This document shows positions 1 to 58,935 of a DNA stretch of 58,935 nt, piece after piece; position 1 is the stretch's first letter; each line of letters starts with the position of its first letter. The notes under the pieces are model-generated. The model made no database searches. It had not been told where the DNA came from and was given only the letters and a program-made list of their open reading frames with translations. The translations under genes and the position numbers were made by a program. This DNA comes from Chloroflexota bacterium (GTDB taxonomy: Bacteria; Chloroflexota; Dehalococcoidia; SM23-28-2; RBG-16-64-32): assembly GCA_022561635.1 (NCBI GenBank), contig JADFQV010000005.1:1-58935 (forward strand). Reading direction: 5' to 3'.

Positions 1-615
1 GAATGACTGCTGGATGTTCGCCCCTTCGCTGCTCACGAAAAGGTGGCGCTGCAGCTGCGTCAACGCCGAGACGTAGTTGTAGGCGATCGCGGAGTTCAGG
101 TCGCGGACCCGCGCCGAGACGTCGCGCACGTAGTCCACCGCGTCGTTCAGGGGCACGTCTCGGGGGTCGATCTCGGCCTGGAAGTGCGTCTCGTCCTGCC
201 GAACGTCGATCGGTGCCAGTTCGAGGTCGTAGAGCGAGGAGCCAAGCGCGCCGTAGCGCGAACGCGCGGCGTCCTTCCCCCGGGCGTTGGCGACCGCTCG
301 CCCGTAGGCGCTGTCCAGCGCCTCGCGCAGCCGCTCCTGGAGGCGGGGCAGGTCCGCCGTGCCGACGATCTCGCCGACGTAGCCCGGCGAAACGACGTTC
401 TGGCCGGCCAGCACGCGCACGCCGAACGAAAAGCCGTAGTCCTCGGTGCCGAACTTGTCCATCCCGTTCTCGGCGACGGCCACCTTGCCTTCGCTGATTT
501 CGATGCGCACGTCGGCGTAGCGGCAGAAGCGCTTGCTCTTCGGGTACGACGAGACGAGATCGAATACGGCGTCGCGAACGCCGGGGATGACGTCGATGCT
601 AACTTTCTCGGGCAC
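1..615 (-). CDS. TldD/PmbA-like metallopeptidase, N-terminal part (runs off window start)
   Basis: Reverse-strand reading from GTG at 615: VPEKVSIDVIPGVRDAVFDLVSSYPKSKRFCRYADVRIEISEGKVAVAENGMDKFGTEDYGFSFGVRVLAG; YADVRIE...V.ENG pattern as in TldD/PmbA. Not in the ORF track (GTG start, open end). Confidence 0.6.
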   Translation of the reverse strand, partial: MPEKVSIDVIPGVRDAVFDLVSSYPKSKRFCRYADVRIEISEGKVAVAENGMDKFGTEDYGFSFGVRVLAGQNVVSPGYVGEIVGTADLPRLQERLREALDSAYGRAVANARGKDAARSRYGALGSSLYDLELAPIDVRQDETHFQAEIDPRDVPLNDAVDYVRDVSARVRDLNSAIAYNYVSALTQLQRHLFVSSEGANIQQSF

Positions 616-703
616 GTGTTGCCTCCGTCTGGCGGGTGAGGGCGGGCGATGTGTCCTGCGGGCCGGGCACGAGCGAAATTGTAAGCGGGCGCGGCTGGCC
701 GGT

Positions 704-2132
704 CTAGTTGCCGGGCAGGGCCGTCTCGCCCATCAGGTAGCGGTCGATGCCGCGGGCGGCCGTGCGCCCTTCCTGGATCGCCCAGACGATCAGCGACTGG
801 CCGCGCGTCATGTCGCCGGCGGTGAAGACGCCGGGCACGCTGGTCGCCTTGTCCTGGCCGCAGACGACGTTGCCGCGGTCGTTCACCTCGACTCCCAGCT
901 GGTCGAGCATGTAACGCTCGGGTCCCAGGAAACCCATCGCCAGCAGCAGCAGGTCGACGCGCTCCTCGAACTCCGTTCCCGGGACTTCCTTCATCACCAT
1001 GCGGCCGTCCTCGCGTGCGAACTCGACCTGGTTGCCGTGGAGCTTCTGGAGGACGCCGTTGTCGCCTGAGAGGCGCGTCGTCTGCACCGAGAACTCACGC
1101 TCGCCGCCCTCTTCGTGCGCCGCGGACACTCGGTAGATGTTCGGGTACGTCGGCCACGGCGTGTCTGTCGGGCGGTGCTCCGGCGGTTCCGGCATGATCT
1201 CCATCTGGATGACCGACTTAGCGCCCTGGCGGTGCACCGTCCCCAGGCAGTCCGCGCCGGTATCGCCGCCGCCCAGGATGATCACCCGCTTGCCCTTCGC
1301 CGAGATAAACTGCGCCTCCGGGATCTCGTCGCCGGCGTTGCGCTTGTTCTGCAGCGGCAGGAACTCCATCGCGAAGTACGTGCCAGTCAGCTCGCGTCCC
1401 GGCACCTCCAGGTCGCGCGAGTGTGTCGCGCCGCCGGTCAGGCAGAGCGCGTCGTACTCCTTGCGCAGGTCGCCCGCGTCAATCTCCTTGCCGACGTTGG
1501 AGTTGGGGCGGAACTCGACGCCTTCGGCCTCCATCTGCTCCATGCGGCTGTCGATGGTCCACTTCTCCATCTTGAAGTCCGGGATGCCGTACCTGAGGAG
1601 GCCGCCGATCCGCGAGTCACGCTCGAACACTGTCACGGCGTGGCCGGCGCGGGCGAGCTGCTGCGCCGCCGCCAGGCCTGCGGGCCCGGAGCCGATGATG
1701 GCGACGCGCTTTCCCGTCAGGTGGTCCGGCGGCTCCGGCTTAATCCAACCCTCCTTGCGGGCGCGCTCGATAATCTCCAGTTCGATCTGCTTGATCGTCA
1801 CGGCGTCGTCGTTGATCGCCAGCACGCAGGACGATTCGCAGGGTGCGGGGCAGAGGCGGCCGGTGAACTCCGGGAAGTTGTTCGTCGCGTGCAGGCGGTC
1901 GATCGCCTCGTGCCAGAGGTCGCGGTAAACGAGGTCGTTCCAATCGGGAATGATGTTGCCCAGCGGGCAGCCCTGGTGGCAGAAGGGGATGCCGCAGTCC
2001 ATGCAGCGCGCCGCCTGCTTCTGCAGGTGTTTGGGCGGGAAGTCCTGGTAGACCTCCAACCAGTCGTGCAGGCGCTTCTTCACGGGGCGCCTCTTCGGCA
2101 CCTCGCGCGCGAACTCCATGAAGCCGGTTGGC

Positions 2133-2140
<8 letters not shown>
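704..2140 (-). CDS. gltD: Glutamate synthase (NADPH) small subunit
   Basis: [27 protein letters not shown]...[17 protein letters not shown]...[18 protein letters not shown]; overlaps gltB end by 8 nt. Confidence 0.95.
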
Positions 2141-6788
<4,648 letters not shown>

Positions 6789-6992
6789 GAGCCCTCTCCT
6801 TGTTGCCCTAGATGCGCCTGGACGCAGCGCATTTCGCAGCCCTGCGTTTCGCGCGGGAGAGCACCGTAAGCGTCGGTGGGAACGATCGGCAGAAGACAGC
6901 GGCCGGTGCATCCGGAACGCTTGCAATCGCTATAGATGTCTCAGGCTTGATCATCCGTACCTCGTCCCCGCCGCCGGAAAAAGAATGTGTGT

Positions 6993-7021
6993 AGTATACC
7001 GGCGGCTCCTGGAGTTGTCTA
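6993..7021 (-). promoter_or_regulatory. Sigma-70-type promoter for gltB
   Basis: Reverse strand TAGACA-N17-TATACT, about 200 nt upstream of gltB ATG. Confidence 0.6.
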
Positions 7022-7196
7022 CGCCGCCACGATTTGCGGTCGGGGCGGCGTACTCCATAGACGTCTTCGATTGGCGTTCAAGTTACCATAGGCGAGAGCA
7101 GGTCGTCAAAGCGTTTCTCGCGCCTCAGGAGGCAGATTTTGCCTCCGCCGCTCGCCCAAGGTATTGCATCAGGCGTGCGATTACGCTAAAACTGTC

Positions 7197-8923
<1,727 letters not shown>

Positions 8924-9027
8924 GCGGCAGCAAACTGCACAAGCAGCAGCGTTCCACATTAGGCGTGCCGCCCGGGCGCCCCGAATAGGGGCCGCGGTCG
9001 TATAATGAATCGAGAGGAAACGTAGAT

Positions 9028-9471
9028 TTGTTCACGGAGAGTGGTGAGATGATCGATCTTGAAGAGTTGCGCAACGTCGTCGACAACGCCGACGTCTTCA
9101 CGATCGGCTTTCGCATGTTCCCGGAACGACTGATCATCGACACGCGGAGCGAGGCCGAGGCCCCGCCGATGATCCGCGTCGTCAAGCCGGTCAACACCGT
9201 TGAGGAGCGATTCTTCTGGCTCGGCAAGGAACGCCCGCAGTTCTCGATGCCCGAACGCTTCACGTTCTTCATCTGGCCTCACTCCATGCGCTTCTTCGAA
9301 GACTCCGGCCTCGGCGATCTGATTCGCCAGCGCGTCTTACCCATCGACCCCGACTGCGGCCGCCAGATGGCGGAGAGCATCCAGCAGCTCGCTGTCCTGG
9401 AGCGGAAGGCAGAGCGCGACGCGATCACCGGCCGCAACTACGAGACCCTCTGGGAGCGCGTCGCAAGCTAG
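9028..9471 (+). CDS. Conserved hypothetical protein (147 aa)
   Basis: ORF with TTG start (ATG at 9049 alternative); TATAAT at 9001; no recognised family. Confidence 0.65.
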   Translation: MFTESGEMIDLEELRNVVDNADVFTIGFRMFPERLIIDTRSEAEAPPMIRVVKPVNTVEERFFWLGKERPQFSMPERFTFFIWPHSMRFFEDSGLGDLIRQRVLPIDPDCGRQMAESIQQLAVLERKAERDAITGRNYETLWERVAS

Positions 9472-9491
9472 ACATTACGTACCACGCGAAC

Positions 9492-9519
9492 GAAGGCCGC
9501 CCACTTCGGGCGGCCTTTC
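9492..9519 (+). terminator. Intrinsic terminator-like hairpin
   Basis: GGCCGCCC-acttc-GGGCGGCC followed by TTT. Confidence 0.65.
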
Positions 9520-9585
9520 GGCATCTTCCCGTCGGCCACAGCGCGCGGTAGTATCGCGCCAGACCTCAGTCGCGAAAGGAGCCCC

Positions 9586-9975
9586 ATGGAACGACGAGCA
9601 ATCAACCCCTGGAGCTGGCAGGACGCCTACGGCTTCGTCCAGGCTAACGAAATCACCGGTGCCCAGAAAGTCCTCTATTGCTCCGGCCAGACGTCGGTCG
9701 ACGAAAGTGGCACGCCTGTACATGAGGGCGACATGGCCGCCCAGGCGGGTAAGGCGCTGGACAACCTTGAGGCTGTACTCAAGGACGCCGGCATGGACCT
9801 GAGCAACGTCGTGCATCTGACGATCTACACCACGGACGTCGACGCCACGATCGCCAGCCTCGGCACAATTGGGCCACGCCTCGCTCCGATCAAGGCCGCG
9901 CAGACTCTGATCGGCGTCGCCCGCCTAGCCTTCCCGCCGATGATGATCGAGATCGAAGCCACAGCCGTCGCCTGA
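9586..9975 (+). CDS. RidA/YjgF-family protein
   Basis: LYCSGQTSVDESGTPVHEGDMAAQAGKALDNLEAVLKDAGMDLSNVVHLTIYTTDVD... Confidence 0.9.
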   Translation: MERRAINPWSWQDAYGFVQANEITGAQKVLYCSGQTSVDESGTPVHEGDMAAQAGKALDNLEAVLKDAGMDLSNVVHLTIYTTDVDATIASLGTIGPRLAPIKAAQTLIGVARLAFPPMMIEIEATAVA

Positions 9976-9978
9976 CGC

Positions 9979-10941
9979 ATGCCAGACCTCTACGGCGCCA
10001 TCGACCTTGGTGGAACCAACGTGCGGGCGGTCATCGCCGGCCTCGACGGCAAGATCAGCGGTGACGACCGGCGCCCGTCGCACGCCAGCGATGGTCTCGA
10101 CGCGACGATTGAGACGCTGCTGGCCTCCCTGGCCCAGGCGTGCTCGGCGGCCGGCGTCGAAGCCAGCGCCCTCGGCGGCCTCGGCGTCGCTACCCCCGGC
10201 TGGGTGGACACGGAACGCGGCATCGTGCCGGCGGCGCCACAGCTTGTCGGCTGGCGGGATGTGCCACTCGTCGAAATGCTGCAAGAGCGCCTCGGCCTCG
10301 CCGTCCGTCTGGAAAACGACGCCAACGCCGCCGCGCTCGGCGAGAACGTCTTCGGGGCCGGGCGCGGCACGCGGCACATGCTCTACATAACGGTAAGCAC
10401 TGGCGTCGGCGCAGGGATCATCGCCGACGGGCGCCTCTACGGCGGCGCGAAAGGTTCCGCCGGCGAGATCGGTCACACGATCGTCGACCCCTCCGGCCCG
10501 CCCTGCGGTTGCGGCAAGCGCGGCTGCCTCGAGTCGCTCTCCTCCGGCACGGCGATCGCCCGCCGGGCGGTGGAGGCCGTGGACCGCGGCGACTCAGCCG
10601 TGCTGGCCGCTATCAGAGAGCGCGAGGGTCACCTCGCCGCGCGCCTTGTCGCCGACGCTGCACGCCAGGGAGACGCGGCGAGCATCGCCATCTACGAGGA
10701 GGCGGGGTTCTTCCTGGGGATCGCACTGGCCAACGCCGTCAACTTGCTCAGCCCCGAGGCGATCGTCCTCGGTGGCGGCGTCATGCAGGCCAAGGATCTC
10801 TTCCTACCGCGCGCCGAGGAGACGATGCGCGATCGGGCGCTGGACGAGCCGTTGAAGCACATGCGCCTCGCCGAAGCCGAACTGGGCGACCGGGCCGGCG
10901 TCATGGGGATGATCGCCCGCGTCGGCCAGCCGGCTGGTTGA
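9979..10941 (+). CDS. ROK-family sugar kinase (glucokinase-like)
   Basis: AIDLGGTNVRA, LENDANAAALGE, ITVSTGVGAGII, zinc motif CGCGKRGCLES. Confidence 0.92.
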   Translation: MPDLYGAIDLGGTNVRAVIAGLDGKISGDDRRPSHASDGLDATIETLLASLAQACSAAGVEASALGGLGVATPGWVDTERGIVPAAPQLVGWRDVPLVEMLQERLGLAVRLENDANAAALGENVFGAGRGTRHMLYITVSTGVGAGIIADGRLYGGAKGSAGEIGHTIVDPSGPPCGCGKRGCLESLSSGTAIARRAVEAVDRGDSAVLAAIREREGHLAARLVADAARQGDAASIAIYEEAGFFLGIALANAVNLLSPEAIVLGGGVMQAKDLFLPRAEETMRDRALDEPLKHMRLAEAELGDRAGVMGMIARVGQPAG

Positions 10942-10947
10942 CGCGGC

Positions 10948-11466
10948 TCAGGCCCGTGCCCGCCGGCGGCGCCAGTGACGGCCCGGACGGCCCTTCTTCG
11001 GCTCTTCCGCCTCCAGCTCCGGCGCCATGTTCGCCCGCTCTCGCTCGACGATCGGCTGGCACACGGAGATGATGCGCGACAGTCGCTCGGCGATCTCGGA
11101 GGCCAGCGCGGCCGATGGCGGGTCATACGGGATCGTTTCGTGCAGACGCGCCCAGGACGCCGTCCATTCCTCTAGCTCAACCTGCGGTCCCAGCTGTGCC
11201 TGGATCTCCGGCATGTATGGCGCGATCAGCTCCGCCCAGCGGTAGGAAAAGTCGTGCGGCCCTTCGAAATGGAGGCCGATCTCGATGCGTTCTGTCTTGC
11301 GCGTCAGGCAGACCTCGTAGTGCACCTTCGGCGAGTGGAAATGCAGCTGGAACCAGACGAAGCGGACGCGGTGGGTGCAGGCTTCACGCAGCGCCGTCGG
11401 CAGCGCGGCCAGAGTCTCCTCTTCGATCCTGTCCATGAACTCGCGGACGCGCATGCGGGGCGGCAT
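10948..11466 (-). CDS. Hypothetical protein
   Basis: 172-aa ORF convergent with ROK gene, ordinary amino acid composition. Confidence 0.6.
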   Translation of the reverse strand: MPPRMRVREFMDRIEEETLAALPTALREACTHRVRFVWFQLHFHSPKVHYEVCLTRKTERIEIGLHFEGPHDFSYRWAELIAPYMPEIQAQLGPQVELEEWTASWARLHETIPYDPPSAALASEIAERLSRIISVCQPIVERERANMAPELEAEEPKKGRPGRHWRRRRARA

Positions 11467-11587
11467 GCGACCAGATTGGTGCTAACGGCGGCGCAGGTCA
11501 AGGTGTAATCAGCGCGCGGCCGCTGATACAATCGGGTCGATCGTCCACCAACGCTAGAGGCTCGCGAGCCCGAGTCGGGAGGTCTGG

Positions 11588-12382
11588 ATGGCAACGCTGA
11601 TCGTCATCGCAATCATCATCGTCCCATTCGTTATCGTCGTGATGCTGTTCGTCGGGATGTACAACGGCCTTGTGCGGTCGCGAAACCGCGTGAAAGAGGC
11701 TTGGTCTGGCATCGACGTCCAGCTAAGGCGCAGGGCGAGCCTCGTGCCCAACCTTGTCGAGACCGTGCGTGGATACGCCGAGCACGAGCGCGGGACGTTC
11801 GAAGAGGTGACGCGAGCCCGCTCCATGCTGGAGCAGGCGCAGCAGGGCGGCGGCCCGGCAGACCAAGCGCTCGCCAACAACATGCTGACGGGCGCCCTGC
11901 GGCACCTCTTCGCCGTTGCCGAGGACTATCCGGAGCTGCAGGCCGCCGGCAACTTCCGCCAGCTCCAGACCGAACTCTCCGACATCGAGGAGAAGATCGC
12001 CTTCGCGCGCCAGTTCTACAACTCCAACGTCCTCGGCTACAACAACCGCATCCAGGTCGTGCCCGCAGTGTTCATCGCCGGCACGTTCGGCTTCACCGCG
12101 GAGCAGTTCTTCGAGACGGACGAGGACGGGCGCGCCGAGGTCAGCGTCGACTTCAGCCGCGAGCCGACGCCACCGCCGGCACCCACGCCGGCGCCCCCGA
12201 CGCCTACGCCGACGCCTACGCCGACGCCTCCGCCGACGCCGCCGCCTCCGCCGACGCCGACGCCTCCGCCGACGCCTACGCCTCCGCCGACGCCTACGCC
12301 TCCGCCGACGCCCCCGCCGCCCCCGGGCGGCGGCGCTTCCGCCGGCGGGTCAGCCCCGGACCAGAGCGGGACGTCTGGCTAG
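11588..12382 (+). CDS. LemA-family membrane protein with Pro/Thr-rich C-terminal tail
   Basis: N-terminal TM, NGLVRSRNRVKEAWSGIDVQLRRRASLVPNLVETVRGYAEHE; tail (PTP/PPP)n. Confidence 0.93.
   Translation: MATLIVIAIIIVPFVIVVMLFVGMYNGLVRSRNRVKEAWSGIDVQLRRRASLVPNLVETVRGYAEHERGTFEEVTRARSMLEQAQQGGGPADQALANNMLTGALRHLFAVAEDYPELQAAGNFRQLQTELSDIEEKIAFARQFYNSNVLGYNNRIQVVPAVFIAGTFGFTAEQFFETDEDGRAEVSVDFSREPTPPPAPTPAPPTPTPTPTPTPPPTPPPPPTPTPPPTPTPPPTPTPPPTPPPPPGGGASAGGSAPDQSGTSG
12160..12335 (+). repeat. Low-complexity coding repeat (ccgacgcct/ccgccgacg units)
   Basis: Encodes PTPTPTPPPTPPPPP tail of LemA protein. Confidence 0.9.
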
Positions 12383-12394
12383 CGCGTTCGCTTG

Positions 12395-13366
12395 ATGGAC
12401 GACTCGTCCCCGGTTCCGCAAGAGCGGGTGCTCATCTGGGACCGCATCGACGCCAACAAGTGGCGCACGCTCCTCCTCATCGCGAGCTTTGTCGTCCTCA
12501 CCGCGCTCTTCTTCGCCGCCATGGGCACGGTGATCGCCCTCTACGCCGGCGTCGATCCAGAAGTCGATCCCATGCTCACGCTGCAGATCGCCGCTGCCAC
12601 CGGGCTCATCGCAACGGTCGTCGGTGTCATCATGTACTACGCCGCGACGGCCGCAGTGCTGTCGATCTCCGGCGGGCACGAGGTCACCATCGCCCAGGAG
12701 CCGGAGCTGTACCGCGTCGTCGAGAACCTGAGCATCGGCTCCGGCCTGCCGATGCCCAAGATCTGGGTGATCGAGGACAGCGCGCCGAACGCCTTCGCCG
12801 CCGGCCGCGACCCGGGGCGGGCGCACGTCGCCGTGACCCGTGGCCTCCTCGACAAGCTTGAGAAGCGCGAGCTGGAGGCTGTCATGGCGCACGAGATGTC
12901 GCACATCGGCAACTACGACATCCGGATCATGACGACGGCGGCGGTAGTCGTCGGCCTGTTGGCTCTCCTCGCGGACGTGATGCTGCGCTTCACCTGGTAC
13001 GGCGCCGGTGCGAGGCGGAGCAACCGGGGCAAGGGCGGCGGCATGGTCGCGCTGGCCCTTCTCGCCGTCTCGATCCTCTTCATCGTCCTCTCGCCGCTCA
13101 TCGCGTCCGCGTTGCGATTCGCCGTTTCCCGCCAGCGGGAGTTCCTGGCCGACGCCTCCGGCGCGCTCCTCTGCCGCAACCCCGCCGCACTGGCCGACGC
13201 TCTGGAAAAGATAGCGGCTGACCCGGAGCCGCTGGAAGTCGCGAACAAGGCCACCGCCCACCTCTACATCGAGAACCCGCTCAAGGAGCACAAGAGCTTC
13301 CTCAACGGCCTCTTCGCCACTCACCCGCCCGTGGACGAGCGCATCAAACTCCTGCGCGCGATGTGA
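12395..13366 (+). CDS. htpX: M48-family zinc metalloprotease HtpX-like
   Basis: TM helices, AVMAHEMSHIGNYD (HExxH), REFLADASGA; adjacent to LemA. Confidence 0.92.
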   Translation: MDDSSPVPQERVLIWDRIDANKWRTLLLIASFVVLTALFFAAMGTVIALYAGVDPEVDPMLTLQIAAATGLIATVVGVIMYYAATAAVLSISGGHEVTIAQEPELYRVVENLSIGSGLPMPKIWVIEDSAPNAFAAGRDPGRAHVAVTRGLLDKLEKRELEAVMAHEMSHIGNYDIRIMTTAAVVVGLLALLADVMLRFTWYGAGARRSNRGKGGGMVALALLAVSILFIVLSPLIASALRFAVSRQREFLADASGALLCRNPAALADALEKIAADPEPLEVANKATAHLYIENPLKEHKSFLNGLFATHPPVDERIKLLRAM

Positions 13367-13821
13367 CGATCGTGCCACCTCTATTGCGTCTCGCCCGCCC
13401 GGAAGACGTCGACGCCGTCACCCGGCTCATGGCCTCCGAGTCCCTGCCAGCGGTCGAAGTTGACGAGTGGCTGAGCAGCTTCTGGGTGCTGGACGACGCT
13501 GGAACGCTCGTCGGCTGCGCGGGCATCGAGCGCTACGGAGATGCGGCCCTTCTGCGGTCTGTCGTAGTGGCCGAAGCGCTGCGGGGAAGCGGCGAAGGCG
13601 TCCGCATGACGGAGCGCGCCCTGACCTTCGCAAGGGACGACGGCGCTCGGCGTTGCTATCTGTTCACGATGACCGCGCCACAGTTCTTCTCGCGGTTCGG
13701 CTTCGAACGCTGCCGGCTGGACGACTTCGAGCCCGCGGTGCGGCGGTCCTGGCAGTGGCAGGCCATCTCCGGAAACGAGGCGCTCGCGGAGCAGGTGATC
13801 CCCATGCGCGCCGATCTCTAG
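13363..13821 (+). CDS. GNAT-family N-acetyltransferase (ArsN2-like)
   Basis: LRLARPEDVDAVTRLMA...LVGCAGIERYGDAALLRSVVVAEALRGSGEG; 4-nt overlap with htpX. Confidence 0.8.
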   Translation: MTIVPPLLRLARPEDVDAVTRLMASESLPAVEVDEWLSSFWVLDDAGTLVGCAGIERYGDAALLRSVVVAEALRGSGEGVRMTERALTFARDDGARRCYLFTMTAPQFFSRFGFERCRLDDFEPAVRRSWQWQAISGNEALAEQVIPMRADL

Positions 13822-13833
13822 GCCCGCTCGTTC

Positions 13834-14877
13834 CTAGGCTGCGACTTCCACGCCGGCGCCCGCGATCACCTCGCCGATCGCCCAGACCCCCAGACCGGCC
13901 GCGCGGAAGCGGTCCTGGGCGTCGCTGGCGCGGTCCTGTGCGACCGCCATCAGCAGCCCACCCGACGTCTGTGGGTCGAACAGCACGTCGGCCATCGCCT
14001 CGCTAACCTTCGGGTCCATGCGGACGTGCTCGCCGTAGAACTCACGGTTCCGCCTCGCTCCGGCCGTGGAGATGCCGCCCTTCGCGTGCTCCAGCGCGCC
14101 CGGCAGGGTGGGCACCGCCGCTGCGATGATGCGCAGGCAGATGTCACCCGCCACCGCGATCTCCCGCGCGTGGCCCATCAGGCTGTAGCCGGTAACGTCC
14201 GTCATCGCCCTGGTGCCGATCTCGCGCGCGATGTGTGCGGCGTGGCGGTTGAGCGTCGTCATGCTCTCAACCGCGGTCGCCAGCTGCTCCGCCGACGCCT
14301 CGTCGCGGCCGGCCGCCGTCGTAATGATGCCCGTTCCCAGCGCCTTCGTCAGGAAAAGGACGTCTCCCGCCTGCGCGCCTCCTTTGCGGAAGATGGCATC
14401 CGGATGCACCAGCCCCAGCACGCAGAGGCCGTACTTCGGCTCGTCGTCGAGGATCGTGTGCCCGCCGGCGATGACGCCGCCTGCCTCGCGTACCTTTTCA
14501 GCGCCTCCCTGGATTATCCTGGCGATCGTCTCCGACGCCATGTCTTCGGGGAACGCCGCTATGTTCAGCGCCAGCACGACTTCCCCGCCCATGGCGTAGA
14601 CGTCGCTCATGGCGTTCGTCGCGGAGATCGCGCCGTAGTCGTATGCGTCGTCCACCAAAGGCGCGAAGAAGTCGACCGTCAGCACGACCGCCTGCTCGTC
14701 GTTCAAGCGATAGACGGCGGCGTCGTCCGGCGCGGTCAGGCCCACCAGCAGATCAGGCTGATCGGCGGAGAGGTCCGACAGGTGCTCCAGCACCTGCGAT
14801 AGCTCCCGCATTCCCGCCTTGCCCGCGCAACCCGCGCAGGACGCCAGCTTCGTCAGCCGCTCCGTACCGCTCGCCAT
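13834..14877 (-). CDS. selD: Selenide, water dikinase
   Basis: LTKLASCAGCAGKAG catalytic loop, DDAAVYRL, DFFAPLVDDAYDYGAISATNAMSDVYAMGG; start 14877 with aaaggag RBS. Confidence 0.93.
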   Translation of the reverse strand: MASGTERLTKLASCAGCAGKAGMRELSQVLEHLSDLSADQPDLLVGLTAPDDAAVYRLNDEQAVVLTVDFFAPLVDDAYDYGAISATNAMSDVYAMGGEVVLALNIAAFPEDMASETIARIIQGGAEKVREAGGVIAGGHTILDDEPKYGLCVLGLVHPDAIFRKGGAQAGDVLFLTKALGTGIITTAAGRDEASAEQLATAVESMTTLNRHAAHIAREIGTRAMTDVTGYSLMGHAREIAVAGDICLRIIAAAVPTLPGALEHAKGGISTAGARRNREFYGEHVRMDPKVSEAMADVLFDPQTSGGLLMAVAQDRASDAQDRFRAAGLGVWAIGEVIAGAGVEVAA

Positions 14878-14947
14878 GCCGCTCCTTTCGCTCGGTTCGT
14901 GCGTTGTCCAGTATAAGCCCGCTTTCGTCGCGCTATTCTTACTACGT

Positions 14948-15976
14948 ATGAGATCATTCCTCTCGATCACTCTGCTCCTCGTCGTCGCGCTGGCCCTCGT
15001 CGCCTGCGGCGGCGATTCGGACCCCACGACACCGACCGCGACGCCGTTCGTCATCCTCGGCACGCCGGACGGAGGCTCTCCCTCTCCCGATCCGACGAGC
15101 GCGCCGATCTCGCCGGCCGATGAGCCGCCCCTGGCGGTCGGGCCGGCCGGCGGCCTTGTTTCGCTCGACTGGCTGGCTGGCAGCGCGGCCTTTCCGGCTG
15201 TGCCGTCGCCGTTCGCCGCGCCAGTCTCCGATCCGGGTCTGCTCGCCGCCGTCCAGGCCGCGCTGAACGGCCGCGAAGGCGTGTTCAGTGTGATCGTCCA
15301 CAACCTCACTGACGGCCGCTACGCCGCCATCAACCCGAACGCCACATACTACGCCGCCAGCCTGTTCAAAGCCCCCGTTCTTCTCGAGGCGTACCGCCAG
15401 CGTGATCTGGGCCTCATCGACTTTGCGACGGAGCTGACGGTTGACGAGGACGTCGCGCAGTACGATCTCGGAACGCTGGAGTACCTGGGGATCCAGGTGG
15501 GCGACAAGGTGCTCCTGGGCGAGGCCGTCGAGGCGATGATCGTCGTCAGCGACACTTCTTTAGCGAACCTCGTGCTCGGCGAGGTCGGCTACAGTAGCGT
15601 CGACGCGACGCTCGCCGGGATCGGCGCCACAACGATGTCCGTCAGCACGAGCGACCTGCCGACCACCGCCGCCGATATGTACGCGGTCATCTCCTCGATC
15701 GCAACCGGCGCGGGCGTCTCTGAAGGGTCGCGTCAGGAGATGCTGAGCCTGATGGCGCAGGAGTGGTTCTTTAGCGGCGTGGTCGCTGGCATTCCGGCCG
15801 GTACGCCGTTCGCGCACAAGTCCGGCAGCTTTACCGACGCCACGCACGACGTTGCCCTCGTCGAGGGCCCGGCCGGCCCGTACATCATCGTCGTCCTCAG
15901 CGATCGCTCGTTCCAGTGGGCGCCGATCGCCAGCGTCTCCGACGCCGTGTGGCGATACTTCGCCGGCGGCTCCTGA
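14948..15976 (+). CDS. Class A beta-lactamase-related serine hydrolase, lipoprotein
   Basis: Lipobox LVACGG; YYAASLFKAPVLLEAYRQ (SxxK), VVSDTSLANLV (SDT), FAHKSGSF. Confidence 0.85.
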   Translation: MRSFLSITLLLVVALALVACGGDSDPTTPTATPFVILGTPDGGSPSPDPTSAPISPADEPPLAVGPAGGLVSLDWLAGSAAFPAVPSPFAAPVSDPGLLAAVQAALNGREGVFSVIVHNLTDGRYAAINPNATYYAASLFKAPVLLEAYRQRDLGLIDFATELTVDEDVAQYDLGTLEYLGIQVGDKVLLGEAVEAMIVVSDTSLANLVLGEVGYSSVDATLAGIGATTMSVSTSDLPTTAADMYAVISSIATGAGVSEGSRQEMLSLMAQEWFFSGVVAGIPAGTPFAHKSGSFTDATHDVALVEGPAGPYIIVVLSDRSFQWAPIASVSDAVWRYFAGGS

Positions 15977-15986
15977 GGTTGACGGC

Positions 15987-16733
15987 GTGCCGCGTCGCAA
16001 GAAACATCCCGCGAAGCGCAGTAAGCCCCGTCCCGCTCATCCTGAGGCTCTCGAAGGACGAGCGGAGCAACAACTAACACCGGCCGAGATCGTCAGCCGC
16101 CTCGCCGCGCTCTACGGCGAACCGGAATGGCGCCCTCACGGCGACCCGATGACCGAGCTCGTCCTCACGATCCTCTCCCAGAACACGACAGACACGAACT
16201 CCGGACGCGCCTTCATGCGTCTTCACAAGCGCTTCGATAGCTGGGATGCGTTGGCTGAGGCGCCGGTCGAAGAGATCGAGCGCGAGATCGCCGTCGGCGG
16301 CCTGGCAAAGCAGAAAGCGCCTCGCATCAAAGCCTCGCTGGCCGCCATCCGCGAGCAGCGCGGCTCGTGGGACCTCGACTTCCTGCGCGACCTGCCGCTG
16401 GACGAGGCGAAGGCCTGGCTGCGCGAGCTGAGCGGCGTCGGCCCGAAGACGGCCGCCTGTGTGCTCATGTTCGCGCTCGGCCTGCCGGCTCTGCCGGTCG
16501 ACACGCACGTCCACCGGGTCGCGCAACGCCTCGGTCTCGTGCCGCCAAAGGCCACACCCGAAAAAGCGCACGACATCCTGGAGTCCGCGCTCGACCCGGA
16601 GCTGGTCTACCCGCTGCACATCTCGCTGATCAAGCACGGCCGCCGCCTCTGCCGGGCCCAGCGCCCGCTCTGCGCCGAGTGCCCCCTCCTGGACGGCTGC
16701 CCGGCCGGACAGGGATTCGCCGGCGCTCAATGA
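15987..16733 (+). CDS. nth: Endonuclease III (DNA glycosylase/AP lyase)
   Basis: LILSQNTTD..., LSGVGPKTAACVLMFALGLPALPVDTHVHRVAQRLGL, C-terminal Fe-S Cys cluster CRAQRPLCAECPLLDGC; GTG start. Confidence 0.9.
   Translation: MPRRKKHPAKRSKPRPAHPEALEGRAEQQLTPAEIVSRLAALYGEPEWRPHGDPMTELVLTILSQNTTDTNSGRAFMRLHKRFDSWDALAEAPVEEIEREIAVGGLAKQKAPRIKASLAAIREQRGSWDLDFLRDLPLDEAKAWLRELSGVGPKTAACVLMFALGLPALPVDTHVHRVAQRLGLVPPKATPEKAHDILESALDPELVYPLHISLIKHGRRLCRAQRPLCAECPLLDGCPAGQGFAGAQ
16033..16065. repeat. REP-like imperfect palindrome within nth
   Basis: CCGCTCaTCCTgaggctctcgAAGGAcGAGCGG, translated as PAHPEALEGRAE. Confidence 0.75.
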
Positions 16734-16740
16734 TCGTCCT

Positions 16741-16923
16741 TTGGTCGTTCTCGCGGCCGTTCTCTTCCTGGTGGGCATCGTCCTCGCCCTCAACGCAGCC
16801 GGCTCTGCCATCAGGCGGCGTCACGCCCTGTATCCGCGCGGGCTACCTTTCGTAGTGGCTGCCGCGGGCGCCGGCCTGGTCTTCACGGGTGGATTGCTCG
16901 TCGTCGTTTTCGCGATCATCTGA
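16741..16923 (+). CDS. Small membrane protein (about 60 aa)
   Basis: Two hydrophobic segments VVLAAVLFLVGIVLAL and VVAAAGAGLVFTGGLLVVVFAII; TTG start. Confidence 0.45.
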   Translation: MVVLAAVLFLVGIVLALNAAGSAIRRRHALYPRGLPFVVAAAGAGLVFTGGLLVVVFAII

Positions 16924-16979
16924 CGGCCTCCTGCCCTGGGCCGGCTGAACGTGATTACCCTCCCCATCCTCGGCCTCGC

Positions 16980-17009
16980 TTGACACGCCCGCCGTCTCGC
17001 CCGTAACAT
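16980..17009 (+). promoter_or_regulatory. Promoter for arg operon leader
   Basis: TTGACA(16980-16985)-N18-TAACAT(17004-17009). Confidence 0.6.
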
Positions 17010-17018
17010 CGCTCCATC

Positions 17019-17093
17019 ATGTTCCTCGCGCCTGTGAGCCGCGCTCGACGACCGCGACCCGTAAGTGGGGCGGTCTCGCACGTCTTTCGATAG
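17019..17093 (+). CDS. Putative arginine leader peptide MFLAPVSRARRPRPVSGAVSHVFR
   Basis: Short ORF with 5 Arg codons (CGC, 4x CGA) followed by alternative RNA pairings and terminator before argC. Confidence 0.6.
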   Translation: MFLAPVSRARRPRPVSGAVSHVFR

Positions 17094-17159
17094 CGAGAAC
17101 AAACGCTAGCTGCAAGGCAGCTCGTAAGGCCCCACCGCTGATCAGTGGTGGGGGTTTTT
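17049..17159 (+). promoter_or_regulatory. Putative transcription attenuator of the arg operon
   Basis: Mutually exclusive helices: GACC/CCC with GGG/GGTC; GTGGGGC(17065-17071) with GCCCCAC(17129-17135); CCCCACCGCT with AGTGGTGGGG. Confidence 0.6.
17130..17159 (+). terminator. Intrinsic terminator upstream of argC (attenuator)
   Basis: CCCCACCGCT-GATC-AGTGGTGGGG-GTTTTT, 10-bp stem, ends 20 nt before argC ATG. Confidence 0.88.
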
Positions 17160-17178
17160 CATTTCTGGAGAAGCAACA

Positions 17179-18219
17179 ATGGTCAAAGTCGGAATCATCA
17201 ACGTGACGGGGTACGCAGGCGCCGAACTCGCTCGCCTGCTGTACAACCATCCCGAGGCGGACGTCGTCTCCGTCACCGGCCGCAGCGAGGCTGGCAAGAA
17301 GCTCGCCGACGTCTTCCCGCACCTCGCGTCTTACGACCTGACGATCGAGCCCGAGCTGGCGTCCGGCGTCGACTTCGTCTTCTCCGCTCTGCCGCACGCC
17401 GCCAGCGCGGAGGCCTGCGCTCCGCTCGTCCGCGCCGGCCTGCCCGTCGTCGACCTCAGCGCCGACTTTCGGCTCCACGACGCGGCGGTCTACAGCGAGT
17501 GGTACGGCGGCGAGCACCCGGCGCAGGACCTGCTCCCGGACGCCGTCTACGGCCTGCCGGAGCTCCACCGCGAGGCGATCAAGGGCGCGAAACTTGTCGC
17601 CAACCCCGGCTGTTATCCCGAGGGCGCGATCCTGGCGCTGGCACCCGCCGTCAAGGCTGGGATCATCGGCCCGGAGATCATCGTCGACTCCAAGTCGGGC
17701 GTCTCCGGCGCCGGCCGCGGCCTGCAGCAGAACCTGCAACTGGGCGAGGCCGGCGAAAGTGTATCGGCGTACGGCCTCGACGGTCACCGCCACTGGCCGG
17801 AGATCCACCAGGAAGTGGCGGCGATCTGGCCTGGGGGCGTGACGCCGAAGATCACGTTCACGCCGCACCTGATCCCGATGACGCGCGGCATCCTGACGAC
17901 GGCCTACGCGCCGCTCGTGCCCGGTGCCGTTCCGGACGGCGACGCCGGCAAGGCGGCCGTGCGCGAGGTATACGAGCAGTTTTACAGCGACGAACCCTTC
18001 GTGCGCGTCGCCGCCAAGCCGCCGGCGACCAAGCAGACGCGCGGCAACAACATGTGCCTCGTCTACCCGGCGGTCGATGTGCGAACCGGCCGTCTCGTCG
18101 TCGTAAGCGTCCTCGACAACCTGGTCAAGGGTGCGGCGGGACAGGCCATCCAGAACATGAATCTGATGCTGGGCATGCCGGAGACGACAGCGCTCGACAT
18201 GCCCGCGGTGTACCCGTAA
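17179..18219 (+). CDS. argC: N-acetyl-gamma-glutamyl-phosphate reductase
   Basis: VGIINVTGYAGAELARLLYNHPEADV, VANPGCYPEGAILAL, HRHWPEIHQE. Confidence 0.96.
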   Translation: MVKVGIINVTGYAGAELARLLYNHPEADVVSVTGRSEAGKKLADVFPHLASYDLTIEPELASGVDFVFSALPHAASAEACAPLVRAGLPVVDLSADFRLHDAAVYSEWYGGEHPAQDLLPDAVYGLPELHREAIKGAKLVANPGCYPEGAILALAPAVKAGIIGPEIIVDSKSGVSGAGRGLQQNLQLGEAGESVSAYGLDGHRHWPEIHQEVAAIWPGGVTPKITFTPHLIPMTRGILTTAYAPLVPGAVPDGDAGKAAVREVYEQFYSDEPFVRVAAKPPATKQTRGNNMCLVYPAVDVRTGRLVVVSVLDNLVKGAAGQAIQNMNLMLGMPETTALDMPAVYP

Positions 18220-18241
18220 GGGGCGCGATATGGAGGAAGAG

Positions 18242-19477
18242 ATGGTTACAGCGAACGCAAAGGAAACGAAACTCGAGATCATGCAGGATGGCGGCATCAC
18301 CTCGGCGCAGGGCTTCACGGCCGGCGGCGTCCATGTCGGCGTCCGCGATGACTGGACGAAGCTGGACGTCGGCCTCGTCTACTCGGAGGCGCCGTGCACG
18401 ACGGCCGCTGTCTACACGAGCAACACCCTGAAGGCGGCGCCGCTGCTCCTCACGCGGGAGCACCTGAAGAACGGTAAGGCGCAGGCGATCGTGGCCAACT
18501 CCGGCTGTGCCAACGCCGCCACCGGGCAGCAGGGCGCCGAGAACGCCGTCGCGATGGCGAAGCTCGCCGCCGACAAGCTCGGGGTCGAGCCGAAGGACGT
18601 CGTGGTCGCGTCCACCGGCGTCATCGGCACGCAGCTGCCGATGGACCGCATCGCCAGGGGCGTCGCGGAGACCAAGCTGGCCGGCGACGGCGGCGACGAC
18701 TTCGCGGTGTCGATCATGACGACCGATACCGTGAAGAAGCAGATAGCCGTCAGCTTCGGCGGCTGGACGATCGGCGCTGCTTGCAAGGGTGTCGGCATGA
18801 TCCACCCGAACATGGCGACGATGCTCTGCTTCATGACCACCGACGCCCCGGTCGAGGAGGCGTTCCTCTCGTCGGCGCTGAAGGAGGCGGTGGACGTGTC
18901 GTTCAACATGGTCGACATCGACAACGACACGAGCACCAACGACATGGCGATCGTCCTCGCCAACGGCCTCGCCGGCGGCGAAGCGATCACCGCCGGCCAC
19001 CCGCAGGCGGAGGCGTTCCAGAAGGCCCTGACGCTCGTCTGCACGAGCATGGCGCGGATGATGGTGAGCGACGCCGAGGGCGGCACGAAGTTGATCGAGA
19101 TGAAGGTCGAGGGCGCAGCGAACCCGGCCGACGCCCGCAGGGCGGCCCGTGAAGTCGTGACGTCGATTGGCGTCAAGACCGCGATCTACGGCGAGGACGC
19201 GAACTGGGGCCGCATCCTGGCGGCGATCGGCAACAGCGGTGCAAACTGGGCCGAGCCGACGACCGCGCTCTACCTGCGCCACCCGGACGGTGGCGAGGTC
19301 TGCCTCTACCGCGACGGCGCACCCCAGGATTACGACGAGGCCGAGGCCAAGGCCTGCCTGGCGCCGGCCGAGGTGCTGGTGCGCATCGACCTCGGCCAGG
19401 GCACGGGCGAGGCCACGGCCTGGGGCTCCGACCTTACTGAAGAGTTCGTGCGCCTGAACAGCATGTATACTACGTGA
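18242..19477 (+). CDS. argJ: Bifunctional glutamate N-acetyltransferase/ornithine acetyltransferase
   Basis: KGVGMIHPNMATMLCFMTTDA autocleavage motif; GGAGGAAGAG RBS before ATG 18242. Confidence 0.96.
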   Translation: MVTANAKETKLEIMQDGGITSAQGFTAGGVHVGVRDDWTKLDVGLVYSEAPCTTAAVYTSNTLKAAPLLLTREHLKNGKAQAIVANSGCANAATGQQGAENAVAMAKLAADKLGVEPKDVVVASTGVIGTQLPMDRIARGVAETKLAGDGGDDFAVSIMTTDTVKKQIAVSFGGWTIGAACKGVGMIHPNMATMLCFMTTDAPVEEAFLSSALKEAVDVSFNMVDIDNDTSTNDMAIVLANGLAGGEAITAGHPQAEAFQKALTLVCTSMARMMVSDAEGGTKLIEMKVEGAANPADARRAAREVVTSIGVKTAIYGEDANWGRILAAIGNSGANWAEPTTALYLRHPDGGEVCLYRDGAPQDYDEAEAKACLAPAEVLVRIDLGQGTGEATAWGSDLTEEFVRLNSMYTT

Positions 19478-19502
19478 ACCACGAAATCAGAGGAGGTAAA
19501 GC

Positions 19503-20564
19503 ATGAAATTGATCGTCCTCTTGGTTTTGATCGTCCTGTCGGACTCAGTCAACGCTGCGGCCGACTGGTTTGGGGACGCCGTGGTGGACGTGCTGTACTG
19601 GATTGGCGGCGCCGCGGTCTTCCTGCCCAACTTCGTTGGCGACATAAGTTCGGACGACTGGGTGCTCGCCTTGAGAGCCGTTGGCGCCGTCACCCTGCCG
19701 GTGGCCCTTGCTACATTCGTCTACCGTGAGATACTCGTGGATCGCCGGCGGCAAGAGGATGAAATGGGGATCTTGCGGTCGATGCTCTCGAACTATCGCT
19801 CAATATGTTCACAGCTGGATCAGATGGTCTCACACGATATGACTCGCGAAGTCGTGTCCGCATTGGTGCACTTTCCCGATCCCGATCTGCGTCAGATGCT
19901 TAAAGATGTGCACAGCAAATGTTTTCAGGGCAGACGGCGTGGCAACCTTGAAAAATTGAAGCAATTTCTCAAGGCCAATCGGCGCAAAATCGGAATGCCG
20001 ATACACACGACTCAACTGGAAAGCATCGATGGGAAGCTCGAGCGTTTGGAAGCAGACGCCGCGCATTACCGGCACCGCTACCCTGGCCTGTACAGGGTGC
20101 TGCAATCTGCCCAGGAAGTCATCAAGCACGTCGTAGATGAAACGAGGACGTGGGCTCGAGATGAAGAGACCTGGACCGAGATCATCTTGAAGTTGTATGA
20201 CAAGAAAAGGGCAGTCAAACAGGACGTTTTTAAGGCAGAACTCTCCCAAGCTCTTCTAGATGATCTCAATAATAACCAGGAAAAGAATCAGGAAAACATA
20301 AACGATATTCTCGAGATCCTGACCATAACTGTTCGTGCCTACGTGGCCCTTGACGACAAACGATTGTTCGATCTGTCTGATGATGAGAAGAAGAAGGGCC
20401 TGAAGCCGATCACCCGACCGGACTACGTGGAGGCTCTGACGGAAGCTAAGAGGTGCGTGAAAACGGTATTCGCAAAGACGCAGATGAATTGCACCCACAA
20501 AGTGAAGGAGAGAGATACCGATAGATTGCTACAAACTGTACAAACAGCTGGTCACGCGCATTGA
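19503..20564 (+). CDS. Hypothetical two-TM protein with charged C-terminal region (ORFan)
   Basis: aggaggtaaagcATG RBS; N-terminal hydrophobic segments then Lys/Glu/Asn-rich soluble region; visibly AT-richer than neighbours; sits between argJ and argB. Confidence 0.8.
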   Translation: MKLIVLLVLIVLSDSVNAAADWFGDAVVDVLYWIGGAAVFLPNFVGDISSDDWVLALRAVGAVTLPVALATFVYREILVDRRRQEDEMGILRSMLSNYRSICSQLDQMVSHDMTREVVSALVHFPDPDLRQMLKDVHSKCFQGRRRGNLEKLKQFLKANRRKIGMPIHTTQLESIDGKLERLEADAAHYRHRYPGLYRVLQSAQEVIKHVVDETRTWARDEETWTEIILKLYDKKRAVKQDVFKAELSQALLDDLNNNQEKNQENINDILEILTITVRAYVALDDKRLFDLSDDEKKKGLKPITRPDYVEALTEAKRCVKTVFAKTQMNCTHKVKERDTDRLLQTVQTAGHAH

Positions 20565-21364
20565 ACAGCGGAACAAATCCAAGAACCCCGACTAGCATCG
20601 TCGCCAAGATCGGCGGCTCGACGCTCGGGGATCATGACACGACGCTCGCCGACGTGGCGGAGCTGGCACGCCGTGGGGCGCGGCCCGTGATCGTCCACGG
20701 CGGCGGCGCGCTGATCAGCGATTGGCTGGAGCGTCTCGGCGTGCCGACGAAATTCGAGAAGGGGTTGCGCGTCACCGATGCCGCCTCGCTCGACGTCGTC
20801 GTCGGCGTGCTCTGCGGCCTCGTGAACAAGCGACTCGTCGCGGCGCTCGAAGGCTGCGGCGCATCCGCGATTGGGCTTTCCGGCGCGGACGGTGGCCTCC
20901 TGCAGGCGTCCGTGCGCGATCCGGCGCTCGGCTTCGTCGGCGAGATCACGATGGTCGATCCGACGCCCGTCCTGCGCATCATCGAGGCCGGTGCCGTGCC
21001 CGTGATCGCGCCCGTCGGCATCGAATACAAAGACGGCCACGCCACCGGCCAGCTGCTCAACATCAACGCCGATACGGCGGCCGGCGCGATCGCCGCGGCC
21101 GTCGGCGCAAGTGCGCTCGTCTTCCTCACGGACGTTCCCGGCGTCCAGTCCGACGGGCGCGTCCTGGAGTCGCTCTCAGCGGCGGAGGCGCAGGAGCTAA
21201 CGGGCGCCGGCGTTATCGAAGGCGGTATGATTCCCAAGGTCAAAGCCTGCCTGCAGGCCGCGGCCGCCGGCAGTCGCGCCGTCATCGTCGACGGCCGTGA
21301 AGAGCACGCGCTTATCGGCGTCACAGAGGGCGCGCAGGCCGGGACAAGGGTGGGCCAGGAGTGA
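20561..21364 (+). CDS. argB: Acetylglutamate kinase
   Basis: IVAKIGGSTLGDHD, VIVHGGGALIS, NINADTAAGAIAAAVGASALVFLTDVPGV, IEGGMIPKV; TTG start overlapping preceding stop. Confidence 0.94.
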   Translation: MNSGTNPRTPTSIVAKIGGSTLGDHDTTLADVAELARRGARPVIVHGGGALISDWLERLGVPTKFEKGLRVTDAASLDVVVGVLCGLVNKRLVAALEGCGASAIGLSGADGGLLQASVRDPALGFVGEITMVDPTPVLRIIEAGAVPVIAPVGIEYKDGHATGQLLNINADTAAGAIAAAVGASALVFLTDVPGVQSDGRVLESLSAAEAQELTGAGVIEGGMIPKVKACLQAAAAGSRAVIVDGREEHALIGVTEGAQAGTRVGQE

Positions 21365-22566
21365 ACATGCAGACCGAAGACTGGATCGAGATCGAGCACG
21401 ATTTCTACCTGCAGACGGCGAAACGTCTGCCGGTCGTGCTTGAGCGCGGCGAAGGCACCGTGGTCTGGGACAGCGAAGGCAAGCAGTACCTCGACTTCGT
21501 CGGTGGCATCGCCGTCACCAGCCTCGGCCACGCCAACCCCGTGATCGTGGAAGCTCTCACGAGGCAGGCGCAGAAGCTCATCACCGTCTCGAACCTCTAC
21601 TACACCGTGCCCCAGCTCAAGCTGGCCAAGCTCCTCTGCGAGAGCAGCGGCATGGACAAGGCGTTCTTCTGCAACAGCGGCGCCGAGGCCGTCGAAGGCC
21701 TGATCAAGCTCGCCCGCAAGTGGGGTAAGGAGAAGCGCGACGGCGCCTACGAGATCATCGTCGCCGACGACGCGTTCCACGGCCGCACGCTGGCCACGGT
21801 CTCCGCCTCCGCCAACGAGCGCTATCGGGCGCCGTTCACGCCGCTGCCCGAGGGCTTCCCCCGCGTCCCCTACAACGACGTCGAGGCGATCAAGGCCGCG
21901 ACGACCGGCAAGACCGTCGCCGTGCTGCTCGAGCCGTTGCAGGGCGAGGGTGGCGTCAACGTCCCGGACGACGACTATCTGCCCGCCGTGCGCAGCTGGT
22001 GCGACGAGGCGGGCATCCTGCTCCTCCTCGACGAGGTGCAGACGGGCGCGGGCCGCACGGGCAAGCTGTTCTGCTTCCAGCACTACGGCATCGAGCCCGA
22101 CGCGCTGGCGCTGGCCAAGGCGCTCGCCGGCGGCGTGCCGATCGGCGCCTTCCTGATGAAGGACAGCGCTGCACTTCTCGGCCCCGGCGAGCACGGCACG
22201 ACGTTCGGCGGCAACGCCCTGGCCTGCGAAGTCGGCTACTCCGTGCTCAAGTACATGATCGACAACGACCTGCCGGCGCAGGTGGCGAAGCGCGGCGAAC
22301 ATCTGGAGCGCCGCCTGATCTCGCTCGCCGACCGCCAGCCGATGATCACCGAGGTGCGCGGCAAGGGCCTGATCTGGGCGATCGAGCTGGACCGTCCGGT
22401 CTCCGAGGCCGTCGTCACACGCTGCCTGGAGGCTGGTCTGCTGATCAACGGCGTGAAGCCGACGGCGTTGCGCTTCCTGCCGCCCTTCACCGTGAGCGAG
22501 AAAGAGCTGGACACGGCCGTCGCCATCGTCGAGCGCGTGCTGGGCGAAATATCCGAGGAGAAGTAA
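21361..22566 (+). CDS. argD: Acetylornithine aminotransferase
   Basis: FFCNSGAEAVEGLIKLARKW, AFHGRTLATVSAS, LLLLDEVQTGAGRTGKLF. Confidence 0.94.
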   Translation: MNMQTEDWIEIEHDFYLQTAKRLPVVLERGEGTVVWDSEGKQYLDFVGGIAVTSLGHANPVIVEALTRQAQKLITVSNLYYTVPQLKLAKLLCESSGMDKAFFCNSGAEAVEGLIKLARKWGKEKRDGAYEIIVADDAFHGRTLATVSASANERYRAPFTPLPEGFPRVPYNDVEAIKAATTGKTVAVLLEPLQGEGGVNVPDDDYLPAVRSWCDEAGILLLLDEVQTGAGRTGKLFCFQHYGIEPDALALAKALAGGVPIGAFLMKDSAALLGPGEHGTTFGGNALACEVGYSVLKYMIDNDLPAQVAKRGEHLERRLISLADRQPMITEVRGKGLIWAIELDRPVSEAVVTRCLEAGLLINGVKPTALRFLPPFTVSEKELDTAVAIVERVLGEISEEK

Positions 22567-23774
22567 TGGCTGAGAAGATCATTCTGGCGTACTCCGGCGG
22601 GCTGGACACGGCCGTCGCCATACGCTGGCTCAAAGAAGAGAAGGGATACGACGTCATCGCTTTGACCGTCGACGTGGGCATGGACCGCCAGCGTGAGGAG
22701 CTGCAGTCGCGGGCGATGGCCGCCGGTGCCGCCGGCTTCGAGTGGAGCGAGGTGCAGGACGACTTCGTGCGGCACTTCGTCTTCCCGGCGGTGATGGCCG
22801 GCGCCCAGTACCAGGGCGTCTATCCCCTGGCCACCGCTCTCTCCCGGCCGCTGATCGCCCGCGAGATGGTCAAAGCCGCCCGCCGCGAGGGCGCCACAGC
22901 CGTCGCCCACGGCTGCACCGCCAAGGGCAACGACCAGGTGCGCCTCGACGTCTCCGTGCAGGCGCTGGCGCCCGACCTGGCGATAGTCGCGCCGCTGCGT
23001 GAGTGGGAGATGGACCGCGAGTCCGAGATCGACTACGCGCACGAGCACAACATCCCGATCAGCGTCACCAAGAAGAGCCCCTACAGCATCGACGAGAACC
23101 TCTACGGCCGCAGCATCGAGACCGGCCCGCTCGAAGACCCGTGGGCGGAGCCGCCGGACGACGTCTGGCTCTGGACGAAGTCGCCCGCCGACGCTCCGGA
23201 CGAGGCGATCTACGTGGAGATCGGCTTCGAGCAGGGCGTTCCGACAACGCTCGACGGCAAGGCGACTGATCCTGTGGACCTGATCAACTCTCTCAACAAG
23301 ATCGCCGGCGAGCATGGCGTCGGCCGCATCGACACGATCGAGGACCGCCTCGTCGGCATTAAGTCGCGTGAGGTCTACGAAGCGCCGGCCGGCGTCACGC
23401 TATTGGCCGCCCACGGCGCCGTGGAGTCGCTTGTCCTCTCGAAAGAGCAGCGGCGTTTCAAGGCGCAGGTCGCGCAGGAGTACGCGGACCTCGTCTACAA
23501 CGGGCTCTGGTACAGCACGCACCATCAGGACCTGCAGGCCTACATCCAGAGCACGCAGCGCTACGTCAGCGGCACGGCGCGTCTCAAGCTGCACAAGGCC
23601 ACCGCCACCGTCGTCGGGCGCAAGGCGCCGCGAAGCCTGTACGACTTCGAGCTGGCGACCTACGATAAAGCCGACCAGTTCGACCGCACGGCCGCCGTCG
23701 GCTTCATCAACATCTGGGGCCTGCCGCTGAAGGTGCAGTCGCAAGTGCAGCCAAGTGAGGAGCTGAAGGAATGA
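22566..23774 (+). CDS. argG: Argininosuccinate synthase
   Basis: KIILAYSGGLDTAVAIRWLKEEKGYDVIALTVDVG, AHGCTAKGNDQVRLDV. Confidence 0.97.
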   Translation: MAEKIILAYSGGLDTAVAIRWLKEEKGYDVIALTVDVGMDRQREELQSRAMAAGAAGFEWSEVQDDFVRHFVFPAVMAGAQYQGVYPLATALSRPLIAREMVKAARREGATAVAHGCTAKGNDQVRLDVSVQALAPDLAIVAPLREWEMDRESEIDYAHEHNIPISVTKKSPYSIDENLYGRSIETGPLEDPWAEPPDDVWLWTKSPADAPDEAIYVEIGFEQGVPTTLDGKATDPVDLINSLNKIAGEHGVGRIDTIEDRLVGIKSREVYEAPAGVTLLAAHGAVESLVLSKEQRRFKAQVAQEYADLVYNGLWYSTHHQDLQAYIQSTQRYVSGTARLKLHKATATVVGRKAPRSLYDFELATYDKADQFDRTAAVGFINIWGLPLKVQSQVQPSEELKE

Positions 23775-24235
23775 GCGGCGAAGTCCTGCACATTCATGTC
23801 GCGGCCACCGCCGAAGGCGAACCCACGCCCGTGACTTCGGTCCGGGCGGAAGCCGGGCGTGGCCTCCAGGGCGATCGCTACTACGCACGCGCCGGCACGT
23901 ACTCCGAGAAGGGCGGGCCCGGCCGCGAAGTTACGCTGATCGCCAGCGAGGCGATCGAGGCGCTGGAAGCTGAGTTCGGCGTCAAGCTGGCGCCGGGCCA
24001 ATCGCGACGCAACATCACTACGCTAGGCATCGATCTGAACGAGTTCGTGGACAAGGAGCTGCGCGTGGGTGGGGCCGTGCTCCGCGGCGTGAGGCTGTGC
24101 GAGCCGTGTGACCACCTTGAGGGTCTCGTCGGTCAGGCGAACACGATGCGCGGTCTCGTGCACCGTGGCGGCCTGCGCTGCGACATCGTCTCCGGCGGCA
24201 TCATTCGCGTCGGTGACCAAATCACGCCTGCCTGA
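23771..24235 (+). CDS. MOSC domain-containing protein
   Basis: GLQGDRYYARAGTYSEKGGPGREVTLIASEAIEAL...LAPGQSRRNITTLGIDLNEFV; ATGA overlap with argG. Confidence 0.85.
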   Translation: MSGEVLHIHVAATAEGEPTPVTSVRAEAGRGLQGDRYYARAGTYSEKGGPGREVTLIASEAIEALEAEFGVKLAPGQSRRNITTLGIDLNEFVDKELRVGGAVLRGVRLCEPCDHLEGLVGQANTMRGLVHRGGLRCDIVSGGIIRVGDQITPA

Positions 24236-24276
24236 GAGCAGTCCCCCTCTTCGCGTCTCTAGTAACGGAGATCAGA

Positions 24277-25128
24277 TTGAACCGCACGTTCGTCGCCGCC
24301 GGCTTGCTTCTGGCTGCGCTCGTCGTCGCCTGCAGCGGCGATAACGGAAGCGACCCGCCGCAGTCGGGCACAGTCCCGCCGGCTGCCTTGCCTTCGCCCA
24401 CTCCCTCACTCACTCCGGGCGAAGCGCCTGGATCGACGGCGACGCCAACGCCGTCGCCAGCAGCAGCGCAACCGCCACAGACCGACCCGCCGCCCACCGA
24501 CGTCGTCGCGCAGGTGATCCGCTACGGCGACACTTCGCGCCACGTCGTCGCCCTCACCTTCGACGCCGGCTCCGACGTTGGATACGCGGCGATGATCCTC
24601 GACACGCTCAGCGCCAACGGCGTCCGCGCCAGCTTCGGGATGACGGGCAGGTGGGCCGAGACGAACCCCGGCCTGCTGCAGCGCATGGTTGCCGACGGCC
24701 ACACACTGATCAACCACAGCTACGGCCACAGGTCGTTCACGGGCGACTCCTCCCAGGCCGACGGCCTTTCCGAGGCCGAGCGCTGGGACGAGCTGAATCG
24801 CACCGAGCAGATCATCAACGACCTCACAGGCGCCACGACGAGGCCTTACTTCCGCCCGCCGTTCGGCGACTACGATCAGTCGGTCAACGAAGACGTCGGC
24901 GCGTTCGGCTACACCTATAACGTCATGTGGGCGATCGACTCTCGTGGCTGGATGGGGATCCCCGCCGCCCAGATCGCGCAACGCTGCATCGACCTCGCAG
25001 AGCCGGGGGCCATCTACGTGTTCCACGTCGGGTCGGCGTCCGAGGACGGCCCGGCGCTGCAATCCATCATCGACGGCCTCCGCGCCGAGGGCTACGAGAT
25101 CACTGACCTTCCCGGCGTGTTGGAGTGA
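24277..25128 (+). CDS. Polysaccharide deacetylase (NodB) family lipoprotein
   Basis: Lipobox VVACSG; VVALTFDAGSDVGYAAMILDTL, LINHSYGHRSF, RPYFRPPFGDYD. Confidence 0.87.
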   Translation: MNRTFVAAGLLLAALVVACSGDNGSDPPQSGTVPPAALPSPTPSLTPGEAPGSTATPTPSPAAAQPPQTDPPPTDVVAQVIRYGDTSRHVVALTFDAGSDVGYAAMILDTLSANGVRASFGMTGRWAETNPGLLQRMVADGHTLINHSYGHRSFTGDSSQADGLSEAERWDELNRTEQIINDLTGATTRPYFRPPFGDYDQSVNEDVGAFGYTYNVMWAIDSRGWMGIPAAQIAQRCIDLAEPGAIYVFHVGSASEDGPALQSIIDGLRAEGYEITDLPGVLE

Positions 25129-25156
25129 AGCGGGCGTACCGTTTACATTTGAGGAC

Positions 25157-25939
25157 GTGGCCCCTATCACGACCGTCCTCTTCGACCTCGGCAACACGCT
25201 CTGGCATATGCCGAACAAGCCGCCGCCGCGCGCCATCCGCAGCGAAACGATGCGTCGACTGGGGGGACTGATCACCGGCTGGGGATTCGAGATGAGCGAC
25301 GAGCGTCCCTACATCGGGCGTGATATCCGCCTGGCGGTCGAGGAGGAGACTCACCGCGCCTTCCACGGCGACTGCGTCGACCCTGGCTATCCGGAGCTAT
25401 GCCGCCGGATCGCCAAAACGCACGGCATGGATCTGACGCCAGAGCAAGGGGACGAGCTCTGGGAGGCCTGGAACCTGGGCGGCCAGTTCATGAACCGCGT
25501 GGCCTACCCGGACGTCATCACAACCCTCTCCGCGCTACGCGACCGCGGCTTTCGCCTCGCCAGCGTCACCAACCGCGGCTACAGCGGCCCCGACTTCTGG
25601 GACGAGGTGCGACAGCTCGGCCTCGACGAACTCTTCGAGGCGGTCGTCGTGTCCTGCGACGTCGGCTACATGAAGCCTCACTCTCGCATCTACGAGGTCA
25701 CGCTCGAACGCCTTGGCGTGGAGGCTACGGAGTGCTTGATGGTCGGCGACGACCTGCGCGCTGACGTCGAAGGGCCGAAGGCGCTCGGCATGATGGCGGT
25801 CTGGCGCCGTCCGCCCGCCAACAAGCGGGTTGAGTCACCGACGGACGGGCGCGCAAGTGAGGCGATGCCCAGGCCCGACTACGCCGTCGACGAAATGGCC
25901 GAGCTGCTCGACCTGCCGCCGCTGCAGCCCCGCCCCTAG
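25157..25939 (+). CDS. HAD-superfamily hydrolase
   Basis: TVLFDLGNTLW, ASVTNRGY, KPHSRIYEVTLERLGVEATECLMVGDDLRADVEGPKALGM. Confidence 0.88.
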   Translation: MAPITTVLFDLGNTLWHMPNKPPPRAIRSETMRRLGGLITGWGFEMSDERPYIGRDIRLAVEEETHRAFHGDCVDPGYPELCRRIAKTHGMDLTPEQGDELWEAWNLGGQFMNRVAYPDVITTLSALRDRGFRLASVTNRGYSGPDFWDEVRQLGLDELFEAVVVSCDVGYMKPHSRIYEVTLERLGVEATECLMVGDDLRADVEGPKALGMMAVWRRPPANKRVESPTDGRASEAMPRPDYAVDEMAELLDLPPLQPRP

Positions 25940-26916
25940 ACGTGCCCCAGGACCTTGTGCGGGACGTACGCCAGCTCGAGCGACCGTACCTCTTCGTCTG
26001 ACAGGCTCACCTCGGAGGCTGCGATCGCCTCTTCGAGTTGGTACATCTTGCTCGCGCCAACGATCGGCGCCGTGATGCCGGGCTTGTGCAGCATCCAGGC
26101 CAGCGCCACCTGTGCCGGCTTCAGGCCGCGGCCGTCGGCCAGCGTCTGCACCTCTCTCAAAACTGCGAAGTCGGCCTCCGAGTAGTACATATGGTGCGCC
26201 ATGTCGTCGGTCTTCGCGCGCGCCGTCTCGCCCGACTTGTCCGGCGTGCGGTTGCCGGCCAGAAAGCCGCGCGCCTGCGGGCTCCAGGGGATGATGCCGA
26301 CGCCCTGGTCCAGGCAGAGCGGGATCATCTCGCGCTCCTCCTCACGGTAGATCAGGTTGTAGTGGTTCTGCATCGTGGCGAAGCGCGTCCAGCCGCGCAG
26401 GTCTGCGGTGTAGAGCGCCTTCGCCAGCTGCCAGGCGTACATGCTCGACGCGCCGATGTAGCGCACCTTGCCCATGCGCACGAGGTCGTTGAGCGCCTCC
26501 AGCGTCTCCTCGATCGGCGTCGTCGGGTCCCAGCGGTGGATCTGGTAGAGGTCCACGTAGTCCGTCTGCAGCCGTCGCAGCGAGTCATCGATCGAGTCGA
26601 AGATGTGCTTGCGGGAGAGCCCGCGCTGGTTGGGGCCGCCGCCCATTGGGCTGAAAACCTTCGTCGCGATCACCACGTCATCGCGCTTCGCGTACTCCTT
26701 GAGGGCGCGCCCGGTAATCTCTTCGCTAACGCCCAGCGAGTAGACGTCGGCCGTGTCGAAGAAGTTGATGCCGGCCTCCAACGCCTTCTTGTAGAACGGC
26801 TTCGAATCCTCCTCCTCCAGTATCCAGTCGCGCCACTTCGAAGAGCCGTAAGTCATCGTGCCGAGACAGATGCGCGAGACGCGAAGACCGGTCGTGCCGA
26901 GCTGGATGTACTGCAT
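25936..26916 (-). CDS. Aldo/keto reductase
   Basis: [53 protein letters not shown]. Confidence 0.94.
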
Positions 26917-26955
26917 GGGGCGCTCCTGACGTTTGAGGCGAGTTACGCCCGTATA

Positions 26956-28353
26956 ATGAATGGCACGATGGAAGAGGGCAAGGGAGCGCAAAGCCCCACC
27001 GCGAAGGGGCTCGATCGCCGCGCGCTGGACTATAGCGCCTCTGTCGGCTACGACCGCCGCCTGTACGCCTACGACATCGCCGGGTCGGTCGCTCACGCTC
27101 GCATGCTCGGCGCGCAAGGCATCATTCCGGCCGACGACGCGACGCAGATCGTGCGCGGCCTGGAGGAGATCCGCGACGAGATCGAGGACGGGAAGTTCCA
27201 GTGGCGCGACGACCTCGAAGACGTGCACCTGAACATCGAAGTCGCCCTCCGCGAGCGTATCGGCGACGCCGGCGCCCGCCTGCACACGGCCCGCTCCCGC
27301 AACGACCAGGTCGCGACCGACGTCCGCCTCTTCGTGATGGATTCGTGTGATCGCGCCGTAGACGGCGTGCGCGGCCTGCAACGGGCGCTCGTCGGCCTGG
27401 CCGAGGCCAACGCCGGCGCGGTGATGCCCGGCTACACGCATCTCCAGCGCGCCCAGCCTGTGCTCTTTGCCCACCACCTCCTCGCCTACTTCGAGATGCT
27501 GGACCGCGACGCTGCTCGCTTCTCAGGCGCCCACGGTCACGCCGACGAACTGCCTCTTGGCTCAGGCGCCCTCGCCGGCGTACCTTACCCGATCGACCGC
27601 GAGTCCGTGGCCCGCGAACTCGGTTTCAGCCGCGTCTCGCGCAACAGCATCGACGCCGTCAGCGACCGCGACTTCGCCGTCGACTTCCACGCGGCTGCCG
27701 CGACGACGATGATGCACGTCTCGCGCCTGAGTGAAGAGATCATCGTCTGGTCCAGCGACGAGTTCGGTTTCCTGCGCCTGCCGGACGACTTCGCGACCGG
27801 CTCCAGCATCATGCCGCAGAAGCGCAACCCGGACATCGCCGAGCTGGCGCGCGGCCGCACTGGTCGCGTCTACGGCAACCTGATGGCGCTGCTGACGATG
27901 CTCAAGGGCTTGCCACTCGCCTACAACCGCGATCTGCAAGAAGACAAACAGCCGCTCTTCGACACCGTCGACGTGCTGCTGCCGACGCTGGAAGTGATGG
28001 CGGCGATGCTGCCGCGCCTCTCGCTGGACGCCGGGCGCGCGGCAAGCGCTGCCGACGGCGGCTACTTGCTCGCCACTGACGTTGCCGACTACCTCGTCGG
28101 TAAGGGCATGCCCTTCCGCGACGCCCATCAGGCCGTCGCCGAACTCGTCCGTTACGCGGCTGACCAGGACAAGCCGCTCGCCGACCTGACGCTGGATGAG
28201 TATCGCCGCTTCTCGCCGCAGTTCCAGGAAGACGTGCTCAGCCTCGACGCCCGTTCGTCCATCGACGCGCGGGACGTGCCCGGCGGCACCGCGTCCGGAC
28301 GCGTCGCGCAGGCGCTGGACGAAGCGAAAAAGCGCCTCGATGGGGCGGCATGA
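26956..28353 (+). CDS. argH: Argininosuccinate lyase
   Basis: [56 protein letters not shown] 26968 is an alternative start. Confidence 0.96.
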
Positions 28354-29024
28354 GCGAAGTGAAGATCGCGCCGTCCATCGTCTCGGCTGACCTCACGCGG
28401 CTGGCCGATGAGGTGCGCGAGTGCGAGGCCGCCGGCGCACAGATGATCCACATCGACATCATGGACGGCCAGTTCGTCCCCGCTATCACCATCGGCGCTC
28501 CGATCGTCGAGGCGATCCGCCGCACGACCGATCTCACGCTCGACGTCCACCTGATGGTCGTCGAGCCCGAGAAGCAGGTCGAGCGCTTCATCGAGGCCGG
28601 CGGCGACATCATCAACGTCCACTGGGAGGCCGCCACGCACGTCCACCGTATCGTGCGCGATGTGCAGCAGCTTGGCCGCCGCGCCGGCGTCTGCCTCAAC
28701 CCTGGAACGTCCGAAAGCGTCCTCGACGCCTTGCTGCCAGACCTCGACCAGGTGATGGTGATGGCCGTGAACCCCGGCGCCTCGGGCCAGCCGTTCATCG
28801 CCTCTGTCCTGGGCAAGGTCGAGCGCCTGCGCAAGGCGATCGACGAGGGCGGCTACCGTGCGGAGGTCGAGATCGACGGTGGCGTGACGGCGGAGAACGC
28901 GCCCCGCTGCGTCGCCGCCGGCGCCGATGTCCTCGTGGCCGCCAGCGCCGTCTTCAACGACCGCGCGTCGATCGGCGACAACATACGGGCGCTGCAGGAA
29001 TCAGTCGCGGCGTTGCAGGCGTAG
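28350..29024 (+). CDS. rpe: Ribulose-phosphate 3-epimerase
   Basis: [61 protein letters not shown]. Confidence 0.95.
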
Positions 29025-29052
29025 ATTTCGGGATCGTCGGCGCAGGAGGTCG

Positions 29053-29280
29053 CTAGACGCTGCTCTTCGTCGCCCGGCTGTTTTTCGTCGTCGTCCGGAT
29101 GCAGCGAGTGCAGATCTTCAGGCGAATGGGCACACCGTTGATGATGAACGTCTTGTTCTGAATGTTCACCATGAACTTCCGGTTCGTCCGCGGCGCCTTG
29201 CGTTCCCAGCGCCCGGAGTGTTGGTGGCGTATATTGCGGCCGAAGCCTGTCTTTTTACCGCAAACCTGACACTTGGCCAT
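29053..29280 (-). CDS. rpmB: 50S ribosomal protein L28
   Basis: MAKCQVCGKKTGFGRNIRHQHSGRWERKAPRTNRKFMVN; zinc-type CxxC. Confidence 0.93.
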   Translation of the reverse strand: MAKCQVCGKKTGFGRNIRHQHSGRWERKAPRTNRKFMVNIQNKTFIINGVPIRLKICTRCIRTTTKNSRATKSSV

Positions 29281-29294
29281 AAGTTACAATCCCT

Positions 29295-29323
29295 TTACGA
29301 GGAAAACGGGCGCTGTTAGAATT
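29295..29323 (+). promoter_or_regulatory. Putative promoter for DAK2 gene
   Basis: TTTACG-N17-TAGAAT. Confidence 0.45.
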
Positions 29324-29407
29324 GCGCCCGCCATATGGTAGCATTCGCCGTTTTCCCAATCAACACGGACCTGCCGTCCGCCGGCGGGCGAATCTGCTCA
29401 GCCTTAC

Positions 29408-31060
29408 ATGACTGATACCAATCTCGCATCCCTCTCCGGTGCCGACCTCAGGGAGATGTTTCGCGCCGCCTCGCGCTGGCTTGAGCTGAACAAAGAGCAG
29501 GTCAACGCGATCAACGTCTTCCCCGTGCCGGACGGCGATACCGGCACGAACATGCACCTGACGATGCGCAGCACGATGGAAGAGGCCGACCGCCGCCAGG
29601 ATTCGGAGGCGGGCGCCGTCCTCGCCGCCATGTCGCACGGCGCGCTGATGGGCGCGCGCGGCAACTCCGGCGTCATCCTCTCGCAGATCGTGCGCGGTCT
29701 GGCGCTGGCCGTCGAAGGCGTGGCCGTGCTCGACGCGAAAGCGCTCGCGGCCGGCCTTCAGCAGGGCTCGGACACGGCCTACAAGGCCGTCACGCAGCCC
29801 ACGGAGGGCACGATCCTCACCGTAATCCGCGATGTGGCCTCTGCCGCTGGCGACAACTCCAACGGTGACGTGGTGGCTCTGATGGCCGCAGTTGTGGACG
29901 CCGCCCGTGACAGCGTGGCGCGCACGCCCGACCTGCTGCCGGTTCTCGCCGAGGCGGGTGTCGTCGACGCCGGCGGCCAGGGCCTCTTCGTGCTCCTCGA
30001 GGGGATGCTGCGGCACCTGCGTGGAGAGGCGATTGAGGGCGAAGCAGCGGCGGCCGATGGCAGCCTGGAAAAGGAGTTCCTCTCCGTCGTCGAGCAGCAC
30101 CACCAGGCGGAGGAGTCACCGTACGGGTACTGCACCGAAGTTCTGATCGAGGGACAGGCTCTGTCGGTCGATGATCTGCGGGAGCGCGTTCTCGCCATGG
30201 GCGACTCCGTGCTGGTCGTCGGCGACGAGAGCCTCCTTCGTATCCACGTTCACACGGACGACCCCGGCGGCTTGCTGGCCCTGGGCACGGACGCCGGCAG
30301 TCTTGTGCAGGTGAAGGTGGACAACATCCGTCGCCAGGCCGAGCGCTTCGTCGAGCTGCACCAGAAGCGGGACGAGGCGGCCGCCAGCCTGTCGGTGCCA
30401 GAGTCCCAGATTTCGTTCATCGCCGTCGCCTCCGGCGAAGGTCTCGCCGCTCTCTTTCGCGACTTCGGCTGCTCGCAGGTCGTCTCCGGCGGGCCGACGA
30501 TGAATCCGAGCACGCGCGATATCCTGACCGCGATTGAGTCCTGCCCGACGGACGAAGTCCTCGTCCTCCCGAACGACAAGAACATCATCATGGCTGCCAG
30601 GCAGGCTGCCGAGGCGGCACAGAAGAACGTTGTCGTCGTGCCTTCGCGGTCCGTACCGCAGGGCATCATGGCGCTCTTGGCAGTGAATCCTGAGGAAGGC
30701 CTCGACGAAAACGCCCGCGCCATGGAAGACGCCCTCACGGACGTCTGCACGATCGAGATCACCACCGCTGTTCGCTCGACCGAGATCGGCGGCGTGGCCG
30801 TGGAAAAAGGCCAGACGATCGCCGTCGTCGACGACGAACTCAAGGTGGCGTCCAGCTCGCCGCAGGAAGCGCTGGATACCGCCCTCGACGCACTGACAGG
30901 CGAATCGACGAGCCTGATTACGCTCTACTACGGCGCCGACACCACGGACGAACAGGCGCAGGCAACGGCTGACCATCTTCGCGAGCGGTACGCCGGTCAC
31001 GAGGTCGAAGTGGCCGCCGGCGGCCAGCCGCACTACCTCTACATAGTCTCGCTCGAGTAG
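29408..31060 (+). CDS. DAK2 (DhaL)-domain protein, fatty-acid kinase-like
   Basis: INVFPVPDGDTGTNMHLTMRST, HGALMGARGNSGVILSQIVRG; adjacent to degV. Confidence 0.9.
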   Translation: MTDTNLASLSGADLREMFRAASRWLELNKEQVNAINVFPVPDGDTGTNMHLTMRSTMEEADRRQDSEAGAVLAAMSHGALMGARGNSGVILSQIVRGLALAVEGVAVLDAKALAAGLQQGSDTAYKAVTQPTEGTILTVIRDVASAAGDNSNGDVVALMAAVVDAARDSVARTPDLLPVLAEAGVVDAGGQGLFVLLEGMLRHLRGEAIEGEAAAADGSLEKEFLSVVEQHHQAEESPYGYCTEVLIEGQALSVDDLRERVLAMGDSVLVVGDESLLRIHVHTDDPGGLLALGTDAGSLVQVKVDNIRRQAERFVELHQKRDEAAASLSVPESQISFIAVASGEGLAALFRDFGCSQVVSGGPTMNPSTRDILTAIESCPTDEVLVLPNDKNIIMAARQAAEAAQKNVVVVPSRSVPQGIMALLAVNPEEGLDENARAMEDALTDVCTIEITTAVRSTEIGGVAVEKGQTIAVVDDELKVASSSPQEALDTALDALTGESTSLITLYYGADTTDEQAQATADHLRERYAGHEVEVAAGGQPHYLYIVSLE

Positions 31061-31125
31061 CGGGTGGGGCCCGCCTAACACTTTTCTCGCACGCTGGTAT
31101 ACTGTCCCGTCAGGAGGGACCTCAC

Positions 31126-31968
31126 TTGACTGTTCGCATCGTCACCGATAGCACCGCAGACATGCCCGCTGAGATGGCGCAGGAACTGGGGATCCCCGTC
31201 GTTCCCCTGAGCGTCGTCTTCGGCGAAGAGTCGCTCAAGGAAGGAAGCGAGATCAGCCACGACGTCTTCTACGAGAGGCTGGCCCGCGCCAAGGACCTGC
31301 CGACGACGTCCTCGCCATCGGTCGGCGACTTTCTAGACACTTATCGTGACGTCCTGAAGGAGACCGACGAGATCGTCTCCGTCCACCTCTCGTCCAAGCT
31401 CTCTGCCACCTACAGCGCCGCCACGCAGGCCGCCGCGATCCTGGCCGAGGAGGGCGCACGCATAGAGGTCGTCGACTCGCGCACTGTCTCGATGGGCATG
31501 ATGTTCATGTGCCAGGCCGCCGTGAAGGCCGCCGCCGAGGGTGCGAGCGTCGAAGAGATACGCGACATCATCGACGACATGAGCCCGCGCATCTCCGTTT
31601 ACGTCGTCCTCAACACGCTGGAATACGTGCGCCGTGGCGGCCGCATCGGCCGGGCGCGAGCCTTCCTCGGCACCATGCTTCGCGTCAAGCCGATCCTTTC
31701 GTTCGACGGCGGTGAGGTGCATCCCGAAGAGCGCGTGCGCACGCGCTCCCTCGCACTCGACCGCCTCTTGCAGATGGTGACTTCGAATCCTAAAATCGAT
31801 GAAATTGGTGTCGCCTACTCGATCAACGCTGAAGAGGCAGAGGGTCTGAGACAGCGCCTATCAGAAGCGCTTGGCGGGATGGACGTGCAGATGACCCGGA
31901 TCGGGGCCGTCGCCGGCGTTCACGGAGGGCCCGGCGTCCTCGGGGTCGGATTCCTGCGAGGGGAGTAA
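31126..31968 (+). CDS. DegV family fatty acid-binding protein
   Basis: VRIVTDSTADMPAEMAQELGIPVVPLSVVFGEES, TSSPSVGDFLDTYRDVL, LEYVRRGGRIGRA. Confidence 0.93.
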   Translation: MTVRIVTDSTADMPAEMAQELGIPVVPLSVVFGEESLKEGSEISHDVFYERLARAKDLPTTSSPSVGDFLDTYRDVLKETDEIVSVHLSSKLSATYSAATQAAAILAEEGARIEVVDSRTVSMGMMFMCQAAVKAAAEGASVEEIRDIIDDMSPRISVYVVLNTLEYVRRGGRIGRARAFLGTMLRVKPILSFDGGEVHPEERVRTRSLALDRLLQMVTSNPKIDEIGVAYSINAEEAEGLRQRLSEALGGMDVQMTRIGAVAGVHGGPGVLGVGFLRGE

Positions 31969-31974
31969 CAAGAG

Positions 31975-34482
31975 TTGGCGGGGTCCTACGATGGACTTCG
32001 TAGGGTACTGGCGCTGGAGCGTGATAAGAGGTTCAGCGACAGCGCAGTAGTCGGCGGCCTGGACGAATACCTCCTCCGGTTTACGAGCGAGGCGAAGATC
32101 GACACCTCGCACCCGATATCTCGCATCCTCCAGCAACTCCCACCCGGCGGCTACCGTGCCCTCCATCCGATCCAGCGGCAGCGTGTCGTCGACGAACTGC
32201 TGCGTTTGGCGGACAACGGCGCGAAACGCGAAGCCGCCAGGCATCCGCCCGTAGAGCCGGTGCCTCCGCCCGTACAAAAGCCGGCCGCGCGCAAGCCCGC
32301 CTCGCGCCCGAAAGCGTCCACAAAGCCCGAAAGGAAGCCGGTCTCGCGTCTCACTCTCGACTCTCCGGTGTCGGCCCTGGGCTCGAATCGCCCCGAGGTG
32401 ACGCGGCTGCAAAAGATCGGCATCGAGACGGTTCGCGACCTCCTCTACCACTTCCCGAAGCGCTATCACGATTACTCCGAGGTGCGGCCCATCGCCAGCC
32501 TGGCCTACGGCGAAGAGCAGACGGTGATCGCCGAAGTGTGGTCGGCGAAGGCGGTGATGATCGGCCGCAAACGTCGCGGCGCCGAAGCCATCGTCGGCGA
32601 CGACTCGGGCACGATTCGCATCCTCTGGTTCGGCCAGCCATGGGTAGCCAAGCGACTGAAAACCGGAATGAAGGTCGCGCTCAGCGGCAAGATCGGCTCG
32701 TTCAAGGGTCGCATGCAGATGCAGAACCCGGAGATCGAGTCGCTGGACGACGAGGCGATCTTTACTCGCCGCTTCGTGCCTGTCTACCGCAGCACTGACG
32801 GCCTCTACATGAAGACGCTGCGTGACCTCGTGCGCCTGGCCGTCGATTCCTGCGCCGCGGACGTCCCGGAGACGCTTCCGAATGACGTGCGCGAGCGCCA
32901 CGGCCTCATGGGCGCGCCCGAAGCCCTGCGGCAGATACACGCCCCGGAATCACTCGCAGAGGCGGACGCCGCAAGGAACCGGTTCGCCTTCGAAGAGCTG
33001 CTCTGGATCGAGATCGGCGTTGTCCGTCGCCGCCGCCAGTGGCAGAGCGCGGGCGGTGCGCCCGTGCTCTCGCTCGACGCTGCCGCGCTCAGCGCCTTCA
33101 TAGAGTCGCTGCCGTTCACGCTGACGAAGGCGCAGCACAAGGCGATCGACGAGGTGCTGTCGGACATCGCCGATTCCATACCGATGACGCGCCTGCTGGA
33201 GGGAGACGTTGGTAGCGGCAAGACGGTCGTTGCTGCCGCCGCCTTGCTCGCTGCAGTCGCATCCGGCAAGCAGAGCGCGATTCTGGCCCCGACGGAGATC
33301 CTGGCCGAGCAGCACATGCGGACCTTCACCAGCATCCTCAGTCCAGAGACCGCCGCCGGGGAAGCAGATGGCGCGTGGTTCCAGGAGTCCGGTGACGGCT
33401 TTCTCGTTCTGCGGCCGCCGTACCTGGAGCAGCCGGTGCGCCTCGCCCTCCTCATCGGCAGCCTGAAGGCGTCCGCCAAGGCCGCCGTGCAGGAGGCGAT
33501 CTCCCGCGGCGAAGTGGACATCGCCGTCGGCACGCACGCCCTTCTGCAGGAGTCGGTCGAGTTCGCCGACCTCGGTCTGGCCGTGATCGATGAGCAGCAC
33601 CGCTTCGGCGTCGAACAACGCTCCGCCCTGCGCGAAAAGGGCGGCAGCCCGCACGTGCTCGTCATGACGGCAACGCCGATCCCCAGGACGCTGGCACTCA
33701 CCGTCTACGGCGACCTCGACATAACCGTGCTCAACGAAATGCCGCCCGGGCGGCCGCCGGTGAAGACGTACTTCGTGCCGCCGCGCCGCCGTGACGAGGC
33801 TTCGCGCTTCATCCGCAAGAAGGTCGAAGAGGGGCGCCAGGCGTTCGTAATCTGCCCGCTGGTCGAGGAGTCGGAAGCGATCGAGGCGAAGGCGGCAGTG
33901 CAGGAGTACGAGCGTCTGTCGCGGGATGAGTTCCCGGACCTGCGGCTCGGCCTGCTGCACGGCCGTATGTCCGGCGGCGAGAAAGAGGCGACGATGCGCG
34001 CGTTCCGCGATCACGAACTCGACATCCTCGTCTCGACGTCAGTTGTCGAGGTCGGAGTCGACGTGCCGAACGCGACGGTGATCCTGATCGAGGGCGCGGA
34101 CCGCTTCGGACTCTCCCAGCTGCACCAGTTCCGTGGCCGCGTGCGCCGCAGCGAAGAACAGGCCTACTGCTTCCTCGTCTCCGACACGCAATCTGAGGAG
34201 GCCATGGAGCGCCTGTTGATCATGGAGACGACGGAGAGCGGCTTCGACCTGGCGGAGCACGATCTGCGCCTGCGCGGCCCGGGGGAGTACTTCGGCAAGC
34301 GCCAGTCCGGCATGCCCGACCTGCAAGTCGCCCGGCTCACCGACGTCGAGCTGATCGAGGAAGCCCGGCGCGAGGCAACACGCATCCTCGACGAAGACCC
34401 GGAGCTGGCAGACCCGTCGCACGCCGCGCTGCGGGAGAACGTCAGCAGGCTGTGGGACCGGCTCACGTCGGACGTGTCGTAG
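31975..34482 (+). CDS. recG: ATP-dependent DNA helicase RecG
   Basis: LLEGDVGSGKTVVAAAALL, LAPTEILAEQH, VIDEQHRFGVEQR, VMTATPIPRTLALTVYGDLD, SQLHQFRGRVRRSE. Confidence 0.97.
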   Translation: MAGSYDGLRRVLALERDKRFSDSAVVGGLDEYLLRFTSEAKIDTSHPISRILQQLPPGGYRALHPIQRQRVVDELLRLADNGAKREAARHPPVEPVPPPVQKPAARKPASRPKASTKPERKPVSRLTLDSPVSALGSNRPEVTRLQKIGIETVRDLLYHFPKRYHDYSEVRPIASLAYGEEQTVIAEVWSAKAVMIGRKRRGAEAIVGDDSGTIRILWFGQPWVAKRLKTGMKVALSGKIGSFKGRMQMQNPEIESLDDEAIFTRRFVPVYRSTDGLYMKTLRDLVRLAVDSCAADVPETLPNDVRERHGLMGAPEALRQIHAPESLAEADAARNRFAFEELLWIEIGVVRRRRQWQSAGGAPVLSLDAAALSAFIESLPFTLTKAQHKAIDEVLSDIADSIPMTRLLEGDVGSGKTVVAAAALLAAVASGKQSAILAPTEILAEQHMRTFTSILSPETAAGEADGAWFQESGDGFLVLRPPYLEQPVRLALLIGSLKASAKAAVQEAISRGEVDIAVGTHALLQESVEFADLGLAVIDEQHRFGVEQRSALREKGGSPHVLVMTATPIPRTLALTVYGDLDITVLNEMPPGRPPVKTYFVPPRRRDEASRFIRKKVEEGRQAFVICPLVEESEAIEAKAAVQEYERLSRDEFPDLRLGLLHGRMSGGEKEATMRAFRDHELDILVSTSVVEVGVDVPNATVILIEGADRFGLSQLHQFRGRVRRSEEQAYCFLVSDTQSEEAMERLLIMETTESGFDLAEHDLRLRGPGEYFGKRQSGMPDLQVARLTDVELIEEARREATRILDEDPELADPSHAALRENVSRLWDRLTSDVS

Positions 34483-34537
34483 CGCGTCGTAGCGCCTGCG
34501 CATAGCGCTTGCGGCGCGCCTGGGCTAGAATTTCCTC

Positions 34538-34582
34538 GTGAAGCGTCCGCCTCAGGCGGGCGTTCGCGTTTTGAAGCCATGA
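34538..34582 (+). CDS. Possible short upstream ORF (VKRPPQAGVRVLKP) overlapping argS start
   Basis: GTG start 7 nt after TAGAAT; ends ATGA overlapping argS ATG. Confidence 0.3.
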   Translation: MKRPPQAGVRVLKP

Positions 34583-36246
34583 TCAAGAACGAGATCGGGC
34601 AGCTGGTTCAGGCCGCCGTACGCAAGGCTCAGGAGGCCGGCGACCTGCCCGCCGCCGCCATCCCCGACGCTCCCATCGAGCGGCCGCAGCGGCCAGAGCA
34701 CGGCGATTACAGCACGGGCCTCGCCATGCGCATGGCCCGCGCCGCCCAGATGAGCCCGCTCGACATCGCCAAGATGATCGCCAAGCACATCGATGACGAG
34801 GCGCAGAACGGTGTCTTCGCCGCGGTCGAGGTCGCGCCGCCGGGCTTCATTAACTTCCGCCTCTCCAGTGACTGGCTCGCCGCGCAAGTGGACGTGATCC
34901 TCGCCGCCGGCCCGGAGTTCGGGAACATCTCGCTTGGCGCGGGCACGAAGGTGCAGGTCGAGTTCGTTTCCGCCAACCCCGTAGGGCCGATCCACGTCGG
35001 CAACGGCCGTGGGCTCGCCCTCGGCGACACGCTCGCGCGGGCGCTGGCGGCGGCCGGCTTCGAGGTCGAGCGCGAGTACCTCGTGAACGACGCCGGTACC
35101 CAGACTGACATTTTCGCCGACACGCTCTACGTTCGCTATCAACGGCTCTTCGGCCGCGAGGTGGAGATGCCAGAGGGCGGCTACCCCGGCGAGTACATGA
35201 TCGACCTGGCAAACGCGCTCAAGGACGAGTTTGGCGACTCGCTCCTGCGGCCCGAAGGCGAGCCCAGACCGCCCGAAGTGCACGATCGTGGCGTCGCCCT
35301 GATGCTGGACAACATCCGTCAGGACCTGGACGCGATCGGCGTGCGCTACGACAGCTGGTTCTCGGAGCGCTCGGTCTACGACGGCGGTACTTACGAAAAG
35401 GCGATGGCCCTGCTGCGCGAACGCGGCTTCGTCTCCGAGCGGGAAGGCGCGGTCTGGTTCGTTTCGTCGTCGCTCGGTGATGAGAAAGACAACGTCCTTG
35501 TGCGCTCATCCGGCGCGCCGACGTATTTCGCCTCCGACATCGCTTACCACTACGACAAGTTCGTGACGCGGGGCTTCGACCGCGTGATCAACATCTGGGG
35601 CGCCGACCACCAGGGCCACGTTCCGCGCATGAAGGCCGCCGTCGCCGCGCTCGACATCGACCCGGCGCGGCTCGAGATCATCATCTACCAGCTCGTCACG
35701 GTAAAGCGCGGCGACGAGGTGATCCGCCTCTCGAAGCGCGCCGGCGACATCATCACGCTGCGCTCCGTCGTCGAAGAGGTCGGCGCCGACGCCGCGCGCT
35801 ATAACTTTGTGACGCGCGCCGCCGACTCGCACATGGAGTTCGACATCGAGCTGGCCAAGCGGAAAAGCGCGGAGAATCCCGTTTACTACGTCCAGTACGC
35901 CCACGCCCGCATCGTCGGCATTCTCACCCAGGCCGCCGAGCGCGGGATCGACTTCAAGGACGGCGACGTCGGCTTGCTCAAGGAGGACGCCGAGCTGAAC
36001 CTCGTGCGCAAGATGCTGCGTCTGCCTGAGTTGATCGAGCAGATCGCGCTCACTAACGAGCCGCACCAACTTCCGTACTACGCGACCGAGATGGCGACTA
36101 CGTTCCACGACTTCTACGAGAAGTGCCGCGTCCTCAGCGACGACGAAGCGCTCACGCGGGCCCGCCTCAAGCTCGTCTCCGCCGCCAAGGCCGTCCTCGC
36201 GCGCAGCCTCGACCTCATGGGCATGAGCGCGCCAGAGCGCATGTAG
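34579..36246 (+). CDS. argS: Arginyl-tRNA synthetase
   Basis: VQVEFVSANPVGPIHVGNGRGLALGDTLARALAAAGFEVEREYLVNDAGTQ; C-terminal DALR domain ending MGMSAPERM. Confidence 0.97.
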   Translation: MIKNEIGQLVQAAVRKAQEAGDLPAAAIPDAPIERPQRPEHGDYSTGLAMRMARAAQMSPLDIAKMIAKHIDDEAQNGVFAAVEVAPPGFINFRLSSDWLAAQVDVILAAGPEFGNISLGAGTKVQVEFVSANPVGPIHVGNGRGLALGDTLARALAAAGFEVEREYLVNDAGTQTDIFADTLYVRYQRLFGREVEMPEGGYPGEYMIDLANALKDEFGDSLLRPEGEPRPPEVHDRGVALMLDNIRQDLDAIGVRYDSWFSERSVYDGGTYEKAMALLRERGFVSEREGAVWFVSSSLGDEKDNVLVRSSGAPTYFASDIAYHYDKFVTRGFDRVINIWGADHQGHVPRMKAAVAALDIDPARLEIIIYQLVTVKRGDEVIRLSKRAGDIITLRSVVEEVGADAARYNFVTRAADSHMEFDIELAKRKSAENPVYYVQYAHARIVGILTQAAERGIDFKDGDVGLLKEDAELNLVRKMLRLPELIEQIALTNEPHQLPYYATEMATTFHDFYEKCRVLSDDEALTRARLKLVSAAKAVLARSLDLMGMSAPERM

Positions 36247-36247
36247 C

Positions 36248-37078
36248 GTGGCCGATCTGCCGGCCGCCAAGTCGGGAGCCTCGGCGCTGGACGTCGCCCG
36301 GCAGGCGGCACGCGCGGCGGCCGACATCATGCTCCCCGCCTACAACTCTTTCGGATCCTCAGGACTCCCGGTTGAGAAGACCGTCAAGAGCCGCGGCAAC
36401 TTCCTCACCAAAACCGACCTCGAATGCGAGAAGGCCGCGCTGGCGATCCTGGCCGCGGAGTATCCCGGCGTGCCGGTCCTCGCCGAAGAGACGTCGGCGG
36501 CGGTGAGCGACTGGCAGAACGGCCTCCTCTGGGTGGTCGACCCGATCGACGGCACCGCCAACTTCGCGCGTGGCATCCCCACCTTCGCGTTCAACATCGC
36601 CCTCTGCAGCGACGGCGAGCCGCTGCTGGGCCTCACCCTGCAGCCGGTGACCGGTGACGAGTTCGTCGGCGTCGTCGGTCAGGGCCTGACGGTCAACGGC
36701 GAGCCGGCGCGGGTCTCGCCGGCCGAGACGATGAGCGAGTGCCTTACGGGCTTCGGCCTCGGCTACCAGTACGACCGCTCGAAGCTGATCCTCGGCCTCC
36801 TGGCCGACATCTGGCCGGGGTTGCAGATGCTGCAAAACGTCGGCAGCGCGGCGATCGCGCTGGCCTATGCTGCCAGCGGCCGCTTCGACCTGTTTGTGCA
36901 CAGCTTTCTCGGGCCCTGGGATGTGGCGGCCGGCCTCGCACAGGTGCGCGCCGGCGGTGGTCTGGCCCTCGATCGCGCGGGTGAGCAAGCGACGATCTTC
37001 AGCGAGGGCTTCGTGGCGGGCGCGTCCGGCCCCGTACGAGAGTTCGTCGCCGCGACGAAAGATCGTCCCTGGCGCTGA
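36248..37078 (+). CDS. Inositol monophosphatase family protein
   Basis: LAEETS, LWVVDPIDGTANFARGIPTFAFNIAL, GPWDVAAGLAQVRAGGG. Confidence 0.93.
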   Translation: MADLPAAKSGASALDVARQAARAAADIMLPAYNSFGSSGLPVEKTVKSRGNFLTKTDLECEKAALAILAAEYPGVPVLAEETSAAVSDWQNGLLWVVDPIDGTANFARGIPTFAFNIALCSDGEPLLGLTLQPVTGDEFVGVVGQGLTVNGEPARVSPAETMSECLTGFGLGYQYDRSKLILGLLADIWPGLQMLQNVGSAAIALAYAASGRFDLFVHSFLGPWDVAAGLAQVRAGGGLALDRAGEQATIFSEGFVAGASGPVREFVAATKDRPWR

Positions 37079-37088
37079 CCGGTTTCGG

Positions 37089-37625
37089 CTAGGCGTCCCA
37101 GCTGCGCGTCACGCGGTAGAGCGGTACGGGCTCCGGGATGCCTTTCATGATCGTCGGGCCGATCTCCTCGAACAGCACGCCGTCTAGCGGGGCCTCGATC
37201 TGTGTGGTGCATGCCTCGGAAACGAGCACTTCGCCAGGCGCGGCGAGATCGACGATGCGCGCCGCTACGTTGACGTCGTGACCGATGAAATCATCGCCAC
37301 GCAGCACCGGCCTGCCGAAATGAATGCCGATCCGCACCCAGAGCGGTTCGTCGTCCTCCCCCGATGCCTCCTCGAACCGCTCCTGCAGCGCGATCGACAC
37401 CTGTACCGCGTCCAGCGCCTCGTCGAACCAGAGCATCATCCCGTCACCCAGGTTCTTGACGATGCGCCCGCTGTCTCCCATCTGGTCGCGGACCAGCTTC
37501 TCCTGTAGATCGAGCAACGAAAGGGCAGCGGCGTCGCCACGCAGAGCAGTGAACTCGGTGAACCCGCTCAGGTCAGTGAACACGATCGTGCCCTCACGGG
37601 TCTCGATCGCGGCCGCGGGGGTCAT
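37089..37625 (-). CDS. Class III adenylate/guanylate cyclase domain protein
   Basis: IVFTDLSGFTEF, RIVKNLGDGMMLWFD, IGIHFGRPVLRGDDFIGHDVNVAARI. Confidence 0.92.
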   Translation of the reverse strand: MTPAAAIETREGTIVFTDLSGFTEFTALRGDAAALSLLDLQEKLVRDQMGDSGRIVKNLGDGMMLWFDEALDAVQVSIALQERFEEASGEDDEPLWVRIGIHFGRPVLRGDDFIGHDVNVAARIVDLAAPGEVLVSEACTTQIEAPLDGVLFEEIGPTIMKGIPEPVPLYRVTRSWDA

Positions 37626-38272
37626 CCCTCTTCGACCCGAATCGACCCGGATATTGTTCGCGCTCTGATCTGGAAGTCGGAGCCCGGCGGCAGGCTATTC
37701 TCCGTCTTTCCAGCGAGCGTCTTAAGGCGCGTGTTCGGATGGCGTCCGGGGTCGACCGCCACCTCGATCCTGCCGGAGATCGAGCGTAGCTCCATGTCCC
37801 CCTGACCGGCCGTGCCTACCTCGATCTTGCCGCTCATCGTCTGGGCGCGGACTTCTTTGCCTACCCAACCGATTTCGATGCGGCCGCTCTTAGTGTTCGC
37901 GCGGCAGCGGCCGCCGCAGCGCTCCACCTCCAGGCGCCCGCTGATGCTGCGAATGTCGACGTCGCCCTCCGTCTCGTCCACCTCGATCTGGCCCGAGACC
38001 GTGCTCACCTTTACGCTGCCAAAGCGCCCTTTAAGGCTCACGTTCCCTGAGACTGAGCCCACGGAAACGTCCGTGCCTTCCGGGACGGTGATCTTAAGGT
38101 TCGTTGACCTGGTACGCGTCTCGACGACGTGCTTGTCGTCGGAGACCTCTACCCGGCGGCCATCGGGGTCGATCTCCATCTCCTGGACGTCTTCGGCCTC
38201 CACCTCAATGCGGGCGGAAACGGAAAGCACGCGCAGCCGGGCGCCTTCGGGGAGTGGGATTCGCGTACCCAT
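37622..38272 (-). CDS. DUF4097-like repeat protein
   Basis: Repeated (V/I)SG(N/Q/R/K)(V/I)E(V) strands; 4-nt overlap with cyclase. Confidence 0.78.
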   Translation of the reverse strand: MGTRIPLPEGARLRVLSVSARIEVEAEDVQEMEIDPDGRRVEVSDDKHVVETRTRSTNLKITVPEGTDVSVGSVSGNVSLKGRFGSVKVSTVSGQIEVDETEGDVDIRSISGRLEVERCGGRCRANTKSGRIEIGWVGKEVRAQTMSGKIEVGTAGQGDMELRSISGRIEVAVDPGRHPNTRLKTLAGKTENSLPPGSDFQIRARTISGSIRVEEG

Positions 38273-38319
38273 CGCGACCCTAGTTTAGCTGAGAGCTGAG
38301 GGGTTCTGTGTGACAGGCG

Positions 38320-39537
38320 TCACGGCGCTGCATCGCGCGCGAGCTGGTACAGGCCGTCTACGTACGAAACGATCAGCAGCTCGCCGCCCGGCAGCTCCGC
38401 GAACGATGAGATCGGGAAGTCGTCCTGGAGAAGCTGTATCGGCTCGCTGTCGTCCGCCGTGTTCAGGGCCCAGACGCGGCCGCTGACATAGTCGGCGTAG
38501 ACGTACCAGCCGTAGAGCTCCGGCATCTCGCTGCCGCGGTAGACGAAGCCGCCGACGATCGCCAATCCCTCTTCGTGAGAATAGATGGCGCGCGGCTCGA
38601 TGAAGTCCTTGCCCACGCACTGCTCGTCGTCCTCCCAGACCTCCAGACCCGCGAAGCAGTCCCAGCCGTAGTTGCCGCCGGCCACGACATGATCGACTTC
38701 CTCCCACATTCCCTCGCCGACGTCGCCGAGCCAAACTTCACCGGTCTCGCTATCGATCGTCATCCGCCAGGGATTGCGGAAGCCGAACGCGAAGATCTCT
38801 TCCCGAGCGTCCTCCACACCGACGAAGGGATTGTCGGGCGGGATCGCGTACGGCTCCTCCGAGACATCGATGCGGATCACCTTGCCCAGCAGTCTGTCGA
38901 GCTCCTGAGCCACCTCCAGCGCGTCGCCGCCGAAGCCGCCGTCCCCAAGCGAGAGCATCAGGTAGCCCTGGCGATCGAAGATGATGTGCCCGCCCTGGTG
39001 ATTCCGATCGTGCTCCTCGATCGTGATGATCGTCTCCCGGCTGCTTTCATCGAGATCAGTTGTTGTCGCCTGGAATCGGGACAGCACGGTGTCCTCTGGG
39101 GAACCGGGCGTGTAGTAGGCGAAGACTGTGCCGTCCTCAGCGAAATCGGGCGAGAAGGCGAGGGACAGAAGGCCCTGCTCGTTCCCGTCGAACTCCACGA
39201 GCGAACTCAAGTCGCCCCACAGCTGAGGTGCGAAGCTGCCGCCCAGCGAGACCCGGTAGATCGGCCCCGTTTGAAGCGTGACGAGGGCCTCGTCAGGCAC
39301 GCCAGGTATCGGCGTGACCTCTGTCTTGAACTCCCTCGCCTCGCCCAGAGCCTCACCGCTGACCAGTTCCGCGAGGCGATATCCGCCGGCCAACGGAGGC
39401 GGCACCGGTGAGTTCGTCGGCAAAGGTGAGTCCGTCGGTGAGTCCGAGGACGAACAAGCCGCGGTCAAGGCGGCCGCGAGGAGCACCGCGGCGCCCACCG
39501 CCGCCAGAGCTGCGCGCGCCTTTATCCGCCCACCCAT
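38320..39537 (-). CDS. PQQ-dependent sugar dehydrogenase-like beta-propeller lipoprotein
   Basis: Lipobox TAACSS; QGLLSLAFSPDFAEDG, NHQGGHIIFDRQGYLMLSLGDGG, AFGFRNPWRMTIDSETGEVWLGDVGEGMWEEVD. Confidence 0.9.
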   Translation of the reverse strand: MGGRIKARAALAAVGAAVLLAAALTAACSSSDSPTDSPLPTNSPVPPPLAGGYRLAELVSGEALGEAREFKTEVTPIPGVPDEALVTLQTGPIYRVSLGGSFAPQLWGDLSSLVEFDGNEQGLLSLAFSPDFAEDGTVFAYYTPGSPEDTVLSRFQATTTDLDESSRETIITIEEHDRNHQGGHIIFDRQGYLMLSLGDGGFGGDALEVAQELDRLLGKVIRIDVSEEPYAIPPDNPFVGVEDAREEIFAFGFRNPWRMTIDSETGEVWLGDVGEGMWEEVDHVVAGGNYGWDCFAGLEVWEDDEQCVGKDFIEPRAIYSHEEGLAIVGGFVYRGSEMPELYGWYVYADYVSGRVWALNTADDSEPIQLLQDDFPISSFAELPGGELLIVSYVDGLYQLARDAAP

Positions 39538-39576
39538 GTCGCCAAGCCTACACTGGCCTGAGGCGGAAGAGCACGC

Positions 39577-41031
39577 TCAGTCGCGTACGAGCTGGTAGAT
39601 GCCGTCCAAGTACGAGACGACCAGCAACTCGCCGCCCGGCAGCTCCGCGAACGATGAGATCGGGAAATTGTCCTGGAGAAGCTCTATCGGCTCACTGTCA
39701 TCGGCCGTGTTTACGGCCCAGACGCGGCCGGTAGCGTAGTCGGCGTAGACGTACCAGCCGTAGAGCTCTGGCATCTCACTGCCGCGGTAGACGAAGCCGC
39801 CGACCACCGCCAAGCCCTTGTCGTGACTGTACACTGCGCGCGGATCGATGAAGTCTTTGCCCTCGCACTGCTCGTCGTCCTCCCATACCGCGAGACCCTC
39901 GAAGCAGTCCCAACCGTAGTTGCCGCCAGCCACGACGTGATCGACTTCCTCCCACGCTCCTTCGCCGACGTCGCCGAGCCAGACGGCGCCAGTGAAGCGG
40001 TCGACGGTCATCCGCCACGGGTTCCGCAGCCCGTAGGCGAAGATCTCTTCCCGGGCGCCCGCCACGCCGACGAACGGATTTTCGCCGGGAATGGCGTAGC
40101 CGGTGTCCGCCGAGACGTCGATCCGCAGCACCTTGCCCAGAAGAGTGTTCAGCTCCTGACCGTTCTCGTTTGGGTCGCCGCTGCCGCCGCCATCGCCCGT
40201 CGAAAGCAGCAGGTAGTCGTTGTGGTCGAAGGCGATGTGCCCGCCGTTGTGGTTCGGCGCGAACTGCAGGATGGACAGCAAGACCTCGTCGCTGTTCCCG
40301 TCGAGGGCGTTCGCGGTGGCCGAGTAGCGGGCGAGGACGGAGCGGTTCGGGCTCGCCGCCGTGTAGTAGAGATACACGCGCCCGTCCTGCGCAAAGCCCG
40401 GCGAGAAGGCAAGCGACAGCAGGCCTTCTTCAGTGCCGCCGGTGTCCACGATACCGCTAACGTCGCCCCAGAGCATCGGCGCAAAGCTCCCGCTGAGCGA
40501 CACGCGGTACATCTGGCCGGTCTGGCGAACGGCGATCGCCTCGGTCGGCGCACCCGGTATCACGGCCAGCTCGATCACAGAGCCGTTAGCGACGCCGAGC
40601 TCTGCGCTGCTAATTACCGCCTCCATGCGGTAGCCGTTGGCGGCCGGCGTTGCGGTCGCCGTGCCCGGAGGAGCGGTCGTCGTTGGCGAGTCGAGCGGCT
40701 CGCCGATGGGCGGACAGATCCCGGTGGCTGGCTGAGCGGGCGACACGCCACCGACGAACAGGAGCAGGAGGAGCACGTCCCCCTCGTTCACGTCGCCGTC
40801 GCAGTTAACGTCGCCGGCTTGCTCCACGCAGTCGGCGAAGGGCTCGGCGCTGGCCGCGAACCGCAGGTCCGCCAGTGCGTCCAGCGAGTCGATCGATTCG
40901 CTGCAGTCGGCATCGCCCTGCAAGGCGACGTCGGCGGCAGAGCCGCCAGACCAGGGTGAGACGGCGACGACCACGATTGTGATGAGTGCCAGCGCCGCTG
41001 CCACGCCAGCGCCAGCGACGCGAAAGTTCAT
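39577..41031 (-). CDS. PQQ-dependent sugar dehydrogenase-like beta-propeller with N-terminal dockerin-like segment
   Basis: EGLLSLAFSPGFAQDGRVYLYYT, YGLRNPWRMTVDRFTGAVWLGDVGEGAWEEVD; GDADCSESIDSLDAL and GDVNCDGDVNEGDVL repeats. Confidence 0.9.
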   Translation of the reverse strand: MNFRVAGAGVAAALALITIVVVAVSPWSGGSAADVALQGDADCSESIDSLDALADLRFAASAEPFADCVEQAGDVNCDGDVNEGDVLLLLLFVGGVSPAQPATGICPPIGEPLDSPTTTAPPGTATATPAANGYRMEAVISSAELGVANGSVIELAVIPGAPTEAIAVRQTGQMYRVSLSGSFAPMLWGDVSGIVDTGGTEEGLLSLAFSPGFAQDGRVYLYYTAASPNRSVLARYSATANALDGNSDEVLLSILQFAPNHNGGHIAFDHNDYLLLSTGDGGGSGDPNENGQELNTLLGKVLRIDVSADTGYAIPGENPFVGVAGAREEIFAYGLRNPWRMTVDRFTGAVWLGDVGEGAWEEVDHVVAGGNYGWDCFEGLAVWEDDEQCEGKDFIDPRAVYSHDKGLAVVGGFVYRGSEMPELYGWYVYADYATGRVWAVNTADDSEPIELLQDNFPISSFAELPGGELLVVSYLDGIYQLVRD

Positions 41032-41103
41032 AACCACTTCACGTCAATAGTACGAGAGTTGTCGCGGACGGGTCTGCGCGGCCCGGTTGGGCGTGGTTCG
41101 CCG

Positions 41104-42291
41104 TTAGGCGCTGTGCCGCGAGGTAAAGCGCCCGATGCGCTCCAGCGCCTCTTCGAGCAGGTTGTACGGCGTCGCGTAGCACATTCGCACGTGGCCGCGG
41201 CCGCAGTCGCCAAACGCCGAGCCGGGAATGACCGCGACCTTCTCTTCGTCCAGCAGTCGCTCCGAGAACTCGACGTCGTCCAGCCCCGTCGAGCGGATCG
41301 ACGGGAAGACGTAGAACGCCCCGTGTGGTTCGTTCAGCGCCAGGCCGATCTCCCCCAGCCCCTTCACCATCAGCCGGCGGCGGCGGTCGAACTCGGCGAC
41401 AAAGCGGCGGACGTCCTCTTCGCCGTGCTGGATCGCCTCCAGCGCGGCGTACTGCGAGGGCGTCGGCGCCGACATCACGATGTACTGGTGCACCTTCATC
41501 ATCGCCTCGAGCAGGTCCGACGGTGCGCAGACCCAGCCCACCCGCCAGCCGGTCATCGCGTAGGACTTCGAGAACCCGCCCAGGAGCACCGTGCGCTCCT
41601 TCATCTCCGGCAGAGATGCGAAGCAGGTGTGGTCCGTGCCGTAGCTCAGCCGGTCGTATATCTCGTCCGAGATGACGATCAGGTCGTGGCGCTCTGCCAC
41701 CGCGGCGATCTCTGTCAGGTCTTCGCGCGACATCTGCGCGCCTGTCGGGTTCGAGGGATAGCCGAGCAGCAGGGCCTTGCTGCGGGGCGTAATCCTGGCC
41801 TCGATGTCCTCGGCCGTGACGCGGAAGCCGCGTTCCATCTCGGTCGGCACCGGCACCAGCTTGCCGCCGACGAGCGTGATGCACGGCGGATAAGCGACAT
41901 AGTACGGGTCGGGGCAAAGTATCTCGTCTCCAGGGTCGAGCAGCACGTGGCTGGCCAGCAACAACGCCTCGGACACGCCTATCGTGACCATGATCTCGCG
42001 CTGTGGGTCGTAGCGCACGCCGTAGAGGCGCTGGATGTGGTCCGCGATCGCCTCTCGCAGCGCGTGGAGGCCGTAGTTGGAGGTGTAGTGTGTCTCGCCG
42101 GCCTCGACGGCTTCGAAGGCGGCGCGGCTGTAGCGCTCAGGCGTGACGAAATCGGGCTCGCCGACGCCCAGCGAGATCACGCCGTCCAGATTGGCGATAA
42201 GCTCAAAGAAGCGGCGTATTCCTGACGACGAAATCGCATCAATCCTGTGCGAAAATCGCTGACTCGTCTTCTTCTTGGTGCCTTCTTTCAC
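41104..42291 (-). CDS. Class I/II PLP-dependent aminotransferase
   Basis: VISLGVGEPDFVTPERY, GYPSNPTGAQMSREDL, VISDEIYDRLSYG, GGFSKSYAMTGWRVGWV. Confidence 0.94.
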   Translation of the reverse strand: MKEGTKKKTSQRFSHRIDAISSSGIRRFFELIANLDGVISLGVGEPDFVTPERYSRAAFEAVEAGETHYTSNYGLHALREAIADHIQRLYGVRYDPQREIMVTIGVSEALLLASHVLLDPGDEILCPDPYYVAYPPCITLVGGKLVPVPTEMERGFRVTAEDIEARITPRSKALLLGYPSNPTGAQMSREDLTEIAAVAERHDLIVISDEIYDRLSYGTDHTCFASLPEMKERTVLLGGFSKSYAMTGWRVGWVCAPSDLLEAMMKVHQYIVMSAPTPSQYAALEAIQHGEEDVRRFVAEFDRRRRLMVKGLGEIGLALNEPHGAFYVFPSIRSTGLDDVEFSERLLDEEKVAVIPGSAFGDCGRGHVRMCYATPYNLLEEALERIGRFTSRHSA

Positions 42292-42388
42292 AAGCCCCTC
42301 CGCAGAGATAAGTGACGCTAATGGTAGCAGAGGCGCGACAAGGTGTCACCGACCGCGCCTGCGACGGTCCAGGGCTCGCCTGGGTCCG

Positions 42389-43480
42389 CTAGCGGCGCTG
42401 TTCCGCGTATCCGCGCGCCGCTACCGGCCAGACGTCGGTCACCCGGTCGCCTTCGACTACGTAGATGACGTCGTGCAAGTTGATCGTGGGGTCGATATGC
42501 GAGGGCGAGAGCCGTATCCGGTCGCCAACGGCGAGCGCTGACTGCGGCGGCAGTGTGATCGAGGCGTGCTCGTCGCTGAGGAAGAGGATACTTGCACCCG
42601 CCACCCCATCCACGTCCGGATTGCCGTGGTCCTCCGTGCAGGCCTTGTGTCCGGAGTCCGTCACGCAAAGGCCGGGAAGGGGACGCGAGATCACGGTTCC
42701 CAGCACCCAGATCGCCTGCCGGAAAGGGCTCTCCAGCCTGGCGTACGACGTGTCCATCAGCGCGTATGAGCCGGGCTGGATCTCCGTGATGCCCTCAATG
42801 CGCCCCGTGATGTCATACGAACCTGTGCCGCCTGCCGAAACGATCTCGCAGGGCAGCCCGGCCTCGCGGACGGAGCTCACTGCGGAGAGCAGGCCGTCCA
42901 TCGCAGCGCGCGTGACGTGCTCGCGCTTGTCGCGGTCTGGTATGCCGACGGCGTGGCCCTCGTAGCCCATGAGGCCGCGCAGACGAACGCCGGGCGTCTC
43001 TGCCGCTCGCGCCGCCATCTCGGCAGCCGCGTCCGGCGGCACCCCGCAGCGCGGCATCCCCACGTTGACGTCGACGAGCACGCCAACTTCGGCTCCGGCG
43101 CTGACCGCGGCCTCGCCGGCGAGCGCCAGACCCTCGCGGGAATCGACGGCGATCTTGATATCCACGCCACGCGCGGCGATCGCTGCGACCCTGGCTGTCT
43201 TGTCCGCGCCGATGACCTCGTTGGCGATCAAGATGTCATCGCAGATACCCGCCACGGCTTCGGCCTCGGCAACCGTTGCGCAGGTGAGGCCGGCGCACGA
43301 ACCAGCGGCGAGCTGGCGGCGGGCGATCTCCAGCGTCTTGTGCGCCTTGAAGTGCGGACGCAGCTTGACGTCGCCCTCGCGGAAGAACTCGGCCATGCGT
43401 TCGATGTTCGCCTGCATGATAGCGGCATCAAGGACGAGCGCCGGCGTTGGGATGTCGGAAACGGTGCTGGGTGCGGTCAC
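42389..43480 (-). CDS. Alanine racemase-domain / D-threonine aldolase-like PLP enzyme
   Basis: TPALVLDAAIMQANIERMAEF, LRPHFKAHKTLEIARRQL, VSAGGTGSYDITGRIEGITEIQPGSYALMD. Confidence 0.87.
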   Translation of the reverse strand: MTAPSTVSDIPTPALVLDAAIMQANIERMAEFFREGDVKLRPHFKAHKTLEIARRQLAAGSCAGLTCATVAEAEAVAGICDDILIANEVIGADKTARVAAIAARGVDIKIAVDSREGLALAGEAAVSAGAEVGVLVDVNVGMPRCGVPPDAAAEMAARAAETPGVRLRGLMGYEGHAVGIPDRDKREHVTRAAMDGLLSAVSSVREAGLPCEIVSAGGTGSYDITGRIEGITEIQPGSYALMDTSYARLESPFRQAIWVLGTVISRPLPGLCVTDSGHKACTEDHGNPDVDGVAGASILFLSDEHASITLPPQSALAVGDRIRLSPSHIDPTINLHDVIYVVEGDRVTDVWPVAARGYAEQRR

Positions 43481-43513
43481 GAGGTGGAGTATCGCGCGTC
43501 GTGCGGATGCGGT

Positions 43514-44992
43514 CTACAGAGGCGGAAACTCCTCGTGCCAGGTCGTCGACTGCTCGTAGGCGTGGGCGACCCGGAACATCGTCGCCTCGTCGAACGGCTT
43601 GGCGATGACCTGCAGGCCGATCGGCAGCCGCGCGCCGTCGTCGGCCGTCGTAAATCCGCAGGGCACGGAGATGCCCGGCAGGCCGGCGATGCTGACCGGG
43701 ATGGTCAAGACGTCGTTGAGATACATCTGCAACGGGTCGTCGGTCTTCTCGCCGATCTTGAACGCCGCCGTCGGTGTCACCGGCGCCACCAGCACGTCGT
43801 GCTTCTCGAACGCCGCGTCGAACTCGCGCCGGATCAGCGTTCGCACCTTCTGCGCCTTCACGTAGTAGGCATCGTAATAGCCGGTGGAGAGCGCGTACGT
43901 GCCGATCATGATGCGCCGCTTCACTTCCTCGCCGAAGCCGTACTGGCGGGTGCCCTCCATGTCGGCCCACATCGATCCGCCTTCGTCGTACGAGAATCCG
44001 TACTTCACGCCATCGTAGCGTGCCAGGTTCGCCGACGCTTCCGACGGCGCGATGATGTAGTAGACCGAGAGCGCGTGCGCGGTGGAGGGCAGCGAGACGT
44101 CCGTGTCGATCTCCGCGCCGAGGCCCTCCAGCTGGGCGATCGCCTTCTCCACGGCCTCACGCACGTCGCTGTCCATGCCCTCGACGAAGTACTCGCGCGG
44201 CACGCCGACGCGCAGACCCTTGACGCCATCGCCGATCGTAGCGTTGTAGTCCGGCACTTCGATCGGCACCGAGGTCGAGTCGCGTTGGTCGTGGCCAGCG
44301 ATCGCCTGCAGCACGGTCGCGGCGTCGCGGACGGAGCGGGTAAGCGCCCCGATCTGGTCGAGCGATGAGCCGAACGCGATAAGGCCGTAGCGTGAGACGC
44401 GTCCGTATGTCGGCTTGAGGCCGACGACGCCGCTCAGCGCCCCGGGCTGGCGCACTGAGCCGCCCGTGTCGGAGCCCAGCGCCCAGTAGGCCATGCCTGA
44501 GGCGACAGCCGCCGCCGACCCGGCCGAGGAGCCGCCCGGCACGCGGTCGAGCGCCCAGGGGTTGTGCGTCGGGCCGTAGGCAGAGTTTTCGCCGGACGAG
44601 CCCATGGCAAACTCGTCCATGTTCGTCTTGCCGACCATCACGAAGCCGGTTTCCTTGAGCAGTGTGATCACGTTCGCGTCGTAAACAGGCACAAACGGCT
44701 CCAGGATGCGCGACCCGGCCGTCGTGCGGACGCCCTTCGTGACGATGGCGTCCTTGATCGCCGCCGGGATGCCCGTCAGCGGGTTCTCCTCGCCGTCCGC
44801 GATCATCTGGTCGGCGCGCGCGGCCTGCGCCAACGCCTCCTCTTCCGATTCCGTGATGAAGGCGTTGACCTGCTCGTTTACGGCGCGCATGCGCTCGAAC
44901 GTGGCCTGCGTCAACTCGACCGAGGACACTTTGCCCCCGCGCAGAAGGCCGGCCGCCTGGTGCATCGTCAGGCGCAGGACGTCGTCGGCCAT
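43514..44992 (-). CDS. gatA: Asp/Glu-tRNA(Asn/Gln) amidotransferase subunit A
   Basis: GIPAAIKDAIVTKGVRTTAGSRIL, GKTNMDEFAMGSSGENSAYGPTHNPW, VPGGSSAGSAAAVASG. Confidence 0.96.
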   Translation of the reverse strand: MADDVLRLTMHQAAGLLRGGKVSSVELTQATFERMRAVNEQVNAFITESEEEALAQAARADQMIADGEENPLTGIPAAIKDAIVTKGVRTTAGSRILEPFVPVYDANVITLLKETGFVMVGKTNMDEFAMGSSGENSAYGPTHNPWALDRVPGGSSAGSAAAVASGMAYWALGSDTGGSVRQPGALSGVVGLKPTYGRVSRYGLIAFGSSLDQIGALTRSVRDAATVLQAIAGHDQRDSTSVPIEVPDYNATIGDGVKGLRVGVPREYFVEGMDSDVREAVEKAIAQLEGLGAEIDTDVSLPSTAHALSVYYIIAPSEASANLARYDGVKYGFSYDEGGSMWADMEGTRQYGFGEEVKRRIMIGTYALSTGYYDAYYVKAQKVRTLIRREFDAAFEKHDVLVAPVTPTAAFKIGEKTDDPLQMYLNDVLTIPVSIAGLPGISVPCGFTTADDGARLPIGLQVIAKPFDEATMFRVAHAYEQSTTWHEEFPPL

Positions 44993-44994
44993 CG

Positions 44995-45285
44995 CTACTC
45001 TTCCAGAACGGCGCGAACGCGGAAGTAGCCGTTCTCCTGGGCTGGGGCGTTGGCGAGGATATCGGCGTGGCTGGTGCAGGGCGCCGTCTCGTCGGCGCGC
45101 AGCACGTTGTGCAGGTCAAGGGCGTACGCCGTCGGCGGGACGCCGTCCGTGTCGACCTGCTTTAGCTCCTCGAAGTAGTCGAGGATCGACGAAAGCTGGC
45201 CGCTGAAGCGCTCGACATCTTCATCGCTGACCCCGAGGCGCGCCAGAAGAGCGATATGGCGTACTTCGTCCGGCGTCAGTGACAT
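44995..45285 (-). CDS. gatC: Asp/Glu-tRNA(Asn/Gln) amidotransferase subunit C
   Basis: MSLTPDEVRHIALLARLGVSDEDVERFSGQLSSILDYFEELKQVDTDGV. Confidence 0.93.
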   Translation of the reverse strand: MSLTPDEVRHIALLARLGVSDEDVERFSGQLSSILDYFEELKQVDTDGVPPTAYALDLHNVLRADETAPCTSHADILANAPAQENGYFRVRAVLEE

Positions 45286-45375
45286 GGCTCCCCGATTATC
45301 GGTCGGGCATGCCGCCAGTCGCAAGCCGCAGGGCCGCTGGCCGCTCACTCACCCATCCTGCTACGCTGAATCGGT

Positions 45376-46119
45376 ATGCCGAAAGGAACGCCGGCCGAGG
45401 CGACCGACAAACGCGCGATCCGCGGCCATGCCAGCCAGATCTGGACGCCGGGGCTGGAGCGCCGCCTCGCCCTGACGCGCCGCCACGTGCCGTTGGAGGG
45501 GAAGCGCATCCTGGACGCCGGCTGTGGCGTTGGCGCCTTCGTGCGGCGCCTGCGCGAGTTCACGCCGGACGTCCAGGGCTTCGACATCGAGCGGGAGAGT
45601 GTCCTGCGCGGCATCGAGGAGGTGCCGGGCCTGAGCGTGGCGGTGGCGGAGCACCTGCCGTACCGGGACGGTGCGTTCGACGTCATCCTCATGCACGAGG
45701 TGCTCGAGCACGTAGACGACGATCTCGCATCGCTGCGCGAAATGCGTAGAGTGCTGGCGCCCGGCGGCCGGCTGGTTGTCTTTTGCCCGAATCGGCTCTA
45801 CCCGTTCGAGACGCACGGCATCTTCATCGGCAAGAAGTATTTCTTCGGAAACTGGCCGCTCGTGAACTACTTGCCGGACGTCCTGCGCAACCGCCTCGTG
45901 CCGCACGCCCGCGTCTACACGAAGGGCAAGCTGCGCCGTATCTACCGCAAGGCGGGCTTCCGCGCTCAGGTGCATTCGTTTATATACCCCGGTTTCGACC
46001 ACATAATGGCGCGCCGCAGCTACGTGGGGCGTGCCTTGCGCTGGCTCCTATATCCGCTCGAAAATAGCGGACTCCGAATCTTTGGCCTCTCTCACTTCGT
46101 TGTACTAGTACCGAAATAG
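45376..46119 (+). CDS. Class I SAM-dependent methyltransferase
   Basis: KRILDAGCGVGAFVRRLREFTPDVQGFDIE, FDVILMHEVLEHVDDDLASLREMRRVLAPGGRLVVFCPN. Confidence 0.92.
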   Translation: MPKGTPAEATDKRAIRGHASQIWTPGLERRLALTRRHVPLEGKRILDAGCGVGAFVRRLREFTPDVQGFDIERESVLRGIEEVPGLSVAVAEHLPYRDGAFDVILMHEVLEHVDDDLASLREMRRVLAPGGRLVVFCPNRLYPFETHGIFIGKKYFFGNWPLVNYLPDVLRNRLVPHARVYTKGKLRRIYRKAGFRAQVHSFIYPGFDHIMARRSYVGRALRWLLYPLENSGLRIFGLSHFVVLVPK

Positions 46120-46148
46120 CACCACACGAAGATTCAGACAGGATACGA

Positions 46149-48701
46149 ATGGCCAGGATATATCGCGTTCGCCGCAAGCGGGCACGACAGGTAAACGTGC
46201 GGCGCGGCCGCACCTTTCGCTCTCGATTGACGTCGTTCCTCACGTTAATGCTCTTCGTGGGCGTCCTCGGCATGATCGCCATCGGCGTTGCCAGCTTCTT
46301 CGTCTACCAGGGCTACGCTAACGACCTGCGCGAGCCCCAAGAAGTGATCAACTCGAACAGCATCGGGTCGAGCATCATCTACGACCGTAACGGTACCAAG
46401 CTGTACGAGTACGTCCCAGAGTTCGAGGGGCTGCGCGATCCGGTGCCCCTGGCCGAGATCTCGCCGTACCTCCTCGCCGCCACGATCGCCACGGAGGACG
46501 CCAGTTTCTACGAAAACCCGGGCGTCAACTTCAAGGGCCTTGCCCGCGCCGCCTGGGAGAACCTGACGCCGTTCGGCCCCGGCCTCTTTGAAGGCAGTGG
46601 CGGAAGCTCCATCACTCAGCAACTCGCACGCAACATCTACATCGACTTTGACGAGAGATCGGCGCGTGGAAGAACAGGAGTCGAGCGTAAGATCAAGGAG
46701 ACGGTGATCGCCTTCGAGCTCAAACAGAACTACTCCGACGATCAGATCCTGGAGTGGTACCTGAACCAGATCTTCTATGGCGCAAACGCCTACGGTGCCG
46801 AGGCCGCCGCCAACCGGTTCTTCGCCAAGGACGCCAAAGATCTGACGCTCGCCCAGGCCGCGCTCCTGGCGGGACTCCCACAGGCGCCCGGCGACTATGA
46901 CCCCACTAACTCCGACAAGCTCCCCCTCGCCAAGGCCCGCCAGCTCGTGGTGCTGGACCTGATGATCGAGCACCTGAGCGAAGTGAACTCGATCCCGACC
47001 TTCGGCGAAAAGGAAAACCCGTTGCTCACACTCACCGTTGCCGAGATCGAAGCCGCAAAAGACGAACCGTTGGACTACGTCTACACATCGATCGACATCC
47101 TTGCGCCGCACTGGGTCTGGTACGTCGAGGACCAGGTGACGAGGATGTGCCACGCCGGGCTGTTTGAGCCGCCCGGCGAGATCTCCTGCGACAAGGTCGT
47201 GCGCCAGGGCGGCCTCCGCATCACCTCAACTATCGACCTTGGCCTCAGCTCGATTGCCGAGCGGATCATCGACGAAGAGCTCACGCGAACCGAGGCGCAG
47301 TACGGCGGCCACAACGGCTCGCTCGTGGCGATCCGCCCGGGTACCGGCGAGATCCTCGCCTACGCCGGGAGCCGCGATTACGATCGTGAAGACATCGCCG
47401 GCGAGGTCGACATTGCCCGCTCTCTACAGTCGCACGGTTCGACGATGAAGGTGTTCACGTATCTCAAGGCGTTCGAGGACGGCTGGGTACCTTCGACCTT
47501 CGTGGAAGATAAGAAACTCGTACTGGATGTCGGCGGTCAGCCGCGCGCCGTCAACAACTGGAACAACGCCTTCCTGGGCAAGATCACGGTCCGCAAGGGC
47601 CTTTCGGAGTCGGTCAACACCGCCGCCGTGCGCACGCTGATTGACGTGGGCGAAGACCGCATGCGCGAACTCGCTCACCGCATGGGCATCACGGACCTCC
47701 GCCAGGGCGATTGCGGTCCCACGATCACGCTTGGCGCCTGCGAAGTGAAGCTGATCGACCAGACGTTCGCCTACGCCGTGCTCGCTAACAACGGCACGAT
47801 GATCGGCCGCCCGACGTCCGAAGACCTGCCTTCTGACTACCGCCAGCTCGACCAGGTTTCCGTGCTCCTGATCACGGATAGCGGCGGGAACCCCGTCTAC
47901 ACCTTCAGCAACCCCGAAGAAGTGCAGGTGGTCGAGCCTGCCTACGCCTACATGGTCACCGACATCCTCTCCCGAGACGCGATCAATTGGAGCCGGCTGA
48001 CGATCGACCGTCCGGCTGCCTCCAAGACGGGAACCAGCGAAGAGTATCGTGACGGCGTGCTGATGGGCTACACGCCGGACCTGGCCGTCGGCGTCTGGAT
48101 GGGCAACGCCGACAACTCGCCGATGGCCGTGGGCACGTACTCGTCCGTCGGCTCGGGGCCCATCTGGCGTATCTTCATGGAGGAAGCACACGCTTACCTC
48201 GAGCTGGAGCCGCGACCCTTTGAACAACCCGACGATGTCGTGGTCATCAGCTGCGGCGGTCGAAGCGAAATCTTCAAAAACGAAACGCCGACCGTCAAGT
48301 CTGGTGGCTGCAGGGGCCCAGCCGGTTCCGTCGGCGCGACCGCGACGCCATCACCGAAGGGCCCGAGGTTCCCGCCGACTGCCGGCGACCCCACAGCGAC
48401 GCCGACGCCGGGCGCGCCCACTGTCTTCTACTACACCGTCCGCGAGGGTGACACGATTGAGTTCATCGCGACGCTATTCGTCGTCGACGTCGATGACCTG
48501 CGCAAAGCGAACGGCCTCGTCGAAGGCGAGCCCGTCTACGCTGGCGACGTGCTCATCATTCCGGGACAGACGCAGTCCGACCCCATCCCGGATCTTGGGC
48601 CCGAGCCGGATCCCCAACCGGAACCTGAGCCCGAGCCTGAACCCGAGCCCGAACCCGAGCCCGAGCCCGAACCTGAGCCCGACTCGAATTTCGCGCCCTA
48701 G
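46149..48701 (+). CDS. Class A penicillin-binding protein (PBP1A-like) with C-terminal LysM domain and EP-repeat tail
   Basis: TIATEDASFYENPGVNFKGLARA, GGSSITQQLARN, EWYLNQIFYGANAYG; GSTMK, SESVN, KTGTS; YYTVREGDTIEFIATLFVVDVDDLRKANGL. Confidence 0.94.
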   Translation: MARIYRVRRKRARQVNVRRGRTFRSRLTSFLTLMLFVGVLGMIAIGVASFFVYQGYANDLREPQEVINSNSIGSSIIYDRNGTKLYEYVPEFEGLRDPVPLAEISPYLLAATIATEDASFYENPGVNFKGLARAAWENLTPFGPGLFEGSGGSSITQQLARNIYIDFDERSARGRTGVERKIKETVIAFELKQNYSDDQILEWYLNQIFYGANAYGAEAAANRFFAKDAKDLTLAQAALLAGLPQAPGDYDPTNSDKLPLAKARQLVVLDLMIEHLSEVNSIPTFGEKENPLLTLTVAEIEAAKDEPLDYVYTSIDILAPHWVWYVEDQVTRMCHAGLFEPPGEISCDKVVRQGGLRITSTIDLGLSSIAERIIDEELTRTEAQYGGHNGSLVAIRPGTGEILAYAGSRDYDREDIAGEVDIARSLQSHGSTMKVFTYLKAFEDGWVPSTFVEDKKLVLDVGGQPRAVNNWNNAFLGKITVRKGLSESVNTAAVRTLIDVGEDRMRELAHRMGITDLRQGDCGPTITLGACEVKLIDQTFAYAVLANNGTMIGRPTSEDLPSDYRQLDQVSVLLITDSGGNPVYTFSNPEEVQVVEPAYAYMVTDILSRDAINWSRLTIDRPAASKTGTSEEYRDGVLMGYTPDLAVGVWMGNADNSPMAVGTYSSVGSGPIWRIFMEEAHAYLELEPRPFEQPDDVVVISCGGRSEIFKNETPTVKSGGCRGPAGSVGATATPSPKGPRFPPTAGDPTATPTPGAPTVFYYTVREGDTIEFIATLFVVDVDDLRKANGLVEGEPVYAGDVLIIPGQTQSDPIPDLGPEPDPQPEPEPEPEPEPEPEPEPEPEPDSNFAP
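48601..48690 (+). repeat. Coding low-complexity repeat (gagcccgaacct units, EPEPEP)
   Basis: Encodes EPEPEPEPEPEPEPEP tail. Confidence 0.9.
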
Positions 48702-48816
48702 GCCGTGATCGTGCCTGTCCCCTTCGCCGGTGACTGAATCGTCCTCCGCTTGCTGCAACGACTTGCCGGGCAGTAGCCTAGCTTCGATATGAACCGCACA
48801 GCGGGAAGTCCCGCCT

Positions 48817-49776
48817 GTGGGTGAAGAAGACCGCGGCCGCTCATTCATCCGCCGCCAGCGCCCCGATCTGGGCGACGAGGGGCGCCGGGTCGAGGAACCT
48901 GAGCCTCAGGACGAGAGCCAGCGCCCAGTCGAGGAACCAGAGCGACCACCGCGGGAAGCAAGCGATCGAATCGTCGTCCCCCACCAGGAGCGCGACCGGC
49001 GCGATTCGCCCGTCGATGTCGAGCTGAGAGAAGTGCGTTGGGGGGCGACCTCGCGAGGTGCCTACCTCCGCGTCGTTCCCTCACAGCAGCGCTTCACGCG
49101 CGTCGGCGCCGGCCACATCGCGGCGACCCGCGTCGGCAGCCGTCCCGTCGGCCGCGTCGAGCGGATCGTGCAGGCCGTCAAAGGAACGGTGCTTGGCAGC
49201 CCAATCGCGACCGCGCAGTCGATCCATGAGCGGCTGACGAAGCTTAAAGCGCTCGCCATCCTCGGCTCAGATCCGCTCTCGTCCTCCGCTTACGCCACGG
49301 AAGAGGCGCTGATCCTGCTCACCTTCGCCGGAGCAGCGGGCCTCGACTACCTTCTGCCCATCGGTTTCGTGGTCGCTGCTTTGCTGATCCTCGTCATGAT
49401 GTCTTACCGGCAGACGATCAAGGCCTATCCAGGCGGGGGCGGCGCCTACGCCGTCTCTCACGACAACCTGGGCCGATACCCCGGTCTCGTCGCCGCCGGC
49501 GCGGCACGTCGGGCATCAGGTCGTTCCAGCATCGAGTCACCATACCGCGCTTTCGCCGGGCCCATGCTGGCCTACATCGATAGCCTGGAGCGCGCCGAAG
49601 GGGGCGCTCCGATCACGGTCATCCTGCCCGGCTTCCGGGCGCACCACTGGTGGGAGAGCCTCCTCCACAACCAGGCGATCCGTCGCCTGCGCCCGTTCCT
49701 CGACGAGCACGAGAACGTCCGCATCCTGGACTTCGACTACGACGTGCGCCTGCCTGACCGGGCGCCGCCGGACTAG
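48817..49776 (+). pseudogene. APC-family permease with apparent internal deletion of the transmembrane core
   Basis: N-terminal TMs (LTKLKALAILGSDPLSSSAYATEEALILL...YRQTIKAYPGGGGAYAVSHDNLGRYPGLVAAGA) joined directly to the C-terminal cytosolic domain (AGPMLAYIDSLERAEGGAPITVILPGFRAHHWWESLLHNQAIRRL). Confidence 0.72.
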
Positions 49777-50999
49777 CCGCCGCCGAGGAGCCGGTCAAGG
49801 TCCGCCTGCGACGTGATCGCTGAAGCCTGCCGCACGAACTCGCCGGGCGATCCCGCCCTCTCCAGGAGCGCCGCCAGCTTGGGGCCGATCGGGTCGATCG
49901 AGGCCGGCGTATCCGCATAGAATCCGTAGAATGCGAAGTAGGCTTGGTTCAGCCGGCGGATGTAGCGGCCCTTCGCCTCGAACTCATCGCGCTTGCGCTC
50001 CATCAGCGCCTCTGCCTCCTCGATCCGGCCGGCCGCCAGCAGTTCCTCGACGTCCAAGCGCAGCGCCCGCATCTCGGCGCCGAAGTCGAACGGATCATCC
50101 AGCGGGTCCGGCGCCGCTGACGGCGTCGGGCTCTGGCCGGGCGTCGGTGGCGGTTCAGCCTCCAACGGGCCGTATTTCTCGAAGTATAGGCGCGCCAGCT
50201 CGCTCCCGGCGATGTTGGCGACGCTCTCGTTCAGCGTGCGGGACTCGCCGCCCTTGATGTAGGTGCGGCCCAGTGGGAAGAAGATCAGGTACTGGTGCAG
50301 CCACTCGTGGAACACCGTATCGACGAGGCGTTCGTAGGAGCGGCCCTCCCTGATCACGCTCGGGTACGTCGCCACGCCACCCGTCGTCACGACCAGCGCC
50401 GAGACGTCGGGGTCGTCGGCCTCGACGCCGGCCTCGATAGCGAGCGCCGTCTCGCTCGAGAGACCGGGCGTCAGCAGGTACGACTCGTCCAGATCGATGC
50501 GCTCGCGCGGCGACACTGCGAGGACGCGCGGCGGCGGGTCGATCTCGAAGTCGACCGGCGGGAAGATGAGCCCGAGGTCGCTGAAGAGCGGCGGCTCCAG
50601 CGCCAGGTTCTGCTCCTCCAGCACGGACGTCACGCGCCCTTCGATGATGTCCTCGACGCGCGCTTCCAGGCCGCCTCGTTCGTCCTCGGCTCGCGCCAGC
50701 GCGTCTGAGCCCGGCGCCTCGTTGGCCAGCCGGTCGATCTCGTCGCCCAACTCGAAGTATCGATGCAGCGCTCCGTCATCGCTGCCTTCCTCGTCGCGGA
50801 AGACGCCGCCGATCTTATACAGCCACTTCTGTGGGAGGTGCTTCAGCTCCCACGTGACCAGGTTGAACGAGTTGCGGTTAGCCGCCGCCTCGGCCGCGTC
50901 CGACGGCCCTGTCGCCTCGAAAACCACCGCGGCGCCCACGAGCGCAAAAGCGGCGAGCAGCGTCAGACAGGCGGCGTATGCCGCGATCACGTTTCGCAT
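49773..50999 (-). CDS. Membrane-anchored putative gluzincin-type metallopeptidase (unnamed family)
   Basis: N-terminal TM; LVDTVFHEWLHQYLIFFPLG (HExxH) and downstream NESVANIAGSELA. Confidence 0.75.
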   Translation of the reverse strand: MRNVIAAYAACLTLLAAFALVGAAVVFEATGPSDAAEAAANRNSFNLVTWELKHLPQKWLYKIGGVFRDEEGSDDGALHRYFELGDEIDRLANEAPGSDALARAEDERGGLEARVEDIIEGRVTSVLEEQNLALEPPLFSDLGLIFPPVDFEIDPPPRVLAVSPRERIDLDESYLLTPGLSSETALAIEAGVEADDPDVSALVVTTGGVATYPSVIREGRSYERLVDTVFHEWLHQYLIFFPLGRTYIKGGESRTLNESVANIAGSELARLYFEKYGPLEAEPPPTPGQSPTPSAAPDPLDDPFDFGAEMRALRLDVEELLAAGRIEEAEALMERKRDEFEAKGRYIRRLNQAYFAFYGFYADTPASIDPIGPKLAALLERAGSPGEFVRQASAITSQADLDRLLGGG

Positions 51000-51044
51000 C
51001 GTCCTATTGTGATACGTCCGCGACCGGTTTGGCGCGCCTAACGG

Positions 51045-52103
51045 CTACTCGCCGCCGTCGTACGCCTGGAAGTCCTCCGTGAAGACGACGGATAAGTCCG
51101 CGATCTCTCGTGGCAGACTCTCGTGCTCGATCAGGAAGTCGTGCAGATCTTGCCACTGCGCCAGCGTTTGCCCGCCGACGCCCAGGTTCTCGTAGACGGC
51201 GCCCGTTTGCGCCATCTCAAGCTCGGTGTCCAGCATGAAGCGCTGATGTTCGCGGTCCTCCTGCGGTGCGTACAACAGCACGATGTCGATCGCCTCTTCG
51301 CGGTTCGCGTCGGCGTAGGCGATTCCGCGCAGGACGGCGCGCGTGAAGCGGGCCGTGATGTCCGGGTTCTCGGCCGCGTACTCGGGCGTCGTTACGTACG
51401 ACAGGCCGAGAGTCGGCGCACCGTAGTCGGCGGCCGTGAAGACGATGGTCTCGAAGCCTAGACGGCTCAGCGTGTCCGGCTCGTTGGCGATGAACACGGG
51501 GAAGATGTCGACGACCCCTTCAGTTAGCAGCTGCGGCTCGAAGCCGACTCGGACTTCCTCTACTTCGGAGCGTTCGAGACTGTTCGCCTCGAGGATCGCC
51601 AGGTAGTCCGGCGGCACGTCGCTGCCCTTGTAGCCGGCGATCTTGCCGGCCCAGTCGGCCGGCGACTCAATGCCGGAGTCTGCCAGCACCGCGAAACCCT
51701 GCTGGCCGGTCTGGCCGATCAGCGCCAGCGAGACCACCTCGATCACCGGGTCGCCCGTCCACTTCTCCAGGAGCGCCGTGGCGTCGGACGTCGAGAACTG
51801 CACCTGGCCCGTGGCGAGCAGCCGGAAGTTGTCGCCGGGCGTGGCGACGTGCTGGATCTCTACCTCCAGGTTCTCGTCGGCGAAGAAGCCCTTCTCCTGC
51901 GCCACGTACGCGCCGACGAACGGCAGGTTTGCCTGTGGCTTGAAGCCGGCCATGAACGTCACCTCGTCCGGGGCGGCGACGGTCGCGCTGATCGCGTTTG
52001 GCCCCGGAGTTTCGCTGGCATCGTCGTCATCGTTGCAGGCGGCGAAGGCGACGATCGCGAATAGCGCCGCTAGCAGGACGGCTGCAAATCCATAGTTCTT
52101 CAT
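51045..52103 (-). CDS. ABC transporter substrate-binding lipoprotein, NMT1/THI5 family
   Basis: Lipobox FAACND; ANLPFVGAYVAQEKGFFADENLEVEIQHV. Confidence 0.93.
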   Translation of the reverse strand: MKNYGFAAVLLAALFAIVAFAACNDDDDASETPGPNAISATVAAPDEVTFMAGFKPQANLPFVGAYVAQEKGFFADENLEVEIQHVATPGDNFRLLATGQVQFSTSDATALLEKWTGDPVIEVVSLALIGQTGQQGFAVLADSGIESPADWAGKIAGYKGSDVPPDYLAILEANSLERSEVEEVRVGFEPQLLTEGVVDIFPVFIANEPDTLSRLGFETIVFTAADYGAPTLGLSYVTTPEYAAENPDITARFTRAVLRGIAYADANREEAIDIVLLYAPQEDREHQRFMLDTELEMAQTGAVYENLGVGGQTLAQWQDLHDFLIEHESLPREIADLSVVFTEDFQAYDGGE

Positions 52104-52115
52104 GCGTGAGTTCTC

Positions 52116-52907
52116 CTAACGGGTGCTCCGGACGGACTCGTGCCAGAACAGCACTCGGCGCTCCAGCAGAGATAGGGCGATGTTGATAGCGACGCCGATC
52201 AGCGCCAGCACGGCGATCGCCGAGAAAAGCTCCGGCGTGCGCAGGTTTTGAGCCGCCGAATAGACGACGAAGCCAAGGCCGCGGTTGCCGGTAAACCACT
52301 CGGCTATGACAGCGCCGACGAGCGCCAGCGGATAGGTGATGCGCAAAGCGCTGAACAGGTACGGCAGCGAGCTTGGGACGCGTAGCTTCCAGAAGATGCT
52401 CCACGACGAGGCACGCAGTGAGCGCATGAACTCCAGCGCTCCGGAGTCCACGTCCCGGAAGCCGATGAGGGCGTTGACGAGCATCGGGAAGAAGCAGAGC
52501 AGGGCGGCGAGGAAGATCTTTGGCGTCGTGCCGAACCCGAAGATTATGATCAACACCGGCGCGATCGCCACCAGTGGCGTCACCTTCATGGCGATCGCCA
52601 GCGGCAGCAGCCCGCGCTCCACGGTGCGTGAGTGCGCCATGATCACGGCCAGCGTGATCGCGACCGCCGACCCGGCGATCAGCCCGAGCGTCGCCTCGTA
52701 CAGCGTCCACCAGCCTTGCTCCCAGAAGTAGCCTGGATCGTCAAAGAAGCGCTCCCAGACGTCGGACGGCGCAGGAACCACCAGTATCGAGACGTCTCGC
52801 CAGGCGATGTACGCCTCCCAGAGGCCGATCACGACCGCGAAGGCGATCGCCGGCGGCAGCCCGTAAACGACGACGCCCCGCAGGATGCCGCGCAGGCGCT
52901 CGCTCAC
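52116..52907 (-). CDS. ABC transporter permease (NitT/TauT/ThiX type)
   Basis: TM-rich, LGLIAGSAVAITLAVIMAHSRTVERGLLPLAIAMKVTPLVAIAPVLIIIFGFGTTPKIFLAALLCFFPMLVNALIGF. Confidence 0.94.
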   Translation of the reverse strand: MSERLRGILRGVVVYGLPPAIAFAVVIGLWEAYIAWRDVSILVVPAPSDVWERFFDDPGYFWEQGWWTLYEATLGLIAGSAVAITLAVIMAHSRTVERGLLPLAIAMKVTPLVAIAPVLIIIFGFGTTPKIFLAALLCFFPMLVNALIGFRDVDSGALEFMRSLRASSWSIFWKLRVPSSLPYLFSALRITYPLALVGAVIAEWFTGNRGLGFVVYSAAQNLRTPELFSAIAVLALIGVAINIALSLLERRVLFWHESVRSTR

Positions 52908-53692
52908 GCCGCCGCTCCGTCAAGCAGGCCGCGCAGGTGGTCTGCGTAGTCCAGGAACGGCGCGCTGCGTTCGATCTCCTGCGTCCGTGGCCGCGGCAGC
53001 TCGACCGCGGCGTCCGCGACGACGCGCCCGGGTCGGCCGTTGATCACGATGATCCGATCGGACATCACGATCGCCTCGGTGATCGAGTGCGTTACGAAGA
53101 GAACAGTCTTGCGCGCTGCCGCCTTCGCTTGCGAGGCCCAGATGCGCAGCAGCTCGTATCGCATCGCCGAGCGCGTGATCTCGTCCAGCGCACCGAACGG
53201 CTCGTCCATCAGCAGCAGCGTCGGATCGACGGCCAGCGCCCGGGCGATCGCCACGCGCTGCGCCATGCCGCCCGAGAGTTGATGCGGGTAATAGTCGCGG
53301 AACTCGTCGAGGCCGACGAGGTTGAGCAGCGACTCGGCCTCCGTGCTTCGCCGCCGACCGCGGTCGATCTCCAGAGGCAGGCGCACGTTGGCGGCGACCG
53401 TTCGCCATGGCAGCAGCGCCGGCTCCTGGAAGACGATGCCAATGTCATGCCGTCGCTGGGCTTCGCGCGGCCCGGCGCCGTCAATACGTACTGAACCCAC
53501 CGACGGCTCCAGCAGGCCGCCGACGATCCGCAGCAGCGTCGACTTGCCGCAGCCGCTTGGCCCGATGATCGACGTGAACTGGCCGTGCGGCACGTCGATC
53601 GACACGTCATCGAGGACGTGCAGGGGTTCGCGGCCGTCCGTAAAGACGTGGGACAGACCTTGTAGCGAGACGTGCTGGGTTTCGTTGGCCAT
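52904..53692 (-). CDS. ABC transporter ATP-binding protein
   Basis: [57 protein letters not shown]; start MANETQ at 53692. Confidence 0.96.
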
Positions 53693-53698
53693 GCCGAA

Positions 53699-53780
53699 GC
53701 AACCTCGTATGGTTAGCCGCTGCGGGGGTGCGATGCCAGAAGCATGGCCAACGGCTCGTAAGGCCGGAGGCGCACCCCGC
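53699..53780 (-). ncRNA. Candidate structured 5' leader RNA (three-way junction plus RBS-overlapping hairpin)
   Basis: P1 53722-53732/53771-53780, P2 ATGC/GCAT, P3 GGCC/GGCC; second hairpin GCTAACC-ATACGA-GGTTGC just upstream of the ATPase start. Confidence 0.45.
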
Positions 53781-53881
53781 GCCACAATCTCCGGCGAGCC
53801 GACCACGATTGTATGCGCCGCGCCCACCTGCGCGCAAACGGACGTAGCGGCCCGAGTTCGCAGTTGTATACTGGCGCCACT

Positions 53882-54934
53882 ATGAAGTTCGGCACCTTCC
53901 ACCTCTTCCAGAGGCCGCCCGGCTGGTCGGACAGCGATGTCTTCGCTGCCGAACTGGACCAGATCGAGGCGGCGGAAGCGCTTGGCTTCGACGGCGTCTG
54001 GCTGGCGGAGCACCACTTCCAGTGGTACGGCATCGGCACCGACCTCATGCAGATCGGCGCCTGGGTAGCGGCGCGGACGGAACGCGTGCGCATCGGCACC
54101 GCGATCGTCACGCTGCCCTTCCACGATCCGCTGCGCCTGGCCGAACAGGCGGCGACGCTCGACATCATGAGCGGTGGCCGGCTGGATGTCGGCGTCGGCC
54201 GCGGCTACCAGGCGACCGAGTTCGCCGGCTTCGGCGTGCCGATGGACGAAAGCCGCGCGCGCTTCGAAGAGTGCGTCGAAATCCTCGTGCGCGCCTGGAC
54301 CGAAGAGTCGTTCTCCTACGACGGTCAGTTCACGCAGGTGCAGGACGTCAGCGTCCTTCCGAAGCCGCTCCAGAAGCCCCACCCGCCCATCTACGTCGCC
54401 AGCTGGATGACTCCGGAGACGATTCGCTACGCTGCCGAGCGCGGCTATCCGATCATCTCGCCGGCCGGCCTCGCGGCGGACCAGATCAAGACGAACTACC
54501 AGCTCTATCGCGAGTCGCTGGAGCTGGCCGGCCGCTCGGGCAACGCCGACCTGCCGGCGCTAGTGCACGTCTACGTCGACGATAACGACGAGCGCGCGAA
54601 GGAGATCGGCGTCGACTACTCGCGGCGCTACGGCGCTTCGCTGACCACGCTCGGCTCGCCCTCGAAGGGCGGTCGGCTGCCCGTCGGCTACGCCACGTAC
54701 GATGGCTTCGAGAAGGGCGCACACATGCGCGAGACACGCCAGGAGCTGATGCTCTTCGGCTCGCCGGACACCGTCGCCCGCCGCGTCGAGTGGCTTCACG
54801 ATGAGCTGGGCGTCAACTACGTACTCTGCTGGATGAACATGGGCGGCCTCGAGCCGGAGCGAGTGCAGCACTCGATGGGCCTCTTTGCCCGTGAGGTGAT
54901 GCCGCGCTTTCGCGCGGTTGGATCAACCTTGTAG
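53882..54934 (+). CDS. LLM class flavin/F420-dependent oxidoreductase (luciferase-like)
   Basis: MKFGTFHLFQRPPGWSDSDVFAAELDQIEAAEALGFDGVWLAEHHFQWYG... Confidence 0.93.
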   Translation: MKFGTFHLFQRPPGWSDSDVFAAELDQIEAAEALGFDGVWLAEHHFQWYGIGTDLMQIGAWVAARTERVRIGTAIVTLPFHDPLRLAEQAATLDIMSGGRLDVGVGRGYQATEFAGFGVPMDESRARFEECVEILVRAWTEESFSYDGQFTQVQDVSVLPKPLQKPHPPIYVASWMTPETIRYAAERGYPIISPAGLAADQIKTNYQLYRESLELAGRSGNADLPALVHVYVDDNDERAKEIGVDYSRRYGASLTTLGSPSKGGRLPVGYATYDGFEKGAHMRETRQELMLFGSPDTVARRVEWLHDELGVNYVLCWMNMGGLEPERVQHSMGLFAREVMPRFRAVGSTL

Positions 54935-54997
54935 ACTAACCGGGGGCAGGTAGTCGGGGTGGGCGCCTGGCCTTTTTTTACGACCGGAGGAGCTAGA

Positions 54998-55651
54998 ATG
55001 GCAAGACTCGCGTTTATCGGTGGGACGGGCCCGGAGGGAACCGGCTTGGCGATACGCTTCGCCAAGTCCGGACACGCCATCTACATCGGCTCGCGCAGCG
55101 AGGAGCGGGCCGCCGAGACAGTGGCCAAGATCCACGAGGCCTCGCCCGGCGCTGACCTCTACGGCGGCCCCAACTTGGACGGTGCGCTCAAGGCCGACTT
55201 CGTCTTTGTCACCGTGCCCGCGTCGGCCCACGCTGAGCTGCTGAAGGAACTCGAAGAGGCGATCGCCGACAAGATCGTCGTCGACACGGTCGTACCGATG
55301 AGCTTCGAGGGTGACGACGGCCCAGTCGCGGCGATGCCCGAAGCCGGATCGGCCGCCGAGGAAGCCGCCTCGCTGCTGCCGAACGCCAAGGTCGTCAGCG
55401 CCTTCCATCACCTCGACGCCAAGCAGTTGCAGCGCATTGACCGCCCGATGCAAGGCGACGTCATCGTCTGCGGCGACGACAAGGCGGCGAAGCAGAAGGT
55501 GATGGCGCTGGTCGATGAGATCAACTACGTTCGCGCGCTAGACGGCGGAGCGCTCAAGAACTCGCGATTTACTGAGCAGCTGACGGTGCTCCTCGTGCAC
55601 ATCAACAAGATCTACCAGGCCCACACCGGCATCCGGGTGACGGGCGTCTAG
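54998..55651 (+). CDS. npdG: NADPH-dependent F420 reductase
   Basis: LAFIGGTGPEGTGLAIRFAKSGHAIYIGSRSEERAAETV; ggagg RBS. Confidence 0.93.
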   Translation: MARLAFIGGTGPEGTGLAIRFAKSGHAIYIGSRSEERAAETVAKIHEASPGADLYGGPNLDGALKADFVFVTVPASAHAELLKELEEAIADKIVVDTVVPMSFEGDDGPVAAMPEAGSAAEEAASLLPNAKVVSAFHHLDAKQLQRIDRPMQGDVIVCGDDKAAKQKVMALVDEINYVRALDGGALKNSRFTEQLTVLLVHINKIYQAHTGIRVTGV

Positions 55652-55664
55652 CGGCGATCCGACG

Positions 55665-56420
55665 ATGGACGGCCCAGAAGTCCGTCTGATCCCCCTGACG
55701 GGCCTTCCCGAGGTGCGAGAAGGCGACGATGTCGCCGCCCAGATCATCGCTGCGGCGAAGGCGGGCCCCGGCCTCGAACCCGGCGACGTCTTCGTCGTCA
55801 CGCAGAAGATCGTCTCCAAGGCAGAGGGCCGCGTCATCGCCCTTGATGACGTGACACCGTCCGCGGAGGCTGAGCGCCTGGCCGCCGAGACGGAGAAGGA
55901 CCCGCGGCTCGTCGAGCTGATCCTGAGCGAGAGCGCTGGCATCGTGCGCCAGCGCGGCCCCGTGCTGATCACGGAGACGAAGCACGGGTTCGTCTGCGCT
56001 AACGCCGGCATCGACTCCTCTAACGTCGGCCCCGAGGGCACGGTTTGCTTGCTGCCGGAGGACCCCGACGCCTCCTGCCGCGGCATCCGCGACGCCATCC
56101 GCACGGCCACCGGCGCCGACGTCGCCGTGATCATGAGCGACACCTTCGGCCGGCCCTGGCGCGAGGGTCACACGAACGTCACGATCGGCATCGCCGGCAT
56201 GCTGCCGTTCGTTGACTACGTGGGTAAGAAGGACTCGTTCGGATACGAGCTGCGGGTGAGCACCCTCTGCGTCGCCGACGAGCTGGCCGCCGCGGCGGAA
56301 CTCGTCCAGAACAAGCTCGACGGCGTCCCCGTCACGATCGTCCGCGGCTACGACTACCCCCGCGGCGAAGGCTCATCGCGCGACCTCATCCGCCCCCGCG
56401 AGATGGACCTCTTCAGGTAG
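55665..56420 (+). CDS. cofE: Coenzyme F420:L-glutamate ligase
   Basis: VRLIPLTGLPEVREGDDVA, LEPGDVFVVTQKIVSKAEGRVI, IMSDTFGRPWREGHTNVTIGIAG. Confidence 0.95.
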   Translation: MDGPEVRLIPLTGLPEVREGDDVAAQIIAAAKAGPGLEPGDVFVVTQKIVSKAEGRVIALDDVTPSAEAERLAAETEKDPRLVELILSESAGIVRQRGPVLITETKHGFVCANAGIDSSNVGPEGTVCLLPEDPDASCRGIRDAIRTATGADVAVIMSDTFGRPWREGHTNVTIGIAGMLPFVDYVGKKDSFGYELRVSTLCVADELAAAAELVQNKLDGVPVTIVRGYDYPRGEGSSRDLIRPREMDLFR

Positions 56421-56426
56421 GGACAC

Positions 56427-57308
56427 CTACCAGCTGCTCGGCGTCTCCTTCGCCTTCGCCTCGTCCTGCTCCTCCTCGACGAACTGGTACGTCCCGTCGT
56501 CCAGGCGGATGATCGGCTTGCCCACGTCCGTTATCTGGCCGCGCTGGTCCAGCTCGCTGCGCAGCACCGCCAGCTCTTCTTCCGTCGGCGTCTCCAGCGT
56601 CTCGATCTCCTTCGCCATCTTCGGCTCGAACGACATCTCCGCCAGCACCTGCTCCACCGTCACGAACGGCGAGACGCCGGCCAGCCGCATGTAGCGATCC
56701 TCGTAGTCGAACACTGCCCACGGCGTCACCACGCGCCAGGGGTCGGTGCCGCGGGGCAGGCCGGCGCGCTCGCGGGCGCCCTCCGTGCCGTCGAGATAAC
56801 CGGGCGACGAGATGAAGTCGACGCGCGGCACGAACTTGCGCTTCTGCTGGTCGGTCATCAGGATCGTCTTCCAGCACAACGCCGCGATCGAGTCCGCGCC
56901 GCCGGGGCCGCCGAAGCGCCGGTGCTCGCCGCCGTAGTCGCCCGTCGCCGTCGAGTTGATGTTGCCGTAGGGGTCGACCTGCAGCGTGTTCAGGATGCCG
57001 ACGTCCATCAGCCCGATCTGCGCCTGGAAGCCGACGCTGTTCATCGTCCCCCACTGCAGCGCCCGGTACGAGGCCCGCGAGCTGACCATCGTCATCAGCG
57101 GGTCCAGCGGCAGCATCGGCTCCGGATTGACCACGCCGTCCTCCGTGACGTAGACGGCTTCCGGCGCGAGCAGCTTCTTGGCCAGCAGAATCGCCGCCAT
57201 CGGCGAGCCGCCGCCGGCCACCCAGTACGTGTGTCCATCCTCGATCATTCGCGCGACGAGGCAGATCTGGTGCTCGCGTTCGTTGAAGTAAGCGGCTGGT
57301 GTGCCCAT
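56427..57308 (-). CDS. CoA-transferase family I, beta subunit-like
   Basis: MGTPAAYFNEREHQICLVARMIEDGHTYWVAGGGSPMAAILLAKKL, GFQAQIGLMDVGILNTLQVDPYGNINSTATGDY. Confidence 0.85.
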   Translation of the reverse strand: MGTPAAYFNEREHQICLVARMIEDGHTYWVAGGGSPMAAILLAKKLLAPEAVYVTEDGVVNPEPMLPLDPLMTMVSSRASYRALQWGTMNSVGFQAQIGLMDVGILNTLQVDPYGNINSTATGDYGGEHRRFGGPGGADSIAALCWKTILMTDQQKRKFVPRVDFISSPGYLDGTEGARERAGLPRGTDPWRVVTPWAVFDYEDRYMRLAGVSPFVTVEQVLAEMSFEPKMAKEIETLETPTEEELAVLRSELDQRGQITDVGKPIIRLDDGTYQFVEEEQDEAKAKETPSSW

Positions 57309-57328
57309 CAGGCGTCCGAAGTCGCCGC

Positions 57329-57562
57329 CTACAGCGGCAGTAGATAGATCGCCAGAACCGGCCAGGCGATGGAGGCGCTGAGAACCGCCGTGAAGAGCAG
57401 TGCATAAACCACGGCGACGAAGGCGTTGTCCAGCCTCACCGCCGGCCGGAACGTCAGCCAGAAAACGGCCGCGGCCGGCGCCAGCACAATACCCAGCACA
57501 AGGGCGGCGGGCAGAAGGAACGGCAATCCAATAACGATCAGGGCGCGGTTGGTCATAGTCAT
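57329..57562 (-). CDS. Small multi-TM membrane protein (77 aa)
   Basis: MTMTNRALIVIGLPFLLPAALVLGIVLAPAAAVFWLTF..., hydrophobic throughout; between CoA-transferase genes. Confidence 0.65.
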   Translation of the reverse strand: MTMTNRALIVIGLPFLLPAALVLGIVLAPAAAVFWLTFRPAVRLDNAFVAVVYALLFTAVLSASIAWPVLAIYLLPL

Positions 57563-57574
57563 GCGTCGCCCATT

Positions 57575-58555
57575 CTATACCGAATAGCCTTCCTTGATCG
57601 TCGCCCGGCCCGTGATCTCGCGCATGCGCTCGTAGCCGACGACCTTGTCCATCATCTCGGCGTGGCTGGCGACGTCGTAGACGTACTTGTCCAGGTACTT
57701 TGGGATCCAGCCACGCATCGTCGCCCCCACGACCTCGATCACGTGGCCCATGTCGCTGGCGTAGCGGCCCTGCATCTCGCCCGGGTAGGCCCCGAACGGC
57801 GTGTGCACCACCGCGTCGACCGCGTAGTACGGGATCGACGTCCGCGCCGGGTCGCGCTTGATCTCCTCCGTGTCCACGATCTCCTCGGTCGAGATGATGA
57901 CCTTCTTCGAGGCGTAGGCCGACTCGACGTGTGAGATGCCGGTGCCGAAGATGCGCGCGTTGCCGTAGATGTCGGCCTGGTGGGCGTGGATCAGCGCCAC
58001 GTCGGGGTTGAGCGCCGGCACCAGCGTGATCGGCTGACCCGTGTAGGGGTCCTCGATCAGCTTCGCGCCGGAGTACTGGAAGCCATCGGTGCCGCCGAAC
58101 GAGCGGACGGGAATGAACGGCAGGCCCATCGCGCCGGCCATGATGCGATTCGACATAACTACGTTTGAGTATTCGTACGCTTTCACGCGGCCCTCGCGGA
58201 TCGCCTCTTCGACGACGGGGCCGAAGAGGAAGAAGCCGACGTCCAGCTTCGAGACGCAGCCGGCGCCGACGAGCAGCGCCGCCGCCACCCACGTGAACTT
58301 GGCGCCCAGCCAGAGGTCCTCCTTCTTCTGCCGGATCACCTCGCGGATCAGGGAGGAGGGGCCGCGCTGCAGGTAGTTGCACTCGTAGACGAGGTAGTCT
58401 CCGTTGGCCACAAACTTCTCGACCGCCTCCTTCTCCGACATCAGCTTCGAGACCATCGCCCGCTGCTTGTGGTCGCGCACGTACTCGCGGTAGCCGTCCG
58501 GGTCGACCTTGAGGTACTCGCCCTTGCCCTCGGCGAGGATCTTCAGTTGGGGCAT
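57575..58555 (-). CDS. CoA-transferase family I, alpha subunit-like
   Basis: VSKLMSEKEAVEKFVANGDYLVYECNYLQRGPSSLIREVIRQKK..., VALIHAHQADIYGNARIFG. Confidence 0.88.
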   Translation of the reverse strand: MPQLKILAEGKGEYLKVDPDGYREYVRDHKQRAMVSKLMSEKEAVEKFVANGDYLVYECNYLQRGPSSLIREVIRQKKEDLWLGAKFTWVAAALLVGAGCVSKLDVGFFLFGPVVEEAIREGRVKAYEYSNVVMSNRIMAGAMGLPFIPVRSFGGTDGFQYSGAKLIEDPYTGQPITLVPALNPDVALIHAHQADIYGNARIFGTGISHVESAYASKKVIISTEEIVDTEEIKRDPARTSIPYYAVDAVVHTPFGAYPGEMQGRYASDMGHVIEVVGATMRGWIPKYLDKYVYDVASHAEMMDKVVGYERMREITGRATIKEGYSV

Positions 58556-58586
58556 GTCGTTCCACCTTCCGGAATCGTGGTCGTTC

Positions 58587-58935
58587 TCACAGCCGGATTT
58601 CGCCCTCCACCACCGTTATCGCCTGGCCGCCGATCTCCACCCGGTCGTCGTCGCGGACGCGGACGTGGACGCGGCCGTCGCGCCCCAGCTCCAGGCCCTG
58701 GCTGGCCGTGTACGAGCGGCCGGTGCGGTCCAGCAGGCCGTAGCGCGCCAGGTACGTCGGCAGCGAGGCGTTGGCGCTGCCGGTCACCGGGTCCTCGGGC
58801 ACGCCGAAGAACGGAGCGAAGCAGCGGATACGCACCGCCGGGTCCTCGCCGGTCAGCGCGAAGACAGCCAACCCTGTCAGCCCGAACTCTTCGCTCAGCC
58901 GGGAGAGCGCCGCCATGTCCGGCTTCATTGCGCTG
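58587..58935 (-). CDS. PhzF-family isomerase, C-terminal part (runs off window end)
   Basis: VRIRCFAPFFGVPEDPVTGSANASLPTYLARYGLL...ASQGLELGRDGRV. Confidence 0.88.
   Translation of the reverse strand, partial: SAMKPDMAALSRLSEEFGLTGLAVFALTGEDPAVRIRCFAPFFGVPEDPVTGSANASLPTYLARYGLLDRTGRSYTASQGLELGRDGRVHVRVRDDDRVEIGGQAITVVEGEIRL

Follow-up and report, generated by a model that had tools for sequence, protein, structure and literature searches.

KimA, a member of the KUP family within the APC superfamily, is a K+/H+ symporter that spans the membrane with 12 TM helices (PMC6994465, PMC10284832). Its K+ site comprises D36, Y43, T230 and Y377, and E233 is responsible for proton coupling (PMC6994465, PMC10284832), D36 being an essential, K+-coordinating residue (PMC6994465). 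A PPAT-like cytosolic domain, formed by residues 462-606, binds c-di-AMP (PMC6994465, PMC10284832).

The window analyzed here, a stretch of 58,935 nucleotides, is the whole of contig C31 in the 1.81 Mb assembly (83 contigs, 84% complete) of a Chloroflexota bacterium (G000). We compared it with three congeners, G001, G002 (Chloroflexota MAG OFTM284) and G003 (Chloroflexi MAG B9T1B11), the last two being metagenome assemblies; completeness across the four genus genomes ranges from 76 to 90%. At positions 48817-49776 (+) the window carries a 319-aa ORF, with a GTG start and a TAG stop, which a preliminary description had placed there and read as an APC permease that has apparently lost its membrane core through an in-frame deletion. 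Both statements are borne out, and the permease can be narrowed to a predicted KimA-type (KUP family) K+ importer. Upstream of it lies an 850-aa penicillin-binding-protein-like ORF (46149-48701, +), and downstream a convergent ORF for a putative metallopeptidase with an HEWLH motif (49773-50999, -), which shares 4 bp with the stop end of the kimA-like ORF. These neighbors, assigned from sequence, are syntenic in G001, G002 and G003, and the window is collinear with G002 contig C4 on either side of the locus. Elsewhere along this alignment, the window holds a single 10-bp CTAGTTGCCG and no insert at 704-713, where G002 (C4, ~23132-23838) has a 705-bp insert between direct repeats of CTAGTTGCCG that contains a PIN-domain-like ORF (assigned from sequence), and ~1.1 kb of the window (19476-20587) has no G002 counterpart (107 bp there) within otherwise collinear DNA.

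Alignment with G002 revealed that the 319-aa ORF corresponds to two segments of that congener's intact gene, residues 1-229 and residues 664-744, with collinear flanks on both sides. The preliminary description had proposed comparing both halves with a full-length relative and the flanks for synteny, and both comparisons agree with it: the halves match a single 753-codon open frame, at 87% over query residues 1-230 and at 91% over residues 239-319, at sites that stand 1.3 kb apart in G002. Window sequences up to 49503 and from 49530 adjoin where G002 has 1301 bp more (L031:8042-9342), reduced to 26 bp in the window (49504-49529), a net loss of 1275 bp or 425 codons. The retained 5' part (48817-49503, +), collinear with residues 1-229 of G002, encodes a hydrophilic N-terminal extension and the TM1-TM2 region, and in the alignment breaks off opposite KimA residue ~113, at the start of TM3. 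It keeps the codon of D152 (49270-49272, +), which aligns with KimA D36 (PMC6994465), as well as Y159, the equivalent of Y43, and the sole strongly hydrophobic stretch remaining by hydropathy (residues 164-202; 49306-49422, +). The retained 3' part (49530-49776, +) encodes the final 81 residues, equivalent to 664-744 of G002 and to KimA from ~532 to the C-terminus, and includes the LHNQ motif found at the c-di-AMP site of KimA. Judging by these alignments, the ORF is the presumptive head and tail of a kimA gene whose middle has been lost in frame. The missing 434 residues were not found elsewhere in the G000 assembly by a sequence search without a positive control of its own (a near-identical full-length query recovered the congener copies) or by a Pfam family search with controls, and their location on another contig was discarded.

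The intact congener copy (P0002) is homologous to KimA over both the membrane and the cytosolic domains, its residues 121-720 aligning with residues 5-590 of PDB 6s3k (600 residues, 473 bits, E 1.7e-140). The intact protein scores 92.5 bits against Pfam AA_permease_2, as compared to 10.4 for the window protein (cut-off 27), and NCBIfam yielded no useful match. On this homology, the source gene is a KimA homolog, a predicted K+/H+ importer belonging to the KUP family (APC superfamily), normally of ~750 residues. Missing from the window protein are KimA ~114-531, and with them TM3-12, the greater part of the K+ site and roughly half of the cytosolic domain. The 12 TM helices, arranged as a 5+5 LeuT repeat, are reduced to a single hydrophobic segment the length of about two helices; counterparts of D36 and Y43 are present, with those of T230, E233, Y377 and D117 in the deleted stretch; and the PPAT-like c-di-AMP-binding domain (462-606) is left only from ~532 to the C-terminus. 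The C-terminal soluble domain of the preliminary description is accordingly retained in its C-terminal part, roughly the last half, and not as a whole. Because KimA ~114-531 are absent, the window copy could form neither the LeuT fold nor the K+ site nor a complete cytosolic domain, and the anatomy indicates that it should not transport K+.

The junction filler (GCACGTCGGGCATCAGGTCGTTCCAG; 49504-49529, +) is the reverse complement of DNA near the right breakpoint in the congeners. Inverted, it matches G002 at 24 and G003 at 22 of its 26 positions, whereas 300 shuffled versions of it gave 19 matches at most. Its source site stops 10 bp short of the right breakpoint in the congeners, and the sequence shared at the switch points amounts to 2 bp (CG) on the left and 0-1 bp on the right. 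The filler-encoded residues (ARRASGRSS) are not permease sequence; since the filler is an inverted copy, they represent an antisense reading of the DNA coding for WDDLMPDV in the intact protein. The joining residues of the preliminary description are present but neither random nor novel; they derive from nearby DNA copied in inverted orientation, the trace that a template switch or an inversion-deletion event would leave at a junction. The exact junction had no match among GTDB r220 genomes, a set from which its own record was possibly left out.

These observations point to a KimA-type gene recently disrupted through a single complex, frame-keeping event, and now present as a pseudogene or deletion allele, a reading to which we assign a probability of roughly 0.62. 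The event would most simply be a replication template switch, or else a deletion accompanied by a short inversion. The switch would skip 1301 bp of the gene, copy 26 nt from the opposite strand beside the right breakpoint and then resume on the original strand. The ORF would stay open because the net loss of 1275 bp is, by chance, divisible by three and the filler contains no in-frame stop, and the product would consist of TM1-2 and half of the cytosolic domain, with no K+ transport expected. With an intact syntenic ortholog in G002 and essential parts missing, the locus has the properties of a gene-disrupting deletion, and an internal deletion that kept the frame is the best fit among the three options that the preliminary description had offered. 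A very young broken gene is thus the most likely state of the locus, assembly error being less likely and a working mini-transporter unlikely. The anatomy, the inverted filler, the synteny and the lack of the missing part anywhere in the assembly were observed directly, and we infer the mutational route, the loss of function and the presence of the deletion in the organism rather than in the assembly alone.

The kimA locus is abnormal in three of the four genus genomes. G001, the congener nearest the window genome (88-90% identity in two flanking genes, versus 84-86% for G002), carries two other deletions in its kimA (L045, G001:C153, 8640-9300), of ~1281 and ~550 bp (67371 to 68652 and 69015 to 69565 in G002 composite coordinates), which leave residues ~430-553. 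Except at their extreme ends, the surviving pieces in G000 and G001 do not overlap, which indicates separate deletions. The G001 remnant presents L475Q and G500V at columns that are invariant in 13 homologs, and a third change at a column otherwise occupied by E/D, as would be expected of decay. A locus gutted differently, with mutations at invariant sites, favors recurrent real loss. In G003, contig C120 (L033) stops at kimA codon 37, and contig C310 (L032) contains an open 944-codon frame in which an agmatinase-like N-terminus (minus strand, roughly 10387-11320) is joined to kimA near residue 95-111, at a VERIVQ stretch; this fusion probably arose as a chimera during the assembly of MAG B9T1B11. 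The three abnormal loci may reflect repeated loss or the difficulty of assembling this gene.

Across the retained parts, codon changes private to the window genome number 26 silent and one replacement, distributed as 20 and none in the N-terminal part (where G003 is available) and six and one in the C-terminal part. This ratio suggests that the gene evolved under constraint for most of the branch, presumably as an intact gene. The selection check that the preliminary description called for hence detects constraint and not decay, in contrast to the G001 remnant with its L475Q and G500V substitutions. The lack of decay in the retained parts suggests that the deletion either arose very recently or does not exist in the organism.

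In a class-level survey, 92 of 393 genomes returned matches, and the two halves are joined only in the window genome among the matches listed. Similarly, the short architecture was absent from 61 relatives and 25 order-level genomes, so a widespread short architecture, which the preliminary description had named as evidence against a deletion, was not seen at any of these levels. No viral relatives were found. The surveys also identified tandem or neighboring kimA-like gene pairs in related genomes (G011:C22, G013:C33 and G040:C9) and stop codons within kimA-like matches (G026:C183, G120:C2, G097:C33 and G219:C345), the latter being possibly more disrupted copies or frame limits.

KimA seems to be the only recognizable K+ importer of the genus. 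TrkH and over-threshold Kup were not detected in the four genus genomes (76-90% complete), nor was KdpA in the window genome, the sole genome searched for it; TrkA-C-type matches are present in the window genome. In view of these negative searches, loss of KimA would require a different path for K+ uptake, or an importer gene that the incomplete assemblies lack. Such a loss would be costly without an alternative route, and this keeps alive a second, clearly less probable explanation, in which the organism has an intact kimA and the contig was built from a chimeric DNA molecule or from a deletion variant present at low frequency, as an assembly, library or minor-strain artifact. The strong purifying signal in both retained parts and the failure to find other known K+ importer families where searched are in line with this explanation, as are the oddities of the G003 assembly at kimA. 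Inverted joins with intervening deletions are, moreover, the commonest form of MDA chimeras, making up 85% of 475 (PMC1855051). An ordinary MDA chimera, however, involves one strand switch, and the junction seen here requires two, 26 bp apart. The missing part lies on no contig, and the kimA of G001 shows real-looking decay.

A comparison of 175 kb of G000 aligned to G002 served as a control for artifacts. It contains 11 gaps of 150-6000 bp in which G000 is shorter, and the kimA gap is the only one inside a single long ORF; among seven tested fillers of at least 17 bp, that of kimA alone beats its shuffles, and does so in inverted orientation. The assembly is consequently not littered with such scars, and a genome-wide artifact pattern was rejected. 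The preliminary description had also raised a collapse artifact, which is disfavored because the junction has no long repeat and its filler is inverted; repeats of a length that an assembler would collapse are absent there, and repeat-collapse misassembly was set aside on the lack of repeats at the breakpoints.

It is highly unlikely that the ORF encodes a functional minimal derivative, another option of the preliminary description, in which a two-helix, half-domain protein would, for instance, partner another transporter in a c-di-AMP-responsive or dominant-negative manner. The preserved frame, the few replacement changes and the LHNQ motif of the c-di-AMP site could be read in its favor, but a frame is retained by chance about one time in three, and the anatomy contradicts function, with 10 of the 12 helices, the equivalents of T230, E233 and Y377 and half of the PPAT-like domain gone. 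Furthermore, an intact KimA partner is absent from the assembly, and no relative shares the architecture among the matches listed. Even harder to credit is the notion that the 319-aa remnant is kept as a functional regulatory membrane peptide, the gutting of the G001 gene representing selection that disarms K+ import and retains fragments. A programmed or phase-variable rearrangement, with the segment reversibly inverted or excised, is the least plausible of all, since the inverted scrap at the junction is offset by breakpoints devoid of inverted or direct repeats (2 bp and 0-1 bp shared), by the absence of an excised segment elsewhere in the assembly and by the different breakpoints of G001.

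An annotation pipeline would list this ORF as a small APC permease, and a flag marking it as disrupted kimA is called for. If the deletion is real, an uncultured Chloroflexota bacterium offers a clear case of template-switch deletion, which together with the G001 deletions would indicate repeated loss of what is apparently the only recognizable K+ importer of the genus.

Compared to KimA (YdaO) of Bacillus subtilis (PDB 6s3k, 8b70 and 8b71), the window protein shares TM1-2, with the D36 and Y43 equivalents, and the C-terminal ~75 residues with LHNQ, but is devoid of residues ~114-531, and intact relatives in this order differ from KimA in carrying a long hydrophilic N-terminal extension. The junction shares an inverted sequence, an intervening deletion and 2-bp microhomology with MDA chimeras (PMC1855051), yet it regains its orientation after 26 bp, and hence involves two switches. 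As reported for template-switch or microinversion-with-deletion mutations (PMC7954356, PMC8755829), a short inverted copy of adjacent DNA fills the deletion junction; the present instance is a single case, in a bacterial metagenome assembly, with a mechanism proposed from sequence.
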